A stretch of 64,000 nt of DNA, from the NCBI GenBank assembly GCA_001515945.1, contig LOER01000004.1, positions 62,001 through 126,000 of the forward strand, given 5' to 3'. This DNA comes from Desulfitibacter sp. BRH_c19 (GTDB lineage: Bacteria > Bacillota > DSM-16504 > Desulfitibacterales > Desulfitibacteraceae). Shown here in pieces: positions 1 through 64,000 of the stretch (position 1 is its first letter; each line of letters opens with the position of its first letter). The translations under genes were made by a program, and so were the position numbers. The notes below the pieces were generated by a model. That model worked only from the letters and a program-made list of their open reading frames with translations. It made no database searches and had not been told where the DNA came from.

Positions 1-12
1 GCAGGAGAAGAA

Positions 13-1029
13 ATGAGTAGACCCCTATTTGGATTTAGCCTAGGACCTTATTTTCCTGCAAAAAGATATTCAGGTGCTGAAAATCTTTTGGTTGATGGTT
101 TACGTATTACTCCGGAAATGATAGTAGTTGAAGATTTTTTCAATGACTATGAAAGAATGTATCAAGAAACTATGGAAGTTCAGCAGGATCTGACCTTGGT
201 TGCAAGTCCATTTACTGGCATTCCATGGATGGAGGCAATGCTAGGATGTGAAATCTTTGGCGGAAACAGTTCTTTTATAGCTGAGGCCAGGGATTTAGAT
301 TGGGCTGATATTGGGGAAATTGCTTTTAATTCAGCTAACCCATGGGTTCTGAAATATATGGAGTTTATAGAAAAACTGATTAACTTATCTCAGGGGAGAT
401 TTCCAATAGGACAGCCCATATTAAGAGGCCCTTCAGATATGATGTCCTGTTTAAGGGGACATCAGCAGTTTGCTATTGACTATATTTTGTATCCTGAAGA
501 AGCCCTGGAACTACAGGATAAAGTAACAAAACTCTTTGTTGAGTTTATAAGACTTCAGCAAAAAAGGATTGAGTGTTTTGCTGGAGGTACAGGTTTTGGT
601 TTTTACAGCTTGTGGAGTCCAGGTAAAGCGATTTGGTTTCAGGAAGATGCCTGTGCGCTACTTTCTCCCAAGTTATATTCCCAATATCTAAAGAAAGCAA
701 ATAAAGAAATATCAGCTATATATCCAAATAGTTTAATTCATTTACATCCAGCATCACTATTTGCTCTAGATGAAATACTATCGATTGAATTACTTAAGGT
801 GATTCAGATAAATAAAGATGTAGGTGGCCCTACAATAACAGAACTGATACCTTATTTTAAGAAAGTTGTTGATAGGGGAAAAAAGTTGGTAGTGTGGGGG
901 GACTTATCTTTAGAAGAAGTTCACGAAATATGTACACAAGTACCAATCAGGGGAGTTTGTTTGCATATCGTAGCAGAAGATAAAAATATGGCTATTGATA
1001 TTAGTGAATTTATTCGATCTAGAGAATAG
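13..1029 (+). CDS. URO-D (uroporphyrinogen decarboxylase) superfamily protein, divergent
   Basis: A 338-residue protein with the overall pattern of the URO-D fold, which includes heme-pathway decarboxylases and corrinoid/CoM methyltransferases such as MtaA. A good ribosome binding site (AGGAGA) precedes the ATG. In the methyltransferases a His-x-Cys metal site is expected in the C-terminal half. Here the matching place (about residue 243) reads HLHPASL, so the Cys is missing. The second URO-D protein of this cluster keeps it. The gene heads a run that includes an IclR regulator, AOR, an aldolase and a dehydratase, which argues for a catabolic role rather than heme synthesis. Substrate and activity are unknown; a methyl-transfer or binding role is inference. 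Confidence 0.75.
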   Translation: MSRPLFGFSLGPYFPAKRYSGAENLLVDGLRITPEMIVVEDFFNDYERMYQETMEVQQDLTLVASPFTGIPWMEAMLGCEIFGGNSSFIAEARDLDWADIGEIAFNSANPWVLKYMEFIEKLINLSQGRFPIGQPILRGPSDMMSCLRGHQQFAIDYILYPEEALELQDKVTKLFVEFIRLQQKRIECFAGGTGFGFYSLWSPGKAIWFQEDACALLSPKLYSQYLKKANKEISAIYPNSLIHLHPASLFALDEILSIELLKVIQINKDVGGPTITELIPYFKKVVDRGKKLVVWGDLSLEEVHEICTQVPIRGVCLHIVAEDKNMAIDISEFIRSRE

Positions 1030-1107
1030 TATGGTAAAATATTCTATAAATAGCAACAAAATTGTCAGTATTATTCTATGAGGATCTATCAAAGGGGAGA
1101 AGTAACA

Positions 1108-1893
1108 ATGGAGCAAATGGAGCAAAAGAATCAGATTAATTCTGTAGCTAAAGCATTATCAGTATTGGAGATTGTAGGTATATCTGAAAAAGAACTCACA
1201 CTAACAGAGATAGCAAAGAACCTTGATATGCATAAGAGTACTGCTTTTCGACTCCTTTCAACTTTGGAGAGTAGAGGTTTCATATCTAAAGAAACCTCTA
1301 CTGGGAAATATACATTGGGGCTAAAAATACTTCGGCTCGCAGGTGAATTGTTGGATAATATTGATATCCGTAAAATTGCCAGGCCAATACTAGAAAAATT
1401 AGTAGAAGACTGCAATGAAACTGTTCATTTGGTTGTTATGGAAAGTAACAATATTATCTATATTGATAAGGTTGAAGGCTGTAATACAATAAGGCTATAT
1501 TCCCGTATTGGCATGCATGGCTTTGCCCATTCCACTTCAGCAGGTAAAGTTTTATTAGCATTTTTGCCAGAGAGAAAGATTAAAAATCTGATTCTAGAGA
1601 CAGAATTACCCAAGAAAACCCCTAAAACAATAGTGGACTATGAAACCTTAATGGAACATTTGGAAGTGGTTAGAAAACAAGGTTATGCTATTGATGATAT
1701 AGAAAATGAAGACGGCGTTAGATGTGTTGCAGCCCCAGTTCGAAATCATCTTGGCCAAGTTGTTGCAGCAGTTAGTATTGCTGGCCCATGTGATAGAATA
1801 AGTATAGAAAGAATAGAAAATTCTTTAGCTAATAAAGCCATAGTGTCTGCCGAAACAATTTCCAGATTACTAGGTTACAGGTCTTCCTATTGA
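1108..1893 (+). CDS. IclR family transcriptional regulator
   Basis: A 261-residue DNA-binding regulator. An N-terminal winged helix-turn-helix (about residues 12-70, with LTEIAKNLDMHKSTAFRLL) is followed by the IclR effector domain, recognisable from SAGKVLLAFLP and the C-terminal DGVRCVAAPVRNHLG stretch. An upstream in-frame ATG exists, but the ribosome binding site AGGGGAGA sits just before the ATG chosen here. IclR proteins usually bind a small organic acid and control an adjacent catabolic operon. Its place between the URO-D gene and the ferredoxin-AOR genes suggests it controls this cluster. The ligand is not known. Confidence 0.9.
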   Translation: MEQMEQKNQINSVAKALSVLEIVGISEKELTLTEIAKNLDMHKSTAFRLLSTLESRGFISKETSTGKYTLGLKILRLAGELLDNIDIRKIARPILEKLVEDCNETVHLVVMESNNIIYIDKVEGCNTIRLYSRIGMHGFAHSTSAGKVLLAFLPERKIKNLILETELPKKTPKTIVDYETLMEHLEVVRKQGYAIDDIENEDGVRCVAAPVRNHLGQVVAAVSIAGPCDRISIERIENSLANKAIVSAETISRLLGYRSSY

Positions 1894-1941
1894 TCAAAAC
1901 CGAAGTTTCACTTTGTTGGAGTAAGAGTTGGAGGTGATGTT

Positions 1942-2322
1942 TTGTTAAAGTTTAAAAAGGATAAATGTGTTGGCTGCAGCATTTGTGAGATTATATGTTC
2001 TATGGAACATGAAGGCTGTGTCAATACTAAAAAAGCGAGACTGCGTTATAGAGATAATTGGCCACAGATAGGCAGAGTTGATTTTTGTAGGAATTGTGCC
2101 GCTAAACCATGTGTAAAAGCATGTAAAGAACAAGCGTTGTCAATGGATAGCGAGAAGAATTTACAGTTTAATATTGATCTTTGTACAGGGTGTCTTGATT
2201 GTAGTGAGGTTTGTCCATTTGGAACACTTCCTACAGATGGCAAGTATCCATTGTTTTGTGATAGCTGTAATGGAATGTATCAGTGTGTAAATTGGTGTCC
2301 AACTAAGGCTTTAGTTAGGTAG
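1942..2322 (+). CDS. Polyferredoxin with four [4Fe-4S] motifs, AOR partner
   Basis: A 126-residue iron-sulfur protein with sixteen cysteines in four groups: CVGCSICEIIC, CRNCAAKPCVKAC, CTGCLDCSEVC and CDSCNGMYQCVNWC. This is the pattern of HycB/DmsB-like electron-transfer subunits. The start is TTG, placed by the GGAGGTG ribosome binding site a few bases upstream; a nearby GTG frame closes at once. It lies nine bases before the AOR gene, so it probably takes electrons from AOR to the ferredoxin pool or to another acceptor. No transmembrane segment or Tat signal is seen, so it should act in the cytoplasm. Confidence 0.88.
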   Translation: MLKFKKDKCVGCSICEIICSMEHEGCVNTKKARLRYRDNWPQIGRVDFCRNCAAKPCVKACKEQALSMDSEKNLQFNIDLCTGCLDCSEVCPFGTLPTDGKYPLFCDSCNGMYQCVNWCPTKALVR

Positions 2323-2331
2323 GTGTATATT

Positions 2332-4167
2332 ATGAATGATAAACTTCCAGGTTATGCAGGTAAGATTTTAACTATAGATTTGACTGAAGGATCCTTCAAT
2401 ATAGAAGATTTACCCCAAGAATTAGTAGAAAATTATCTGGGAGCAAAGGGTTTTGGAGCTAAAATACTACATGATGAATTGCCAAAAAACTGTGACCCTT
2501 TGTCGCCTGAAAATATGCTTATCTTTGCAACAGGACCACTAACAGGAACACTAACCCCTGCTAGTGGTAGATCCGTAATTGTGACAAAGAGTCCATTAAC
2601 TGGCATCTGGCTTGACAGTAACTGTGGCGGAAGCTTTGGCCCAGAGATGAAAGCAGCAGGCTTTGATATTATTAAGATAAAGGGTAAGGCAGAAAATCCT
2701 GTAGTGGTTCTAATCAATAATAGTGAAATAACGATAGAAGCCGCCGAAGATTTATGGGGAATAGATACCTTAACAACCCACGAATTACTAAAGAAAAAGC
2801 ACGGTGAGGATTACAAGGTTGCCTGCATTGGGGAAGCAGGAGAAAAACAGGTTCTGATGGCAGGTGTAATAGCAGAAGGACGAGCCTACGGAAGAGGCGG
2901 AGCAGGAGCAGTTTTTGGTTCAAAGAATCTAAAAGCTGTTGTAGTTAAAGGAAACAATGGAATAAATATTGATAATTACCAAGAGTTTATGATCGCTAAC
3001 AGGGAAGCTAAAAACGAGATAGCAATTAGTCCAGACACAGGAGGATCTAGACCCAAGTTTGGAACTAACAGTATTTATTCGTTTATTCGAGAAGCCGGAG
3101 TGCTGCCTGTCAAGAATTTCCAGGGAGGAACCTATTCAGGTGCCGAAGAAGTGGATGAGCATGAACTTGTAAAAGAGCTATATGAACAGGATAGATCCTG
3201 CTTCGGATGCCCAATTGCCTGTTCCAAATATTCAAAAGTGAAAAAAGGAAAATATGTTGATAAATATGTAGAAGGTCCTGAATATGAGAATGTCTGGGCG
3301 TTTGGCGCTCATTGTGGAAATAGTGATATGGGTGCGGTTGTCTATGCTGAATACCTTTGTGATTATTATGGAATTGATTCAATTTCTGCTGGTAATGCAA
3401 TTGGCTTCATAATGGAATGTTATGAGAAGGGCTTAGTTAGCAAGGAACAATTAGGTTTTGAGTGTTCCTTTGGAAATGATGACGCAATAATTAACCTAGT
3501 ACATCTAATGGGAAAAAGGGAAGGCTTTGGTGAGACCTTAGGAGAGGGAGTTAGGCGTGCTGCCAAGGTTTTGGGGCATGATAGTGAAAGTTTTGCTATG
3601 CATGTAAAAGGGTTAGAACTTCCTGCATATGACCCAAGAGCATCCTTTGGAATGGGACTCGCTTATGCTACTAGTGATAGGGGTGGATGTCATTTAAGTG
3701 CTTTTCCAGTAAAGGCAGAGGTACTAAGCAATAACCACAGGATGGATCCTTTATCTACTGAGTTTAAGGCTGAATTGGTAAAGAATGAGCAGGATTGGTT
3801 TACTATTGTAGATAGTTTAGGCATTTGTTTGTTTGCAATATTTGCCTTGGGGCCAAATCAAATTACTGATTTACTATATTCACTTACTGGACAGAAGATT
3901 TTTTCATCAACTGAAGAGCTAATGAAGATAGGTGAAAGAGTTAATAACCTGACACGTCTTTTCAATTTAAGTGAAGGTATTACATCCAAGGATGATACAC
4001 TTCCTGCACGACTATTAAAAGAAAGACTTTCAGAAGGTCCTGGCAAGGGGCAGATTGTTCCTCTTGAAGAAATGCTTCAAGACTATTATCTCGTTCGGGG
4101 ATGGACTAAGGACGGAAAACCCACTTCAAAAAAGCTTAATCAATTGGGATTAAGTGATAATGTCTAA
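2332..4167 (+). CDS. Aldehyde ferredoxin oxidoreductase family protein (AOR)
   Basis: A 611-residue member of the tungsten/molybdenum AOR family, which oxidises aldehydes to carboxylic acids with ferredoxin as acceptor. The N-terminal pterin-binding domain starts GYAGKILTIDLTEG and includes TGPLTGTLTPASGRS. The iron-sulfur ligands are in CFGCPIAC near residue 290, followed by the family DxxS-type segment (GIDSISAGN) and a further Cys in SLGICLF near residue 496. The ATG chosen follows a GGTAGGTG ribosome binding site; a GTG three codons earlier overlaps that site. The polyferredoxin lies upstream and the MoaD-like gene overlaps its 3' end. The aldehyde substrate is unknown; the adjacent DapA-type aldolase is a possible source. 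Confidence 0.93.
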   Translation: MNDKLPGYAGKILTIDLTEGSFNIEDLPQELVENYLGAKGFGAKILHDELPKNCDPLSPENMLIFATGPLTGTLTPASGRSVIVTKSPLTGIWLDSNCGGSFGPEMKAAGFDIIKIKGKAENPVVVLINNSEITIEAAEDLWGIDTLTTHELLKKKHGEDYKVACIGEAGEKQVLMAGVIAEGRAYGRGGAGAVFGSKNLKAVVVKGNNGINIDNYQEFMIANREAKNEIAISPDTGGSRPKFGTNSIYSFIREAGVLPVKNFQGGTYSGAEEVDEHELVKELYEQDRSCFGCPIACSKYSKVKKGKYVDKYVEGPEYENVWAFGAHCGNSDMGAVVYAEYLCDYYGIDSISAGNAIGFIMECYEKGLVSKEQLGFECSFGNDDAIINLVHLMGKREGFGETLGEGVRRAAKVLGHDSESFAMHVKGLELPAYDPRASFGMGLAYATSDRGGCHLSAFPVKAEVLSNNHRMDPLSTEFKAELVKNEQDWFTIVDSLGICLFAIFALGPNQITDLLYSLTGQKIFSSTEELMKIGERVNNLTRLFNLSEGITSKDDTLPARLLKERLSEGPGKGQIVPLEEMLQDYYLVRGWTKDGKPTSKKLNQLGLSDNV

Positions 4168-4426
4168 GGCTAGAATTAAAATAAAGTTCTTTGCCGTTAC
4201 AGCAATTGAAGTAGGTGCTAAGGAAAAAATCTTAACTGTTAGTAAAGATTTAAATGAAGCATTAAAAGAGATTGAGAAAATTATTAATTGGCCATTAAAA
4301 TCTAATTTAGAGAAAAACAGGATTTGCCTTATGTTAAATGGTAGGGCAGTAAAAATGCCTATTGAAAAAAGGGCTTTGGTTGATGGAGATGTAATGGCTT
4401 TGATTCCTATAATGGGGGGCGGATAA
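4160..4426 (+). CDS. MoaD/ThiS-family sulfur carrier protein
   Basis: An 88-residue ubiquitin-like protein ending in GGG, the diglycine tail that is thiocarboxylated in MoaD and ThiS proteins. The middle segment RICLMLNGRAVKMPIEKRALVDGDVMALIPIMGGG matches the typical MoaD C-terminal half (split here only for naming: NGRAVKM, then DGDVMALIP). It overlaps the AOR stop codon by eight bases, so translation is probably coupled. MoaD-like genes are commonly found beside AOR and are thought to supply dithiolene sulfur for the pterin cofactor. That role is inferred here. Confidence 0.85.
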   Translation: MSKARIKIKFFAVTAIEVGAKEKILTVSKDLNEALKEIEKIINWPLKSNLEKNRICLMLNGRAVKMPIEKRALVDGDVMALIPIMGGG

Positions 4427-4427
4427 T

Positions 4428-5366
4428 ATGAATACAAAAGAGAACTTTTTTAAACCTGAGGGTGTTTATCCAGCGATGATTACTCCCTTTGACAATGAAG
4501 GGATAGTAAATGAAGAGCAATTAAGAAAGTATGTGAGCTGGCTGATAAAAAAAGGTGTAACTGGATTATTCCCACTAGGTAGTGTGGGAGAATTTGTTCA
4601 TATGAGTTTTGATGAAAAAGTTAGAGTAATGGAAATTGTAGTTGACGAAGCTGCCGGTAGAGTCCCAGTAGTGCCTGGGACAGCTGATAGCTGTGCGGCT
4701 AAGTGTATAAAGCTAACTAAAGCAGCTAAGGAAATTGGTTGTAAATCTGTAGTAGTAGCACCACCATATTATTATCCTGCGACACAGGAGATTATTGAAG
4801 AGCATTATACACAACTTGCAAAGGCGCTACCGGATTTTCCAATAAATTTATACAATATACCTTTATTTGCGCAGCCCATTAGCTATGATGTAATCAAAAG
4901 ATTAAGCAGATTGGATAATATTATTGGCATGAAGGATAGTAGTGGTAGTATGGTTGATTTGATGCATTTCATGGACAAAATAAGCATTGCGGGAGAAGAC
5001 CTTAATATCCTAATTGGTAGAGAAGAAATGTTTTTAACAGGACTTATGGCAGGAGCGAAGGGAACAATGTCAGCCACAGTAGGTGTTGTCCCAGAAATCA
5101 TGGTTGGAATTTATGAAGCTTGGCAGAAGAAAGATTATGAAAAAGCCCAAAAACTCCAAATGTCTATTCTTAACTTAGTTAGGGCAATGTTTTCGTTACC
5201 ATTCCCCATAGGTTTTAAGGCAGCTCTTGATGTTAGAGGCTTTAACTTTGGAAAACCGAAACAGCCTCTTTCACCTGCTGATCAGTATAATTATTCTATG
5301 GTAAAAAGCAGAATTCATAAGATTTTGGATCAGAGGTTAGGGGATAAGATCCAGGCAGTAGAATAG
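4428..5366 (+). CDS. Dihydrodipicolinate synthase (DapA)/N-acetylneuraminate lyase family aldolase
   Basis: A 312-residue class I aldolase-fold protein. The Schiff-base lysine is in GMKDSSG (about K168) and the catalytic tyrosine in LYNIP (about Y141). PLGSVGEF corresponds to the family's GTTGE-type substrate carboxylate loop, which here reads GSVGE. Members condense or cleave pyruvate with an aldehyde, including DapA, NanA, KDG aldolase and KDPG-type enzymes. It sits one base after the MoaD-like gene in a catabolic operon with no other lysine genes, so a 2-keto-3-deoxy acid aldolase is more likely than lysine biosynthesis. The exact substrate is not readable. Confidence 0.85.
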   Translation: MNTKENFFKPEGVYPAMITPFDNEGIVNEEQLRKYVSWLIKKGVTGLFPLGSVGEFVHMSFDEKVRVMEIVVDEAAGRVPVVPGTADSCAAKCIKLTKAAKEIGCKSVVVAPPYYYPATQEIIEEHYTQLAKALPDFPINLYNIPLFAQPISYDVIKRLSRLDNIIGMKDSSGSMVDLMHFMDKISIAGEDLNILIGREEMFLTGLMAGAKGTMSATVGVVPEIMVGIYEAWQKKDYEKAQKLQMSILNLVRAMFSLPFPIGFKAALDVRGFNFGKPKQPLSPADQYNYSMVKSRIHKILDQRLGDKIQAVE

Positions 5367-5383
5367 AGAAAGGGGGATTAGCA

Positions 5384-6565
5384 ATGATAAATGATAGAAT
5401 AAAGGCTCTTTTAGATAGGGTTGATGAGCTTATTGAAAACGGCGAAAACAACAGAAGGATTCAATTATGGAAAGAGGCACCTACCTATAGTAGAGATAAG
5501 TTTAGACATCCTAGTAGAAATCAAAATGCGATTAACAATAAAATACCAATTGTTGCTGATCCAGGTCCTACGATGTTTGCAAAAATTTATGGTTTTAGTG
5601 TGAAGGATTATTACACTAAACCAATGGTGTATCTAGAACATTATCTGCAAAATGCTATTGATTTATTTCACATGGGCGAAGATACTTTTTTAACTAGAAC
5701 CATTCCCATCTACTTTGGTACTAGTTTTGATGCTTCATTTTTTGGAATAGATACTATCTACCATGACGATGATTACCCATGGATGGGACATAGAACACCA
5801 ATGAAGAAGAAGGATATGCTCGATAGTCTTGAAATACCAGTATTTGAAAAAGATGGTCTGGGTGCATTAGGAGTATATTTTTATAATGAGCTATCAGAAA
5901 TTCTAAAGGATAGTGGCTTTACCGTTGCGCCTCCAGAGCTTCTCAGAGGACCATTTGCATTAGCATTTCATGTCAGGGGCTTTGAAAATTTTGCTATAGA
6001 CTGTATGACTGATCCTGGCTTTGTTCATAAATTAATAAGATATTTAACAGATGCCCATAAGGACTGGTATGTACAACGCAAAAAAGTTCTAGGCAGTCCA
6101 ATTGGTAAAGGGTTGCTGTATAATGATGAAGTAGACTGTAATGTTATAGGACCAAATCTATATAAGGAATATGCGCTCCCCTATGAGCAGGAGTTATCTG
6201 AATTTCATGGCGGGATATCCTACTGGCACAGCTGTGGAAACATTAATTTAATGCTTCCGTATATAAAACAGATAGCAAATATAGATCTTTTAAATGTTAG
6301 TGCATGGACCAACTATGAAACTGCAGCTAGTAGCTGTCCTAATATACCTTTAGAGTTTTGCTTAAAGCCTACCTCTGATGTATATACTGCATCTGAAGAT
6401 CATATTTTTCATAAAATCAATGAAGTAAGGAATATTTGCAAGAGAAATGATGTTCAATCATTCTATATAAATACAGGTAGTTTACAGCAGTATAATAGTG
6501 ACATCAACAATGACTTTGACATAATCAAAGCTTGGATAAAAAGAGCCCAGGAAACAGTTAAATAA
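5384..6565 (+). CDS. URO-D superfamily protein, possible corrinoid-type methyltransferase
   Basis: A 393-residue URO-D fold protein, longer than typical HemE. Unlike the copy at the start of the window it keeps the His-x-Cys-Gly motif (WHSCGN, about residue 280), which binds zinc in MtaA/MtbA-like methyltransferases. HemE-type N-terminal arginine signatures are not apparent. The ribosome binding site AGGGGG precedes the ATG, and the gene is 17 bases after the aldolase gene, so the two are probably co-transcribed. Two non-identical URO-D proteins in one operon might act on related substrates or form a pair; this is inference. Confidence 0.78.
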   Translation: MINDRIKALLDRVDELIENGENNRRIQLWKEAPTYSRDKFRHPSRNQNAINNKIPIVADPGPTMFAKIYGFSVKDYYTKPMVYLEHYLQNAIDLFHMGEDTFLTRTIPIYFGTSFDASFFGIDTIYHDDDYPWMGHRTPMKKKDMLDSLEIPVFEKDGLGALGVYFYNELSEILKDSGFTVAPPELLRGPFALAFHVRGFENFAIDCMTDPGFVHKLIRYLTDAHKDWYVQRKKVLGSPIGKGLLYNDEVDCNVIGPNLYKEYALPYEQELSEFHGGISYWHSCGNINLMLPYIKQIANIDLLNVSAWTNYETAASSCPNIPLEFCLKPTSDVYTASEDHIFHKINEVRNICKRNDVQSFYINTGSLQQYNSDINNDFDIIKAWIKRAQETVK

Positions 6566-6578
6566 GGAGCCAAATAAT

Positions 6579-7736
6579 ATGCATTTTAATGGTTTTGTTA
6601 GAGAAAATGGTGATGTAGGAATTCGAAATCATTTACTTATACTTTCCTCAGTAGTATGTGCCAATACAGTTGCTGCAAACATTGCCTCCGGAATACCAGA
6701 GGCACGTCTTATTACCCACCAGCATGGATGTTCCCAAATTGGTGTTGACAAGGAGACCACTCTAAAAATATTATCAGGAATGGGCAAAAACCCCAATGTG
6801 GGTGCAGTATTGGTTGTGGGTTTGGGATGTGAAACTATCCATGCCGGGTTAATTGCACAAGAGATAGCAAAAACAGGCAAACCTGTTGAAACACTAGTAA
6901 TACAAGAAGTAGGGGGAACTTTAGCAACTACTGAAAAGGGTATCATGATTGGTAGGAAACTGATGTTAGCTCTAGCCGAGCAGAAAAGGGAGAGTATTTC
7001 AATAGAAAGGCTAACTCTTGGTACTGAATGTGGTGGCTCTGATGCATACTCAGGACTTTCAGCCAATCCGGCACTAGGAGCTGCTTCAGACATGCTGGTT
7101 GATCTTGGTTCACGTGTTATTTTAAGTGAAACTACTGAATTTATTGGTGCTGAACATATCCTTTGCAAAAGAGCTGTTAACAGTCAAGTAGCCAGTCAGA
7201 TTAAAAGAATAGTTGCAGACAGGGAAATGGACTGTTTAAAGCTGAAGGTAGATATTCGTGGTGCACAACCTTCACCTGGCAATATTGCAGGAGGTCTAAC
7301 AACAATTGAAGAAAAGTCGCTAGGGTGTATTTACAAAGGTGGCTCAAGGCCCATTGTTCAAGTAGTAGGTTATGGTGATGAATCTACACAACAGGGTTTA
7401 GTAATAATGGATACTCCGGGAAACGATGTTGAATCTATAACAGGTATGGCTGCAGGCGGTGCGCAACTAGTGGTGTTTACTACTGGAAGGGGTACTCCTG
7501 TAGGTTGCCCAATAGTCCCAGTAATAAAGGTATCTACCAATAACAAAACATATGAACTTATGGAAGAGAATATTGATATAAACGCTGGCACAATTATTTC
7601 TGGTGAAGGGAAAATAGATCAAGTTGGAGCCAATATTTTTGAGGAGATTCTTAAAACTGCTAATGGGAAATTAACAAAGGCTGAAAAGCTGGGTCATTTT
7701 GAATTTGGTCTCAGCCGTTTAGGGCCTAGCTTATAA
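6579..7736 (+). CDS. UxaA-family hydro-lyase, large (C-terminal-type) subunit
   Basis: A 385-residue protein of the altronate/galactarate dehydratase C-terminal family, which also includes the sulfolactate lyase large subunit. Family signatures are GFVRENGDVGIRN at the N-terminus, THQHGCSQ near residue 46, LGTECGGSDAYSG near residue 148, and SPGNIAGGLTTIEEKSLG. The His and Cys residues are the likely metal ligands. In many relatives a SAF domain is fused or encoded next door. None is present in this cluster, but a free SAF protein is encoded at about 11.9 kb. It probably dehydrates a sugar acid to a 2-keto-3-deoxy acid, the kind of substrate the neighbouring DapA-type aldolase could cleave. 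It ends six bases from the convergent gerAC stop. Confidence 0.85.
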   Translation: MHFNGFVRENGDVGIRNHLLILSSVVCANTVAANIASGIPEARLITHQHGCSQIGVDKETTLKILSGMGKNPNVGAVLVVGLGCETIHAGLIAQEIAKTGKPVETLVIQEVGGTLATTEKGIMIGRKLMLALAEQKRESISIERLTLGTECGGSDAYSGLSANPALGAASDMLVDLGSRVILSETTEFIGAEHILCKRAVNSQVASQIKRIVADREMDCLKLKVDIRGAQPSPGNIAGGLTTIEEKSLGCIYKGGSRPIVQVVGYGDESTQQGLVIMDTPGNDVESITGMAAGGAQLVVFTTGRGTPVGCPIVPVIKVSTNNKTYELMEENIDINAGTIISGEGKIDQVGANIFEEILKTANGKLTKAEKLGHFEFGLSRLGPSL

Positions 7737-7742
7737 CAGTAA

Positions 7743-8858
7743 TTATTTAACAATACCATACTGAGTAATGTCTACAGATACATTAACATTGATATCTACG
7801 TAGGGATAATGCTCCCTCCAGTTTATTTCATTGAAGACGTCAAAGTATTTTGCGCGAAATCTTTTACCTAAACCCAGGGGATCAGAGTTAACCTCCTGCA
7901 TCTTTTGGACAGTCTTTTTGAATTCTGCTTTTAGATATTCTGCTACCTCAGCTTCAAGCTTTTTCTTGAAATCGTCATTACTTAAATCCATGGATAGACT
8001 GCTGGTGGATTGGTCTAGCCTTAGTTCCATATCCACATCCATAGTGAAGGAAATGTTTCCATCAACTAATTCTGGTGTAATCTTCCTGGTGGTTTTTTTT
8101 GTGATAAAACCATATTCATTATCTACCCTTGGGTAGAAAAAAGTTGGTTGTGCCCCTTTCGCTAGAATAGTGAACCAAATATTTTGCTGACCTTCTAGAT
8201 AACCAACAAGCTTATCCTTCTTAAATAGTGCTATATTTTTTATATATACTCCATTTTCTAGAACTATTATTGCAGGTGCGGTAGGATCTCTACCAACTTC
8301 GTAGTCCATTGCCTGTTGTCGAAAGTGGAGAAGTAGTGTTGATGGCATTATTTCATCGGCTAAAACTAGGGTATCTAATAAAGTTTTAATATATATGCCA
8401 ACTCTTGGCTTATCCATGAAATTGGTGGCAATTATTTCTTTTGCAGGATCTTTACATATGACCAAATCGGCTAAACTAGATACCTCGGGATCCCTGTATA
8501 AGGTATCAAATAAGGCAAGTAAGCCGCCTTTTTTTGCGACATTTTCATGAACCAAGAGTACCTGCAAATGATCAGGTACATACACCCTTCCTCCTACCTT
8601 ATGGATGAACTCTACAGCATCCAGGATAGACCTTGCTTTAGTACTTAATACCTCAATGTTTTCCTCTGCATCTTCACTAAAAACAGGGCTACTAAAAGTA
8701 AAAATGTATAGTTCTGGATCATCCTCATCCAAATCAATTCCAAGGGATATTACAAAGCCCACCGTCTCTACGGGAGTTGTATCCCAACAGCCAGTGAGTG
8801 TAAAAGATACAATAATAATCAAAATAATTATTGATATAAGTTTGAGTTTACTTGTCAT
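7743..8858 (-). CDS. gerAC: Ger(x)C family spore germination lipoprotein (GerAC type)
   Basis: A 371-residue lipoprotein, third gene of a gerA operon. A signal peptide ends in the lipobox LTGC (Cys about residue 24), followed by WDTTPVETVGFVISLGID, the usual Ger(x)C start. The C-terminal half has the family's LGLGKRFRAKYFDVFNEINWREHYP pattern (residues near the end; LGLGKRFR is the core). It anchors in the inner spore membrane and completes the germinant receptor with the A and B subunits. It overlaps the gerAB gene by eleven bases. There is no room for a separate terminator between it and the convergent UxaA gene. Confidence 0.93.
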   Translation of the reverse strand: MTSKLKLISIIILIIIVSFTLTGCWDTTPVETVGFVISLGIDLDEDDPELYIFTFSSPVFSEDAEENIEVLSTKARSILDAVEFIHKVGGRVYVPDHLQVLLVHENVAKKGGLLALFDTLYRDPEVSSLADLVICKDPAKEIIATNFMDKPRVGIYIKTLLDTLVLADEIMPSTLLLHFRQQAMDYEVGRDPTAPAIIVLENGVYIKNIALFKKDKLVGYLEGQQNIWFTILAKGAQPTFFYPRVDNEYGFITKKTTRKITPELVDGNISFTMDVDMELRLDQSTSSLSMDLSNDDFKKKLEAEVAEYLKAEFKKTVQKMQEVNSDPLGLGKRFRAKYFDVFNEINWREHYPYVDINVNVSVDITQYGIVK

Positions 8859-9954
8859 GTTTTTTTGACCTCCATTTTTTGAGGTAATAGATTATCAAAA
8901 GCATAAAAGGGATTATGGAGATTAAGGCAATGCCAACGAACCCAAGTGAATCTAGTATACTTAGTACCTGATTTAGGTCTTTAATTAATATTGTAGAAAC
9001 AATATATATAATTCCACCAATAGAAAGCACACTAATTTGAAAACTTTTTAGATTGAGAAGCTTATGCAATGTATATGCAGCCCCCCACTGATAGGCGGCT
9101 ACTGTAACAATAACAAGAAGTAGCCAAAAGCTTAAGACTAGCACCTCGAACCTTTGGAAAAAGGTGAATTGCAGAATCTTCAACATTTGGAGTGAAGGCC
9201 AAATCTGTTTGACAATATCCATTGGAGAAAAGAAAATAGTTGAAGCTATGACAGTCAGTGCATAAGCTGCTATTGTAAGCCAATTTCCAACGGAAGCAGC
9301 GATAAGTACATCCTTCTTTCTATCCACAAAGGGATATAAGAGAAGTAAAAACTCAAGACCTACCAATGCGAAGGAAGCTCCAAGTGTTCCTTTAATTATG
9401 CCGTAGAGTCCAGATTGACCCACTGGTAAGATATTTAGAATATCTCCTTGGGTAATTGGTACAATAAGTATCAATATAATCCACCAAGTTAAAGCAAATA
9501 CAATAAAAGAAAATCTGGCCAATACCTTTACTCCATTAGCAATTATGTAGGAAGCTGGCACTAAACTGAATAAGACAAGAATAAAAAATGGTGTTTCACG
9601 TAAGGCCCATATCCTAAGAACGAACGCAAAGACGTTGGCGATAGAAGCCGAAGTGATTATGAAATACAGCATAATTCCAGCAGAAAAGAGCTTGCCAAGA
9701 AATTTTCCCAAGAGCTTGTTTACATAATCTATAAGGCTGTCTTCTGGAAAACAGCTTGCCAAATGGATCATTAAGAAAATAGCTGTTTGAGCCAGAAATC
9801 CCACAATGATTATAGAAATCCAAGCATCAGGACCAGCACCTGCTTCGAAAACTGTTCTATATAGGGACAAAATACCTACACCAACTTGAATGCCTGGTAT
9901 CAAAAAAATTAGTTGAAAGCTTGTGATTGTATTTTTCCCACCTAACTGCTTCAT
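8848..9954 (-). CDS. gerAB: Endospore germination permease (GerAB type)
   Basis: A 368-residue integral membrane protein with about ten hydrophobic helices, of the APC-superfamily GerAB group. The N-terminal ISLYRT/GVGILSL-type helix and long hydrophobic runs throughout support this. In characterised receptors the B subunit binds the germinant, often an amino acid. The gene overlaps both neighbours by a few bases, which implies translational coupling in the order A, B, C. The germinant cannot be told from sequence. Confidence 0.93.
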   Translation of the reverse strand: MKQLGGKNTITSFQLIFLIPGIQVGVGILSLYRTVFEAGAGPDAWISIIIVGFLAQTAIFLMIHLASCFPEDSLIDYVNKLLGKFLGKLFSAGIMLYFIITSASIANVFAFVLRIWALRETPFFILVLFSLVPASYIIANGVKVLARFSFIVFALTWWIILILIVPITQGDILNILPVGQSGLYGIIKGTLGASFALVGLEFLLLLYPFVDRKKDVLIAASVGNWLTIAAYALTVIASTIFFSPMDIVKQIWPSLQMLKILQFTFFQRFEVLVLSFWLLLVIVTVAAYQWGAAYTLHKLLNLKSFQISVLSIGGIIYIVSTILIKDLNQVLSILDSLGFVGIALISIIPFMLLIIYYLKKWRSKKHDK

Positions 9955-11453
9955 TTTTTCCTCCGATTATTGACAATTCTCTTTGAATCCCTTGCACTAG
10001 CAGGTCGCTTGGTCATTAAAAAAGGGGGCAAGCGTAAGAATGTGTCCTGCATATCTCTTGTTCTAAAGGGTGATATTGAGGTTAGATATGGTATGCCAAC
10101 GGTTTCTATAATGCATAAGTGTGCTATCATAAATGCAAGACCCAATAATAATCCCACAAAACCAAAGAAATATCCCAGTATCATAAGTGGAAAACGGATA
10201 AATCTAAGAGTTAAACCAAATTCAAAGGTAGGAAGTACAAAGGTAGCAATGGTAGTAACGGCAACAACAATAACCATAATATTACTTGCTAGCCCTGCTT
10301 GAACAGCTGCATCCCCTATAACTATGGCTCCTACTATACCTATAGTTTGACCAAGTGGTCCAGGGAGTCTAATACCGGCTTCTCGCAAAATTTCGATGGT
10401 AATCTCCATTAAAAAAGCTTCAATTAAGGGCGGAAAGGGAACTCTAGATCTAGATTCTGCTATAATCACTAGAAACCCAATAGGCAGGATCTCGTGATTT
10501 AGAGATATTATTGCAATATAAAAACCTGGGAGACTTGAAGCTATTATGAAACTGACCCACCTAATAAGTCTAAGCAAAGAACCAAATATCCAAGGTGTAT
10601 TATATTCGTCTAGTGTTTGAAAAAAGACTGTCATTGGAGCAGGTATTATTATGGCATCAGGCTGACCATCCACCAGGATTACTGCCCTGCCCTCCGACAG
10701 GTTTGCTGCAGCCGAGTCAGGTCTTTCTGTCCTTAACGTTTGAGGAAAAGGAGAACTAGGGTGGTCAGTTATAAACTCGTTAAACTGACCTGTACCTACA
10801 ATTACATCTGTTTTAATGGATTTTAGACGTTTTTCTATTTCCTTTAAAACGTTTTGCTCTATTAGCGTTTCTATGTATACAAGTTGAATCATTGTTTTGG
10901 ATTTTGTACCAATAACAAATGTTTTAAATTTGAGCTCACTAGATTTTATTAACCTTCTAATAAGTGCAGTATTTTCCCCTAGGATCTCGGTAAACCCTAT
11001 TCTGGGTCCCCGTGCCTGGCCCTCATTTTCAGGATCCTTTGCAGGGCGCTTTGGAAAGCCTTTAAGTTCTATCATCCAAGCTTTTTCATAACTTTCTGCG
11101 AAGAATAATACAAACCCCTGCACTAAAAAATCCATTGCTTCATCCAGATTACATACTTCACTTATATTACCAATGGAATCTTCTAATTCTGAGATTACAA
11201 TTGCTTGAGCAGAGCCCTTTGACACATGATTTCTGATGGGTTTTAATACATCTCTGTTAAGGAGGTTTATGTCAATTGAGTTATCAAGATATGCTATTCC
11301 ATAGAGTGCTTTTTTGTTGGAGGTATTGGTTATTCTTTTGCATATTATTTCACTATTAACAAAAAAGTACTCAAGTACTGATAAATTGTTTTCTACTTTT
11401 TTATCAATGTAATGGATCTTATCTTTATATTCCTTTAGCTCATTTAGGTCCAT
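9951..11453 (-). CDS. gerAA: Spore germination protein GerAA
   Basis: A 500-residue receptor A subunit. The first 280 or so residues form the soluble N-terminal domain (SKGSAQAIVISELEDSIGN, then VGTGQFNEFITDHPSSPFPQT). The family motif GRAVILVDGQPDAIIIPAP precedes about five membrane helices with ESRSRVPFPPLIEAFLMEI and LPGPLGQTIGIVGAIVIGDAAV (only the cores named). A basic C-terminal tail ends in RRKK. A ribosome binding site (GGGGAGG) lies just upstream. It heads the gerA operon, which is normally expressed in the forespore under SigG. I could not place a convincing SigG promoter. Confidence 0.94.
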   Translation of the reverse strand: MDLNELKEYKDKIHYIDKKVENNLSVLEYFFVNSEIICKRITNTSNKKALYGIAYLDNSIDINLLNRDVLKPIRNHVSKGSAQAIVISELEDSIGNISEVCNLDEAMDFLVQGFVLFFAESYEKAWMIELKGFPKRPAKDPENEGQARGPRIGFTEILGENTALIRRLIKSSELKFKTFVIGTKSKTMIQLVYIETLIEQNVLKEIEKRLKSIKTDVIVGTGQFNEFITDHPSSPFPQTLRTERPDSAAANLSEGRAVILVDGQPDAIIIPAPMTVFFQTLDEYNTPWIFGSLLRLIRWVSFIIASSLPGFYIAIISLNHEILPIGFLVIIAESRSRVPFPPLIEAFLMEITIEILREAGIRLPGPLGQTIGIVGAIVIGDAAVQAGLASNIMVIVVAVTTIATFVLPTFEFGLTLRFIRFPLMILGYFFGFVGLLLGLAFMIAHLCIIETVGIPYLTSISPFRTRDMQDTFLRLPPFLMTKRPASARDSKRIVNNRRKK

Positions 11454-11934
11454 TTTGTAATACCTCCCCTAACCCTCTTTAACCATAAGTTGCACATCTA
11501 AACTTTACTTCTAATGCATCAGTTACTTACTTCATTGCTGCAACTTTTCATTGATTTCTAAGTATAAGCTTCACCATATAATCTTTGTTTTTTGGAGGGG
11601 TTTTATGCGTTCTTGGGTAACCAGGATAAACAAGGGATATTTCAATTGCCAAGCATAAGAAAAAGGTATAACTATATAAAGCATGAATACAGATTTAAAT
11701 TACAAGCATGAAAACATTGGGAACATATAAAAACTAAATATATTAAATTTATCCATAATAATTATTTATAGCAGCAGGAAAACAAAAAGCAATGTAGAAT
11801 AATCTTAGATAGAGGTTGGACCACCGACCACAGACTTCTTACCAGTTCAAGGAAAGTACTAATAAGATATATGGTAGTAGTACTTAACTAGGGGAGATAC
11901 CTCAGCAAAACAATTTAAAAAAGGAGGAATATTA
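11454..11934. other. Divergent intergenic region between gerAA and the SAF/UxaA lyase genes
   Basis: About 480 bases, very AT-rich, holding the promoters for the minus-strand gerA operon and the plus-strand lyase operon. No open reading frame with a ribosome binding site was seen. A strong AAGGAGG site lies just before the SAF gene. Two features may be regulatory: the motif CTTCTTACCAG (reverse of CTGGTAAGAAG), and an inverted pair AAGTACT...AGTACTT at about 11854-11885. No promoter could be assigned with confidence. Confidence 0.5.
11835..11845 (-). promoter_or_regulatory. Candidate operator, shared CTGGTAAGAA motif (copy 1)
   Basis: Read on the minus strand this site is CTGGTAAGAAG. The same ten bases CTGGTAAGAA occur in the other non-coding gap of this locus, upstream of the TctC gene. 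A FadR-type GntR regulator gene lies between the two sites, and CTGGT resembles the half-site seen in some FadR-family operators. The motif is short and not clearly palindromic, so this is a hypothesis only. Confidence 0.3.
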
Positions 11935-12258
11935 ATGGCCACAAAGATTTCTTGGGTAGTTGATGAAGTAAAGGACAATGTAGCTACAATTTTAAGTAAT
12001 GATGTAAAAAAGGGTATGACAATACCTGTAACTGTACTAGGAGAAGACCTGCAAATTGAGGTTTCTTCTGATATACCTTATGGACATAAGGTGGCAATAA
12101 AACCAATTAAGGTAGGAGATATAGTCTATAAATATGGGTTAAGTATAGGCAGAGCAACAGCAGACATAGCTGTTGGTGAACATACTCATATACAAAACAT
12201 CGAACCTTTAAGAGGTAGAGGAGACTTAGCAGCAAAAGAGAAAGGATGTGCATGTTAA
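11935..12258 (+). CDS. SAF-domain small subunit of a UxaA-family lyase
   Basis: A 107-residue protein corresponding to the SAF domain that forms the N-terminal part of altronate dehydratase (UxaA) or the separate alpha subunit of sulfolactate lyase (SuyA). Characteristic pieces are DDIPYGHKVA-like SDIPYGHKVAIKPI and VGDIVYKYGLSIGRAT, ending in GEHTHIQNIE. It starts at ATG after an AAGGAGG ribosome binding site. The large subunit gene overlaps its stop, so the two proteins are likely made together and form one enzyme. Confidence 0.88.
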   Translation: MATKISWVVDEVKDNVATILSNDVKKGMTIPVTVLGEDLQIEVSSDIPYGHKVAIKPIKVGDIVYKYGLSIGRATADIAVGEHTHIQNIEPLRGRGDLAAKEKGCAC

Positions 12259-13430
12259 TGGGTAAATGGTATGGATATTACAGACCAGATGGACAAGTAG
12301 GTTCAAGAAACTATTTATTAGTATTATCAGCTACTATTTATGCAAATAGTGTTGTGGAAAGAGTAGCCAATACTATTGAAGGGGCTGTTCCAATCACACA
12401 CCACCTTGGAAGATGCCAGACAATGTCCGATCTTAAAATGACATTCAAAACACTTTGTAATCTTGCAAAAAACCCAAACGTTGGTGCAGTACTTATAGTA
12501 GACCATTTTAAAGAAGCTTATTGCAATATTGATGAAATGACTGAAGAAATAGCTAAGTCAGGAAAACCTGTAGAATCAGTTAACATTAGAGAAGTAGGAG
12601 GAGCCATTGAAGCTACTGCAGTTGCTACTAGAAAGGCTATGAATCTAAGAAGAATGCTTTCTACCATGAAAAGAGAGGAAGCCGATGTTAGTCAATTCCT
12701 GTTTGGACTTAACTGTGGCACTTCCGATACAACCTCTGGAATTTCATCTAACCAAGCCTTAGGTTTTTGTTCAGACAGATTTATAAGAGAAGGTGGAAGA
12801 TCCATCTTAGCTGAATTTCCAGAATTAATGGGTGCTGAGGAGTGGTTAACAGCAAAAGCCAAAAATTCAGAAGTTGCCAAGAAGATAATGGATGAAATAG
12901 GTGCCTTCGAAGCTAGAATTTTTGCTACAGGCGAAGATATCAGAGGTTCTCAGCCTACTGGTGACAATATAGCAGGTGGCATTAGTACGATAGAAGAAAA
13001 ATCACTTGGTGGTGCTAAAAAGAGTGGTTCAGCCCCAATCATTGATGTTGTTAAGCATGCTGACATAATCACAAACAAAGAACCAGGTGTTTATCTTATG
13101 GCTACTCCTGGACATGGAGCAGAATCCATTACCGGCATTGCAGCATCTGGAGCACAGGTGTTGGTGTTTTCAACAGGTGGAGGCCACACTATATCAAATC
13201 CATTAATGCCAACAATTAAAATAACAGGTAATTTTAATTCTTGGAGACAAATGAATGATACTGTAGATTTGGATGTAAGTGGTATTCTTGCTGGAGAAAT
13301 CTCTTTAGAAGAAGCTGGGGATATGATTTACAATGAAGTAGTTGAAACCCTCTCAGGAAAACTTACTAAATGTGAGATTTTAAAAGAAACAACAGGCTTT
13401 GCAATTCATAGAGTTGGCTTAAGCATTTAG
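12258..13430 (+). CDS. UxaA-family hydro-lyase, large subunit
   Basis: A 390-residue partner of the SAF protein, homologous to the UxaA-type protein at 6.6 kb but clearly diverged. Motifs are GYYRPDGQVGSRN, THHLGRCQT near residue 38, FGLNCGTSDTTSGISSN, and TGDNIAGGISTIEEKSLGG (cores). Compared with the other copy the Cys after HxxG is shifted by one residue. Three in-frame ATG codons lie close together; the last one (overlapping the upstream TAA) gives the best agreement with family N-termini. Possible reactions are altronate-type dehydration or sulfolactate cleavage to pyruvate and sulfite. The adjacent TTT-type transporter fits import of an organic or sulfonic acid. Confidence 0.86.
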   Translation: MGKWYGYYRPDGQVGSRNYLLVLSATIYANSVVERVANTIEGAVPITHHLGRCQTMSDLKMTFKTLCNLAKNPNVGAVLIVDHFKEAYCNIDEMTEEIAKSGKPVESVNIREVGGAIEATAVATRKAMNLRRMLSTMKREEADVSQFLFGLNCGTSDTTSGISSNQALGFCSDRFIREGGRSILAEFPELMGAEEWLTAKAKNSEVAKKIMDEIGAFEARIFATGEDIRGSQPTGDNIAGGISTIEEKSLGGAKKSGSAPIIDVVKHADIITNKEPGVYLMATPGHGAESITGIAASGAQVLVFSTGGGHTISNPLMPTIKITGNFNSWRQMNDTVDLDVSGILAGEISLEEAGDMIYNEVVETLSGKLTKCEILKETTGFAIHRVGLSI

Positions 13431-13453
13431 TATCTTAGGAGAAGGTGTAGATT

Positions 13454-14185
13454 ATGTGGGTCGAAGAAAAAACATTATTTAAATCAGTCAATGAAAACTC
13501 TGCCAACGTCTATGAGAAGGTAATAGCAGAATTAAAGAAGGGTATTTTGCATGGGGACTTAAAACCAGGTGACAAACTACCTTCAGAACGAGAATTGGCA
13601 ACCATGCTAGGCGTTAGCAGAACTTCCCTTAGAGAAGCATTGCGGCTCCTTGAAGTATCAGGAGTAGTGAGTATTAGGCACGGACAAGGAGTTTTCATAA
13701 CAAATAATGACCCTGATGAGTATATGAAGAAATTTATCTCTCAGATTTTTGTAGACCAGAGAAAAATTGAGGAGCTCTTCCAAATAAGAAAGCTAATAGA
13801 AACCGAGGCAGCAGTATGGGCTTGTCAGAATGGAACAGATGACCAGTTAAAAGAGATATATAATTTGGTGAACGAGACTATATATATATTAGAAAAGGGT
13901 ACCCATAGTGACTTTTTAACTGTTCTAGCCAAACAGGATGGGGTGTTTCATCATTTACTTGCAGAAGCTGCTAACAATAGTGTTCTTGAGAATATTATGG
14001 ATAATTTGTTGGACTTGCTCTCTGACTCCAGGGCAAGAGCCTCTATTGTTGAGGGTAGGCCATTGCGATCATTAAAGGAGCACCTCAAAATAGCAGATGC
14101 CCTTATGGCTAGAGATGGAGAAAAAGCAAGAGAAGCTATGCTAGAACATCTTAAAAATGTTGAGAAAGATGTTTTAATAGAATAG
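13454..14185 (+). CDS. FadR-subfamily GntR transcriptional regulator
   Basis: A 243-residue regulator. The N-terminal winged helix carries the GntR signature LKPGDKLPSERELATMLGVSRTSLREALRLLEVSG (residues about 30-70; LPSERELA and SRTSLREAL are the key parts). It is followed by an all-helical FCD ligand-binding domain with the expected metal-binding His/Asp/Glu residues (for example FHHLLAEAANN). It lies between the lyase genes and the transporter genes, so it is probably their local repressor responding to a carboxylic acid. The shared motif flanking it on both sides is a candidate binding site. Confidence 0.9.
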   Translation: MWVEEKTLFKSVNENSANVYEKVIAELKKGILHGDLKPGDKLPSERELATMLGVSRTSLREALRLLEVSGVVSIRHGQGVFITNNDPDEYMKKFISQIFVDQRKIEELFQIRKLIETEAAVWACQNGTDDQLKEIYNLVNETIYILEKGTHSDFLTVLAKQDGVFHHLLAEAANNSVLENIMDNLLDLLSDSRARASIVEGRPLRSLKEHLKIADALMARDGEKAREAMLEHLKNVEKDVLIE

Positions 14186-14200
14186 ACTAGAAACCTTTAT

Positions 14201-14210
14201 CTGGTAAGAA
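14201..14210 (+). promoter_or_regulatory. Candidate operator, shared CTGGTAAGAA motif (copy 2)
   Basis: Ten bases identical to the site upstream of the SAF gene, located in the gap between the GntR regulator gene and the TctC gene. It is followed by a small hairpin (TTTTAAAGG and CCTTTAAAA around a seven-base loop at 14219-14243) that lacks a U-run. Its role is not shown. Confidence 0.3.
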
Positions 14211-14276
14211 CAACTTTGTTTTAAAGGGATAATTCCTTTAAAAATAAAAAAGAGATATTAGGAGGAGGTTCATTAA

Positions 14277-15314
14277 ATGCGTAGGGTTAAATTATTAGGT
14301 TTGTGTTTGTTGATTTTATTGTTGTCCATGGCTTTAGTAGTTGGTTGTGGCGGAAACAACGGTAATGACGGAGGTAATGGTGGTAACGTAGAAGAGCAAG
14401 AACCTGATGAGGGTCAAGAACAAGCAACTGTTGATCCAAATTATCCAGATGAAGCCATCACTTATGTAATTCCATTTGATCCAGGTGGACAGTCGGATGT
14501 TGAGGCTAGAAGGCAGCAACCATTGTTAGAAGAGATTCTTGGAACTAGTGTTGTTGTAACGTATAAAGCTGGTGGTGGTGGAGCAGTTGGTTGGTCAGAA
14601 ATGGTGAATGCTAAACCAGATGGATACACAATGACTGGAATTAACATTCCTCACATTATATTACAACCATTATCCAGGGATAATGCAGGTTACACAACTG
14701 ATCAGATAGAGCCTGTAGCTTTCTTCCAGAGAACTCCAGTTGGTCTTGCTGTTCAAAAAGATAGCCCATTTGATACTTTAGAAGAGTTTATTGAATATGC
14801 TACTGAAAATCCTGGAGCTGTTACAGTAGGTGGTTCAGGAACATTCTCAGGACATCACATTGCAGCTATCGAATTTGAAGCATTAACTGGTGTTACTATG
14901 ACGTATGTTCCATTTACTGGAGCTGCTCCACAAATGCAAGCGTTTTTAGGTGGTCACGTCGCTGCAGTAATGGCTAACTCTGACGCCTTAGTAAAGTATG
15001 AAGATAGTATGAAAATACTAGCCTTTGGCGGTACTGAAAGATTTGAAGCTCTTCCAGATGTTCCAACCTTTATTGAAAAAGGATACGACATGATTCCAAG
15101 TATTGATAGAGGTGTAGGAGTTCCTCCTGGAACCCCTGATGAGTACAAACAAGTTCTTTCTGATGCATTTATGGAGATTGCAAATAATGAGAGTCTTAGA
15201 GAGCAAATGACAGAACAAGGTTTTGTGCCTGTAGCAATGGGTATAGATGAAGCAGAAGCTTATCTAGATGCCATGACAAAAACATATACTGAGTTATTAG
15301 AAAGCTTACAGTAA
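14277..15314 (+). CDS. tctC: TTT transporter substrate-binding lipoprotein (TctC/Bug family)
   Basis: A 345-residue extracytoplasmic binding protein. The signal peptide ends in VVGC (Cys about residue 24), then a Gly/Asn/Glu-rich linker, then the Bug-family core with ITYVIPFDPGGQSDVEAR and the VTYKAGGGGAVGW loop that binds a carboxylate. It captures an organic acid and passes it to the TctA/TctB membrane pair encoded downstream. Bug proteins cannot be assigned a ligand from sequence alone. A strong ribosome binding site, GGAGGAGG, precedes the start. Expression may exceed that of the membrane genes because of the hairpin that follows. Confidence 0.9.
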   Translation: MRRVKLLGLCLLILLLSMALVVGCGGNNGNDGGNGGNVEEQEPDEGQEQATVDPNYPDEAITYVIPFDPGGQSDVEARRQQPLLEEILGTSVVVTYKAGGGGAVGWSEMVNAKPDGYTMTGINIPHIILQPLSRDNAGYTTDQIEPVAFFQRTPVGLAVQKDSPFDTLEEFIEYATENPGAVTVGGSGTFSGHHIAAIEFEALTGVTMTYVPFTGAAPQMQAFLGGHVAAVMANSDALVKYEDSMKILAFGGTERFEALPDVPTFIEKGYDMIPSIDRGVGVPPGTPDEYKQVLSDAFMEIANNESLREQMTEQGFVPVAMGIDEAEAYLDAMTKTYTELLESLQ

Positions 15315-15325
15315 TATGGTGGATT

Positions 15326-15355
15326 TTTTCCCGGGTCTTAAGTGACCCGGGAAAA
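15326..15355 (+). terminator. Strong hairpin between tctC and tctA (attenuator or mRNA 3' stabiliser)
   Basis: A perfect 12-base-pair stem, TTTTCCCGGGTC with GACCCGGGAAAA, around a six-base loop. It has no U-run, so it may be a partial terminator or a 3' stabiliser of the binding-protein message. Such hairpins after solute-binding-protein genes commonly give more binding protein than membrane subunit. Confidence 0.65.
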
Positions 15356-15387
15356 TCACTATTTATGAAAGGAGATGACGTATAGAT

Positions 15388-16926
15388 ATGTTGGAGAATT
15401 TCATCGTGGCACTAGGAAATGTTTTTGATCCATTAAGCTTCTTTCTAATGATTGTAGGACTATCGGCTGGGATTATAGTAGGCGCGCTGCCAGGTCTTAC
15501 TGCTACCATGGCTTTAGCAATACTTGTCCCATTCACCTTTACTATGCCACCTACTACAGCTTTGATGGTTTTGGGTGGAGTATATGTGGGTGCAATCTAT
15601 GGTGGATGTATTGCGGCAATTCTAATAAATACTCCAGGGACACCTTCATCAATTGCAACAACCTTTGATGGTTATCCTCTAACAAAAAAGGGGAAGGCAG
15701 AACATGCCCTAGTTGCAGCAGCCTATAGTTCGAGTGTAGGTGGCCTCATAGGAGCAGTTATACTATTATTATTCTCACCACTATTAGCAAATGTAGCCCT
15801 AAAATTCGGACCTCCTGAATACTTTTGGCTAGCTATATTTGGTTTAACCATCATTGCAACACTCGCATCTAAATCAATCATTAAAGGTTTGATTGGTGGT
15901 GCACTAGGCCTTCTGCTGGGAACCATAGGTATCTCCCCAATAGGAGGGGACATGCGTTTTACCTTTGGATTTCATCAATTACAGGCCGGCTTACAGCTAA
16001 TAGTAGCCTTGATAGGTTTGTTCTGTATCCCTGAGATATTTAATATGGTAGAGCGAACTGCTGACAAGGCTAAGATTAATATTTATAAATCCCAAAAGGG
16101 TGTAGCATGGTCTGTTATTAAAGAGCTAAGTAGTAAACCAATGCTATTATTTAGGTCAGCAATAATTGGAGCTTTTGTAGGAATTGTTCCTGGTGCAGGT
16201 GGTAATATCGCAGCTCTGGTATCTTATAATGAAGCCATAAGGTTTTCAAAAAAACCTGAGGAGTTTGGTACTGGAATAATTGAAGGCGTTGCTGCTGCAG
16301 AAGCATCAAATAACTCAGAAGTCGCGGGTTCTCTTGTGCCGTTGTTAACTCTTGGTATACCAGGAGCAGCACCAGCTGCAGTCCTCCTAGGTGCCCTAAT
16401 GCTTCAAGGTTTAAGGCCTGGACCTGAACTTTATACCGTATTTGGTGAGATAACTTATACGTTTCTCATTTCTTTAATCTTCGCAAATATTGCCTTATTC
16501 TTTCTAGGTTTTTACGGTTCGAGATATGTGGCTAGAGTCATTAATATATCACCTTCATATCTAGCACCGTTAGTTGTATTCATGTGTGTGATAGGCTCTT
16601 ATAGTATTCGTAATAATATGCTTGATGTATATATTATGGTACTGTTTGGCTTAATAGGATATATAACTCGAAAACTTGGGTATCCCCCAGGGCCCATAGT
16701 ACTAGGTTTAATTTTAGGTAGTATTGCGGAAAATGGACTGGTTCAAGCAATGCTAATGGGAAAAGCCTCAGGTAACACATTAGCAATGTTCTTTACAAGG
16801 CCTATTTCCCTAGTGCTAATAGTAATGTGCATTATTTCCGCCCTTTGGCCTTTTATTTCAGATAAACGTCAAAAGAAGATAGAAGCAATGAAAAAAAGAC
16901 AGGAGGGAGAAACCCATGTTAACTAA
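15388..16926 (+). CDS. tctA: TTT transporter large membrane subunit (TctA family)
   Basis: A 512-residue membrane protein with about 11-12 helices. The TctA signature GIIVGALPGLTATMALAI is near residue 30, and its internal repeat GAFVGIVPGAGGNIAALVSY is near residue 260. TLGIPGAAPAAVLLGAL is also typical. It forms the permease of the tripartite tricarboxylate transporter, driven by an ion gradient. The start follows an AAAGGAG site. It overlaps the TctB gene by eleven bases. Confidence 0.93.
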   Translation: MLENFIVALGNVFDPLSFFLMIVGLSAGIIVGALPGLTATMALAILVPFTFTMPPTTALMVLGGVYVGAIYGGCIAAILINTPGTPSSIATTFDGYPLTKKGKAEHALVAAAYSSSVGGLIGAVILLLFSPLLANVALKFGPPEYFWLAIFGLTIIATLASKSIIKGLIGGALGLLLGTIGISPIGGDMRFTFGFHQLQAGLQLIVALIGLFCIPEIFNMVERTADKAKINIYKSQKGVAWSVIKELSSKPMLLFRSAIIGAFVGIVPGAGGNIAALVSYNEAIRFSKKPEEFGTGIIEGVAAAEASNNSEVAGSLVPLLTLGIPGAAPAAVLLGALMLQGLRPGPELYTVFGEITYTFLISLIFANIALFFLGFYGSRYVARVINISPSYLAPLVVFMCVIGSYSIRNNMLDVYIMVLFGLIGYITRKLGYPPGPIVLGLILGSIAENGLVQAMLMGKASGNTLAMFFTRPISLVLIVMCIISALWPFISDKRQKKIEAMKKRQEGETHVN

Positions 16927-17353
16927 TGAAAATATCTTTTCTGTATTTCTACTTGCTGTTTGTGCTGTAGCTTGGAATTCTTTAGCAAATGTAAGTTATC
17001 TTGGTTCTTTCTTCCCCAAGGTCATTATAGTTGTGTTGGCATTTTTTACAATAATACAGTTGGTAATAGGTATTAAAAAACCAAAGCATATCAAGACTTT
17101 CGATGGTGACAGACAGATTTATATGTTTGCTATGCTCCTTGGTATGATAGCTTATGTTGCATTAATGCCAATTTTAGGGTTCCTTCTGACTAGCATGCTC
17201 TTTATGGCGGTATTCTTCTGGTTCTTGGCAGAGGATCGTTCACCTAAAAGTGCCTTAAAGACCACACTTCTGGCAGTTGTCGTCTCTACCGGGTTTTATA
17301 CATTATTTGCTAATGTATTTCTAGTACCATTGCCTAAAGGAATATTTTTCTAG
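16916..17353 (+). CDS. tctB: TTT transporter small membrane subunit (TctB family)
   Basis: A 145-residue protein with four predicted helices, the usual size of TctB. Its gene overlaps the end of tctA and has its own GGAGG site inside the tctA coding region, so the two are translationally coupled. Sequence conservation in this family is low, so the call rests on size, hydrophobic pattern, the YVALMPILGFLLTSMLFM segment (typical of DUF1468/TctB) and position. Confidence 0.87.
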   Translation: MLTNENIFSVFLLAVCAVAWNSLANVSYLGSFFPKVIIVVLAFFTIIQLVIGIKKPKHIKTFDGDRQIYMFAMLLGMIAYVALMPILGFLLTSMLFMAVFFWFLAEDRSPKSALKTTLLAVVVSTGFYTLFANVFLVPLPKGIFF

Positions 17354-17371
17354 TAAATAGGAATCTAAACT

Positions 17372-17409
17372 AAAAGAGACCTTGCCCAAAAAAGGTCTCT
17401 TTTTCTTTT
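17372..17409 (+). terminator. Rho-independent terminator after tctB
   Basis: A 12-base stem, AAAAGAGACCTT with AAGGTCTCTTTT, an eight-base loop and a following U-run. It closes the lyase-regulator-transporter operon. Confidence 0.9.
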
Positions 17410-17479
17410 GATTTTGGGGCAGGATAATTTCCTTGCTGCATAGAATTAGAATATATTAAATTAAGGGAAGGAACTAAAA

Positions 17480-18010
17480 ATGCCAAAAAAAATGTTGCTA
17501 GTAATTGATATGCTAAATGATTTTATGCATCCTGATGGAAAATTGAATTGTGGTGAAGATGCTGAAAGTATTACCCCCTTTGTGATCCAGAAAGTTAATG
17601 AATTTATTAAAGCTAACGAGCCTATTGTTTTGGTAAAGGATGCGCACATCATAAATGATTTGGAATTTGAACGTTTTCCAGCTCATTGTATTAAGGAGAC
17701 CTGGGGCGCAACAGTCATTGAAGAATTAACTTTTTTAGAAATGTATCCCAAGGTGAATAGCATAGAAAAGAAACGTCATAGTGCATTTCACAACACAAAT
17801 CTGGAAGAAATACTAAAAAGGGAAAATCCTGATGAGATATATATAACAGGCGTTTGCACTAATATTTGTGTACTTTATACTGTTGAAGAGCTTTGCAACA
17901 GAGATTATAGAGTAATCGTATATAAGGATGGGGTAGCAAGTTTTGATACCGAGGCCCATAGGTTTGCACTTCAGCAAATGGAAAATGTATTGGGTGCAGA
18001 AATTATATAG
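17480..18010 (+). CDS. Isochorismatase-family cysteine hydrolase, nicotinamidase-like
   Basis: A 176-residue hydrolase with the catalytic triad of this family: Asp in LLVIDMLNDF, Lys in EKKRHSAF and Cys in TGVCTNICV (about residue 133). The segment DAHIINDLEFERFPAHC resembles the metal-binding site of nicotinamidases. It may convert nicotinamide to nicotinate, but family members also act on other amides. It has a ribosome binding site (GGAAGG) and lies after the terminator of the transporter operon, so it is probably a separate unit. Confidence 0.82.
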   Translation: MPKKMLLVIDMLNDFMHPDGKLNCGEDAESITPFVIQKVNEFIKANEPIVLVKDAHIINDLEFERFPAHCIKETWGATVIEELTFLEMYPKVNSIEKKRHSAFHNTNLEEILKRENPDEIYITGVCTNICVLYTVEELCNRDYRVIVYKDGVASFDTEAHRFALQQMENVLGAEII

Positions 18011-18040
18011 ACAGATGGAATGAAGGGATGATCATAATCT

Positions 18041-19063
18041 ATGAAAAAATGGCTATTGACCTTGATGTTAATAATTCTATTGACCATAAATGTCATTGGG
18101 GGCTGTGGGACTGACAATGATAATGATAATGACTCAGATAAAACAGATGTGGATAATGAGATTTCAGAAGAAGCTGTGATAGATATACCTGAAGAACCCT
18201 CAGGAATATATAATCCATTGACAGGGATGCAGGTAGAAACAACAGGAAACCTTATAGCAGTTATGGTGGACAATCTTTCTCCTGCGAGACCACAATCAGG
18301 GCTGATAAAAGCAGACATAGTCTATGAAATTGAGGCGGAGGGCTTAATAACTAGGCTTATGGCACTATTTTATGGTAATCCTCCTGAGTTTGTTGGCCCT
18401 ATAAGGAGTGCTAGACCATACTATATGCAGCTAGCTAAGGAATGGGACGCCTATTATGCACATGTAGGGGGATCTGATGATGCATTTGCAAAAGCTGTAG
18501 AGTGGAAAATTAGAGACATAGATGACACCAGGGGGCACAGAGGATTTTTCTTAGATAAGCAAAGACAGAGACCGCATAGTACATATCTAAACTTTGCAGA
18601 GGCTTTAAAGGGTAAAGAGGAAAATGGGAAGTTCAAGGACTGGGTCTTCGTAGATATACCAGAGATAGAACCTACATATACAGAGATTAGCGTTCGCTAC
18701 ACCGGATCTAACAGGGTTAGATATGAATGGGACAATGATAATAAGGTTTACCTGAGATTTATAAATGACAAAGTGCATGATGATAGAGAAACAGGTCAAC
18801 AAATTTTTACAAATAACATAGTTATTCAATATGCTAATCACCGTAGTTTACAAACTAAATTGCTGCACATCTGGGTAGATGTTGTTGGTGAGGGTAAAGC
18901 TGAATATTTTTTAGGTGGGCAGTATTATCAAGGAACATGGGAGAAGAAAAACATGACAGGACCCACAATTTACTATAATGACAACGGGGAACAAGTTAGC
19001 TTTGTGAAGGGAAAGACCTGGATACAAGTAGTAAGACCAGATGTACAAATATCTAAAACATGA
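18041..19063 (+). CDS. DUF3048 domain lipoprotein (YerB-like)
   Basis: A 340-residue exported lipoprotein. The signal peptide ends in IGGC (Cys about residue 22), followed by an acidic Asp/Asn linker. The DUF3048 core includes PLTGMQVE, VMVDNLSPARPQSGL, VYEIEAEGLITRLMALFYG and VGPIRSARPYY. B. subtilis YerB is the best-known relative; its biochemical role is not settled. The stop is followed by a palindromic intergenic repeat that may act as a transcript end. Confidence 0.9.
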   Translation: MKKWLLTLMLIILLTINVIGGCGTDNDNDNDSDKTDVDNEISEEAVIDIPEEPSGIYNPLTGMQVETTGNLIAVMVDNLSPARPQSGLIKADIVYEIEAEGLITRLMALFYGNPPEFVGPIRSARPYYMQLAKEWDAYYAHVGGSDDAFAKAVEWKIRDIDDTRGHRGFFLDKQRQRPHSTYLNFAEALKGKEENGKFKDWVFVDIPEIEPTYTEISVRYTGSNRVRYEWDNDNKVYLRFINDKVHDDRETGQQIFTNNIVIQYANHRSLQTKLLHIWVDVVGEGKAEYFLGGQYYQGTWEKKNMTGPTIYYNDNGEQVSFVKGKTWIQVVRPDVQISKT

Positions 19064-19065
19064 TT

Positions 19066-19135
19066 TGAATTCAGAAGACAGAATACAGGAGTTCTTCCAT
19101 GACCTCATTCTGACCACTAACTCCTGTATTCTATA
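19066..19135. repeat. Dispersed intergenic palindromic repeat (copy 1)
   Basis: Contains a perfect 14-base inverted repeat, AGAATACAGGAGTT with AACTCCTGTATTCT, around a 25-base loop. The right arm and loop share the pattern ATTCTG-C-ACT--CTCCTGTATTCT with a second copy near 33.6 kb, and a shorter remnant lies near 30.3 kb. It sits between convergent genes and could end transcripts in both directions. Confidence 0.7.
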
Positions 19136-19155
19136 TTCTAAAACTGTATTCACTT

Positions 19156-19536
19156 TTAGAATATATTAAGGATTTTCAGGGATTCTTTTTTAGCAATATG
19201 TAAAACCATATGCTTTAAAACTGCTATTTCCGCAAGGGCTAAATCAAAACTTTCAGCCTCTATAAACTTAATTGAACGAGTTAAGGCCAAATCAATTTCA
19301 TCCATTTCTCTGTGGTCTACTATAATATCCCAGCTTTCCTCTATACTGGACCAATCTTTCTGTATATTATCTATTAATTGGGATGCCTCATCCCAATCTC
19401 TATTATTAATCATTTCTTCAAGCTTGGAGACTTCTATTGAAATTTCTTGGGCAGTATTTGAAATCCATATTTCACTATATAGACCTATTCCAAGAAAAAC
19501 AATTAAGGCAACAGCCATAGTAAATACTAGGCGCAT
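19156..19536 (-). CDS. DUF4363 family small membrane-anchored protein
   Basis: A 126-residue protein with one N-terminal transmembrane helix (MRLVFTMAVALIVFLGIGLY) and a helical, acidic rest (for example LEEMINNRDWDEASQLI). This matches the DUF4363 pattern, whose function is unknown. It lies just downstream of a DUF421 gene on the same strand, an arrangement seen in other Clostridia, so the two probably form an operon. A hairpin GTTCAGC/GCTGAAC without a U-run lies between them. Confidence 0.75.
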   Translation of the reverse strand: MRLVFTMAVALIVFLGIGLYSEIWISNTAQEISIEVSKLEEMINNRDWDEASQLIDNIQKDWSSIEESWDIIVDHREMDEIDLALTRSIKFIEAESFDLALAEIAVLKHMVLHIAKKESLKILNIF

Positions 19537-19605
19537 AATAAATCATTCCTTGTCAAAGATTCTCCATCACATTTCCCGATGTTCAGCTTTGGCTGAACGA
19601 GTTTA

Positions 19606-20304
19606 CTACAGGGTGCCATCTTTATTGCTTTTTGTACCTTTTTTTTGTATATACAAATCACCCTTAGTATCAAGAGATGCCAATAAAACTTCCGTAGAGC
19701 TATGAATACCAAATTTATTTAATTCGTAATTTAACCATTTTGTATCAAGGTTAAATTTTTTTAGATTGTTGTGTTTTATATGCCCATCCATTATTAAAGG
19801 AAGTGCAAGACCTTCATATGGAGTGTCAACCTTTAAATCTTCTGGTGTAAGCGGCCTTTTCTGGGATTTAGGTATGATACTTAACTCGCCACTAGTTTCT
19901 AAGATCGCATATTCAACATCTGCAATATTTGGGAAATCTTTTAGACGTAGCTGTTCAAGTAAGTCAGTAAGGTTATAGCGGAGTTTCCTTAATTCATCTT
20001 CTATTATTTTACCATTTTCAATTAGAATGCTAGGTGTTCCACTTATAACTCCTCGTAAGCGGTCACTTCTTAAAGAAATGAAGGTTATTACAACCTGGAG
20101 GAGCAACAATGTAATGATTGGAATAATTCCATTTATTAAAGGTATTTCTTTGTCCTCCATTGGAACTGTCGCTAGTTCTGCAATCATAATAGCCAGAACT
20201 AATTCAAAAGGCTGCAGTTCTCCTATTTGCCTCTTACCCATTACCCGGATAACAATCATTACAAGGAGAAAGAGAATAATAGTCCTGGCAAAAACAATCA
20301 GCAC
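19606..20304 (-). CDS. DUF421 (YetF-like) membrane protein
   Basis: A 232-residue protein. Three N-terminal helices carry the family motif VMGKRQIGELQPFELVLAIMIAELA (core KRQIGEL). A soluble YetF domain follows (IKNGKI-like ILIENGKIIEDELRKL and PLIMDGHI). DUF421 proteins are membrane proteins of Bacillota, several linked to spores or stress; the molecular role is unresolved. The basic C-terminus ends KKGTKSNKDGTL. Confidence 0.9.
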   Translation of the reverse strand: MLIVFARTIILFLLVMIVIRVMGKRQIGELQPFELVLAIMIAELATVPMEDKEIPLINGIIPIITLLLLQVVITFISLRSDRLRGVISGTPSILIENGKIIEDELRKLRYNLTDLLEQLRLKDFPNIADVEYAILETSGELSIIPKSQKRPLTPEDLKVDTPYEGLALPLIMDGHIKHNNLKKFNLDTKWLNYELNKFGIHSSTEVLLASLDTKGDLYIQKKGTKSNKDGTL

Positions 20305-20374
20305 GATAAATTCTTCCCTTCAAAACTAAGCTTCTCCTAATAATTTTAACCGATTCCGATTTTCTTTATTCGAA

Positions 20375-21124
20375 CTAAAACTCAAGGGTGAGTCCATCAG
20401 TTGCTGCAGTTACACTTAGATTTGTTTTTTCTGCAAGATATTTAGCTATACATTCAGGTCCCTTTTGGAAAACTTGAATCCCAAAATGAGTTAAGATAGT
20501 TTTCCTTGGTCTAATAGAATTAATAATTTTTTCTACATCATTAACACAAAGGTGTAAAACTGGACTTTTTTCCAGTCGCAGCATGGATATAATCAAAACA
20601 TCAGTTTTATAAAAATCTAGAAGTTCAGGGAAAAATGCTGTATCAGGGATATAACCTAAGGTAGTATTACTGCCGTGAAATATAAAACCATATGTTTCTT
20701 GCTTACCATGGTGGTGTGGCATTGAAGTGGTAAAAGCTAGATTGTTTATATGATAATTCGACAGGGGTTTTATAGGTGATACTTGTTTAACATAAGATCT
20801 AAGGTATTTAAGGACAACTGGGTCAATGTCCAGTGCATCTGAGGGGGCAAAAACCTGTCCTTTTTTCTCTAAGCCCCCTTTAGTCATTGCTTCTATCATC
20901 ACATTAATATCTGCTGAATGATCTAGGTGTCTGTGGGAGACTATTATTCCATTTAAAGTAGTTGGTCTAATCTTATGCCTAAAGATGTTGATGAGGGCAC
21001 CTGGACCTGGGTCAAGAGAAAAAAGAGTATCATCAAGTTTAACAACCATTCCTCCAGTAGCTAAAATTTGTGTAGATAACATTATTCTAGCGCCGCCGCT
21101 TCCTAAAAAAGTTATACGATTCAA
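20375..21124 (-). CDS. MBL-fold metallo-hydrolase (RNase Z-like group)
   Basis: A 249-residue metallo-beta-lactamase fold protein. The metal site is SHRHLDHSAD, with the later histidine in MPHHHGKQ and a downstream LTHFG. The N-terminus NRITFLGSGGARIM is typical of the RNaseZ/PhnP-like branch. The start is TTG: GGGGGAA lies eight bases before it, while the in-frame ATG seven codons earlier has no ribosome binding site. Substrate unknown. It is transcribed toward DUF421. Confidence 0.82.
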   Translation of the reverse strand: MNRITFLGSGGARIMLSTQILATGGMVVKLDDTLFSLDPGPGALINIFRHKIRPTTLNGIIVSHRHLDHSADINVMIEAMTKGGLEKKGQVFAPSDALDIDPVVLKYLRSYVKQVSPIKPLSNYHINNLAFTTSMPHHHGKQETYGFIFHGSNTTLGYIPDTAFFPELLDFYKTDVLIISMLRLEKSPVLHLCVNDVEKIINSIRPRKTILTHFGIQVFQKGPECIAKYLAEKTNLSVTAATDGLTLEF

Positions 21125-21317
21125 AACAAATTCCCCCAGTCCCATTTAGTGTATATATGTAGTATACCTCTTATTATTGTAAATTGTTATTATTTGAATT
21201 ACTCTGTTAGAATATTCCATGAATCGTCATTTGTAGTTAAACCTTCTCACAATTCGCAGTATTACGCTAAAGGTATTATGAGGCTTGTCCAGAATTTCCA
21301 TAAAGTAGGAGGAAAAA

Positions 21318-21695
21318 ATGTTTATTAAAGGAGTGAGCAAGTTGTCTTCCAGGAGCAAAACATGTTTAAGAATTCTTGATGAAGTGAAAAAATGCATAGA
21401 GGAAGAGTTTGGAAACAGAATAGCTGCAATATCCTGTGGGGATGTTTCTAACCAGTGGGTTTCCTCTCATACAATCATGGAGGTGCGAGTAGTTGTAAGG
21501 AGATTAAATCCGGATATTACTAATAGTATTTATGATGTCGCTTACAAGATTATGTTAAAAAATGGCTTTAATTACCTAATCTCATTAAGAGTCGCTTCAT
21601 ATGAAGAAGGCCTCCATAGAGGTCATAAAATTATTAGAGGCAAGCTGTTGTCTGATATTGAATGTCAGGAGGCAGACGTATGGAAAGCAATGTAA
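21318..21695 (+). CDS. Degenerate nucleotidyltransferase-like (MNT) protein
   Basis: A 125-residue protein that lines up with minimal nucleotidyltransferases of MNT-HEPN modules: helix DEVKKCIEEEFGNRI, then the strand where active enzymes have GS and D-x-D. Here the places read ISCGDVSNQ and HTIMEVRVVV, so both the GS motif and the catalytic aspartates are missing. A TAGGAGG site fixes the start. It overlaps the downstream HEPN gene by sixteen bases. In active pairs MNT AMPylates or neutralises HEPN toxin; this one may be a binding-only partner. The family call is by pattern only. Confidence 0.6.
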   Translation: MFIKGVSKLSSRSKTCLRILDEVKKCIEEEFGNRIAAISCGDVSNQWVSSHTIMEVRVVVRRLNPDITNSIYDVAYKIMLKNGFNYLISLRVASYEEGLHRGHKIIRGKLLSDIECQEADVWKAM

Positions 21696-22108
21696 ACCAG
21701 AGCACCATTTGGTTAGACAAATCTCAATCTTCATTACAAGCAGCATCAGTACTATTTAGAATTGGACATTATGGTGATTCAATATCCAGATCATATTATG
21801 CAGTTTTCTACAGTATGAGAGCACTATTTTCTCAAGATAAGATTAATGCCTACAAGCCTACAACCATGTTAGCTGCACTTGGCAAATATTATGTAACTAG
21901 TGGAAAAATGGAGCCATGTTATCACAAGTCAATCTTTCAGATTTTTGACTTGAGATTCCAGACAGAGTATGAATGCCTATCTATAGCAGATATAGATAAT
22001 TCTAAGTTTGCCTTAGAAACTGCATTTACAATAGTTAACGAAATTAAAGGTCTTCTTTATAATGAAGTAGGTGAAACTGAAAAAGAAGAAGCTATCATAA
22101 CCACCTAA
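21680..22108 (+). CDS. HEPN domain protein
   Basis: A 142-residue all-helical protein of the HEPN superfamily. The signature helix is SISRSYYAVFYSMRALF, preceded by WLDKSQSSLQAASVLF, as in the UPF0332/COG1895-like group. The Rx4-6H RNase motif of toxic HEPN proteins is not seen. The ATG used here follows AGGAGG; an earlier ATG lies before that site. It is encoded with the degenerate MNT-like gene, and a terminator follows. It may be an RNA-binding or regulatory pair rather than a toxin-antitoxin pair; this is inference. Confidence 0.75.
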   Translation: MESNVNQSTIWLDKSQSSLQAASVLFRIGHYGDSISRSYYAVFYSMRALFSQDKINAYKPTTMLAALGKYYVTSGKMEPCYHKSIFQIFDLRFQTEYECLSIADIDNSKFALETAFTIVNEIKGLLYNEVGETEKEEAIITT

Positions 22109-22129
22109 AAGAATGGTGGTTATTTTTTG
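22097..22129 (+). terminator. Rho-independent terminator after the HEPN gene
   Basis: A nine-base stem, ATAACCACC with GGTGGTTAT, followed by a U-run. It overlaps the HEPN stop codon and separates the pair from the DUF4342 gene. Confidence 0.88.
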
Positions 22130-22212
22130 TATTATATGTTGCATTAAATGGAACTTACAGGGTAAACTCTTAGTAAAGGAATACATGAAATAATTGTTAG
22201 GGAGGTAATGCT

Positions 22213-22620
22213 ATGGAAAAACTTGATAAAGTTGAATTAGTTAGAGACAGAACAGGTGCAACATACGAGGAAGCTAGGGATTACTTAGAAAGTCATCATT
22301 GGGATGTGGTAGAAGCAATTGTAGCTATTGAAAAAGAAAAGACTACATTTGATAGTGAATTTAATACAATGAAAGTTAAAGGGCAAGACTTACTAAACAG
22401 AATTAAAGATTTAATTAAACAGGGAAATGTGGCAAAAATAATAGTGAAAAAGGAAGGCCAAAAAGTTATTGGCATTCCAGTTAATGGTGGTATTATATTA
22501 GCCTTGTTTTTCCCATATTTTGTAGCTTTAAGTGCTGTTATAGTTTTAGTGGCTGAGTATGAGTTAGAGGTGGAGAAAATAAAGAAGGATATAGATGATA
22601 TCGATATTGATGAAGTGTAA
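22213..22620 (+). CDS. DUF4342 protein with N-terminal UBA-like domain
   Basis: A 135-residue protein. Residues 1-45 resemble a UBA/TS-N helical domain (LVRDRTGATYEEARDYLESHHWDVVEAI). DUF4342 follows, with IIVKKEGQKVIGIPVNGG and a hydrophobic helix pair (ILALFFPYFVALSAVIVLVA), ending in an acidic tail. Function unknown; some relatives sit near stress genes. A GGGAGG site precedes the ATG. Confidence 0.8.
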   Translation: MEKLDKVELVRDRTGATYEEARDYLESHHWDVVEAIVAIEKEKTTFDSEFNTMKVKGQDLLNRIKDLIKQGNVAKIIVKKEGQKVIGIPVNGGIILALFFPYFVALSAVIVLVAEYELEVEKIKKDIDDIDIDEV

Positions 22621-22649
22621 AAAAAGGTTCGCTCGGGGGAAACGAACCT
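22616..22649 (-). terminator. Rho-independent terminator for the DUF1540 gene (minus strand)
   Basis: On the minus strand AGGTTCG and CGAACCT form a seven-base stem followed by a run of T's. It lies downstream of the small minus-strand DUF1540 gene. Confidence 0.7.
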
Positions 22650-22691
22650 AAAATTCGGGTGTTTAATTTTTGTGTTATTTAAAACCTAAAA

Positions 22692-22838
22692 TTAGCATTT
22701 TGCTTCAAAACAATCAACACAGTCCGAAGCGCCTTCTTTTAAACCGGAAACACTATTTTTAATGTTTTTCATTTGTTCGTTTGCACAGGTTCCATTGTCA
22801 AAATGTTTACAGTTTGTTAATGGGCAGTTTTCAGGCAT
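22692..22838 (-). CDS. Small DUF1540-like cysteine-rich protein
   Basis: A 48-residue protein with six cysteines: CPLTNC near the N-terminus, a Cys in NGTCANEQ, then DCVDCFEAKC. This fits the DUF1540 pattern (small, probably metal-binding; function unknown, common in spore-formers). An in-frame upstream ATG would add twenty residues, but the GAGGTGAT ribosome binding site is placed for the ATG used here. Confidence 0.75.
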   Translation of the reverse strand: MPENCPLTNCKHFDNGTCANEQMKNIKNSVSGLKEGASDCVDCFEAKC

Positions 22839-22996
22839 ATAATTTATCACCTCGCTTTCTAATGTTATTGTTTCCTTGTGGTTTAGACATAATGTCATGT
22901 AGTATCAACCGATTGAGTTAAGAGTTTACAAAAAAGCCAAAAAGAAATTTTTAAAGAAAAAGGAATTAAAATAATAAAATTGAACATAAGTAAAGG

Positions 22997-23027
22997 AAAG
23001 GCTTTGGTTAACCAGAAGCCTTTTTTT
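22997..23027 (+). terminator. Rho-independent terminator in the leader of the MBL-mobA operon
   Basis: AAAGGCTT-TGGTT pairs with AACCA-AAGCCTTT (one bulged G), followed by a run of seven or more U's. It ends 26 bases before the MBL gene start. No plus-strand gene lies in the preceding 370 bases, so it may be an attenuator or the end of a small RNA. Confidence 0.75.
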
Positions 23028-23053
23028 AAGCATGTAAAGCCGGAGGTCAAAAA

Positions 23054-23953
23054 ATGCAACTAAAACAAATGACAGAAAAGGTATATGTTATTGAGAGCAG
23101 AACAATTAATTTGGGTTTAATTATTCAAGGTAAAGAATGTATAATCATAGATACTGGTCTTGATAAAACATCTGGACAAAAAATATCCAATCTTATCTTA
23201 GAGCATAATTTTGAATTGCAAGCAATAATCAATACCCATGGACATGCCGATCATTTTGGTGGTAATCAAAGACTGGTGAAACTCACAAATGTACCTGTTT
23301 ATTCATCTGCTTGGGAAATAAACTTTTTGAAAACACCTAAACTGGAGCCTTTTAGTCTTTTCTGTGGGGCAAATCCTCCACGTATTCTGCAGAATAAATT
23401 TTATATGGGACCTAAAAGCCCAGGAGAAGATATCTCGTGCAACAAGGATTTTATAGATTACTGGGGACTTGATATTATATCTTTGCCAGGTCATAGTTTA
23501 GGAATGATAGGCATAAAAAAAGATGGTATCTTATTTGTTGGAGATGCATATTTAAGTGAAGGTCCACTAGCTAAGCATCCTGTTCCATTTTTGATGGATG
23601 TGGATGCTTCAATAGAGACCTTGTTTATGCTGCGAGATGACCCTGATTGCAATTTTCATGTTAATTCACATCAGGGCATATATTCTACCCGAGGAGAAAC
23701 TGGACAGGTCATAGAGGCTAATATAAGGCGTTTAGAGGAGATTTATGTACTTCTTGAGAACACTATAGCTAGTAGCCCAAAAACATCACAGGAGTTAGCC
23801 AAAATCGCTTTAGATTACTTTAATGCAGACTGTAATACATACTTTGTCTACCAGTTAATAATTGTTACAATAAATGCTTATTTATCCTCTTTGTTAGATA
23901 AGCAGAGAATACAACCCATTATGAAGAGTAATGTTTTATATTGGTCTAAATAA
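23054..23953 (+). CDS. MBL-fold metallo-hydrolase
   Basis: A 299-residue metallo-beta-lactamase superfamily hydrolase with the full metal motif NTHGHADHFGGN (about residues 61-72), GHSLGMIG and GDAYLSEG. A helical C-terminal extension of about 90 residues resembles a LACTB2-like or winged-helix tail. It is followed after 14 bases by the AcoR-like gene and then mobA, so these three look co-transcribed. Substrate unknown. Confidence 0.85.
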   Translation: MQLKQMTEKVYVIESRTINLGLIIQGKECIIIDTGLDKTSGQKISNLILEHNFELQAIINTHGHADHFGGNQRLVKLTNVPVYSSAWEINFLKTPKLEPFSLFCGANPPRILQNKFYMGPKSPGEDISCNKDFIDYWGLDIISLPGHSLGMIGIKKDGILFVGDAYLSEGPLAKHPVPFLMDVDASIETLFMLRDDPDCNFHVNSHQGIYSTRGETGQVIEANIRRLEEIYVLLENTIASSPKTSQELAKIALDYFNADCNTYFVYQLIIVTINAYLSSLLDKQRIQPIMKSNVLYWSK

Positions 23954-23967
23954 GGAGTGGGAAGAAT

Positions 23968-25350
23968 TTGAATGTGCATAGGGATTTCGAAATTATTTCA
24001 CGCGCATGGCAAAGGTTTGTTGATAATGGAGAATTGTTTGGGGGTATCTCTCCTTTAATACTACGGTCATGGATTCGTTCAAAGAATAACCAGGTAAGCC
24101 GTTGTCAAAGTGTAGAAAACCTATATTATCTAAATAATGATAAATTAGAAGATCTTCAAAGAGCTTATAAAGATTTACGAGAAGCTGCAGGAATTACTGT
24201 AACAAGGTTAAAAGAATCTTTATATAATCATGACTTGGCTGTTTTGCTATCAGATCCTGAAGGAAATATTCTTGATGTTTTTCATACTAGAGATGGTTCT
24301 GACGCTTTAAAAGGATTTAGACCAGGTTTAACCCTAGCAGAGAACCTAGCTGGTACTAACTGCATAGGTTTATCTGCATTAGACAAAGATCAAGTTTCTG
24401 TTTGGGGTGCTGAGCACTATAACAGTCTGTGGCATAGGCTTTTTGGTGAAGCTGCTCCTATAATCACAAAAGAAGGTGACTTAAAAGGTATTATTGCTTT
24501 AATAGGTAATATAGCAGATAAGCAAACAAGCTTTAATAATATAGTTTATTTAAGTGCTCTTAGTATAGAAGATCAGCTTGAAATATGGGAATATAAGAAA
24601 ATGACAGACTTGGAAAAATCAGTTTTTGGGGTAACAAAAAAAGTTGCGTTTTCTGATTTAAGAGGGGAAGACAGAAAGTGGAAGGATATAATTAAGCTAG
24701 CAAAAAGAGCTTCTGAAGGTGAGGGGAATCTTTATATTACAGGAGCTAAGGGAACGGGTAAGGAATCCTTAGCACGTGCAATTCATTTCCAGAATTCAAA
24801 CAGCCCTTTTATCACATATGATTGTGAAAAACATAATAACGATAACCTATTACTTATTAAGGCATTAGAAATGTCCCAAAAAGGTGCTCTCTACCTAAAG
24901 AATGTGAATTACTTAACGAAAAAGGAGCAATCAACTCTTTTAAAAGCCTCTAAACAAAAAACATTTGTTGATGTATACGGGAAAACAAAAGAAAGAAAAT
25001 TTAGGTTTTTTGCTTCTTCCATAGTAAACATGGAAAAAATGGTCAATGAAAGGCTCTTTGATCAGGATTTATACTATAGGCTATCAGGGCATCATATTTT
25101 AATACCACCCCTGCAGGAGAGAATTGGAGATCTTGAATGTCTGGTGAACTATAGATTAGAGACATTGATAGGGACAAAAAAATCCACTATGCTAGAGGTA
25201 ACTGATGAGGCGTGGACGAAACTAAAAAATCACTCTTGGCCAGGAAATGTAACTGAATTATTCTGGACATTAGACCAGGCTCTTGAAAAAATAGAAGGAA
25301 ATACAGTAATTGATGGTAAACATATACTTGTTGGAGGATCTGAAAAATGA
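23968..25350 (+). CDS. Degenerate AcoR-like (GAF + sigma-54 AAA+) protein
   Basis: A 460-residue protein built like an AcoR-type activator. The GAF domain contains TLAENLAGTNCIGLSAL and WGAEHYNSLWHR (about residues 125-165). An AAA+ domain begins with Walker A GAKGTGKES (about residue 258). Several activator features are lost. There is no GAFTGA loop. The Walker B place reads ALYLKNV, where LFLDE is expected. The first arginine-finger region reads LFDQDLYYRL rather than FREDLYYRL. No C-terminal helix-turn-helix follows HSWPGNVTEL. The start is TTG with a GGAGTGGG site. It overlaps mobA by four bases. It may act as a sensor or regulator by protein contact rather than at sigma-54 promoters. Confidence 0.7.
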   Translation: MNVHRDFEIISRAWQRFVDNGELFGGISPLILRSWIRSKNNQVSRCQSVENLYYLNNDKLEDLQRAYKDLREAAGITVTRLKESLYNHDLAVLLSDPEGNILDVFHTRDGSDALKGFRPGLTLAENLAGTNCIGLSALDKDQVSVWGAEHYNSLWHRLFGEAAPIITKEGDLKGIIALIGNIADKQTSFNNIVYLSALSIEDQLEIWEYKKMTDLEKSVFGVTKKVAFSDLRGEDRKWKDIIKLAKRASEGEGNLYITGAKGTGKESLARAIHFQNSNSPFITYDCEKHNNDNLLLIKALEMSQKGALYLKNVNYLTKKEQSTLLKASKQKTFVDVYGKTKERKFRFFASSIVNMEKMVNERLFDQDLYYRLSGHHILIPPLQERIGDLECLVNYRLETLIGTKKSTMLEVTDEAWTKLKNHSWPGNVTELFWTLDQALEKIEGNTVIDGKHILVGGSEK

Positions 25351-25934
25351 AGTTTTCTGCAATTATTTTAGCTGGGGGCAAAAGTTCCAGGATGAAAATT
25401 AATAAGGCTTTGCTCCCAATAAAAGATAAAACTTTTATTGAAGAAATTGCTGAACAATTAAAAGATTCCTTCGACGAAATTATTGTGATTACAAATACTC
25501 CTGAACAATATGAATTTCTACCCTTTGAAAAGTATCCGGATATTGTCAAAAATAAAGGGCCCTTAAGTGGAATACATTCAGGACTCACCCATGCCAGAAA
25601 TAAGTACTCATTTGTAACTGCATGTGATATGCCTTTCATTGATGGAACAGTTGCTCGGAATCTATGTGACATGACTTCCGATTACGATGGAGTTGTACCA
25701 AAAAATGGAGAATTTCTTCAACCTCTTTTTGCGGTTTACTCAAAAAATTGTATTCCTTATATAGAAAAATGTTTAAATGATGAACAGTATAAAATAATTG
25801 CTTTCTATCCTTATGCCAAGATACTATATCCAAAATGGAGTAACCTTTTAAGTGAAGAAAAAGCTACTAAAAATTTTTTTAATATAAATACCCCAGAAGA
25901 TCTGAAAACATTTAGGAAATATCATGAGAATTAA
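25347..25934 (+). CDS. mobA: Molybdenum cofactor guanylyltransferase (MobA)
   Basis: A 195-residue nucleotidyltransferase. The N-terminal LAGGKSSRMKINKALL is the MobA signature, followed by KGPLSGIHSGL and the metal-binding CDMPFID. It transfers GMP from GTP to molybdopterin to give MGD for DMSO-reductase-family enzymes. Its ATG overlaps the upstream gene's TGA. The AOR of this window uses an unmodified bis-pterin, so other MGD enzymes probably exist elsewhere in the genome. Confidence 0.9.
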   Translation: MKFSAIILAGGKSSRMKINKALLPIKDKTFIEEIAEQLKDSFDEIIVITNTPEQYEFLPFEKYPDIVKNKGPLSGIHSGLTHARNKYSFVTACDMPFIDGTVARNLCDMTSDYDGVVPKNGEFLQPLFAVYSKNCIPYIEKCLNDEQYKIIAFYPYAKILYPKWSNLLSEEKATKNFFNINTPEDLKTFRKYHEN

Positions 25935-26013
25935 GTGGAAGCTTCTGTTGATAGATAATTGACTTGTGAACTAATAATTTCTAGGATTTGCTTCACATAT
26001 AAATTAGATAGTG

Positions 26014-26022
26014 TGGTATAAT
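26014..26022 (+). promoter_or_regulatory. Extended -10 promoter for the NifU-like gene
   Basis: TGGTATAAT is a consensus -10 box with the TGn extension, 33 bases before the gene start. The -35 region is weak, as expected for an extended -10 promoter. Confidence 0.6.
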
Positions 26023-26054
26023 GTTAGTAAATTTTTCTAAGGAGTGATAGACAT

Positions 26055-26276
26055 ATGAAAGAAAAAGTGATAGCAGCTTTAGATAAAGTTCGCCCATTTC
26101 TTCAAAGAGATGGTGGGGATGTTGAATTAGTTAGTGTTGAAGATGATGGTACTGTAAAAGTTAGACTAAAGGGAGCATGTGGTGGATGCCCAATGGCCAA
26201 CCAGACTTTAAAAAATGGAATTGAAAAAGTATTAAAAGAAGAAGTTAAAGAAGTTAAAGAGGTTGTTTCAGTATAA
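26055..26276 (+). CDS. NifU C-terminal-domain iron-sulfur scaffold protein
   Basis: A 73-residue protein consisting only of the NifU C-terminal domain, with the conserved CGGCPMA and the N-terminal [18 protein letters not shown]. Such Nfu-type proteins bind a [4Fe-4S] cluster between two monomers and pass it to target enzymes. It is monocistronic, with its own promoter and a terminator just downstream. Confidence 0.93.
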
Positions 26277-26295
26277 GTACATGTGTTTAGATATG

Positions 26296-26323
26296 ATCCT
26301 ACACTCCATTGTGTAGGATTTTT
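26296..26323 (+). terminator. Rho-independent terminator after the NifU-like gene
   Basis: A nine-base stem, ATCCTACAC with GTGTAGGAT, around a six-base loop, followed by U's. Confidence 0.88.
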
Positions 26324-26407
26324 ACTTTCTACAGTTGTTACTAGCTATTACTTTTTATGGGTGTATTTGTTAATAGCTATCGATATATTCCACGCTCTCA
26401 ATAATAT

Positions 26408-26833
26408 CTATAACCTGAAATTTTCACCATTTTTTTGCTTCCTCCTTATATTAATTAAGATCTCAGCACATACAGTACCAATCCAAACTGCAAACAATCC
26501 TAGAACAATGCTTCCGACAGTATTCAACAAGGCAATTTTTATGTTCCCGGCTTTTATAATATTCAAAGTTTCTAGACTAAATGTAGAAAAAGTGGTAAAA
26601 GCACCCATAAACCCAACGGCCAAAAATGCCCTGACGTTCGGACTGATAACCAATTTCTCGGTGCCCAATACATAAACCAGTCCCAGAAAAAAACATCCCA
26701 GGACATTGACAGCAAAAGTCCCCCATGCGAAAACAAAATCACCTGTATTATAAATCCAAGTAGAAATGACATGTCTGGCTATAGCACCTAGCGCACCGCC
26801 CATGGCGATGAAGGCATATAATGCGTAGTTCAA
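26408..26833 (-). CDS. crcB: CrcB/FEX fluoride channel, copy 2
   Basis: A 141-residue four-helix membrane protein of the CrcB (Fluc) family: GGALGAIARHVIS near the N-terminus, GTFAVNVLGCFFLGL and FMGAFTTFSTFSLET. It expels fluoride ion. The start is TTG after a GGGAGGGG site. A second crcB lies just upstream on the same strand. Paired Fluc genes usually encode opposite-topology subunits of a heterodimer. Confidence 0.94.
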   Translation of the reverse strand: MNYALYAFIAMGGALGAIARHVISTWIYNTGDFVFAWGTFAVNVLGCFFLGLVYVLGTEKLVISPNVRAFLAVGFMGAFTTFSTFSLETLNIIKAGNIKIALLNTVGSIVLGLFAVWIGTVCAEILINIRRKQKNGENFRL

Positions 26834-26883
26834 ATTCGACCCCTCCCATAATGCACAAAGACTCCTACCTTTAATTTAGCTCT

Positions 26884-27270
26884 TCATCTTGACATTAGTT
26901 CTGCAATCATCATGCCTAGCCAAACTGCAAATAAGCATACCACTAAGCTGCTTATGATGTTCAAAAGAGCAATTTTTATTTCACCCTCTTTAATTATATT
27001 TAATGTTTCCAAACTAAAAGTGGAGAATGTTGTAAAGGCTCCAAGGAGACCCACAGCTAGGAATGCCCTTATATTGGGACTGATAATCAGCTTTTCTGCC
27101 CCCCATACATAAAACATTCCAAGAAAAAAGCAGCCTAATACGTTGACTACGAAGGTGCCCCATGGGAAAATGAAATCACCTTTGTTATAGACCCAGCTGG
27201 AAAGTAAATATCTACCTAAAGCCCCTATTGCACCACCCAAGGCGATGAAGCCGTACAATGCAAAGTTCAA
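26884..27270 (-). CDS. crcB: CrcB/FEX fluoride channel, copy 1
   Basis: A 128-residue Fluc family protein, closely similar to the next gene: GGAIGALGRYLLS, GTFVVNVLGCFFLGM and LLGAFTTFSTFSLET. The start is TTG eight bases after an AGGAGG site; another TTG two codons earlier is too close to that site. The upstream leader carries a partial match to the fluoride riboswitch core. Confidence 0.94.
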   Translation of the reverse strand: MNFALYGFIALGGAIGALGRYLLSSWVYNKGDFIFPWGTFVVNVLGCFFLGMFYVWGAEKLIISPNIRAFLAVGLLGAFTTFSTFSLETLNIIKEGEIKIALLNIISSLVVCLFAVWLGMMIAELMSR

Positions 27271-27618
27271 TGGCAAAACCTCCTATCTCAATTTTTGACC
27301 AAATGCCTTACCTGGTCGTTAGAGCTATTAGCTGTTTTGTCAGCGTTTAGTGGTGAGCCTCAAGATAATTCTATTTTTTAATATATCACAGTTTGTTAAT
27401 TATTTATATAATTTAAGTCTTTTCATTGAATGACCTACTTTATACTTCTTAATTTCTAAAATTCTGCTAATATGGCCTGAACTTTACCTGCCTGTACCTG
27501 GAAGACAGTAATCTAAGATTGTTTGTCTCAGGCAATTCGTTAATATAAAAAAGGATTTTAGAAGATTATGTCGAAAAAGGAAAATGTATTCCATTAAGGG
27601 AAACTGGAGGAATTCTGT
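27271..27618. other. Intergenic region between crcB (minus) and HD-GYP gene (plus)
   Basis: About 350 bases. The crcB-proximal part holds the riboswitch-like segment described separately and a short hairpin (GACCA/TGGTC) before the crcB ribosome binding site. The rest is AT-rich, with no supported open reading frame or clear promoter. A CTGGAGG site precedes the HD-GYP start. Confidence 0.4.
27316..27365 (-). promoter_or_regulatory. Possible fluoride (crcB) riboswitch, partial match
   Basis: On the minus strand the segment contains UAAACGCUG, a four-base loop, CAGCUAAUA and GCUCUAAC, which closely follows the 3' half of known fluoride riboswitches. An upstream UGAGGC could pair with the GCUC segment as the pseudoknot does. 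The outer P1 partner of UCACC is not found, so the fold is incomplete as read. Its place in the leader of crcB supports the idea. Confidence 0.4.
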
Positions 27619-28752
27619 ATGCGTAAAGTGCCCGCTGATTATTTACGCCAAGGTATGAAGTTAGGCAGTTCTGTTTATACAAATGAAGGTATTATGCTTC
27701 TACGGTCTGGAATGATTCTCACAAAAAATGCAATTAACCGTTTAAAGCTTATGGATATACCCAGCATCTACATAGATGACGGGTTTATTAAAGATATAGA
27801 AATTGAAAATGTTATTTCAGATGAAACAAGAAACGATGCTATTAAAAAAGTAAAAAATATATTTAATAATGTGGAGAATAAGCAGAAGTGTGGAAGAGTA
27901 TCCTTTATTTTAAATGAGTCTAAAATAGTTGGTGTTGTTGAAAAACTTCTTGAAAACCTTCTTCAGAAACCTGATATTTTAGTGTCCTTATCTGATATTC
28001 GTAGTTTTGATGACTATACCTTTGGACACTCTGTTAACGTTTGTACCCTTGCGTTGCTTACGGGTAATGCATTAAAACTACCTCATAGTTCATTGGTACA
28101 ATTAGGGACTGGTGCAATACTACATGATTTGGGTAAAATACTTACTCCAAAAGAAATACTTAACAAACCAGGAGCATTAACAGATGAGGAGTTTAATATA
28201 ATAAAAATGCATTCTGAAGATGGCTATAACCTGATTCGAGAAAAAAGTACAATAGGGAACTTGGCTACTTCTGTTATTCTTCAACACCATGAAAGAATAG
28301 ATGGCAGCGGTTACCCAAGCGGCCTAAAGGGCAATAAAATACACTTATATAGTAAAATTGTTGGTTTAGTTGACGTCTATGATGCATTAACTGCAGATAG
28401 AATATATAGAAAGGCATTTATGCCTCATCAAGCTTATGAAATGATTGCTGGTTCTGGGGATGTTCACTATGACTTTGAAGTTGTGAAAGCCTTTCTTTCT
28501 AAGATAGCAATGTATCCAATTGGGAGCCTTGTAGAAATAAATACTGGTGAGGTAGGTGTTGTAATAAAAACAATTAAAGGATTAACACATCGCCCAATAG
28601 TAAGAATATTTTTCCAGGAAAAGAATGTTCCATTAGGTAAACCTTATGAACTGGACCTATCAACACAATTGAATATAACAATTACTAAAGTGTTAGATTT
28701 TAGTGAAGTGGATAAACTATCTTTAAAAATGAAGCAATATAAAGAAGGTTAA
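27619..28752 (+). CDS. HD-GYP domain protein, probable c-di-GMP phosphodiesterase
   Basis: A 377-residue protein. The central HD-GYP domain contains HSVNVCTLALL, HDLGK (about residue 172), HSEDGYNLI, HHERIDGSGYPSGL (about residue 230) and DVYDALTADRIYRKA. The N-terminal 100 residues (LRQGMKLGSSVYTNEGIMLLRSG core) are the usual DUF3391-like lead-in. No transmembrane segment or receiver domain is present. HD-GYP proteins hydrolyse cyclic di-GMP or related dinucleotides. It appears monocistronic or leads into the FmdB gene 25 bases on. Confidence 0.92.
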   Translation: MRKVPADYLRQGMKLGSSVYTNEGIMLLRSGMILTKNAINRLKLMDIPSIYIDDGFIKDIEIENVISDETRNDAIKKVKNIFNNVENKQKCGRVSFILNESKIVGVVEKLLENLLQKPDILVSLSDIRSFDDYTFGHSVNVCTLALLTGNALKLPHSSLVQLGTGAILHDLGKILTPKEILNKPGALTDEEFNIIKMHSEDGYNLIREKSTIGNLATSVILQHHERIDGSGYPSGLKGNKIHLYSKIVGLVDVYDALTADRIYRKAFMPHQAYEMIAGSGDVHYDFEVVKAFLSKIAMYPIGSLVEINTGEVGVVIKTIKGLTHRPIVRIFFQEKNVPLGKPYELDLSTQLNITITKVLDFSEVDKLSLKMKQYKEG

Positions 28753-28777
28753 TTATTGGGTAAAAGGAGGTTCATTT

Positions 28778-28993
28778 ATGCCCACGTATGACTATAGATG
28801 TTTAAAATGCTCAGAAAAATTTTCAAAATTTGTATCTTTAAAAGAAAAGGATCAGGTAAAATGCCCTAAGTGTGATGGAGATACTCAGCAGTTGTTTACA
28901 GGGTTTTTATATAAAAAAACTGGTGGTGGAGATAATAGCACACAGTCTTCTAGTTGTTCTAAAAACTCCTGTTCAGGGTGTAAAGGATGCTAA
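28778..28993 (+). CDS. FmdB-family zinc ribbon protein
   Basis: A 71-residue protein with the FmdB pattern MPTYDYRCLKCSEKF and CPKC, giving a four-Cys zinc ribbon. A low-complexity Ser/Cys/Gly tail with five more cysteines ends in CSGCKGC. FmdB was named for a gene by formylmethanofuran dehydrogenase; many relatives are of unknown function. It overlaps the MocA-like gene by seven bases, suggesting a link to molybdenum enzymes. Confidence 0.87.
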   Translation: MPTYDYRCLKCSEKFSKFVSLKEKDQVKCPKCDGDTQQLFTGFLYKKTGGGDNSTQSSSCSKNSCSGCKGC

Positions 28994-29592
28994 GATTAGA
29001 TGGTAGCAAACTTTCATGTATAGTCCTTGCTGCAGGCAAATCAAGAAGGATGGGTAGTAATAATAAGCTGTTGTTACAATTCAAAGGAAAAGAACTCATT
29101 AAGCATATCTTAGAAAAAATTATAAAACAGGATTTTTTTGAAATAATAGTTGTGTCCGGATGGCAGTCTCAAGAATTGGAAAAGGTTTTAATGGAATACC
29201 CAGTAAAAGTAATATATAATCCTAAATACTTGGAGGGGCAGTCAACTTCCTTGAAGAAAGCCTTAGATACCATTTCGGATAAAACGCTAGGGGCTTTTTT
29301 TGTTTTAGGGGATCAACCACTAGTAAAGGAAGATACAATAAAGGATTTAATGGGCAAATTTTTAAAAAACCCAAATTGTCTCGTAGCGCCCTATTATAAT
29401 GGTAAGAGGGGAAATCCAGTAGTTATACCTAGAAGACTATTTTCAAAACTAAATAATCTACAGGGAGATAAGGGAGCAAGGAATTTATTTTTAGATCAGG
29501 ATAACATTATAAAATTGCAAGTTGAAGATAAAGGTGTAGTATTAGATATAGATACACCAGAAGACTACGAAAAGCTACTTGAAGATAATTAA
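28987..29592 (+). CDS. MocA-like nucleotidyltransferase (molybdenum cofactor cytidylyltransferase family)
   Basis: A 201-residue NTP-transferase. SCIVLAAGKSRRMGSNNKLLL is the family start (only LAAGKSRRMG need be noted), with GQSTSLKKAL and the metal-binding LGDQPLV later. MocA transfers CMP to molybdopterin to make MCD, used by xanthine-oxidase-type enzymes. Together with mobA in this window, both dinucleotide forms of the cofactor may be made. A role in another nucleotidyl transfer cannot be excluded. Confidence 0.83.
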   Translation: MLRLDGSKLSCIVLAAGKSRRMGSNNKLLLQFKGKELIKHILEKIIKQDFFEIIVVSGWQSQELEKVLMEYPVKVIYNPKYLEGQSTSLKKALDTISDKTLGAFFVLGDQPLVKEDTIKDLMGKFLKNPNCLVAPYYNGKRGNPVVIPRRLFSKLNNLQGDKGARNLFLDQDNIIKLQVEDKGVVLDIDTPEDYEKLLEDN

Positions 29593-29593
29593 T

Positions 29594-29644
29594 TTGGGGA
29601 CATTCCTCGAGGACGAAGCATGACTCGAAAAGAGGTGTGTCCCC
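29594..29644 (+). repeat. REP-like hairpin repeat (copy 1)
   Basis: Begins TTGGGGACATTCCTC and ends GAGGTGTGTCCCC, so GGGGACA pairs with TGTCCCC and the inner CCTC pairs with GAGG. Four more units occur in the window in the same orientation (one near 31.0 kb, three near 39.3 kb). It lies between the MocA-like gene and the DUF3786 gene. Confidence 0.85.
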
Positions 29645-29667
29645 TTAGATTAATGGAGGGGGTAATC

Positions 29668-30297
29668 ATGAATGATTATTTACCAGGAAATTATCGTGGG
29701 GCCATCACAAGGGCACTAGAAATTTTTAAGAACGCAAAACCTGAAGATATGATCATAGGAAGTGGAGCTAGATTCGATAAGGAGAAATCAAGTTTTTATC
29801 TAAAATATTGCAATATGCCCATTGAAGTTCTCTATCCGTCAGGTTATGCTTACTGGTTATCAAGAAAAGAAAGAGTTATTGATGTAAGTGATAGATACTT
29901 AATTTTATTGTATTTAGCAGAAAGTAGTGGGTTGCCCTTGCGGAATCATTGGCTGACTTTTCTCGAGTTACCAGGCGGGCCTCATCATTATGTGCCTTTT
30001 CTAAAAGAAGCTGTAAATCCGCTTATTGATACCTTTGGCAAAAATCCTGAAGAGGCATGGGAAATTGCTAAGAACCATGGAGCCATCAGAACATCCATGG
30101 GGAGTGTTGGTTTCATTATACCTGTCTTTCCGAAACTTCCATTGGGCTTTGTTTTTTGGGAAGGGGACGATGAATTTCCACCCAAGGCAAATATTCTCTT
30201 TGACCAAATTTCGTCAGCTTATCTAGATACAGCTTCTTTATATATGTTAGGTATAAATACCTCTCTTAAATTGGTATATTCAAGAGGCAAGAATTAA
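29668..30297 (+). CDS. DUF3786 domain protein
   Basis: A 209-residue protein of the DUF3786 family, common in anaerobes and often near corrinoid or acetyl-CoA pathway genes; function unknown. Recognisable parts are YLILLYLAESSGLPL, WLTFLELPGGPHHYVPF and FVFWEGDDEFPPKANILFD (cores). An upstream in-frame ATG runs through the REP-like repeat; the start used here follows GGAGGGGG and is clearly preferred. Confidence 0.85.
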   Translation: MNDYLPGNYRGAITRALEIFKNAKPEDMIIGSGARFDKEKSSFYLKYCNMPIEVLYPSGYAYWLSRKERVIDVSDRYLILLYLAESSGLPLRNHWLTFLELPGGPHHYVPFLKEAVNPLIDTFGKNPEEAWEIAKNHGAIRTSMGSVGFIIPVFPKLPLGFVFWEGDDEFPPKANILFDQISSAYLDTASLYMLGINTSLKLVYSRGKN

Positions 30298-30328
30298 GAT
30301 ATCTATCCTGCATCCTGCCTCCTGAAGG

Positions 30329-30463
30329 TTAGTCCGGTTTTCTAAAAGCGATTACAAATACTGGATCAGTAGTTTCTTGGTTAATATTGTCTTCTGCACT
30401 TAATAGTTCCTTTAGTTGCTGTTGGTTCAAATTTGCAAAATTGAAGTCCTTTTGACTTGTCAA
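30329..30463 (-). CDS. Small 44-residue protein, unrecognised
   Basis: A short minus-strand gene opening with TTG six bases or so after a near-perfect GGAGGTGAT site. It reads LTSQKDFNFANLNQQQLKEL-, then -LSAEDNINQETTDPVFVIAF- and RKPD before TAA. It is polar, rich in Gln/Asn/Glu, with a hydrophobic patch (VFVIAF) near the end. It has no cysteines and no membrane segment. I do not recognise the family. The coding pattern (third-position A/T, no rare codons) and the ribosome binding site support a real gene. Confidence 0.65.
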   Translation of the reverse strand: MTSQKDFNFANLNQQQLKELLSAEDNINQETTDPVFVIAFRKPD

Positions 30464-30588
30464 TTTATCACCTCCAGATTTAAATAATCTTAGGAAAAAT
30501 TTCTGCTATCTATTATTAGTATTTAACTTGAGATTTAAACTTATTCTATCTCTAAAACAAATAATTTATTTCACAAGGCTTTTTTCTA

Positions 30589-30618
30589 TTGACAGGGTGT
30601 TATAATTTTAGATATACT
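30589..30618 (+). promoter_or_regulatory. Sigma-A promoter of the ilv-leu operon
   Basis: A consensus TTGACA -35 box, an 18-base spacer and TATACT as -10 box. It lies just upstream of the T-box leader. Confidence 0.75.
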
Positions 30619-30654
30619 TATTTTTAATAATTGTGGATACAAAAAAATAATAAT

Positions 30655-30913
30655 GAAAGCGATGACAAAAGACAAGCTAACTATTTGTCAATGGGTTAAC
30701 AGAGAACCGGGTAAGGTGAAAGCCGGCACCTATACAGTATTTAGTGTCACTTTTTAGTTCTTTGTCGAAAAGTATTCTTAGTAGGCGAAGACGGAGGGCC
30801 AACCGTTAAAAAGGCAGGTGTCCAAAGAATAAGTGGCTGCATAATGCAGCAATTAGGGTGGTACCGCGGGAGTAGTCTTCTCGTCCCTGTAAGTGGGGCG
30901 AGGAGTTTTTTTA
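30655..30913 (+). promoter_or_regulatory. T-box riboswitch leader
   Basis: A tRNA-sensing leader. It has the conserved T-box AGGGTGGTACCGCG (30855-30868), an AGAGAACC box in stem I and a lower stem I helix (GACAA-AACTA with TAGTT-TTGTC). A terminator follows: CTCGTCCC with GGGGCGAG, then U's. The UGGU in the T-box pairs with a tRNA whose discriminator base is A, as in Ile, Leu and Val tRNAs. The specifier codon is not certain from reading alone. AUU (Ile) or UUA (Leu), both inside CAGTATTTAGTG, are the candidates. It controls the branched-chain amino acid operon downstream. Confidence 0.92.
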
Positions 30914-30962
30914 TTCTTTTCAGGAATTCTAAAGAACATGAAATTAGATTTAGAAGAATAAA

Positions 30963-31013
30963 TTGGGGACATTCCTCAAGGACAAAGCCTAGCTCGAGAA
31001 GAGGTGTGTCCCC
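30963..31013 (+). repeat. REP-like hairpin repeat (copy 2), in the ilvE leader
   Basis: Same layout as copy 1: TTGGGGACATTCCTC ... GAGGTGTGTCCCC. It lies after the T-box terminator and before the ilvE ribosome binding site, so it is part of the read-through transcript. Confidence 0.85.
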
Positions 31014-31049
31014 GTACATTATTACATTAAAAAAAGGGAGGAAGTTAAG

Positions 31050-31937
31050 GTGGGATTGCAAATTTACTTAGATGGAAAGTTCGTACCAGAAGAAGAGGCT
31101 AAACTATCAATTTTTGACCATGGATTATTATATGGAGATGGGATATTTGAAGGTATTAGAATGTATCATAATAGAGTATTTAAGTTAAAAGAACACCTTA
31201 TTCGATTATACGAATCGGCAAAAACACTTAATCTTGACATTGAACTCACAATAGAGGAAATGGAAGAGGCAGTTTTAGAAACTTGCAGGAAAAATAATTT
31301 GAGGGATGGATATATACGCCTTGTAGTTACAAGGGGAAAAGGAGACCTTGGATTAGATCCTCGAAAGTGTCCAAAGACCTTGACGTTTATAGTGGCAGCA
31401 GCTATTCAATTATACCCAGAAGCACTATACGAAACAGGTCTGGAGGTTATTACCGTCGCAACTAGAAGAAATGTAGCAGAGGCATTAAATCCAAGAATTA
31501 AATCCCTAAACTATCTCAATAATATTTTAGCAAGGATAGAGGCAAATTTAGCAGGAGTACCAGAGGCTGTCATGCTGAATCAAGATGGATTTGTAGCAGA
31601 AGCTACTGGTGACAATATATTTATTGTAAAAAATGGAAGATTAATAACACCCCCAGTACATGTTGGTATCCTCGAAGGAATAACAAGAAATACAGTCATG
31701 GATCTTGCAAAAGAAGACGGTATTGAAGTTGCACAAGAGGTGTTTACGAGACATGACATGTATAATGCTGATGAATGCTTCCTAACAGGGACAGCAGCTG
31801 AAGTAATTCCAACGATACGAATGGACGGCAGAGCTATTGGCTCAGGAAAACCTGGACAAATGACATTAAACTTGATTAAGAGATTTAGAGAATTAACTAA
31901 AGTGGACGGACCCAGAATTTTTGCAGAGGGGGAATAA
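31050..31937 (+). CDS. ilvE: Branched-chain amino acid aminotransferase
   Basis: A 295-residue class IV PLP aminotransferase. The PLP lysine is in [10 protein letters not shown] (about residue 152). [13 protein letters not shown] and [10 protein letters not shown] are further class IV signatures, and TGTAAEVIP is the usual C-terminal motif. It starts at GTG, eight bases after AGGGAGG. It makes or degrades Ile, Leu and Val by transamination with 2-oxoglutarate/glutamate. It is the first gene of the operon under the T-box. Confidence 0.93.
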
Positions 31938-31939
31938 AA

Positions 31940-33598
31940 ATGAGAAGCAAAGCAATGAAGCAAGGTTTAGAAAAGGCACCTCATAGGTCTTTATTTAAGG
32001 CATTAGGGTTAACTGATTGGGAATTGGAAAAACCTATAATAGGTATTGTAAATAGTCACAATGAGATAATACCTGGACATATGCATTTAGATCAAATTGC
32101 TAGCGCAGTTAAAACTGGGGTACAGCTCGCAGGAGGAGTTCCCCTAGAATTTCCAGCAATAGGAGTTTGCGACGGTATAGCCATGAACCATGAAGGAATG
32201 AAATATTCTCTTGCAAGTAGAGAATTAATTGCTGACTCTATAGAAATTATGGCAAAGGCTCATCCATTTGATGCATTGGTTTTCATACCAAACTGTGACA
32301 AGATAGTACCGGGTATGCTTATGGCAGCTGCACGCTTAGATATTCCATCCATATTTATAAGTGGTGGTCCAATGATGGCTGGAAAATATAAAGGGAAGAA
32401 AGTAAGCCTTACAAATATGTTTGAAATGGTAGGATCAGTTAAGGCAAATAAAATGACTGAGGAAGAACTTGCAGAGGTCGAAGATGTTGCTTGTCCAGGA
32501 TGTGGTTCCTGCTCAGGAATGTTTACTGCAAATTCAATGAACTGCTTGACTGAAGCCTTAGGAATGGCATTACCTGGAAATGGTACTGTTTTGGCTGTTG
32601 AAGCAGCAAGAATCAGGCTTGCCAAAGAAGCTGGAAGAAAAATCATGGAGCTTCTAGAAAAGGATATTAGACCATCTCAGATAATGACCAAGGAAGGCTT
32701 TTCAAATGCTCTCGTAGCAGATATGGCTCTAGGTTGCTCAACAAATACTGCATTGCATTTGCCTGCTATTTCCCATGAAGCTGGGATAACATTGGACTTT
32801 AACATTTTCGATGAAATCAGCAATAAAACTCCCCAGCTATGTAAACTAGCTCCCGCAGGTAATCACTTTATGGAGGATCTTGGAGCCGCTGGTGGAATCC
32901 AAGCTGTAATGACTGAGTTGAATAAACTGGGATTGCTAAACTTAGATGTTATGACTACTACAGGTAAAACATTAGGTGAAAATATTAAAAATGTTACAGT
33001 CCTGGATGACACAATAATTAGGCCTGTAGATAATCCATATAGCAAAGATGGTGGCATTGCCATCCTTTGGGGAAGCTTGGCACCTGAAGGAGCAGTTGTT
33101 AAGAAAGGTGCAGTTGCAAAGGAAATGCTTGTTCATAAGGGACCAGCCAGGGTATTTAATAGTGAAGAAGAAACAGTTGAAGCAATCTTTGGTGGAAATA
33201 TTAATTCAGGTGATGTAATAATAATACGTTATGAAGGTCCAAAAGGTGGTCCAGGCATGAGGGAAATGCTGACTCCAACTAGTGCAGTTGCAGGTATGGG
33301 ATTAGGTGAAACAGTTGCACTCGTCACGGATGGAAGATTTTCAGGAGCAACTAGGGGAGCATCTATAGGACACGTATCTCCCGAGGCTGCTGAAGGCGGA
33401 CCAATCGGATTAATTGAAGAAGGAGATATCATATCAATTGATATTCCAAATAGAAGCTTAGATGTTGTTTTAAGTGAAGAAGAACTAGAGGTAAGAAAAA
33501 AGAATTGGCAAAAGCCAGAACCAAAAGTCACTAAAGGTTACTTGGCTAAATACCAGAAACTAGTTAGCTCAGCAAGCTCAGGAGCGATTATTAAATAA
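31940..33598 (+). CDS. ilvD: Dihydroxy-acid dehydratase
   Basis: A 552-residue iron-sulfur dehydratase that converts 2,3-dihydroxy-isovalerate and -methylvalerate to 2-oxo acids. The cluster cysteines lie in NCDKIVPGM and [31 protein letters not shown] and [21 protein letters not shown] (core GRFSG) are family signatures. It begins two bases after ilvE stops. The length is standard. Confidence 0.96.
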
Positions 33599-33606
33599 TA
33601 AACTAT

Positions 33607-33672
33607 AGAATTCAGAATACAACCTATTATAGATTGAGACTTTATTCTGGCTACTGGCTCCTGTATTCTGCA
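33607..33672. repeat. Dispersed intergenic repeat (copy 2)
   Basis: GAATTCAGAATAC at the left and TTATTCTGGCTACTGGCTCC-TGTATTCTG at the right resemble the repeat downstream of the DUF3048 gene. CAGAATAC and GTATTCTG form the outer inverted arms. It fills the gap between ilvD and ilvB. Confidence 0.65.
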
Positions 33673-33739
33673 TCCCACATGCACCAATGGACAATTAGTG
33701 GTTAAACTAACAAGCATATACGTAGGAGGTAATGATAAA

Positions 33740-35476
33740 ATGAGTGTTCTAAAAAATACGGAGGTGAATGAAGTTGGGGATTGCTTAGAGAACTTTGGTA
33801 AAGGTGAAGTTTTATCGGGCGCTGAGATTTTGTTAAGGGCATTAGAAATGGAAGGTGTTGATACCATTTTTGGTTATCCAGGTGGTACAGTACTTCATAT
33901 ATATGATGCTTTATACAGTTGCACAGCAATTAAGCATATTTTGCCTAGGCATGAACAAGGTGGGGTCCATGCTGCTGACGGATATGCTCGCTCCACAGGA
34001 AGACCGGGAGTAGTATTGGCTACTTCGGGACCAGGAGCAGCAAATCTGGTAACAGGAATAGCTACGGCCTATATGGATAGTATCCCAATGGTAGTTGTTA
34101 CAGGACAGGTGGCAACTCCTTACATTGGAAAGGATTCCTTTCAGGAAGCGGATATTACGGGAATAACCTTGCCAATTACTAAGTATGGATTTTTGGTAAA
34201 GGATATTAAGGATTTGGGACGCTGCATCCATGAGGCCTTTCATATAGCTACTACGGGAAGACCGGGGCCGGTAATTGTTGATATTCCAAAGGATATAACT
34301 GTACAAACTACAGAATTTTTCTATCCTCCAAAGCATAACTTACCAGGCTACAAATTAAAGCCAAATGGTATAGCAAAGCAAATAGAAGAAACAGTAAAAC
34401 TAATTTCTGAAGCAAAAAGACCGGTTTTATATGTAGGAGGTGGCGTTATAGCCTCCGGAGCAGAAAAAATCTTGGTGGAATTTGCTGAAAAGTTGGATAT
34501 ACCCGTAACCTGTACACTTATGGCAAAGGGTGCTATTCCTGATACTCATCTTTTAGCACTCGGCATGCCAGGAATGCACGGTACAGTATATGCAAACTAT
34601 TCAATTACTGAATCAGATTTACTATTAGCAGTAGGAGTAAGGTTTGATGATAGGGTTACAGGCAATGTGAAAACCTTTGCTCCTAATGCAAAAAAGGTTC
34701 ATATAGAAATTGACCCGGCAGAGATTAACAAAAACGTTGTAGTTGATGTTGCAATTATAGGAGATACAAAAGATATACTGGAAACGCTTTTTAATAAATT
34801 AGACAGTAAGAAAAGACCAGATTGGATTAAAAGGATAAATGGTTGGAAAGAAGAATATCCATTAAAGTTTGTTCAGGAGGAAGGAACCTTAAAACCTCAA
34901 TACGTAATCTCCTCCGTTAATGAAATTCTTGAAGATAACTCCTTTGTAGTAGCTGACACAGGGCAGCATCAGATGTGGTCAGCCCAGTATATAAAAACCA
35001 GAAGAGGCAGGGGATTTTTTACATCAGGTGGTTTGGGAACAATGGGATACGGATTTCCGGGTGCTATGGGGGCCCAAGTAGCAAATCCTGAAGCTTTAGT
35101 TGTAGCAATAGTAGGCGATGGAGGATTTCAAATGAACTGCCAGGAACTTGCTACAGTTGCTATATATAATCTACCTGTAAAGATCTGTATCATTAATAAT
35201 GGATACCTGGGAATGGTTAGGCAATGGCAAGATCTATTCCTTGAAAAAAGATATTCTCATACGGATATAAACCAAGGGCCGGACTTTGTTAAATTAGCCG
35301 ATGCATTTGGAGTTAAGGCTATAAGGGTTACAAAACCAGAAGAAGTCCTACCAGCACTTCAGGAAGCTAAAGCACATCAGGGACCTGTACTCATTGATTT
35401 CGTGGTGGAAAAAGAGGAAAATGTCTATCCCATGGTGCCAGCTGGTGGATCAATTAATGAAATGCTAGGGAGGTAA
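33740..35476 (+). CDS. ilvB: Acetolactate synthase large subunit
   Basis: A 578-residue ThDP enzyme. The catalytic Glu is in PRHEQGGVHAADGYAR. The ThDP/Mg motif GDGGFQMNCQEL...INNGYLGMVRQWQ is near residue 455. It joins two pyruvates to acetolactate, or pyruvate and 2-oxobutyrate to acetohydroxybutyrate. The ATG chosen follows AGGAGG; an earlier GTG would add fourteen residues without support. An N-terminal extension of about 25 residues precedes the usual start of the family (SGAEILLRALE). Followed directly by ilvN. Confidence 0.95.
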   Translation: MSVLKNTEVNEVGDCLENFGKGEVLSGAEILLRALEMEGVDTIFGYPGGTVLHIYDALYSCTAIKHILPRHEQGGVHAADGYARSTGRPGVVLATSGPGAANLVTGIATAYMDSIPMVVVTGQVATPYIGKDSFQEADITGITLPITKYGFLVKDIKDLGRCIHEAFHIATTGRPGPVIVDIPKDITVQTTEFFYPPKHNLPGYKLKPNGIAKQIEETVKLISEAKRPVLYVGGGVIASGAEKILVEFAEKLDIPVTCTLMAKGAIPDTHLLALGMPGMHGTVYANYSITESDLLLAVGVRFDDRVTGNVKTFAPNAKKVHIEIDPAEINKNVVVDVAIIGDTKDILETLFNKLDSKKRPDWIKRINGWKEEYPLKFVQEEGTLKPQYVISSVNEILEDNSFVVADTGQHQMWSAQYIKTRRGRGFFTSGGLGTMGYGFPGAMGAQVANPEALVVAIVGDGGFQMNCQELATVAIYNLPVKICIINNGYLGMVRQWQDLFLEKRYSHTDINQGPDFVKLADAFGVKAIRVTKPEEVLPALQEAKAHQGPVLIDFVVEKEENVYPMVPAGGSINEMLGR

Positions 35477-35483
35477 CAAATAT

Positions 35484-35981
35484 ATGAAATATACCTTAGC
35501 TGTATTGGTAGAAAACAAACCAGGTGTTCTAACTAGAATTGCAGGGTTATTTGCCCGAAGAGGATACAATATTGAGAGTCTAGCAGTAGGAGAAACGGAA
35601 GATCATACTGTTTCAAGAATGACGATTGTTGTAGGTGGCGACGGTAAAGTAATAGAGCAGGTAACTAAACAGCTACACAAACTTGTGGACGTAATAAAGC
35701 TGACAGATATTACTGAAGAAGAGAATGTTGATAGAGAATTGATTCTTATCAAGGTAAATGCAGACGCCTCAGTAAGGGCTGAAATAATGCAAATTGTGGA
35801 TATTTTTAGGGCAAGAATTGTTGATATAGGAAGAGGATCTCTGATAATAGAGGCTACAGGAGATTCAGGAAAAATAGAAGCAATTGAAACCTCTTTAAAA
35901 CCCTTTGGAATAAGAGAGTTAGTCAGAACTGGCAAAGTAGCAATGGTTAGAGGTGTCAAGGGTAAAAACGGGAAAAAATAG
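35484..35981 (+). CDS. ilvN: Acetolactate synthase small (regulatory) subunit
   Basis: A 165-residue regulatory subunit. The N-terminal ACT domain (TLAVLVENKPGVLTRIAGLFARRGYNIESL, core NKPGVLTR) binds valine and gives feedback control. The C-terminal half (DIFRARIVDIGRGSLIIEATG, core ARIVDI) matches the family. It lies between two large-subunit genes, so it could serve either or both. Confidence 0.94.
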   Translation: MKYTLAVLVENKPGVLTRIAGLFARRGYNIESLAVGETEDHTVSRMTIVVGGDGKVIEQVTKQLHKLVDVIKLTDITEEENVDRELILIKVNADASVRAEIMQIVDIFRARIVDIGRGSLIIEATGDSGKIEAIETSLKPFGIRELVRTGKVAMVRGVKGKNGKK

Positions 35982-36007
35982 CCCTAACCTTAGGAGGTGT
36001 TTTAATT

Positions 36008-37669
36008 ATGGAGATTACAGGGGCACAATGTTTAATGAAAGTATTAGAAGAGCAGGAAGTGAATGTAGTTTTTGGATATCCTGGAGGGGCAGTTCTTCCC
36101 CTATATGATGCTTTGTTGGAAAGCTCGATTGAGCATGTCCTTGTAAGGCAGGAACAGGCAGCAGTTCATGCAGCAAGTGGTTATGCCAGGACTACAGGAA
36201 AAGTTGGCGTCTGTATGGCTACCTCAGGGCCCGGGGCTACTAACCTTGTGACAGGTATAGCTACGGCATATATGGACTCAATTCCTATGATAGTTATTAC
36301 GGGTCAGGTATCTACCCAGATGGTTGGAACTGATGCTTTTCAAGAGGTTGATATAACAGGTATTACAATGCCAATTACAAAGCATAATTATTTAGTGAAA
36401 GATATAAGAGATCTCTATAAAACTATTAAAGAGGCATTTCATATAGCTACTACAGGAAGACCAGGTCCCGTATTAATAGATATTCCGAAAAATGTTAGTG
36501 ATAGTATGGTGAAATGCTCCTTGAATAATAAGATTGAATTAAGGGGATATAAGCCTACTTACTATGGGCATCCTTCACAGATAAAAAATGCAGCATCATT
36601 AATTAATAACAGCACAAGACCAGTAATCTTATCAGGTGGCGGGGTTATCAACGCTAAGGCATCTGAACAAGTTAAGATTTTGGCTAAAAGAATTCAGGCA
36701 CCTGTTGCAGTAACTTTAATGGGTCTTGGATCCTTTCCTGCAGATGATGAAGTATTTTTAGGAATGCTGGGAATGCATGGTACAGCAGTTGCCAATTATG
36801 CAGTCAGTAATTCCGATTTAATTATTGGTCTAGGAGTTAGATTTGATGATAGGGCAACTGGTGCAATTGAAAAATTTGCTCCCAAAGCTAAGATCATCCA
36901 TATAGATATTGATCCAGCTGAAATAGGTAAGAATGTGCAGGCTAATTTACCAATAGTGGGTGATGTACGGCTTATTCTAGATGACCTAATACCTAAAATT
37001 ACTGAGAATTCAAATCCTACATGGCTTGAGCAAGTAGGTGAATGGAAACATTATCATTCATTAAAGTTTCCGGATGATGTCCTCACTCCTCAGTATGTGT
37101 TAAGTGTATTAAGTGATATTGCTGGTCCTGATGCAATTTTATCTACGGATGTTGGTCAGCATCAGATGTGGACTGCATTATATTATAAATTTATTAAGCC
37201 AAATACACTTGTAGCATCAGGTGGACTAGGAACTATGGGCTATGGTTTTCCTGCAGCGATAGGTGCTCAATATGGAAATCGTGATAAGAGAGTTATAGCT
37301 ATAACAGGAGATGGAAGTTTCCAGATGCATATGGCAGAGATGGGAACAGCTATGGAAAGAAACCTGCCTATTAAAATACTTTTATTTAATAACAATTGTC
37401 TTGGGCTTGTACGTCAGCTTCAATACTTCTATTGTGAAAAAAGGTATAGTGCCATAGATTTCAGCTGCAATCCTGATTTTATGCAATTTGCAAAATGCTA
37501 TGGAGCAGCTGGCTATAGGATTACAACAAAAGAAGAGGTCAAACCAATGCTAGAGGAAGCATTGAACAATGAAAAGCTTACGATTATTGAATGTATGGTA
37601 CCCAAAGAGAATTTAGTCCATCCCATGGTATTAAATACAAAGGGTTTGGACGAAATGGAAACATATTAA
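36008..37669 (+). CDS. Second acetolactate synthase large subunit
   Basis: A 553-residue paralogue of ilvB in the same operon. The catalytic Glu is in VRQEQAAVHAASGYAR and the ThDP motif in GDGSFQMHMAEMGTA with FNNNCLGLVRQLQ. It lacks the N-terminal extension of the first copy. The two differ throughout, so this is an old duplication rather than a recent one. It may have a different preference for pyruvate or 2-oxobutyrate, or different regulation. Confidence 0.9.
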   Translation: MEITGAQCLMKVLEEQEVNVVFGYPGGAVLPLYDALLESSIEHVLVRQEQAAVHAASGYARTTGKVGVCMATSGPGATNLVTGIATAYMDSIPMIVITGQVSTQMVGTDAFQEVDITGITMPITKHNYLVKDIRDLYKTIKEAFHIATTGRPGPVLIDIPKNVSDSMVKCSLNNKIELRGYKPTYYGHPSQIKNAASLINNSTRPVILSGGGVINAKASEQVKILAKRIQAPVAVTLMGLGSFPADDEVFLGMLGMHGTAVANYAVSNSDLIIGLGVRFDDRATGAIEKFAPKAKIIHIDIDPAEIGKNVQANLPIVGDVRLILDDLIPKITENSNPTWLEQVGEWKHYHSLKFPDDVLTPQYVLSVLSDIAGPDAILSTDVGQHQMWTALYYKFIKPNTLVASGGLGTMGYGFPAAIGAQYGNRDKRVIAITGDGSFQMHMAEMGTAMERNLPIKILLFNNNCLGLVRQLQYFYCEKRYSAIDFSCNPDFMQFAKCYGAAGYRITTKEEVKPMLEEALNNEKLTIIECMVPKENLVHPMVLNTKGLDEMETY

Positions 37670-37699
37670 TTGAAGGTACCTTGACCGGAGGTGGTCTAT

Positions 37700-39223
37700 T
37701 TGGATACAAATAAAGTTTATATTTTTGATACTACCTTGCGAGATGGAGAACAGTCGCCCGGAGTCAGTTTAAATATCCAAGAAAAGCTGAAAATAGCTAG
37801 GCAGCTTGCAAAATTAAATGTGGATGTTATTGAAGCAGGTTTTCCAATAGCCTCTCAAGGGGATTTTGAAGCAGTTCGAGCTGTTGCTCAGCAGATAGAA
37901 GGACCAATTGTAGCAGGTCTAGCAAGGGTAGCTACAAAAGATATTGATAGAGCATGGGAAGCTCTACAGTATGCCAAGAGACCTCGTATTCATACATTCA
38001 TAGCTACATCAGATATTCATTTAAAGTATAAATTGAGAATATCTAAGGATGAGGTTTTAGAAAAGATTGCTTTTGGAGTAGCATATGCTAAAAAATATAC
38101 TAATGATGTTGAATTTTCTCCAGAAGATGGCTTTAGGACAGATATTGATTTTATGATTAAAGTTGTAGAAACCGCCATTGAGGCAGGGGCAACTGTAGTG
38201 AATATTCCAGATACAGTAGGTTATGCAACACCCCAGGAATTTGGATTATTTATCAAAAACATCAAAGAAAACGTATCCAATATGAATAAAGCTATTCTCT
38301 CTGTGCATTGTCACAATGACCTTGGTCTTGCAGTAGCTAATTCGCTAGAAGCAATTATAAATGGTGCTCAGCAGGTTGAGGTGGCTGTCAACGGTATAGG
38401 GGAAAGAGCGGGCAATAGTGCCTTAGAGGAAATTGTAATGGCGCTATATACAAGACAGGACTTTTACAAATTCTATACAGATCTCAAATTTCAAGAACTC
38501 TATAGAACAAGTAAATTAGTCTCAAACCTTACTGGTATGCCAGTTCAGCATAATAAAGCAATTGTGGGTAAGAACGCTTTTGCTCATGAATCTGGAATTC
38601 ACCAGGATGGGGTACTAAAAGAAAGAACCACTTATGAAATTATGAATCCTGAAATGATAGGTATAGTTCAAAATAATATAGTTCTTGGAAAGCATTCAGG
38701 AAGACACGCTTTTCAGACACGACTTGAAGAGCTTGGTTTTTATTTAACCAAAGAAGAACTTGATAAAGCCTTTACTAGATTCAAAGAATTGGCTGATAAG
38801 AAAAAAGAAATTACTGATAATGATCTTGAAGCAATTATTGAGGATGAAATTAAAGTTATTCCTCAAAAGTATCAGCTCGAGCATTTGCATATATCTAGTG
38901 GCAATAGAACTATTCCAACAGCCACATTAGGAATTATTGATGACCATGAGCAACTTCACGAGGAAGCAGCATGTGGTGATGGACCAGTAGATGCAGTATT
39001 TAAAGTAATTGAAAAGATTACTGGGGTTAAGGTGAATTTAAAATATTATGCCCTAAATGCAATTACAGGTGGTAAAGATGCCATTGGTGAAGTTACAGTC
39101 AAGGTCAAATATGAAAGTAATGTCTATACTGGTAGAGGCCACAGTACCGATATTATTGAGGCAAGTGCTAGAGCTTATCTAAATGCAATTAATAAAATTT
39201 GCTACGAACAATTGGGGAAATAG
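37700..39223 (+). CDS. leuA: 2-isopropylmalate synthase
   Basis: A 507-residue enzyme condensing acetyl-CoA with 2-oxoisovalerate, the first leucine-specific step. Motifs are [12 protein letters not shown], the metal site [13 protein letters not shown] and NGIGERAGN, and a C-terminal allosteric domain ([31 protein letters not shown] core). The start is taken as TTG because GGAGG lies eight bases before it; a GTG three codons earlier overlaps that site. The REP-like array follows the stop at once. Confidence 0.94.
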
Positions 39224-39225
39224 AA

Positions 39226-39404
39226 TTGGGGACATTTTCAAACAACAGAGGATGGCCTAAAAAGGGGTGTGTCCCCCGTACACCAAGTTGGGGACATTCC
39301 CCAACAACAGAGGATGGCCTAAAAAGGGGTGTGTCCCCGTACACCAAGTTGGGGACATTCCCCAACAACAGAGGATGGCCTAAAAAGGGGTGTGTCCCCG
39401 TACA
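39226..39404 (+). repeat. Tandem array of three REP-like hairpin units
   Basis: Three 61-62 base units, each starting TTGGGGACA and ending TGTGTCCCC-GTACA, sit head to tail between leuA and leuC. The first unit has TTTT where the other two have CCCC opposite GGGG. Each unit can fold by itself into a long hairpin. Units 2 and 3 are identical over nearly their whole length, which points to recent duplication. An open reading frame through the array is an artefact. Confidence 0.92.
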
Positions 39405-39423
39405 TTAATAGGAGGAATGAACT

Positions 39424-40686
39424 ATGGGAATGACAATAACTGAAAAGATACTGGCAGCCCATGCAGGTCTTGATCATGTGGAACCAGGACAGTTGATAAA
39501 TGCTAAGCTTGATATAGTATTAGGCAATGACATTACATCACCTGTAGCCATAAAAGAGTTTAGAAAAACTGGAAAAGAAAAGGTGTATGACAAGGAAAAA
39601 GTAGTTCTTGTTCCTGACCATTTTACCCCGAATAAGGATATTCAGTCAGCTGAACAGGCAAAAATGCTTAGAGAGTTTGCAAAGGAACAAGAGCTTACCA
39701 ATTACTTTGAAGTTGGAAAGATGGGTATAGAACACTGCTTGCTTCCTGAACAGGGTATTGTGGGGCCAGGAGATGTAATTATTGGTGCTGATTCTCATAC
39801 CTGTACCTATGGAGCTCTTGGAGCATTTGCAACTGGAGTTGGAAGTACAGATATGGCAGCGGGGATGGCCTTGGGAGAAGCATGGTTTAAGATCCCTGAG
39901 AGTATTAAGTTCATCTATCATGGTAAGAGGCAAGATTGGGTTTCTGGGAAAGATCTTATTCTATATACTATTGGTAAAATAGGTGTTGATGGTGCTAGAT
40001 ATCAGGCAATGGAATTCACAGGGGAAGCCATTGAAAACCTATCAATGGATAGCCGCTTTACAATGTCAAATATGGCTATAGAAGCTGGTGGAAAGAACGG
40101 AATTATCGCACCTGATAAAATCACAGAGGAATATATTAAAGGAAGAGTAAAACGAGAGTATAAACTCTACTTTAGTGATGCAGATGCAAAATATAATAGA
40201 ATTATTGATATTGATGTAGCTACTATTGAGCCACAGGTTGCTTTCCCTCACTTACCGGAAAACACAAAAGGAATTAGTGAAGTTGGCAATGTTTCCATTG
40301 ACCAAGTGGTTATCGGTTCCTGTACTAATGGAAGGATAGAGGACTTAAGAGTAGCCGCCAGCATTTTAAGAAATCAAAAAGTACATTCTGGAGTCCGATT
40401 AATTATTTTTCCAGGGACACAGCAAATTTACCTGGATGCTATGAGAGAAGGACTTTTTGAAGTATTTGTTGAAGCAGGGGCAGTTGTAAGCACACCTACC
40501 TGCGGACCTTGCCTCGGTGGGCATATGGGTATCCTAGCCAAAGGGGAAAGGGCTTTATCTACAACTAATAGAAACTTTGTAGGACGTATGGGTCACCCGG
40601 AGAGTGAAGTTTACTTATCGGGTCCAGCCGTAGCTGCTGCTAGTGCAATTAAGGGTAGACTAACTGCACCTCAGGAGGTGGTATAG
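39424..40686 (+). CDS. leuC: 3-isopropylmalate dehydratase large subunit
   Basis: A 420-residue aconitase-family protein of the short (archaeal/clostridial) LeuC type. [4Fe-4S] ligands are in [11 protein letters not shown] and [33 protein letters not shown] (core DSHTCTYG) is also present. With LeuD it isomerises 2- to 3-isopropylmalate. It may also isomerise citramalate in the CimA route to isoleucine. A GGAGG site lies eight bases before the ATG. Confidence 0.95.
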
Positions 40687-41184
40687 ATGTTATTAAAAGG
40701 AAAAACATGGAAGTTTGGGGACGACATTGATACGGATGCTATAATTCCGGCAAGATATTTAAATACATCTGAGCCTGCCGAGCTTGCAAAGCATTGCATG
40801 GAGGATGCTGACCCAGAGTTTCCAGCTAAAGTTAGGGCAGGTGACATTATTGTTGCAGGTAAAAACTTTGGTTGTGGTAGCTCTAGAGAGCATGCTCCGA
40901 TTGCTATTAAAGCTGCAGGAGTATCATGTGTAATTGCAAAATCCTTTGCCCGTATATTTTTCAGAAATTCTATCAATATAGGACTTCCAATTTTAGAATC
41001 ACCAGAGGCAGCTACTGCCCTTGAAGAGGGCAATGAGGTGGAAGTAGATGTTGCAAATGGAGAGATAAAAGATTTAACTACAGGTAAAACTTATCAAGCA
41101 GTTCCTTTTCCAGGATTTATGAGAGATATAATTTCTGCAGGTGGATTAATGAATTATGTAGCTGAGAGGGTGGAGGAAAAATGA
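40687..41184 (+). CDS. leuD: 3-isopropylmalate dehydratase small subunit
   Basis: A 165-residue swivel-domain subunit. [15 protein letters not shown] and [14 protein letters not shown] are diagnostic. It begins at the base after the leuC stop, and its TGA overlaps the leuB start by four bases, so leuCDB are translated as a coupled set. Length is normal for the short-type LeuD. Confidence 0.95.
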
Positions 41185-42251
41185 TTAAAGTAGCAGTATT
41201 ACCTGGAGATGGGATAGGTTCTGAAATCATTCCTGAGGCTCTTAAAGTACTTGAAATAATTGCTCCTAAATACGGTATGGAATTTGAATTTGTAGAGGGC
41301 CTAATTGGTGGGGCAGCCATTGATGCTGAAGGTGTTGCACTTCCAGAAGTAACTCTTAATTTATGTAAGGATAGTCAGGCAGTTTTATTGGGTGCTATTG
41401 GAGGACCAAAGTGGGATACCCTTCCTGCCCCCCAGAGACCAGAGGTTGCAGCACTTCTTCCTCTTAGAAAACATCTTGGCTTATATGCAAATGTAAGACC
41501 AATTGCTTTAAATACAGCTTTAATGGGTGCCTCTCCTTTGAAGGAAGAGATAGTAAAGGGTACAGATATGATTGTTATCAGAGAGCTTACAGGTGGAATA
41601 TACTTTGGTGACAAATATAGAGAGGCTCATGTATCAGGAGAGAAAGCAGTAGATATCCTTGAATATACTAGTGAAGAAATCGAAAGAATTGCCAAGCTTG
41701 CTTTTGAAATTGCATCCAAAAGAAGAAAAAAGGTGACTAGTGTAGACAAAGCTAACGTTTTGGAAAGCTCTAGGCTTTGGAGAGAGACAGTTTCTAAACT
41801 TGCACAGGATTATCCTGAGATTACCGTTGAGCATATGTATGTAGATAATTGCGCCATGCAGTTAATTAGGAATCCACTTCAATTTGATGTAATTCTTACT
41901 GAGAATATGTTTGGTGATATTCTAACTGATGAAGCTTCTATCTTAAGTGGTTCAATCGGCATGCTGGCTTCATCTAGCTTTGGAGGTAATGTGGCCTTGT
42001 ATGAACCTGCCCATGGTTCTGCACCTGATATAGCAGGTCAAGACAAAGCTAATCCCCTGGCAACCATTCTTTCAGGCGCTATGATGTTAAAATACAGCTT
42101 TGATTGTTCAGAAGGAGCAGAAAAAATAGAAGCAGCAGTCGCCAAAGTACTTGAAGAAGGATATAGGACAGGAGACATTATGGAGCCAGGAAAGAAACTG
42201 GTTGGGACGAGGGAAATGGGTAATCTGGTATGCAAAAAACTGGGAGAGTAG
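41181..42251 (+). CDS. leuB: 3-isopropylmalate dehydrogenase
   Basis: A 356-residue NAD-dependent dehydrogenase. Motifs are [34 protein letters not shown] and the metal-binding [27 protein letters not shown] ends the active site set. It oxidatively decarboxylates 3-isopropylmalate, and probably also 3-methylmalate in the citramalate pathway. Confidence 0.96.
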
Positions 42252-42256
42252 ATACT

Positions 42257-43837
42257 ATGAAAGTATTTTTATTTGATACTACCTTAAGAGATGGAGCCCA
42301 AGGAGAAGGGGTCAATGTTTCTGTCAAGGATAAGGTAAAGATAGCGGAAAAGTTAGATTGGTTCGGGATGGATTTTATTGAGGGGGGTTGGCCCTCCTCC
42401 AACCCTAAGGATACAGAATTTTTTCAAAAGGCTGCCAAAAAGAACTGGAGAGGGAAGATTTGCTCCTTTGGAAGCACTTGCAGAGTAGGAGTAAAAGCTG
42501 AGGATGATCTAAATCTGCAGGCTCTTGTGACCTGCGAAGCACCTGCTACTGCTATTTTTGCTAAAACCTGGGATTACCAGGTTACAAAAGTATTAGGAAC
42601 AAGCTTAGAAGAGAACCTAAGAATGATCCGCGATAGTGTTGCTTTTTTAGTCAATAATGAAATTCAAGTGATCTTTGATGCCGAACACTTCTTTGATGGC
42701 TACAAAGCAAATCCTGAATATGCCTTGTTGTGTCTCGAAAGTGCACAACAAGCTGGGGCATCTTGGCTTGCTCTATGTGATACCAATGGTGGAACCCTTC
42801 CTCATGAGGTTTTTGAAATAGTGCAGCTTTGCAAAGAAAGATTTACTATTCCTATTGGCATCCATGCCCACAATGATTGTGAGCTTGCTGTGGCAAATAG
42901 TATAGCAGCAGTTCAGGCTGGGGCAACAATGGTCCACGGAACATTCAACGGCATAGGAGAAAGATGTGGTAATGCTAATTTATGTTCAGTAATACCTAAT
43001 CTTGAATTAAAGATGGGATATGAAACTTCAACTAGAAATAATTTAGATTGTCTCACAGAAACAGCAAGGTATGTAGCTGAGGTTGCAAATATTGCCATAC
43101 CAAATCATCAACCCTTTGTGGGACATAGCGCTTTTACTCATAAAGGGGGAATGCATGCTAATGCAGTATTAAAGCATCCTAGAACATATGAGCATATCAC
43201 TCCTGAGACAGTAGGCAATGACAGAAGAATTTTAATGTCGGAGCTTGCTGGAACAAGCAATTTAACCCATAAGCTTGAAGAGATGGGAATTAATATAGAA
43301 GACAAGGATATACTCAAAAAAACTATTGAGCAGGTAAAAGAATTGGAGCATAAGGGCTTCCAATTTGAAGGGGCCGAAGCTTCCTTAGAGTTGTTACTCT
43401 ATAAAATAGCAGGATCATATAAGGAACATTTTCATCTTGAAAACATTAAAGTAAATGTTGAAAAAAGAGGGGAAGAGGACTACTATTCAGAAGCAATTAT
43501 TAAGCTAAGAATTGGAGATGAAATAGTTCATACTGCTGCTGAAGGAAATGGACCGGTCAATGCCTTGGATAATGCTCTCAGAAAAGCTCTTGACGAAACT
43601 TATCCATGCATTACTGACATGCATCTCTTAGATTATAAAGTAAGGGTATTAGAAGGAAGCCAAGCAACAGCTGCTAAGGTTCGGGTTCTTATTGAGTCAA
43701 AGGACAAGGAAGATCATTGGAGTACAGTTGGTGTTTCCTCCAATATTATTGAAGCAAGCTGGGAGGCTTTGCTAGATAGTATGGATTATATCTTACTTAA
43801 GAAGCATCTTAAAGACTTGGGGGAAAAGGGGGAATAA
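42257..43837 (+). CDS. cimA: Citramalate synthase
   Basis: A 526-residue LeuA-like synthase of the CimA type. DTTLRDGAQGEGVNVSVKDK and FIEGGWPSSNPKD are typical of CimA rather than LeuA. HAHNDCELAVANS and NGIGERCGN form the metal site, and the C-terminal domain is the regulatory one. It makes citramalate from pyruvate and acetyl-CoA, giving 2-oxobutyrate for isoleucine without threonine. The ATG used follows GGGAGA; the upstream in-frame ATG lies inside leuB. Confidence 0.93.
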   Translation: MKVFLFDTTLRDGAQGEGVNVSVKDKVKIAEKLDWFGMDFIEGGWPSSNPKDTEFFQKAAKKNWRGKICSFGSTCRVGVKAEDDLNLQALVTCEAPATAIFAKTWDYQVTKVLGTSLEENLRMIRDSVAFLVNNEIQVIFDAEHFFDGYKANPEYALLCLESAQQAGASWLALCDTNGGTLPHEVFEIVQLCKERFTIPIGIHAHNDCELAVANSIAAVQAGATMVHGTFNGIGERCGNANLCSVIPNLELKMGYETSTRNNLDCLTETARYVAEVANIAIPNHQPFVGHSAFTHKGGMHANAVLKHPRTYEHITPETVGNDRRILMSELAGTSNLTHKLEEMGINIEDKDILKKTIEQVKELEHKGFQFEGAEASLELLLYKIAGSYKEHFHLENIKVNVEKRGEEDYYSEAIIKLRIGDEIVHTAAEGNGPVNALDNALRKALDETYPCITDMHLLDYKVRVLEGSQATAAKVRVLIESKDKEDHWSTVGVSSNIIEASWEALLDSMDYILLKKHLKDLGEKGE

Positions 43838-43840
43838 GAG

Positions 43841-45064
43841 ATGACTTCTCTTATTACCACACTATTGGCATTTATAATTGTCGTTTTCATTGTAAACATA
43901 ACAAAAGCTACGTGGATAGCTATGATGGTAGGTTCTTTTGTGGCAGCTTTGGGGACTGGATTATCCTTTGAGGCTGCCTTCAAAATTGCCCTGAATGTTC
44001 TGCAAAATCCCTCTACGTTATCTCTTATTGTAACTGTGGTATTAATTAAATCTTTGGGAAACATAATGGAAAAGGCTGGACTAATATATAAAATGGTATC
44101 TTCCCTGCAATCAGCAATAAAAAATCCTAGGATTATTGTAGCTGTTATCCCTGTATTACTTGGTTTATTACCAATACCGGGTGGAGCTTATATGTCTGCA
44201 CCGTTAATTGAAAAAGCTGGAAGAAAAATACAATTAACAGGCAGTAATCTTGTTGCAGCAAACATAATTTTTAGACATATAGTTTATTTTGTATTTCCTT
44301 TATATCCTACTTTAATCTTATTACAGTCTTTTACTGGTATTAGTGTATATAAGGTTATAAGCTTTTGTTTTGCACCCATGTTAGTTTGTGCCATTTTGGG
44401 ATTTCTTGTTATTCTTCCACAGGGTTTAAATGTGACTGATAAAATTGAAGGAAGCTCGGCGGATGACTGGAAGGAGTTCTTAAAAGCCAGTTTCCCTATA
44501 ACACTACTTGTGGTATCAGCAATTATTTCCAACAATTTTTTATTTGCTGCTGTAGTAGCTGTTATAACTAGTTTGGTGTTATCTCAAAGGTTATTTTCCA
44601 CGAGCTCAATTAAAAGGAATCTGATTGATTCATTAAAGGAGCTTGACTGGAAGCTGGCATTAACTGTATTAGGAATACTTTTTTTTCAAAAGTATATTGA
44701 AGCAGCTGGAGCTTTAACTTATATGGCTGGAATTCTTACAAATCAAGGTGTACACCTTAATGTTTTACTTTTAGTAGTTTCATTTGTTACAGGACTATTA
44801 ACTGGTTCTACCCTTGGTGCAGTGGGAATAGGGTTAAGTATATTTGTGCCGTTGTTTAGTAACCATTCAAATTTAGTGGTTGTTGTTAGTTTATTATATT
44901 TATTTACAATGATCGGATATTTCGTTTCTCCTCTACATTTATGCTTAATATTGACGCAGGATTATTTTAAGGGGAATCTAAAAAGGGTCTACCAATTAAT
45001 GGCAGTACCCTTGTTTGGATTATTATTTACTGGACTTATTCTAGGGCTACTCCTCGGTTTTTAA
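43841..45064 (+). CDS. DUF401 family membrane permease
   Basis: A 407-residue protein with about eleven hydrophobic helices. LGLLPIPGGAYMSAPLIEKAG is the DUF401 signature, and a similar GSTLGAVGIGLSIFVPLF occurs in the second half, as in GntP/DctM-like transporters. It starts three bases after cimA, so it is part of the T-box operon and may move a branched-chain 2-oxo acid, amino acid or precursor. That role is only inferred from position. Its 3' end overlaps the convergent DUF881 gene by 29 bases. Confidence 0.85.
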   Translation: MTSLITTLLAFIIVVFIVNITKATWIAMMVGSFVAALGTGLSFEAAFKIALNVLQNPSTLSLIVTVVLIKSLGNIMEKAGLIYKMVSSLQSAIKNPRIIVAVIPVLLGLLPIPGGAYMSAPLIEKAGRKIQLTGSNLVAANIIFRHIVYFVFPLYPTLILLQSFTGISVYKVISFCFAPMLVCAILGFLVILPQGLNVTDKIEGSSADDWKEFLKASFPITLLVVSAIISNNFLFAAVVAVITSLVLSQRLFSTSSIKRNLIDSLKELDWKLALTVLGILFFQKYIEAAGALTYMAGILTNQGVHLNVLLLVVSFVTGLLTGSTLGAVGIGLSIFVPLFSNHSNLVVVVSLLYLFTMIGYFVSPLHLCLILTQDYFKGNLKRVYQLMAVPLFGLLFTGLILGLLLGF

Positions 45065-45698
45065 CTGCAGGAATGGCTATATTATCTCTGGGAGTAATTG
45101 ATGGGTAAATCCCATATAATATGCTCCAGTTTTCTACTAGACCACCAGTAAAGGTTAACCCTTTTTCTAGAGTATGGGGGTCACCGATTGCCTTTATAAT
45201 ACACGGAAATAATAGTTTCTCATCATTCACAAAAATTTCATCTGAAGAATAAGGTTGAATATAGGTATTAACAGTTATTCTGTGATCATTAATAGCTATG
45301 GCTTCAGCTCCTGTAGCCCATAGCTCATTGACAAGATCTACTAAATCATAATGTAATAAAGGAGCATCCCCTGTTATGGTTACAGTAATACCAGGACCAT
45401 TAACAGGCAATTCACCATTAAGCATCTGTAATTGCTCAATTTCCTGTTCGGTATTATCGATTCGCTCGATTCCCCTAGCTGTTTCATACTCAATAGTGCT
45501 TTTTCTTTGTCTTAATTCTTGAACAGTTATTGACAAGTCATCTTGTTTTTCTTTCATAGTATTATATAGAGTAATTAAATCTCTAGCATCCTGGTAGGCA
45601 AGGGAGTTTATCAATTGTTGCTGAGTTTTAAATTGCATACTTATAAATATACCTAAGACTAACAAGACAATGGTGAAGGAGATAATTGACTTATTCAT
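45036..45698 (-). CDS. DUF881 family protein (second of pair)
   Basis: A 220-residue protein with one N-terminal membrane helix, a coiled-coil stretch (residues about 30-85) and the DUF881 domain: GPGITVTITGD, LVNELWATGAEAIAINDHRI and IKAIGDP. These proteins are common near cell division or sporulation genes in Bacillota; function unknown. It overlaps the upstream DUF881 gene by eight bases. Confidence 0.9.
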   Translation of the reverse strand: MNKSIISFTIVLLVLGIFISMQFKTQQQLINSLAYQDARDLITLYNTMKEKQDDLSITVQELRQRKSTIEYETARGIERIDNTEQEIEQLQMLNGELPVNGPGITVTITGDAPLLHYDLVDLVNELWATGAEAIAINDHRITVNTYIQPYSSDEIFVNDEKLLFPCIIKAIGDPHTLEKGLTFTGGLVENWSILYGIYPSITPRDNIAIPAVKNRGVALE

Positions 45699-46425
45699 GG
45701 ATTTGTTCCCCTCTTTCTAGATGGGATTGTCTGAAGTTACCCTTGTATTCAGGAATCTCTACTTCTCCAACTTCTATTTTTACTGGAAAATTGCGAGCTT
45801 TTAGATAGGGGATTTCATCACCTAATAATAGTTTTTCCTTAATCTCTTCAGGATCACCCAAAGCTTTGATTTGGTATGGAGGTGCCATAGGTGTAGTGTT
45901 AACTAGTATTACAGTACCTACACATCTAATATCTGAACTGGAAACAAGTCTTTGATTATTAATTGCGATAGCCTTCGCTCCAGCAGCCTTTAATTCATTA
46001 ACTAGATATAAAACAGTCTTATCGTGAATTATATAATCCTCTGGTCTAAAGGATGCAAAGTCAGTACTAGCAGAAGCAGCACCCTGAACATTATCATCTA
46101 AAGTTATTGTAATTCCTGGACCAACTACAGTAGTCAAAGAATTTATTGACCTTTGAAGGTGGAGATAGTCTTGTAAGAACTTTAAAGTACCTGCATCCTG
46201 ATCTTCAACCTCTTGATACTGGGATAATTGATTTCTAATGGTACCTATCTCTTCTTCAGTATCATGTATATCTGTTTCCAATTGCTGAATCATTTCAATT
46301 ATATTTTCATGCAGTATGGAACTGGAACTGTCTGCTTCTGCACGAGTAGATTTGTACTGCCAGGATAGAAGCAAACCCAAAATTGTGCATACTATAGTTA
46401 TATTGAACATCCAAGTTTTTTTCAA
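45691..46425 (-). CDS. DUF881 family protein (first of pair)
   Basis: A 244-residue paralogue of the next gene: N-terminal membrane helix, coiled coil (about residues 35-75), then GPGITITLDDN, LVNELKAAGAKAIAINNQRL and IKALGDPEEIKEKL. The ribosome binding site GAGGTGA lies just before the ATG. It is divergent from cdaA, separated by about 150 bases. Confidence 0.9.
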   Translation of the reverse strand: MKKTWMFNITIVCTILGLLLSWQYKSTRAEADSSSSILHENIIEMIQQLETDIHDTEEEIGTIRNQLSQYQEVEDQDAGTLKFLQDYLHLQRSINSLTTVVGPGITITLDDNVQGAASASTDFASFRPEDYIIHDKTVLYLVNELKAAGAKAIAINNQRLVSSSDIRCVGTVILVNTTPMAPPYQIKALGDPEEIKEKLLLGDEIPYLKARNFPVKIEVGEVEIPEYKGNFRQSHLERGEQIHE

Positions 46426-46575
46426 AGAGATTCACCTCGAATTTTTACTTATTATTAACCTTTAAAAAGGTTAATGGCGTATATATGTCGAAAGAATTAT
46501 GGTGATATATATAAAAGTAATATAGTATTATATAGATAGTTATATGCACATTATTAAAAGGTGGTTTCCTTTAAT

Positions 46576-47406
46576 ATGTTTTCTCAATTTAATTTTCTCA
46601 TATATTTAAGTCCATGGGAAATATTTTTAATAATTTTAGATATAACAGTAGTTTCATTTGTTATATATAAGGGCATTATGCTCATCAAAGGAACAAGGGC
46701 AGTACAGCTAATTAAAGGCTTATTCGTACTGGTCGTTGCCTTTTTTATTAGTGATTTGCTTCAGCTTACCACGGTTAATTGGTTTTTGCAACAGATACAA
46801 TTGTTAATTGTGGTAGCCTTACCCATCGTATTTCAGCCTGAGTTGAGAAGGGCTTTAGAACAATTGGGTAGAGGTAAGATTTTTAGCAGCTCAATGACGT
46901 ATTTGGCAGTAGAAGATCGTTCTCGCCTAATTAATGAACTAGTACGGTCGGTACAGGCACTTAGTAAAAATAAGTATGGTGCTCTAATTGTAATAGAAAA
47001 TGAAACTGGTTTATCTGATTTTGTAGAAACAGGTGTAAAACTCGATGGTGTAATTTCAGCAGAGTTGCTGGTAAATATATTTGTGCATAATACTCCTCTC
47101 CATGATGGAGCAGTTATTATCAGAGGTGACAGAATTGCAGCTGCAGGTTGTTTTTTACCGCTAACAGATAGTCCTTATTTAAGTAAACAACTAGGAACAA
47201 GGCACCGAGCAGCATTAGGTATCACAGAAACTTCAGATTGTGTTGTGATAGTAGTTTCTGAAGAAACAGGTACTATCTCGCTTGCCCATCAGGGGGAATT
47301 GACACGTTATCTCGAAGAAAAGAACCTTAAAGAAATGCTTGAAGACGTTTTACTAACCAAACAGAGTAATACATCTATCTTCAATATCTTTAAAAGATCA
47401 TCTTAA
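46576..47406 (+). CDS. cdaA: Diadenylate cyclase CdaA
   Basis: A 276-residue membrane-bound c-di-AMP synthase. Three N-terminal helices are followed by the DAC domain with LHDGAVIIRGDRI and GTRHRAALGITE, the DGA and RHR motifs of catalysis. GTRAVQLIKGL is also typical. The ATG follows AAAAGGTGG; a GTG five codons earlier overlaps that site. It stands first in the conserved cdaA-cdaR-glmM order, here with an FAD protein inserted. Confidence 0.95.
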   Translation: MFSQFNFLIYLSPWEIFLIILDITVVSFVIYKGIMLIKGTRAVQLIKGLFVLVVAFFISDLLQLTTVNWFLQQIQLLIVVALPIVFQPELRRALEQLGRGKIFSSSMTYLAVEDRSRLINELVRSVQALSKNKYGALIVIENETGLSDFVETGVKLDGVISAELLVNIFVHNTPLHDGAVIIRGDRIAAAGCFLPLTDSPYLSKQLGTRHRAALGITETSDCVVIVVSEETGTISLAHQGELTRYLEEKNLKEMLEDVLLTKQSNTSIFNIFKRSS

Positions 47407-47425
47407 AGAGTAGTGAGGGATTAAT

Positions 47426-48349
47426 ATGCTTGGACATTTTCGCAATAATATGATATATAGATTGATTTCAATTTTTGCTGCTATTACAATCTGGTTTTTT
47501 GTCTTTTCGGAAAGAAATCCCACTACGGAAGATGTAGTAACTGTGCCCTTAGAGGCTTCTGGTTTAGCAGAAGATTTAGTAATTGCAGAAAAACCTAATA
47601 CTGTTAACATTCGTTTTCAAGGGAAATCAAATGTTGTAGATAAGATTAGCTCTAGGGATTTCAGAGCACATATTTCTCTTGAAGAAATTGGTGCAGGTAT
47701 TAGGTCTGTCCAAGTAGCTACAGAATTCCCAGCAGGGGTAAGAATAGTTAGTGTTCAACCCTCATGGGTACAGGTTCAAGTTGATCAGGTTAGTACTATA
47801 CAACTACCAGTAGAGTTGGCAATAAGTGGTGAAGCTGCTTCAGGATATCTCTTGGAAACTCCTAAATTAACTCCCTCCCAAGTAATCGTAAAAGGCCCAG
47901 AAAATCATCTAGAAAATATAGGGAGAGTATATGTTAATGCAAGTTTTAATAATATTTCCATGAACTATGTTCAATCCCTGCCAGTTTTAGTTGAAGATAA
48001 ATCTGGTAATCTTATCTTGGATTGGCTTGAGGTTGTTCCTAGGAATGTTGATGTATTAATACCAGTTGTAGAAGACATACCTAACAGGACAGTTCCCATA
48101 ATAATTGATCTTATTGGGGAACTTCAACCTGGAATAGAAGTAGACAAGGTATTAGTTAATCCAGCTACTGTAAGAATTTATGGACAAAGGGATATAATAA
48201 ATGATATGGGGTATTTAACACTTGAATTAGACATTAGTGAGCTTGAAGAGAGTACTAGCTTTGAGATTGAAATAGAATTGCCTGAAGGAATAGAAGGTCT
48301 AAATGAGAATACGGTTCAAGTTATAGTGGAGGTTGTAGATGAAAATTAG
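47426..48349 (+). CDS. cdaR: YbbR-like c-di-AMP cyclase regulator CdaR
   Basis: A 307-residue protein with an N-terminal membrane helix (LISIFAAITIWFFVFSE) and about three YbbR repeats, for example VNIRFQGKSNVVDKI and VRIYGQRDIINDMGYLTLELDIS (cores). It lies outside the membrane and modulates CdaA. It overlaps the next gene by eleven bases. Confidence 0.92.
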   Translation: MLGHFRNNMIYRLISIFAAITIWFFVFSERNPTTEDVVTVPLEASGLAEDLVIAEKPNTVNIRFQGKSNVVDKISSRDFRAHISLEEIGAGIRSVQVATEFPAGVRIVSVQPSWVQVQVDQVSTIQLPVELAISGEAASGYLLETPKLTPSQVIVKGPENHLENIGRVYVNASFNNISMNYVQSLPVLVEDKSGNLILDWLEVVPRNVDVLIPVVEDIPNRTVPIIIDLIGELQPGIEVDKVLVNPATVRIYGQRDIINDMGYLTLELDISELEESTSFEIEIELPEGIEGLNENTVQVIVEVVDEN

Positions 48350-49991
48350 GATATCTGAGTTACGAATAGGAATTGATGAGGATACAGAAATACTAAAAAA
48401 ACTTGCCTGTGAAAAACTAAAGATATCAAATGACATGGTAAAAAGTTGGTGGATCGAAAGACAATCCTTAGACGCGAGACGGAAAAAGGAAATTGCTTTC
48501 GTATATACTGTTGTACTTGTTTTAGAGGATGTGCTAAATCAGATTAAAACAGTTCTTCCACCTAAAAGTAGTATTATTGACCAGGAAGATGAAAGTTTAA
48601 ATATTCAAAGAGGAGACGGGTATCTAAAGTACCCACCCCTAGTCATTGGGACCGGCCCTTCCGGTCTTTTTGCCGCTTGGCTCCTGGCAAAGTGGGGATA
48701 TAATCCCATTGTTATAGAAAGAGGAAAAAGTGTCTTTGCCCGCCAGAAGGATGTTGCAAGGTTTTGGGATGAAGGAGAATTAGATACTGAATCAAATGTT
48801 CAGTTTGGTGAAGGAGGAGCAGGTACCTTTAGTGATGGCAAATTGACCACAAGGGTTAAGGACAAAAGAGTTAAGCTAATTTTAGAAGTATTAGCAGAAG
48901 CTGGAGCCCCCGAGGAGGTTATGTACCAGGCAAAACCCCACCTTGGAACTGACAAGCTTAGAAATATTGTTGCAAACATAAGAAAAGAAATAATTAGCTT
49001 AGGCGGTAAGGTTTTCTTTCAAGCCAAGGCTACAGACTTTATTATAAAAAATGGAGTCCTAGAGGCTGTTGTAATAAACCAAAAGCATGAATTTCCTGTA
49101 TCTAGATGTATTATTGCAACTGGCCACAGCGCTAGAGATACTTATGAGGTTTTATGGAAAACACAAGGAGTAAATCTAGAAGCAAAACCTTTTGCAGTAG
49201 GGTTACGAGTCGAGCATCCTCAGCATATGATAGACTGTGCTCAATATGGGCAATGGGCAGGAAACCCCAGACTTGGTGCTGCTGATTACCATCTTACTTA
49301 TAGAAATACTGAGCTAAATAGAGCAGCCTATAGTTTTTGTATGTGTCCAGGTGGATATGTTATTGGAGCAAGCTCAGAGCCAGGTACGCTTGCTGTAAAT
49401 GGCATGAGCTATCATGATAGATCATCTGGTACGTCTAACTCAGCTGTAGTTGTTTCTGTTGGTGAAAAAGACTATGATTATACGGATCCCCTATCTGGCA
49501 TGAAGTTTCAGAGAAAGTTGGAGAAAAAAGCTTTCCAGTTAGGTGGAGGTAGCTTTACAGCTCCTGTCCAGACAGTAGATGATTTTATAAATGACACCAT
49601 AAAAGAAACTCCATCTAGGTTAAACCAAGCTACATATAGGCCTGGAGTTAAAGAGGCAAACCTCAGAGATTGTTTACCTAAAGAAATTGGTGAAGTTCTT
49701 GGCGAGGCATTACAGGATTTTAATAAGAAAATATGGGGTTTTGGAACTAATAAAGGGATTCTCACAGGTGTAGAAACAAGAACATCTGCACCACTTAGAA
49801 TACCAAGAGATGATAAATTTCAAGCACTTGACATTGATGGATTATATCCAACAGGTGAAGGGGCAGGATATGCTGGAGGAATTATAAGTGCGGCAGTAGA
49901 CGGAGTTAGAGTTGCCCAGTCAATTATTGAGACATATGGATTACCAAAAGATACAGTACCAGCAAATTTGATTGAAGTACTGGAGGGCTAG
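48339..49991 (+). CDS. FAD-dependent oxidoreductase (COG2509-type)
   Basis: A 550-residue flavoprotein. The dinucleotide-binding motif [19 protein letters not shown] is near residue 105, after an N-terminal alpha/beta domain of about 95 residues. [27 protein letters not shown] and [14 protein letters not shown] are typical of the uncharacterised NAD(FAD)-utilising dehydrogenases of Bacillota. It often lies near glmM in Clostridia. Reaction unknown. Confidence 0.87.
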
Positions 49992-49993
49992 AG

Positions 49994-51343
49994 ATGGCTA
50001 AATTATTTGGAACAGATGGAGTACGAGGAATAGCCAATAAAGAATTAACTGCAGAGCTAGCATATAAATTAGGTAGGGCAGGAGCTCATATTCTTTCAAA
50101 AGAAACAGCTAATAAAAAGCCCCTGATTGTAATAGGCCAGGATACTAGAATATCTGGACATATGCTTGAGGGTGCCCTAGTAGCAGGAATTTGCTCTGTA
50201 GGTGGAGATGTAATAAAAGCTGGCATTATCCCTACTCCTGGAGTATCCTACCTTATAAGGCAGCTAAATGCTAGTGCTGGAGCTGTGATATCCGCCTCCC
50301 ATAATCCAGTAGAAGACAATGGTATAAAGTTCTTTTCATCCACAGGATATAAGCTTTCAGATGCTATAGAAGAAGAAATTGAAAAGCTTGCTTTAGGTGA
50401 GGATAAAATGCCCTTCCCAACCGGAACAAATCTTGGTTCAGTAAAGGCTTTAGAGGATTCATGTGAAAAATATATTAGCTTTGCAAAAAATACCATTGAC
50501 ACTAATTTGCATGGTGTTAAAGTAGTAGTAGACTGTGCTAATGGTGCAGCCTATCAGGCAGCACCTCAGGCCTTAAAGGAGCTTGGGGCCGAGGTGATTG
50601 CTATTAACAATCAACCCAATGGAAGTAATATTAATCAAGATTGCGGTTCAACTCATCCAAAACAATTACAGAGTGTAGTTTTAAAGCATTGTGCAAACAT
50701 AGGAATAGCCCATGATGGTGATGCCGATAGGATGATTGCAGTTGATGAAAAAGGTAATATAGTTGACGGTGATCAGATTATGGTTGCCTGTGGTCTATAC
50801 TTAAAGCAAAAGGGATTATTAAAAGATAATTCTTTAGTGGTAACTGTAATGAGTAATATCGGCTTACATCTAGCCTTAAAAAAGGCAGGTATCACAGTTC
50901 ATCAAACTAAGGTAGGCGACCGTTATGTTCTTGAAAAGATGATAGATACAGGTTGCAACCTTGGTGGAGAACAGTCAGGACATATTATCTTTTTAGATCA
51001 CAACACTACAGGTGATGGGCTCGTCACAGCACTTCAATTGCTTCAGGTTATGGTAGACACGGGCAAACCCTTATCAGAGCTAGCAGCTCAAATGGATGTA
51101 TTTCCACAAGTCCTTATAAATGCCAAGATAAAAAGTAAGGATAAGGTTATGTCTAATCCATTATTCCTAAAGAGTATTGAAGAAGTTGAACAAAAACTTA
51201 AAGGTGAAGGGAGGGTTTTGGTAAGACCTTCAGGTACAGAACCTTTAGTTAGAGTGATGGTAGAAGGACCTGACAAAGATACCATAAGCAAAATGGCACA
51301 AGAACTAGCGGCTTTAGCCACAAAATTGGATGAAAAGCTTTAA
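49994..51343 (+). CDS. glmM: Phosphoglucosamine mutase
   Basis: A 449-residue alpha-D-phosphohexomutase. The catalytic serine is in [12 protein letters not shown] (about residue 100), the metal loop is DGDADRM, the sugar-binding loop GGEQSGH, and the phosphate-binding loop [15 protein letters not shown] (core). It converts glucosamine-6-phosphate to glucosamine-1-phosphate for peptidoglycan. It begins two bases after the FAD protein gene. Confidence 0.96.
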
Positions 51344-51359
51344 TAGATGATTGGGTTGG

Positions 51360-51510
51360 TTATGATCAAAGCGCCAGGACCGATTATTTAATCGGTTGAC
51401 GAGGAGAGGGTTAATCGAGCTTTCGGCGGATTCCCTCCGGTATTGCCACAACCGACAAGGTATTTCAAAACCGCAAAGCAATTTGCGGGACAAAAGATAT
51501 CTGGTGGTAT
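51360..51510 (+). promoter_or_regulatory. glmS ribozyme (GlcN6P-activated self-cleaving riboswitch)
   Basis: The segment shows the conserved core AGCGCCAGGAC, GGTTGACGAGGAGAGGGTTA, TCGAGCTTTCGGCGGATTCC and CTCCGG...CCACAACCG in order. Cleavage should be after A51370, just 5' of GCGCC. With glucosamine-6-phosphate bound the glmS mRNA is cut and then degraded. It lies between glmM and glmS, as in many Bacillota. Confidence 0.96.
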
Positions 51511-51544
51511 AGCTCCTAATACTTCTAAGGAGTGATTAGGATAA

Positions 51545-53380
51545 ATGTGTGGAATAGTTGGTTATATTGGTAAAGCGAAAGCAGTTCCTATTCTAGTGGA
51601 AGGTCTAAAAAAGCTAGAGTACAGGGGATATGACTCTGCTGGTTTGGCAGTTCTGGAGAATAGCGTGTTGGAGGTTGTAAAAACAAAGGGTAAAATGAAG
51701 GTTTTAGAAGAAAAGATAAATGGTAGTCTTAATGGATGCAATATTGGAATTGGCCATACACGTTGGGCTACCCACGGAAAACCTTCTGATACAAACTCCC
51801 ATCCTCATAAGGACTGTAGTGGTAAACTAGCAGTAGTTCATAATGGTATCATAGAAAATTATCAATCACTAAAGGAATGGCTTCAGGAAAAAGGTCATAG
51901 GTTTGTTTCTGAGACTGATACTGAAGTTTTGCCTCACATCATTGAAGAGTTCTATAGTGAAACTAAGGATTTATTAAGTGCAATTAAGATGGCAGCTGCA
52001 AAAATTGAAGGCTCTTATGCAATGGTTGTACTATGTAAGGATTACCCGGGAGAGATTTTTGCAGCACGTAAAGATAGCCCTTTGATTGTAGGCTTAGGAG
52101 AAGGAGAGAACTTTTTTGCTTCTGATATTCCTGCAATATTAAACCATACAAGAAGGATATATATCTTAGATGATGGAGAAATTGCTAGGATTTCTCATAC
52201 TGAAGTAGAGGTTTTTAGCGCTAATGGTAGTAAGGCAGATAAAGTTGAAACATATATAGATTGGGATGCCGAAGCAGCTGAAAAGGGTGGATATAGCCAC
52301 TTCATGTTAAAGGAAATCCATGAGCAGCCAGAGGCAGTACGTAAGACATTATCAGGAAGAATAGATGCATGTGCAGGTAAAGTAAACCTAAGTGAGATCT
52401 CACTTTCACAGGAATATCTAAAAGGCATTAAGAATATTGCAATTGTGGCCTGTGGAACTGCATCCTATGCTGGTTTAGTAGGAAAAAATGTTATTGAAAA
52501 ATTAACAAGGATACCTGTAATGTGGGATATTGCTAGTGAATTCCGCTACAGGGACCCCTTAGTAGATGAAAAGACATTAATGATAGTAATTAGCCAATCA
52601 GGTGAAACTGCAGATACACTAGCAGCCTTAAGAGAAGGAAAACAAAAAGGTGCTAGAGTTCTAGCAATTACAAATGTTAATGGAAGCTCCATTTCTAGAG
52701 AAGCCGATCAGGTTTTATATACATTGGCAGGACCTGAAATTGCAGTAGCATCTACAAAAGCCTATGTAACTCAATTAATAGCTATGTATTTATTAGCTTA
52801 TGATATAGCTGATAAGGTAGGTACATTGGCCGACGTTGAAATAGCTCAAGGAGTTTATACTCTTACCAAGCTTTCTGAACAAATCCAGGAAGTACTCAAG
52901 TGTGAAGATGCTATTAAGGAGTGGGCAAAAGAAATTTCTAATTGGGATGATGTATACTTCCTAGGCAGAGGCATTGACTACAATGTAGCCCAAGAAGGTC
53001 AGTTAAAGCTTAAAGAAATTTCATATATTCATGCTGAAGCACTAGCTGCAGGTGAAATGAAACACGGCACCATAGCTTTAATTGAAGACGGAACTCCAGT
53101 AGTGGCTCTAGCAACCCAGAATGCTCTATTTGACAAAATGCTAAGCAACATCCAGGAAGTTCAGGCACGAGGTGCAAAGGTCACAGCTTTAACCTTTGAA
53201 GGAAATACTGAAATTGAAAAATCAGCAGAAAGGGTAATCTACATCCCAAAAACACTTCCCATCATAGCACCAGTACTAACAGTAGTACCACTTCAGCTAC
53301 TGGCATATTACACAGCAATAGCCAGAGGCAGCGACGTCGATATGCCAAGAAATTTAGCAAAATCAGTGACAGTAGAATAA
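51545..53380 (+). CDS. glmS: Glutamine-fructose-6-phosphate aminotransferase
   Basis: A 611-residue enzyme. The N-terminal glutaminase begins MCGIVGYIG with the nucleophile Cys2, and GHTRWATHGKPSD binds glutamine. Two SIS domains follow (VACGTASYAG; SQSGETADTLAALREGKQKG core) and the C-terminus ends DMPRNLAKSVTVE, as is standard. It makes glucosamine-6-phosphate, the signal for the ribozyme just upstream. A rho-independent terminator follows at about 170 bases. Confidence 0.97.
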   Translation: MCGIVGYIGKAKAVPILVEGLKKLEYRGYDSAGLAVLENSVLEVVKTKGKMKVLEEKINGSLNGCNIGIGHTRWATHGKPSDTNSHPHKDCSGKLAVVHNGIIENYQSLKEWLQEKGHRFVSETDTEVLPHIIEEFYSETKDLLSAIKMAAAKIEGSYAMVVLCKDYPGEIFAARKDSPLIVGLGEGENFFASDIPAILNHTRRIYILDDGEIARISHTEVEVFSANGSKADKVETYIDWDAEAAEKGGYSHFMLKEIHEQPEAVRKTLSGRIDACAGKVNLSEISLSQEYLKGIKNIAIVACGTASYAGLVGKNVIEKLTRIPVMWDIASEFRYRDPLVDEKTLMIVISQSGETADTLAALREGKQKGARVLAITNVNGSSISREADQVLYTLAGPEIAVASTKAYVTQLIAMYLLAYDIADKVGTLADVEIAQGVYTLTKLSEQIQEVLKCEDAIKEWAKEISNWDDVYFLGRGIDYNVAQEGQLKLKEISYIHAEALAAGEMKHGTIALIEDGTPVVALATQNALFDKMLSNIQEVQARGAKVTALTFEGNTEIEKSAERVIYIPKTLPIIAPVLTVVPLQLLAYYTAIARGSDVDMPRNLAKSVTVE

Positions 53381-53843
53381 ATAAAGTCTTTCCAGGGCTG
53401 GATGATGTTCAGTAATAATAAAGTTGTTGACGGCTGCAATAAGGTTTGTCAGTAGTTGCAATAAAATTAAGATAATGTCAGTAAGTGAAAGTGCTTTGTA
53501 GCTATTCCATGAAGTATTTCTACAAGACTAGAATTAATTTAGATTATTATTTAATGGTTATTAGAAAAGAGCAGTATACCTTTTCTAATAACCATTTTTA
53601 TTAAGACTCGTCCATTTAGATCATAAGGAAATTTCTACCGAAATCCATTTATTGTGCTATTTACTAATGTTTAACGCTGCTTTATACAAGATGGAGCAAT
53701 CAAAAAATGGAAAACTGTAGAGAGATATCCTCCATCACATAATTATAAAGAAATGTGACCATTAAACCTAACTAGAATTAGAGTAATTATACCATGGACT
53801 GGGAATAATATTATTATTCTAATTTAAGGCAGGTAATATATAA
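53381..53843. other. Intergenic region after glmS
   Basis: About 460 bases. It holds the terminator described separately and otherwise AT-rich sequence with no supported gene. The last 20 bases before the membrane protein gene contain a weak ribosome binding site (AGGCAGG). Confidence 0.4.
53553..53602 (+). terminator. Rho-independent terminator after glmS
   Basis: A 17-base perfect stem (AATGGTTATTAGAAAAG with its complement), a ten-base loop and a U-run. It ends the cdaA-glmS transcript. Confidence 0.9.
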
Positions 53844-54293
53844 ATGAAAAGTGATAGAGCCACAGCAGGAGCTATAGCAGGTATATTAGGTGCTATTACA
53901 CAAGATATTTATGGTTTAACTGTAAAAGGGATTGGATTAACAGATAGGGCTTTTATAGATTTTGCAAAAGTAATTGCTTTCAGGACTGCAACAAGTGGAA
54001 CACTATCATTTATTACAGGGTTGGTTGTTCATCTAACTTTGGGGATGATGTTTGGGTTGTTATTTTCATATATAATTTCAATGACTTCCAGCAACTTCTA
54101 TTATTATAAGGCAATTGGATATAGTGCTGGATTATGGTTTTGGACTTTAGCAGTAGGATCTATGGTTAATCTACCATTATTTGCTGGAATACCAGTTATT
54201 TCTCAGATTACTACATTTGTTGGGGCGCTTATATTTGGCTTAGCCATGGCTTATTCTTTAAAGTTATTGGAAAACAAAACAGAAATTGTTTAA
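53844..54293 (+). CDS. Small four-helix membrane protein, cluster family member A
   Basis: A 149-residue hydrophobic protein with four predicted helices (about residues 8-28, 55-82, 93-112, 122-142). It belongs to a family with five intact members and one pseudogene between 53.8 and 61.0 kb. Family marks are the start KSDRATAGAIAG, the centre RAFIDFAKVIAF, SSNFYYYKAIGYSAGLWFW and the closing LKLLENK. It is the only member on the plus strand. It is more diverged than B, D and E: the family's DWA-YG centre is changed. I do not recognise a named family. Function unknown. Confidence 0.7.
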   Translation: MKSDRATAGAIAGILGAITQDIYGLTVKGIGLTDRAFIDFAKVIAFRTATSGTLSFITGLVVHLTLGMMFGLLFSYIISMTSSNFYYYKAIGYSAGLWFWTLAVGSMVNLPLFAGIPVISQITTFVGALIFGLAMAYSLKLLENKTEIV

Positions 54294-54478
54294 CCAGGGT
54301 GATTAAATAAAATTTATTTGTTGATTTACAGTTTAAGTAGTAGGTGATTATTAATTAATCATCTTAATATGGGAACACTTTAAAACTATAAATGTTTGTG
54401 ATACCTTATTGTATATGTCTCTGCGTTTAGATGAAATAGCATTATTGGATTATAATGTAAAAGTTCTTGTTCCTAAAT

Positions 54479-54700
54479 TCAGGAAACTGTCTTATAACTA
54501 CTATCTAACCAGCCAAGAGCACCAGACCACATCAATTGTAATAATGTATAAAATTCTTCCCCAAGAGTTTTTGGCAATGTTCCGTATAACATTACTGCTG
54601 ACCAGTCGAGAAAACGCATTGTGGTTAGATGTAGCAACCCAAGTCATCTATTTTCTTTATTCCCATTTAGGAGGAGGCTATGATAATCTTGCAAGGCAAC
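54479..54700 (-). pseudogene. Decayed member of the four-helix membrane protein family
   Basis: On the minus strand one frame reads RFLDWSAVMLYG, then LMWSGALG joined directly to WLDSSYKTVS and a stop. The first two match the centre of intact members (for example RFIDWAAVILYG and ILWSGTLG in member D). WLD-KTVS matches their C-terminus (WLDNKIKTVS in member B). About 70 residues between are deleted. Upstream, IDDLGCYI and IIAS lie in another frame with stops. It sits directly after member B on the same strand. Confidence 0.75.
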
Positions 54701-54733
54701 CACATGAGTTGAATGTGGACCCAGGTGCTTTTT

Positions 54734-55195
54734 CTAGGGGCTTACTGTTTTTATTTTATTATCAAGCCAATGGACAATCTTAGCCATTGTCAGTCCCCAG
54801 ATTGACGCACCCACAAAGCTGGACACAGTTGTTTTTAGAGGTACAAAGTTCAGTTCCGGTACTTTAAATAAATGAAACACAGCTAAAATTATAAACCATA
54901 ATGATACACCAAAGAACCAACCTTTTAGAAGCATATTATTACTCGTGAGAAGTCTTTGTATTAATATAACGAATACTATTCCTAACAGAGCATGGAAAAA
55001 TAATGTGCCCAATGTGGCAAAAATCTGATATGACAAAAATACTGGTAGTTCCCCATACATCATTATGCCAGCAAAATCCAGCCAGCGAAGTGTAGAAATA
55101 CCAAAGTAAAAAGCCAATAAATCATAAACTTTTGTTACAACACCGGCAACAAAACCTGCGATCATCCCTCTCGTAACTCTGTCTTTTATAGTCAT
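54734..55195 (-). CDS. Small four-helix membrane protein, cluster family member B
   Basis: A 153-residue family member: KDRVTRGMIAGFVAGV at the start, RWLDFAGIMMYG in the centre, SNNMLLKGWFFGVSLWF, GASIWGLTMAKIVHWLD near the end. Four hydrophobic helices are predicted. An AGGGAGA ribosome binding site lies just before the ATG. The decayed sixth copy follows its 3' end. Function unknown; the shared KG-FG segment and the polar DFA/DWA centre may be important to the fold or to a ligand. Confidence 0.75.
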   Translation of the reverse strand: MTIKDRVTRGMIAGFVAGVVTKVYDLLAFYFGISTLRWLDFAGIMMYGELPVFLSYQIFATLGTLFFHALLGIVFVILIQRLLTSNNMLLKGWFFGVSLWFIILAVFHLFKVPELNFVPLKTTVSSFVGASIWGLTMAKIVHWLDNKIKTVSP

Positions 55196-55619
55196 TAAGA
55201 AATCTCCCTTACTTCTTAGTTATTTTGTCGGATTTTGTTTTCTGCTTCTGAAAATAGATTTCACGGTTTACTATTTTACCAGGGCATTTTCGTTACCACC
55301 ATATTAGCGTTTGATAATCTGCTGGTATTTTCCTTAACATTTGTAAACAACAGTCTATATCATAAAGTTGGAATCATGTTTAAAATGTTTTACTACTGCA
55401 TTACTGACATTAATAAGCAGATATTACTACTTCTTTGGACAGGTTATGGCTTATATTTAGGATTTCTTATTATTAGTAAATTATTCAGTATGATGGAGCC
55501 TCCCATAGAGAGTGGGCAATTAACATTACCATCTATCCTTCTTCTTACCTAATAACTACTTGAGAAATTGCAGTTTAAAGATATTTTTCGTATCAAAAAC
55601 AACTTGAAATAAGAAGCAG
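55196..55619. other. Intergenic region, no recognised gene
   Basis: About 420 AT-rich bases. A plus-strand reading frame of 105 codons is present (55235-55552) and is hydrophobic in part, but starts at TTG without a ribosome binding site and resembles nothing I know. It may be relic coding DNA. The transposase remnant begins at the right edge. Confidence 0.35.
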
Positions 55620-55860
55620 TTTCAGAATATTACATCTCAAGCGAAAGCTGAATTGGGTGTTGACATCATTACGGCCATTGCCGATAAAGGATACTATTCA
55701 GCCTCTAGTTTTACTAATGTAAAGAAGATAATATAATGCCATTAGTATCAAAAGCTGATCTTGCGATATTTCAGCAACTGAAGAGTACGGTAAATCACAG
55801 ACTGCTACCTTCCGACTTCCCCCATGGATTATTCGATTACCTAGTCTGTATGATTTGGAG
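55620..55860 (+). pseudogene. IS1182-like transposase remnant
   Basis: One frame reads SQAKAELGVDIITAIADKGY then YSASSF and stops; the next frame continues MPLVSKADLAIFQQL and DFPHGLFDYLVC. This follows the order of a conserved part of IS1182-family transposases (A-ELGV--LTV-ADKGYYS, then a VPK segment, then F-YD---D-Y-CP). There is at least one frameshift, and neither end of the element is seen. It is dead. Confidence 0.65.
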
Positions 55861-55861
55861 G

Positions 55862-56446
55862 TTATTTCTTTTTGTTTTGGGAACGGACAGAAATAATCTT
55901 TTTAGGTTTTTTAGGAGCTATAGTACTATTAAAAATTTTGGGTCTCAGAATATCGATTCGTTCTAGGGTTTCAGCCTTTTTCTGTGGTTTCGAGGATATG
56001 ATGTGGCTAAAATACTTTCCCAGAGCCCAGCCAGAAACAAGCCCTATGGAAAGATGCGACATAAGCAAAAGAAAGTCTGGCAAGGGCGTTAATAGTGAAG
56101 CCCTGGTAATATCCAGTGCCATTCCGATTCCGAATGTAATCACATATACTAATGAACCTAACGCTATTCCTTTAAAGACAGCATAGTCTGAACCAGTATA
56201 GCGCAGGAGGTAAAAGAGTATCACTCCAAAAGTCCCTGCTATTGTCCAGTCGGTTATAGCACCCGTTACGAGACTGAGGGGAGCATCTAAGTTTTCTTTG
56301 GAATAATAAAAGCCAGCAGCAATATGGACAAATGTATATCTAACCCATCCCATAAAGTAAAATGACCAAGTAAGTGCCTCTTTGACAAGATTCCCCATCC
56401 ATCCTGCTAGAACTCCAGCAACAATAGAATCTCTTACCTTAAACAT
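55862..56446 (-). CDS. Four-helix membrane protein, cluster family member C, with basic tail
   Basis: A 194-residue protein. The first 150 residues share the family plan: VRDSIVAGVLAGWMGNL, YTFVHIAAGFYYS in the centre, GSDYAVFKGIALGSLVY. It then carries about 45 extra residues, strongly basic (SSKPQKKAE, PKKPKKI, QNKKK). It is the most diverged member; YTFVHIAAGFYY resembles the DUF-type 'YspA/YoaK' helix only loosely. The tail abuts the transposase remnant, so it may have been added by read-out into adjacent DNA after an insertion. Confidence 0.65.
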   Translation of the reverse strand: MFKVRDSIVAGVLAGWMGNLVKEALTWSFYFMGWVRYTFVHIAAGFYYSKENLDAPLSLVTGAITDWTIAGTFGVILFYLLRYTGSDYAVFKGIALGSLVYVITFGIGMALDITRASLLTPLPDFLLLMSHLSIGLVSGWALGKYFSHIISSKPQKKAETLERIDILRPKIFNSTIAPKKPKKIISVRSQNKKK

Positions 56447-56645
56447 TAATGTTCACCTACTATTTTAATAAGATAAATATCTTTAATTACATAACCTCTT
56501 GAATAAAAATATTTAAGCTTAGTATTACCTAGTAGTTATTAATAATTCTATTGTTAATGAAAATAAAGCTGCATATTCTCTATAATATCTATTTTTTTGT
56601 AACGAATCGGGTTTTACAAACACTTATTAGTAGGAGGGTGATTGA

Positions 56646-56780
56646 GTGCAGGATATGGAAAAGCTTTATAATGATTATTTTCAAACGGTTTGCAAGTACC
56701 TGTTCTGCATGACTCATGATGCTGATTTGTCTGAAGAATTGACTCAGGAAACCTTCTTTACAAGAAGTGTCCTCAATGTA
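56646..56780 (+). pseudogene. Truncated ECF sigma factor (region 2 fragment)
   Basis: After a strong AGGAGGG site and a GTG start the protein reads VQDMEKLYNDYFQTVCKYLF then CMTHDADLSEELTQETFF, an excellent match to the start of sigma region 2 in ECF sigma factors. After ETFF the similarity stops and the frame runs on into the opposite strand of family member D. Region 4 and most of region 2 are lost, so no working sigma factor can be made. Confidence 0.75.
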
Positions 56781-56817
56781 AATAAGCTTTTTATTTATAT
56801 TAAAAATATGCTACTAA

Positions 56818-57267
56818 TTATATTCTTACCCTTGGTATTTCATCAAGCCATCGAAGTGTTTGAGCCGTTGTTAAACCCCAGATGGCACCACCCATATGAT
56901 TAGATACTACAGTAATAAACGAAGGTTCTTTTAGTATAGGCATTTGAAGAATGGTAGGTATGGCATAAGTAATAAATCCAACTAGTAATCCAAATACTGC
57001 TCCTTTAATTAAATATCTACTAGATGTTATATGGGGTATTAAAAATGCGAAAATGACCCCTAATGTTCCAGACCATAAAATTTGCATTACTAACGCGAAA
57101 AAACCCTCTGCATGACTAGTGGCGAATTGACCATATAAAATTACAGCTGCCCAATCAATAAACCGAATTATTTGCCAGTTAAAAATGCCTACAGCTATTA
57201 GAGTCCATAAATTCATTGCTATTCCACCAATAATTCCTGCTATTAATCCTCTTAAAAATCTATCCAT
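56818..57267 (-). CDS. Small four-helix membrane protein, cluster family member D
   Basis: A 149-residue family member: RFLRGLIAGIIGGIAMNLW, the centre IRFIDWAAVILYG, SSRYLIKGAVFGLLVGFI and GAIWGLTTAQTLRWLDE. Four helices are predicted. It is most like member E and the pseudogene. A GGGAGGC-type ribosome binding site precedes the ATG. It is convergent with the truncated sigma factor. Confidence 0.75.
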   Translation of the reverse strand: MDRFLRGLIAGIIGGIAMNLWTLIAVGIFNWQIIRFIDWAAVILYGQFATSHAEGFFALVMQILWSGTLGVIFAFLIPHITSSRYLIKGAVFGLLVGFITYAIPTILQMPILKEPSFITVVSNHMGGAIWGLTTAQTLRWLDEIPRVRI

Positions 57268-57315
57268 ATAAAATATTTGCCTCCCACAATAAGTTTTTAT
57301 AACACGATGGTATAA

Positions 57316-58032
57316 TTATCTATTTAAATTTCTATTATTGAATTTGAGCTGGTGATACCTTAAACTAACATGGTTCCAGATATGGTTGGCTTCTACTACT
57401 GAAATTTTTTCCTCTTTAACAGGTTTTGTAGTTTTATATGAAGGCATAATATCTTTCCAGCCCTTATTTTTACCTAACAGGACAAGTTTATGGTAATCAT
57501 TCAAATGGCTTGTTAAAAATTTCCTGAAAGTTCCTCTCAAGTTGTCGTTGGTTATTGAAGATATTATTGAGCGGCTCAAAGAAAATAGTTCTGCTAATAA
57601 ATCATGAAATAGTTTTCTAAAAATAAGCTCATCAGTCATTTCATTTAACTGTGTGGATACTTTTATTGTCCTGGGAGGTCTGTTAGGTGCTCTTATATTA
57701 AATTTCTCAGCTCTATCTTCCAATGTTCTTACTTGATGATTAAAATTGTGTAAATGAGCTTTAAGTAGCACGCTCAATTCTTTGTCATGCACAAAATTGT
57801 TCATCATATGATACGTTTCTATGCTGCTATATCTAGCTCTCAATAGGTTCCAAATATTAAAAGCCTCTTCAGTATCTATCTGTGTTGTCCCTGCTGGATT
57901 ATTTTTTAATATGGAGATACTCAAAGGTTTTTCACTCCTAGGGTTTTTTAATAGTTTTTCTAACTCCAAAATTCCATATACATCAATAGATGAATTAAAG
58001 CTGTTTTTCTTAAATTCTACTGTGAAATCCAC
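57316..58032 (-). CDS. DUF3231-like helical protein
   Basis: A 238-residue protein, mainly helical. The middle (EEAFNIWNLLRARYSSIETYHM core; then LNEMTDELIFRKLFHDLLAELFSLS) resembles one ferritin-like repeat of DUF3231 spore-coat-type proteins, and EANHIWNHVSLRYHQLKF looks like the start of a second repeat that is cut short. The start is GTG with no clear ribosome binding site, so the N-terminus is uncertain. The family link is by pattern only. Confidence 0.5.
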   Translation of the reverse strand: MDFTVEFKKNSFNSSIDVYGILELEKLLKNPRSEKPLSISILKNNPAGTTQIDTEEAFNIWNLLRARYSSIETYHMMNNFVHDKELSVLLKAHLHNFNHQVRTLEDRAEKFNIRAPNRPPRTIKVSTQLNEMTDELIFRKLFHDLLAELFSLSRSIISSITNDNLRGTFRKFLTSHLNDYHKLVLLGKNKGWKDIMPSYKTTKPVKEEKISVVEANHIWNHVSLRYHQLKFNNRNLNR

Positions 58033-58427
58033 TATCTATTACGCCACATTATAAAAATATACCAACATATATTATAAATCACCAAAATGCAATCATAGGT
58101 ATATTGGAGGTGAAAACATGTTTGCTAATATGTTTGAATATAAATATAATTTACTTTCTATTTTTTTAAGCTTAATGCACAGTTTGTGCAACAGAGCCAG
58201 TAGAGAATTATTAAAGGGGTGCATATGCACTCCTTTTTATAATGCACCAGAAACTAGACTTATTTGGAATACTTTGGAGATAATTATTCTTATTTTTATC
58301 TTTTCTGACATAGAGTTAATTAAAAGAATACTTTTTCTTAAGAATTAATAAATCATGACACAATATGACAAACTTCTTTTTATCGTGATGTTATGATTAT
58401 CCAGGTAAAGGGAGTTATGGAGGTGTT
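58033..58427. other. Intergenic region with an internal terminator
   Basis: About 395 bases between divergent genes. It contains GGAGGTG followed by ATG (58118) opening a 76-codon frame, GCACA-GTT-TGTGC, a GGCTCTGTTGCACAAA-like string on the minus strand that recalls IS termini, and a strong terminator. The reading frame runs through the terminator, so if translated only its first 30 or so codons would normally be made. Confidence 0.4.
58213..58238 (+). terminator. Rho-independent terminator upstream of the receiver gene
   Basis: An eleven-base stem, AAAGGGGTGCA with TGCACTCCTTT (one G-U pair), a two-base loop that would open in RNA, then U's. It lies 190 bases before the response regulator gene. 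Confidence 0.7.
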
Positions 58428-58793
58428 ATGAACTTGCAAAAACCTAGAATCGTCATTATTGATGACAACAAAGAGCTTTTAATGTTACTATGCGATTTTT
58501 TAGATATGGAAAGTAAATATACAGTTATAGGTTTAGAAGGAATATCAAACATCTATGAACTATCTGTCTTAAAGCCTTCTCTTATTCTATTAGACCTGTA
58601 TATGCCTACATTATCAGGACACGAAATTATGGAACTGAAGTGTGGAATACCGGAAATAGCAGATGTACCTGTTATACTTATCACAGGCTCAAAGGAAAGG
58701 GCAAAACAGGAAACACTAAACATGGCAAAAATAGTATTAGAAAAGCCCATTTCTCTTGATGAACTAGACTATTCGATTTCTCTTTTAATATAA
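58428..58793 (+). CDS. Single-domain response regulator (receiver only)
   Basis: A 121-residue protein that is only a receiver domain. The acidic pair is in VIIDDNKE, the phospho-acceptor Asp in LLDLYMP (about residue 56), the Thr/Ser in ITGS and the Lys in LEKPI. There is no output domain, so it probably works in a phosphorelay or by protein contact, like Spo0F or CheY. The histidine kinase gene follows after 21 bases. A GGAGGTG site precedes the ATG. Confidence 0.92.
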   Translation: MNLQKPRIVIIDDNKELLMLLCDFLDMESKYTVIGLEGISNIYELSVLKPSLILLDLYMPTLSGHEIMELKCGIPEIADVPVILITGSKERAKQETLNMAKIVLEKPISLDELDYSISLLI

Positions 58794-58814
58794 AATAATA
58801 GGGGGTAGCAGTTC

Positions 58815-60329
58815 GTGAGTATTAAAATGTTTTTTAAGAAAATGAGCTTATCAACACGTGTAGGAGTAATTGTATTTATAGCTTTATTTATATTTATTTG
58901 CCTATTTGGATACTTGATGATTTTAAGAGAATCAGAGAGCATCCTTAGCCAAACCTTGGATTTATTAGAAGATGTCTCTTTAGAAGCTGAAAAAGAGCTC
59001 TCTAAAAATATTGGATTTATTATTGAGGTAGAAAATAATCAGCAACTAACCCAAGAGCAAAAAATCATGACAATAAACCAAAAACTTGAGCCAGAATTTA
59101 CGCATTATGCTGAAAATGAACAAGAGTTGTGTATTGGTTATTATTCAAAGGAACTTGGAGTTATTGCCATAAATATGCAACGGGATGACCTTCCACTAGG
59201 ATATAAGCTGGACTCAAATCATCCTTCCACTAAGCTATATACACAAGGAAAAATTCAAAGGGAGATTGGCACAGTAGTCCGTGGACAGGTAGTGCGTTAT
59301 GCAAAGCCAGTTTATTGGGAAGGTGAACCCATAGGACATATTTGGACTAATATTCCTTACAACAATTATCTTCACAAAGTGTATAGTACTGTTCCACTCT
59401 TCCTAGCTTTAACTGCTTTAGCAATGCTCTTATCTATAATGGTGGCTCTATTCATATCGCTTAAAATTAAAAAATACATGATGATATTTTCCAAGAATAT
59501 TGAAGCTTTTGGGAATAATCCATCTGATAATCTTGGGTTAACTAATACTATGAATAGTTTACCAATAGAATTTCATCCTTTAGTCAGAAAATATCATTCT
59601 CAGGTAGTACAGATTAGGGAATTAATTAAAGAACTATCTATTTCATCAAGAATGGCTGCATTTGGAGACATGATTATGACAGTTAGCCATGATATTCGAA
59701 ATCCATTGGCAATTATAGCAATGTCAGCACAAATGGGAAAAAAGAAACAAGATATTGTTAAAAATGTTGAATACTTTGAGACAATAATAAAATCATCTAA
59801 TCTCATTGAGCAAATTCTAAAGAAATACTTAATCCTAGCTAAAAATCCAAATACTAAACATGAAAGGTTATTTATAGACGATATAATTAATGACGTTTTA
59901 GAGATATATGATAACCTCGAACTAACAAAGGGTATTAAATTGAATTATTATTTTGAAGAAGACTTGCCCAGTATTATGGGTGATGAAGTTAGTTTAAAAC
60001 AAGTAGTAATCAATATAATATCCAACGCAATTCAAGCAACGCCACCTGGGGGTCGTATATCCATAAATGTTTCCACTAAAGAAAATAGTGTTTTAATAGA
60101 CATGGCAAATACAGGAGTAGCTATTCCCCCTGAAATCCAGAAAGAAATCTTCACTAAATTCTTTACTAAAAAAGATGGAGGCACAGGGCTTGGGCTTGCA
60201 TTTGTTCAAAAGGTTGTATTAGAGCATAGAGGGAAGATATGGGTCGAATCATACCCTGAACGAACTACATTCTTTATCCAGTTGCCAATTGCCAATGATA
60301 ATAATAGTACCCTCCTTGTTAATCCATAA
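58815..60329 (+). CDS. Membrane sensor histidine kinase
   Basis: A 504-residue kinase. Membrane helices are at about residues 15-38 and 192-215, with an extracellular sensor of about 150 residues between (GTVVRGQVVRYAKPVYWEGEP core, cache-like). The phospho-accepting His is in SHDIRNPLAI (about residue 292). ATPase motifs are NIISNAIQAT and GTGLGLAFVQKVV. It starts at GTG after AGGGGG. With the receiver-only protein it may feed a phosphorelay such as the sporulation relay; this is inference. Confidence 0.92.
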   Translation: MSIKMFFKKMSLSTRVGVIVFIALFIFICLFGYLMILRESESILSQTLDLLEDVSLEAEKELSKNIGFIIEVENNQQLTQEQKIMTINQKLEPEFTHYAENEQELCIGYYSKELGVIAINMQRDDLPLGYKLDSNHPSTKLYTQGKIQREIGTVVRGQVVRYAKPVYWEGEPIGHIWTNIPYNNYLHKVYSTVPLFLALTALAMLLSIMVALFISLKIKKYMMIFSKNIEAFGNNPSDNLGLTNTMNSLPIEFHPLVRKYHSQVVQIRELIKELSISSRMAAFGDMIMTVSHDIRNPLAIIAMSAQMGKKKQDIVKNVEYFETIIKSSNLIEQILKKYLILAKNPNTKHERLFIDDIINDVLEIYDNLELTKGIKLNYYFEEDLPSIMGDEVSLKQVVINIISNAIQATPPGGRISINVSTKENSVLIDMANTGVAIPPEIQKEIFTKFFTKKDGGTGLGLAFVQKVVLEHRGKIWVESYPERTTFFIQLPIANDNNSTLLVNP

Positions 60330-60503
60330 TAGTTTCCCAAAGCGCTATATATTTTATTACAAAGTAAATTCTTAACATGGCGATATCTTAAGTTTTTTCT
60401 CCATTGTTAACAAAGGTGCTGAAGGGGAGTATAAATCGTCTTAGAACAAACACAAGAATTAAGGAGGAATTATTATTAAAAAACATTACTTATTGATAAT
60501 GTG

Positions 60504-60953
60504 TTAAACTTTAAAGCTTGCTTTATCAAACCAATTCAAAGTGAAAGTCAATAGTAAGCCATAAACAGATGAAGAAATGAAATGGGATATTGTGGTATTA
60601 AGAGTATGTTGTTCAAGGCTTGGAAGTCTTATAGCAATGGAAATGGCGTATAAAGCAAACCAAGCTATCAATCCAAATAGCAACCCTTTTATTAAATAAT
60701 TTCCACTCGTCAATTTAAGCAATATAACAGATAATATGAAGCCTAAGAATCCTGCAAAAAATAGTTGACCCATTTGAGCAAAAATTATTTCTGCTAAGGT
60801 ATTGGGTAGGTGTCCATAAATGGCGATAGCAGCCCAATCTAATAAACGCTCCTCATGAAATCCAATAATAAACCCTATCCAATCTACTATATTCATTGCA
60901 ATTCCTGCAATTATACCGCTAATGAAACCTGCTGTAACTCTATCTTTCACCAT
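60504..60953 (-). CDS. Small four-helix membrane protein, cluster family member E
   Basis: A 149-residue family member, the clearest of the set: VKDRVTAGFISGIIAGIAMN, LLDWAAIAIYG, SGNYLIKGLLFGLIAWFALYA and YGLLLTFTLNWFD. Four helices are predicted. The ATG used follows GGAGG; a further 25 codons are open upstream but have no support. On the other strand a ribosome binding site and a few codons of a lost gene run into its 3' end. Confidence 0.75.
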   Translation of the reverse strand: MVKDRVTAGFISGIIAGIAMNIVDWIGFIIGFHEERLLDWAAIAIYGHLPNTLAEIIFAQMGQLFFAGFLGFILSVILLKLTSGNYLIKGLLFGLIAWFALYAISIAIRLPSLEQHTLNTTISHFISSSVYGLLLTFTLNWFDKASFKV

Positions 60954-61278
60954 AATTCCTCCATTTCGGTCTTCTATTAAGCATACTTTAGTATGGGTAT
61001 TTTTGGCTAAAATTATTACATTTCTCAATAATAAGTTACCAAATGAATAACATGAGCATGAGATGTTATAGGTAACTAACAGGAAAATATTAGTTCAGCA
61101 TTATGGTTTACAGTAGAGGCTTAATATGTTAGCCTAATACTGCACGATTTCTAATCAAGAAGGTTACTTGCTTAAGTGAATATAAATATATTAGTATCCT
61201 AACTATGAAATCTAGTACTAGACAAGATTCAATAGCAGAAAAGCAAAATAAACTAATATCAACTGGGGGTAGATTAAA
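60954..61278. other. Intergenic region between member E and the SurA-N-like gene
   Basis: About 325 AT-rich bases between divergent genes. Two small hairpins are seen (GCATAC/GTATG and AGGCT/AGCCT) but no gene. A GGGGG site lies at the right end just before the unusual start of the next gene. Confidence 0.4.
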
Positions 61279-61995
61279 ATTAAATCCAATAAAATCTTTA
61301 GAATCCTAAAAGTGCTACTTATTCTAGTAGTTTTATTAGTTGTAGTAACAGGATGTAATGAACAGGGAACAAATGAAACTGAACAAAAAAATCATGTAGC
61401 TATTGTCAATGGTGAAAGCATTCTTGAGGATTCTTATGAGATACAACTATCAGAGTTGAAGGAAATGGTTCAAATGCAATACGGGATAGATGTGGAAGAA
61501 GATGAAGAGTTATTAGCTGAGTTGCAGAATCAAGCACTTGAAACTTTGATCAATAAAACTCTTGTTTTACAAGAAAGCGAGAGTAGAGGTATTGAAGTAT
61601 CTCAATCTGAGGTAGATGAAAGTATAGATCAAATAAAATCACAATTTGAAGATGATGCTAAATTTGAAGAAGCACTAGCTGCAGAAGGCCTGGAAATAGA
61701 AGAATTAGCTGACCGGATAAAGGAAGATATGATAATGGAAGCTCTAGTTGCTGAAGTAGCTCCAAGCACCACTATCTCTGAAGATGAAATTTCTGATGAA
61801 GAAATTGAAGGTTTTTATGAACAACAAATGCAAATGGCAGAAGCACAAGGGATTGAAATTCCTTCCTTAGAAGAAGCAGAAGCGCAAATTGTAGCCGCTA
61901 TTATACAGCAGAAGGAACAAGCAGAGCAACAGCAGGTTACACAAGAATTTATAGCAGGGTTAAGAGAGAAAAGTGAAATTGAGGTATTACTTTAA
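61279..61995 (+). CDS. SurA-N-like lipoprotein, apparent ATT start
   Basis: A 238-residue lipoprotein. From ATT the N-terminus reads KSNKIFRILK, then LLILVVLLVVVTGC, a textbook lipoprotein signal with basic start and lipobox (Cys about residue 26). A GGGGG ribosome binding site lies nine bases before this ATT. No ATG, GTG or TTG lies between the upstream stop and the GTG at 61312, and that GTG would remove the basic part of the signal. The rest (VAIVNGESILEDSYE; LINKTLVLQESESRGIEVSQSEVDE core) is the SurA N-terminal chaperone domain. The parvulin PPIase domain of PrsA/SurA is absent, and the C-terminal half is rich in Glu and Gln. It probably helps folding of exported proteins. Confidence 0.75.
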   Translation: MKSNKIFRILKVLLILVVLLVVVTGCNEQGTNETEQKNHVAIVNGESILEDSYEIQLSELKEMVQMQYGIDVEEDEELLAELQNQALETLINKTLVLQESESRGIEVSQSEVDESIDQIKSQFEDDAKFEEALAAEGLEIEELADRIKEDMIMEALVAEVAPSTTISEDEISDEEIEGFYEQQMQMAEAQGIEIPSLEEAEAQIVAAIIQQKEQAEQQQVTQEFIAGLREKSEIEVLL

Positions 61996-62058
61996 AAATC
62001 ACTATACAGTATTAATTTTTAGACGAAGATCATAGCTTTTAATTAAATAATAAAGTAG

Positions 62059-62102
62059 CCACAGCGTCTCTTTGCATTATTTGTTGAAACGCTGTGGTTT
62101 TT
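62059..62102 (+). terminator. Rho-independent terminator after the SurA-N-like gene
   Basis: A nine-base stem, CCACAGCGT with ACGCTGTGG, a 21-base loop and a run of U's. Confidence 0.8.
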
Positions 62103-62267
62103 CATGTTGAGAACTATTACTTATTTCAGAATGAGGTTGATTCACACCGGTCAACTCTTAAGTTGCTTTATAGTTGGATATGAATAAATGTTACTATCAT
62201 CTTGTTCTCGTGTTAGAATATAGGTGTATTAGATACTGTATGTAATTATCTGAAAAGGAGTTGCGGA

Positions 62268-63746
62268 ATGCTGAATCCATCTAGAAATACTAGGCATGAA
62301 ATTTCTTGGTCAAAAAAGCGAATTATTTTTTGTGTAGTAGGTTTAATAATTATGCTGATTATTATAAATTCAATGTATGGATATTTAAAAGCCTCACCTG
62401 AAGGAGTATCGTTTGAAGGGGAGCTACGCAGGGGACAAGTTGAGTTTCTATTCGATTTAACATACCAAAGAGATGGCGATACTGTTATGGAACAAGTAAT
62501 ATTTGAACGTATACTTGCTATGATTGATGATTCCGAGGACTTCATTATTCTAGATATGTTCCTGTTCAATGACGAATATGAACGTACAGTTAAATATCCA
62601 GCTGTCTCAGGTTATTTAGCAGATTCTTTAATACGAAAAAAGCAGCAAGACCCTACTATTGAAATTATTGTGATAACTGATCGAATTAATACTTTCTATG
62701 GATCTTATTCTCCTGAGCATTTAATTCACTTAGAACAAGAAGGCATCCAATTAGTTTATACTGACATGACAATTATGCGGGATTCAAATCCAAGCTACTC
62801 AGGTTTATGGCGAACCATGATCCAATGGTTTGGTACATCCGAGAATGGCTGGCTCCCTAATCCATTTAGTCCCGATTCACCTGTTGTTACAATACGCTCC
62901 TATCTTGAACTAATGAATTTTAAAGCTAACCATCGAAAAGTGGTAATTACCGAAAAAGAAGCACTTGTTACTTCTGAAAATCCACATGATGCAAGTGCGT
63001 ACCACTCAAATATTGCTTTTGTAGTAAAAGGAGAAGTGGTAAATGATTTAATTGAGACAGAAAGAGCAGTTGCTGATATATCTGGTGCTAATACTGATCT
63101 CTTTGAAGCATTATCCATAAAAGATGCTGCTTTGGAGCAACTACCAGATGACTCTGGTTATAGTGTTCAGGTATTAACAGAAGGAAAAATAAAGCAACAT
63201 TTACTAAAAGATATAAGAGAAACTGAAGCAACAAATAAAATAAACATTGGTGCATTCTACCTTTCGGATCGTGATGTTGTCAAAGAACTAATCAAAGCCT
63301 CGGAACGCAAGGTGGAGATTAAAATAATCCTGGATGCAAATAAGGATGCTTTTGGAAGAGAAAAGAATGGTATTCCAAACAGGCCCGTTGCCCATGAATT
63401 AAAGAAGAATACAAACAATGCAATCAAGATTAAGTGGTATAACACAAATGGTGAACAGTATCATACAAAGTTAGTGATGATTGAAAAAAATACGGAGACA
63501 ATTTTATTAGGTGGCTCTGCCAATCTAACCAAAAGAAATATTGCTGACTTTAATTTAGAAACTAATATTAAGGTGATTGGAAGCCCTGATTCTGAAATAA
63601 TGCAGCAAGCTAGTAATTATTTTCAAAGACTTTGGTCAAATGAAGATGGAATATATACTCTTGATTATAATGTTTATGAAGACGACTCCATATTCAACCA
63701 GTTTTTATATAGATTTCAAGAGTGGAGTGGTATTTCTACCTTTTAA
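62268..63746 (+). CDS. Phospholipase D family protein (cardiolipin synthase-like)
   Basis: A 492-residue protein with one N-terminal membrane helix (about residues 16-36) and two HKD motifs: NHRKVVITEKEALVTSENPHD near residue 221 (core HRKVVI) and YHTKLVMIEK with GGSANLTKRN near residue 398. Two motifs are needed for one active site, so it should be catalytic. It may make cardiolipin or hydrolyse phospholipids at the outer membrane face. The ATG follows an AAGGAG site. Confidence 0.87.
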   Translation: MLNPSRNTRHEISWSKKRIIFCVVGLIIMLIIINSMYGYLKASPEGVSFEGELRRGQVEFLFDLTYQRDGDTVMEQVIFERILAMIDDSEDFIILDMFLFNDEYERTVKYPAVSGYLADSLIRKKQQDPTIEIIVITDRINTFYGSYSPEHLIHLEQEGIQLVYTDMTIMRDSNPSYSGLWRTMIQWFGTSENGWLPNPFSPDSPVVTIRSYLELMNFKANHRKVVITEKEALVTSENPHDASAYHSNIAFVVKGEVVNDLIETERAVADISGANTDLFEALSIKDAALEQLPDDSGYSVQVLTEGKIKQHLLKDIRETEATNKINIGAFYLSDRDVVKELIKASERKVEIKIILDANKDAFGREKNGIPNRPVAHELKKNTNNAIKIKWYNTNGEQYHTKLVMIEKNTETILLGGSANLTKRNIADFNLETNIKVIGSPDSEIMQQASNYFQRLWSNEDGIYTLDYNVYEDDSIFNQFLYRFQEWSGISTF

Positions 63747-63778
63747 AGCACAGATTTTTTGTTAGGAGGTGAAGTATT

Positions 63779-64000
63779 ATGGAATATAAAGTGCTTGGTA
63801 ATACTGGAATTAAGGTTTCTGAATTGTGTTTTGGTGCTCTGACTATTGGGCCTCTTCAATCTAATTTGTCAATTGAGGATGGCGGCAGTTTAATACTAAA
63901 ATCATTGGAAAGAGGTATAAATTTCATAGATACTGCAGAACAATACCAAACTTATGAGTATATTAGGTATGCTTTTGATCGCTATAATGGACTCCCTGTA
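63779..64000 (+). CDS. Aldo/keto reductase (partial, cut by the window end)
   Basis: The first 74 codons of an aldo/keto reductase: YKVLGNTGIKVSELCFGALTIG and the catalytic region GINFIDTAEQY (Asp and Tyr of the active site). A TTAGGAGGTGA ribosome binding site precedes the ATG. The rest lies outside the window. Many Clostridia have a longer 4Fe-4S aldo/keto reductase with the same start. Confidence 0.88.
   Translation, partial: MEYKVLGNTGIKVSELCFGALTIGPLQSNLSIEDGGSLILKSLERGINFIDTAEQYQTYEYIRYAFDRYNGLPV

Follow-up and report, generated by a model that had tools for sequence, protein, structure and literature searches.

The five four-helix membrane protein genes (A to E) behind glmS in the window, as we call the whole analysed stretch of 64,000 nucleotides, are part of a family of membrane proteins of spore-forming Bacillota that is large, old, and present in many copies. 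Our overall reading, with a probability of about 0.5, is that these are divergent FigP-like proteins of the spore inner membrane, encoded in many copies and probably acting as modulators of GerA/SpoVAF-type ion channels. It is the GerA-type ion channels that trigger spore germination, and the family may tune this process in clostridia. If this is true, a set of membrane proteins linked to germination has gone unrecognised in many clostridial spore-formers and could partly explain why strains differ in germination. In the literature that we searched, a distant relative with a function, FigP, is already known, but we found no account of the multi-copy clostridial branch, of its promoter class, or of its link to FigP; the same searches returned neither a description of FigP relatives outside Bacilli nor a function for DUF6789.

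The gene cluster behind glmS

Five intact genes encoding proteins of about 150–190 amino acids each, together with one dead fragment, lie at 53844-60953 on the 3' side of glmS, with glmS itself bordering the locus on one side and a lipoprotein gene on the other (Table 1). The original prediction of five intact members and one dead copy agrees with what was found, given that all five frames are present and that the broken copy is still recognised by the family profile. It had also placed all of them in one much diverged family, and rightly so: despite a pairwise identity of 13–38%, a profile built from A to E recovers each of the five at E=5e-54 or better, and an iterated profile, seeded by a broader alignment from which A and C were left out, recovers both A (E=2.5e-32) and C (E=4e-38). 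The shared sequence plan that had been proposed is present in A, B, D, and E, while C retains only part of it. Of the sigma factor and transposase fragments said to lie nearby, the former is a remnant similar to SigM, and the latter is a possible remnant judged by eye. Several glycine positions are kept among the members, as in helix packing, and the AlphaFold2 model of member E (pLDDT 90.5) predicts four long helices with one short helix between the first and the second. A Foldseek search found no solved structure similar to this model (best E=1.3), and an NCBIfam search gave no useful match for the members.

Table 1. Features of the window, in window coordinates, with the basis of each assignment.
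Feature	Position	Strand	Basis
Complete GerA-type germinant receptor operon (C, B, A subunits)	7743..11453	-	PF03323, PF03845, PF05504, PF25198
glmS	51545..53380	+	ORF
Predicted sigma-G-like site of A	53781..53811	+	GAGTAAT-15-GAATAATAT, 8.7 bits, leave-one-genome-out
Member A, four-helix membrane protein, 149 aa	53844..54293	+	ORF; family profile
Dead first-half copy	about 54479..54637	-	profile positions 30-72, E=9.5e-5; without full frame, in-frame stop upstream
Member B, 153 aa	54734..55195	-	ORF; family profile
Possible transposase remnant	about 55636-55733		judged by eye only
Member C, 194 aa, basic C-terminal tail	55862..56446	-	ORF; family profile
Predicted sigma-G-like site of C	56519..56548	-	GAATTAT-14-TAATACTAA, 11.2 bits, leave-one-genome-out
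ECF sigma factor gene remnant (end approximate)	56646..56760	+	SigM subfamily E=1.4e-7 over 36 residues
Member D, 149 aa	56818..57267	-	ORF; DUF6789 E=2.6e-5, under curated cut-off
DUF3231 gene, probably truncated	57316..58032	-	PF11553 E=1.2e-9
Response regulator and histidine kinase pair	58428-60329		
Member E, 149 aa counted from ATG	60504..60953	-	ORF; DUF6789 E=7.2e-5, under curated cut-off
Predicted sigma-G-like site of E	60988..61018	-	TAATAAT-15-CCATACTAA, 13.0 bits, leave-one-genome-out
Lipoprotein gene	61312..61995		

An old family with many copies

The cluster is only a part of the family in its own genome. Searching the 3.85-Mb source genome with the A to E profile gave 18 matches (about 16 full-length) distributed over nine contigs: five and the fragment on the window contig, a pair on each of C6 and C16, three on C19 (one being a fragment), and single matches on C7, C11, C17, C25, and C36, so that about 11 full-length copies lie outside the window cluster. 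Across the phylum, the family was found in 59 of 250 genomes, several of which carry at least 10 copies, with per-genome counts reaching at least 15.

The age of the copies is apparent from a maximum-likelihood tree of 84 members, where the 15 rows of the source genome require 13 label changes. Members A, B, C, and E each cluster with members from other bacterial families, A being in a clade with members of genomes G060, G014, and G006, and member D joins a C6 member of the same genome and one member of G014. A repeat search of 53300-61400 found no DNA repeats connecting the copies and, at the DNA level, no trace of recent duplication. Because of this tree placement and the lack of linking repeats, we consider the cluster a gathering of old paralogous lines and not a recent amplification, and the “local expansion” of the original prediction has to be given up, with copies on nine contigs and in separate old clades. 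Five members and a fragment inside 7 kb would of course suggest a recent local tandem duplication in this strain; this is extremely improbable given the low identity among A to E, the absence of joining repeats, and the tree, which contradicts it by placing the copies in separate clades with their nearest kin mostly in other bacterial families.

Distant relationship to YqhR/FigP

Judged from profile comparison, the family is very probably a distant homologue of YqhR. The profile-profile alignment with YqhR (PF11085) reached 97.2% probability and E=4e-11 over 139 columns, that is, over the full length, compared with 9.3% for the reversed YqhR alignment and at most 5.6% for 79 other membrane proteins; single YqhR sequences against the family profile gave mostly 57–94%, and one gave 9%. 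The same AlphaFold2 helix order is predicted for YqhR and member E, including the short helix between helices 1 and 2, and sigma-G-like -10 elements are also found upstream of several YqhR genes. The distance is nevertheless large, with a sequence identity of about 11%, and no YqhR was recognised in the source genome with the PF11085 model at E<=0.01, member B reaching just E=0.1. In addition, YqhR occurs once per genome in Bacilli, in contrast to the many copies of the present family, whose genes are scattered and stand alone.

According to two reports on Bacillus, YqhR has been renamed FigP and is a recently described germination amplifier: the SpoVAF ion channel, which amplifies the signals of the germinant receptors in B. 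subtilis, requires it as a partner (PMC11837508, PMC11841064). The figP and spoVAF mutants of B. anthracis behave accordingly (PMC13059800). The partner gene has its counterpart here, as the source genome also encodes a presumed SpoVAF.

Among the other known families, DUF6789 (PF20587) matches members D and E over their whole length, and 13 of 36 diverse members match it at E<=0.05; the best match of the source genome, 24.8 bits for member D, is under the curated cut-off of 27.1 bits. DUF6789 also matches control genomes without sporulation, e.g., those of Haloferax, Methanosarcina, Deinobacterium, and Bacteroides, and therefore, the fold as such is not spore-specific. DUF1440 (PF07274) and CbtA (PF09490) gave weak, isolated matches to member B, and CbtA also to E, all with E-values of 0.08 or worse and with almost no support from other members. 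The description of the family as unknown thus holds for its function, which is unassigned, but has to be qualified by the DUF6789 matches below the cut-off and by the distant homology to YqhR/FigP. In the profile searches, the members neither fell into different known families nor appeared as common single-copy housekeeping proteins.

Co-occurrence with GerA and gene neighbourhood

All 59 family-positive genomes encode GerA-family proteins, and none of the 36 GerA-negative genomes has the family (250 genomes, 214 of them GerA-positive; P=2.6e-5, with genomes treated without correction for relatedness). Of the two GerA-type receptor operons in the source genome, one lies in the window, 42 kb from the cluster, and is a possible functional partner of its members. 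Immediately after spoVAE, close to the sigF operon, the genome also has a GerA-family gene that we presume from this position to be spoVAF.

The neighbours of 89 members were clustered for conserved context, and no conserved operon partner was found, the sole recurring close context being a GerMN-like lipoprotein and a polysaccharide deacetylase beside orthologues from the same genus. A link to gerA loci was also considered and discarded: in four genomes, a gerA gene is found at most 10 kb away from a member, yet none of these 89 neighbourhoods places a member in one operon with a gerA or spoVA gene. Since the neighbours are not conserved, the upstream regions were analysed.

Sigma-G-like promoters

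A large part of the members carry predicted sigma-G-type promoters. When the upstream regions of 85 members were compared with those of 504 control genes from the same loci, the top de novo 7-mer was CATACTA, present in 7 of the 85 vs. 1 of the 504. A two-box expectation-maximisation (EM) search started from random sites found gaATAAt, a gap of 14–15 bases, and then n[AC]A[TA]A[AC]TAA, with a log-likelihood of 118 vs. at most 64 for the other solutions shown. The sigma-G consensus of B. subtilis is GHATR, 17–18 bases, and CATWHTA, and we take the de novo motif to be this same pattern. With a leave-one-genome-out model seeded with the sigma-G consensus, 50% of the members reached at least 7 bits compared with 11% of 502 controls (P=5e-15) and with only 8% on the reverse strand, and the strong sites end at a median of 36 bases ahead of the start codon. 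The small acid-soluble protein (SASP) genes, taken as positive controls, reached 7 bits in 10 of 17 cases, and a gerA A-subunit gene, a spoVT-like gene, and DUF3231 genes are among the best-scoring controls. The consensus sequences of sigma-F, -E, -K, -H, and -A showed little or no enrichment over the controls. Within the cluster, sites were predicted for A, C, and E (Table 1), the site of D is marginal (5.7 bits), and B has no convincing one (best 3.5 bits). The members are, in all likelihood, proteins of the forespore or spore.

Proposed role and alternatives

We suggest that the family genes would be transcribed in the forespore after engulfment and that their products would reside in the spore inner membrane, where, by analogy with B. 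subtilis FigP, they may act as small accessory subunits assembling with GerA-family channel subunits, either SpoVAF or the A subunits of the germinant receptors. Such subunits would set the strength of the ion-release amplification during germination, with the paralogues serving as alternative or mixed partners of a few channels. The earlier idea of alternative subunits of one membrane complex, or of a role in sporulation, therefore stays the best guess, even if we regard the step from FigP to partners of GerA/SpoVAF-type channels as a tentative analogy, with odds somewhat short of even. Its chief weakness is stoichiometry: the source genome has about 16 members for three GerA-family genes, and therefore, no one-to-one partnership is to be expected. 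The poor promoter sites of B and D, the low identity to YqhR, and the lack of operons shared with gerA or spoVA genes also count against it. A still broader proposal, which we consider conceivable though unlikely, is that in many clostridial spore-formers, 10–18 diverged FigP-like subunits per genome combine with few GerA/SpoVAF channels, so that each strain would have a germination that is tunable or heterogeneous, and that hot spots, the glmS site for example, are where paralogues come and go.

The main rival explanation sees the members as constituents of the spore inner membrane that set its packing or permeability, and thereby resistance and dormancy, without any contact with GerA or SpoVAF. 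The sigma-G-type promoters, the many copies vs. the few channels, the stand-alone genes, and the conserved glycines all fit this proposal, which we find credible but on the whole rather improbable, as FigP, the sole characterised relative, acts via SpoVAF (PMC11837508). It is much less probable that these are general membrane or stress proteins only incidental to spore-formers, with a remote similarity in fold to FigP and no shared function; the occurrence of DUF6789 in archaea and bacteria such as Methanosarcina and Bacteroides speaks for this explanation, and against it stand the promoter enrichment, obtained with both positive and negative controls, and the confinement of the family to GerA-positive genomes.

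The glmS site and its neighbours

The cluster lies directly 3' of glmS, which is the attachment-site position of Tn7 in many bacteria. In genome G054, genes with TnsA, Mu-transposase C-terminal, TniB/AAA, and TnsD/TniQ domains lie directly behind glmS, and in G137, a TnsA gene is found there, followed by similar genes. Two same-genus genomes, with GlmS 88% identical, were free of family members in the stretches examined at this place (about 4 and 9.5 kb) and showed no relative of the cluster-side phospholipase-D-like gene at E<=1e-10. Because of these member-free glmS stretches, we consider the cluster a strain-variable set of family genes, collected behind glmS at an insertion hot spot of a known type. 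All this, together with the possible transposase remnant, would also fit a mobile element, e.g., a Tn7-like one, that inserted behind glmS and of which the cluster is the cargo or a remnant. We judge this origin unlikely, given that no tns genes and no paired end repeats were recognised within 53300-61400, so that the resemblance to Tn7-like cargo is limited to location, and that the majority of the remaining copies sit elsewhere in the genome. It concerns, in any case, the origin of the cluster and not its function, and is compatible with a role at germination channels.

Several neighbouring genes deserve mention. A phospholipase-D-like gene adjoins the cluster, and the lipoprotein gene at its border resembles a parvulin-type chaperone. 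The DUF3231 gene of the window encodes one DUF3231 domain vs. two in its same-genus relatives, and it is 75% identical over 194 amino acids to L142_5, a protein of 325 amino acids. Among 61 genomes, DUF3231 and the family occur in 17 each and share 11; this overlap is suggestive, though the relatedness of the genomes confounds it. In G001, a genome of the same genus, the A, B, and C genes of a gerA operon are followed on the same strand by a DUF3231 gene, which connects the one in the cluster to the germination theme.

DUF3231 Genes of the Cluster and behind a gerA-type Operon

The DUF3231 gene situated within the cluster of four-helix membrane protein genes encodes a single domain, with two being found in the same-genus relatives, and it ends 49 bases before the start of member D; this gene is probably truncated. 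In another genome, G001, a gerA-type operon with its A, B, and C genes is followed at once, on the same strand, by a DUF3231 gene that looks like a fourth gene of that operon. The sigma-G-like motif, the two-box promoter motif seen upstream of many of the family members, is present at several stand-alone DUF3231 genes. The window itself carries a complete GerA-type germinant receptor operon; the stretch immediately upstream of the first gene in this operon yielded no sigma-G-like site.

Coordinates of the features described
Feature	Location	Remarks
DUF3231 gene of the cluster	window 57316-58032	same strand as member D
Orphan response regulator and histidine kinase pair	window 58428-60329	opposite strand, between D and E
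Phospholipase-D-like protein gene	window 62268-63746	adjoins cluster
GerA-type receptor operon	window 7743-11453	minus strand
gerA-type operon plus DUF3231 gene, G001	L141:1323-6147	
Two family members, on contigs C19 and C7	L032:9119-10972 and L033:8627-9136	
Tn7-type genes downstream of glmS	L196:2969-9524 and L197:2657-9103	

Neighboring Genes and Other Loci

Two genomes from the same genus and one from the same order contained no match to the phospholipase-D-like protein at E<=1e-10. Elsewhere in the source genome, two members, one on contig C19 and one on C7, share 78% identity with each other and only about 22% with the remaining members; a DUF3231 gene adjoins the C19 copy, an arrangement also seen in the window. 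Two further genomes from the phylum have Tn7-type transposition genes immediately 3' of glmS, comprising TnsA, TnsB-like, TnsC/TniB-like, and TnsD/TniQ.
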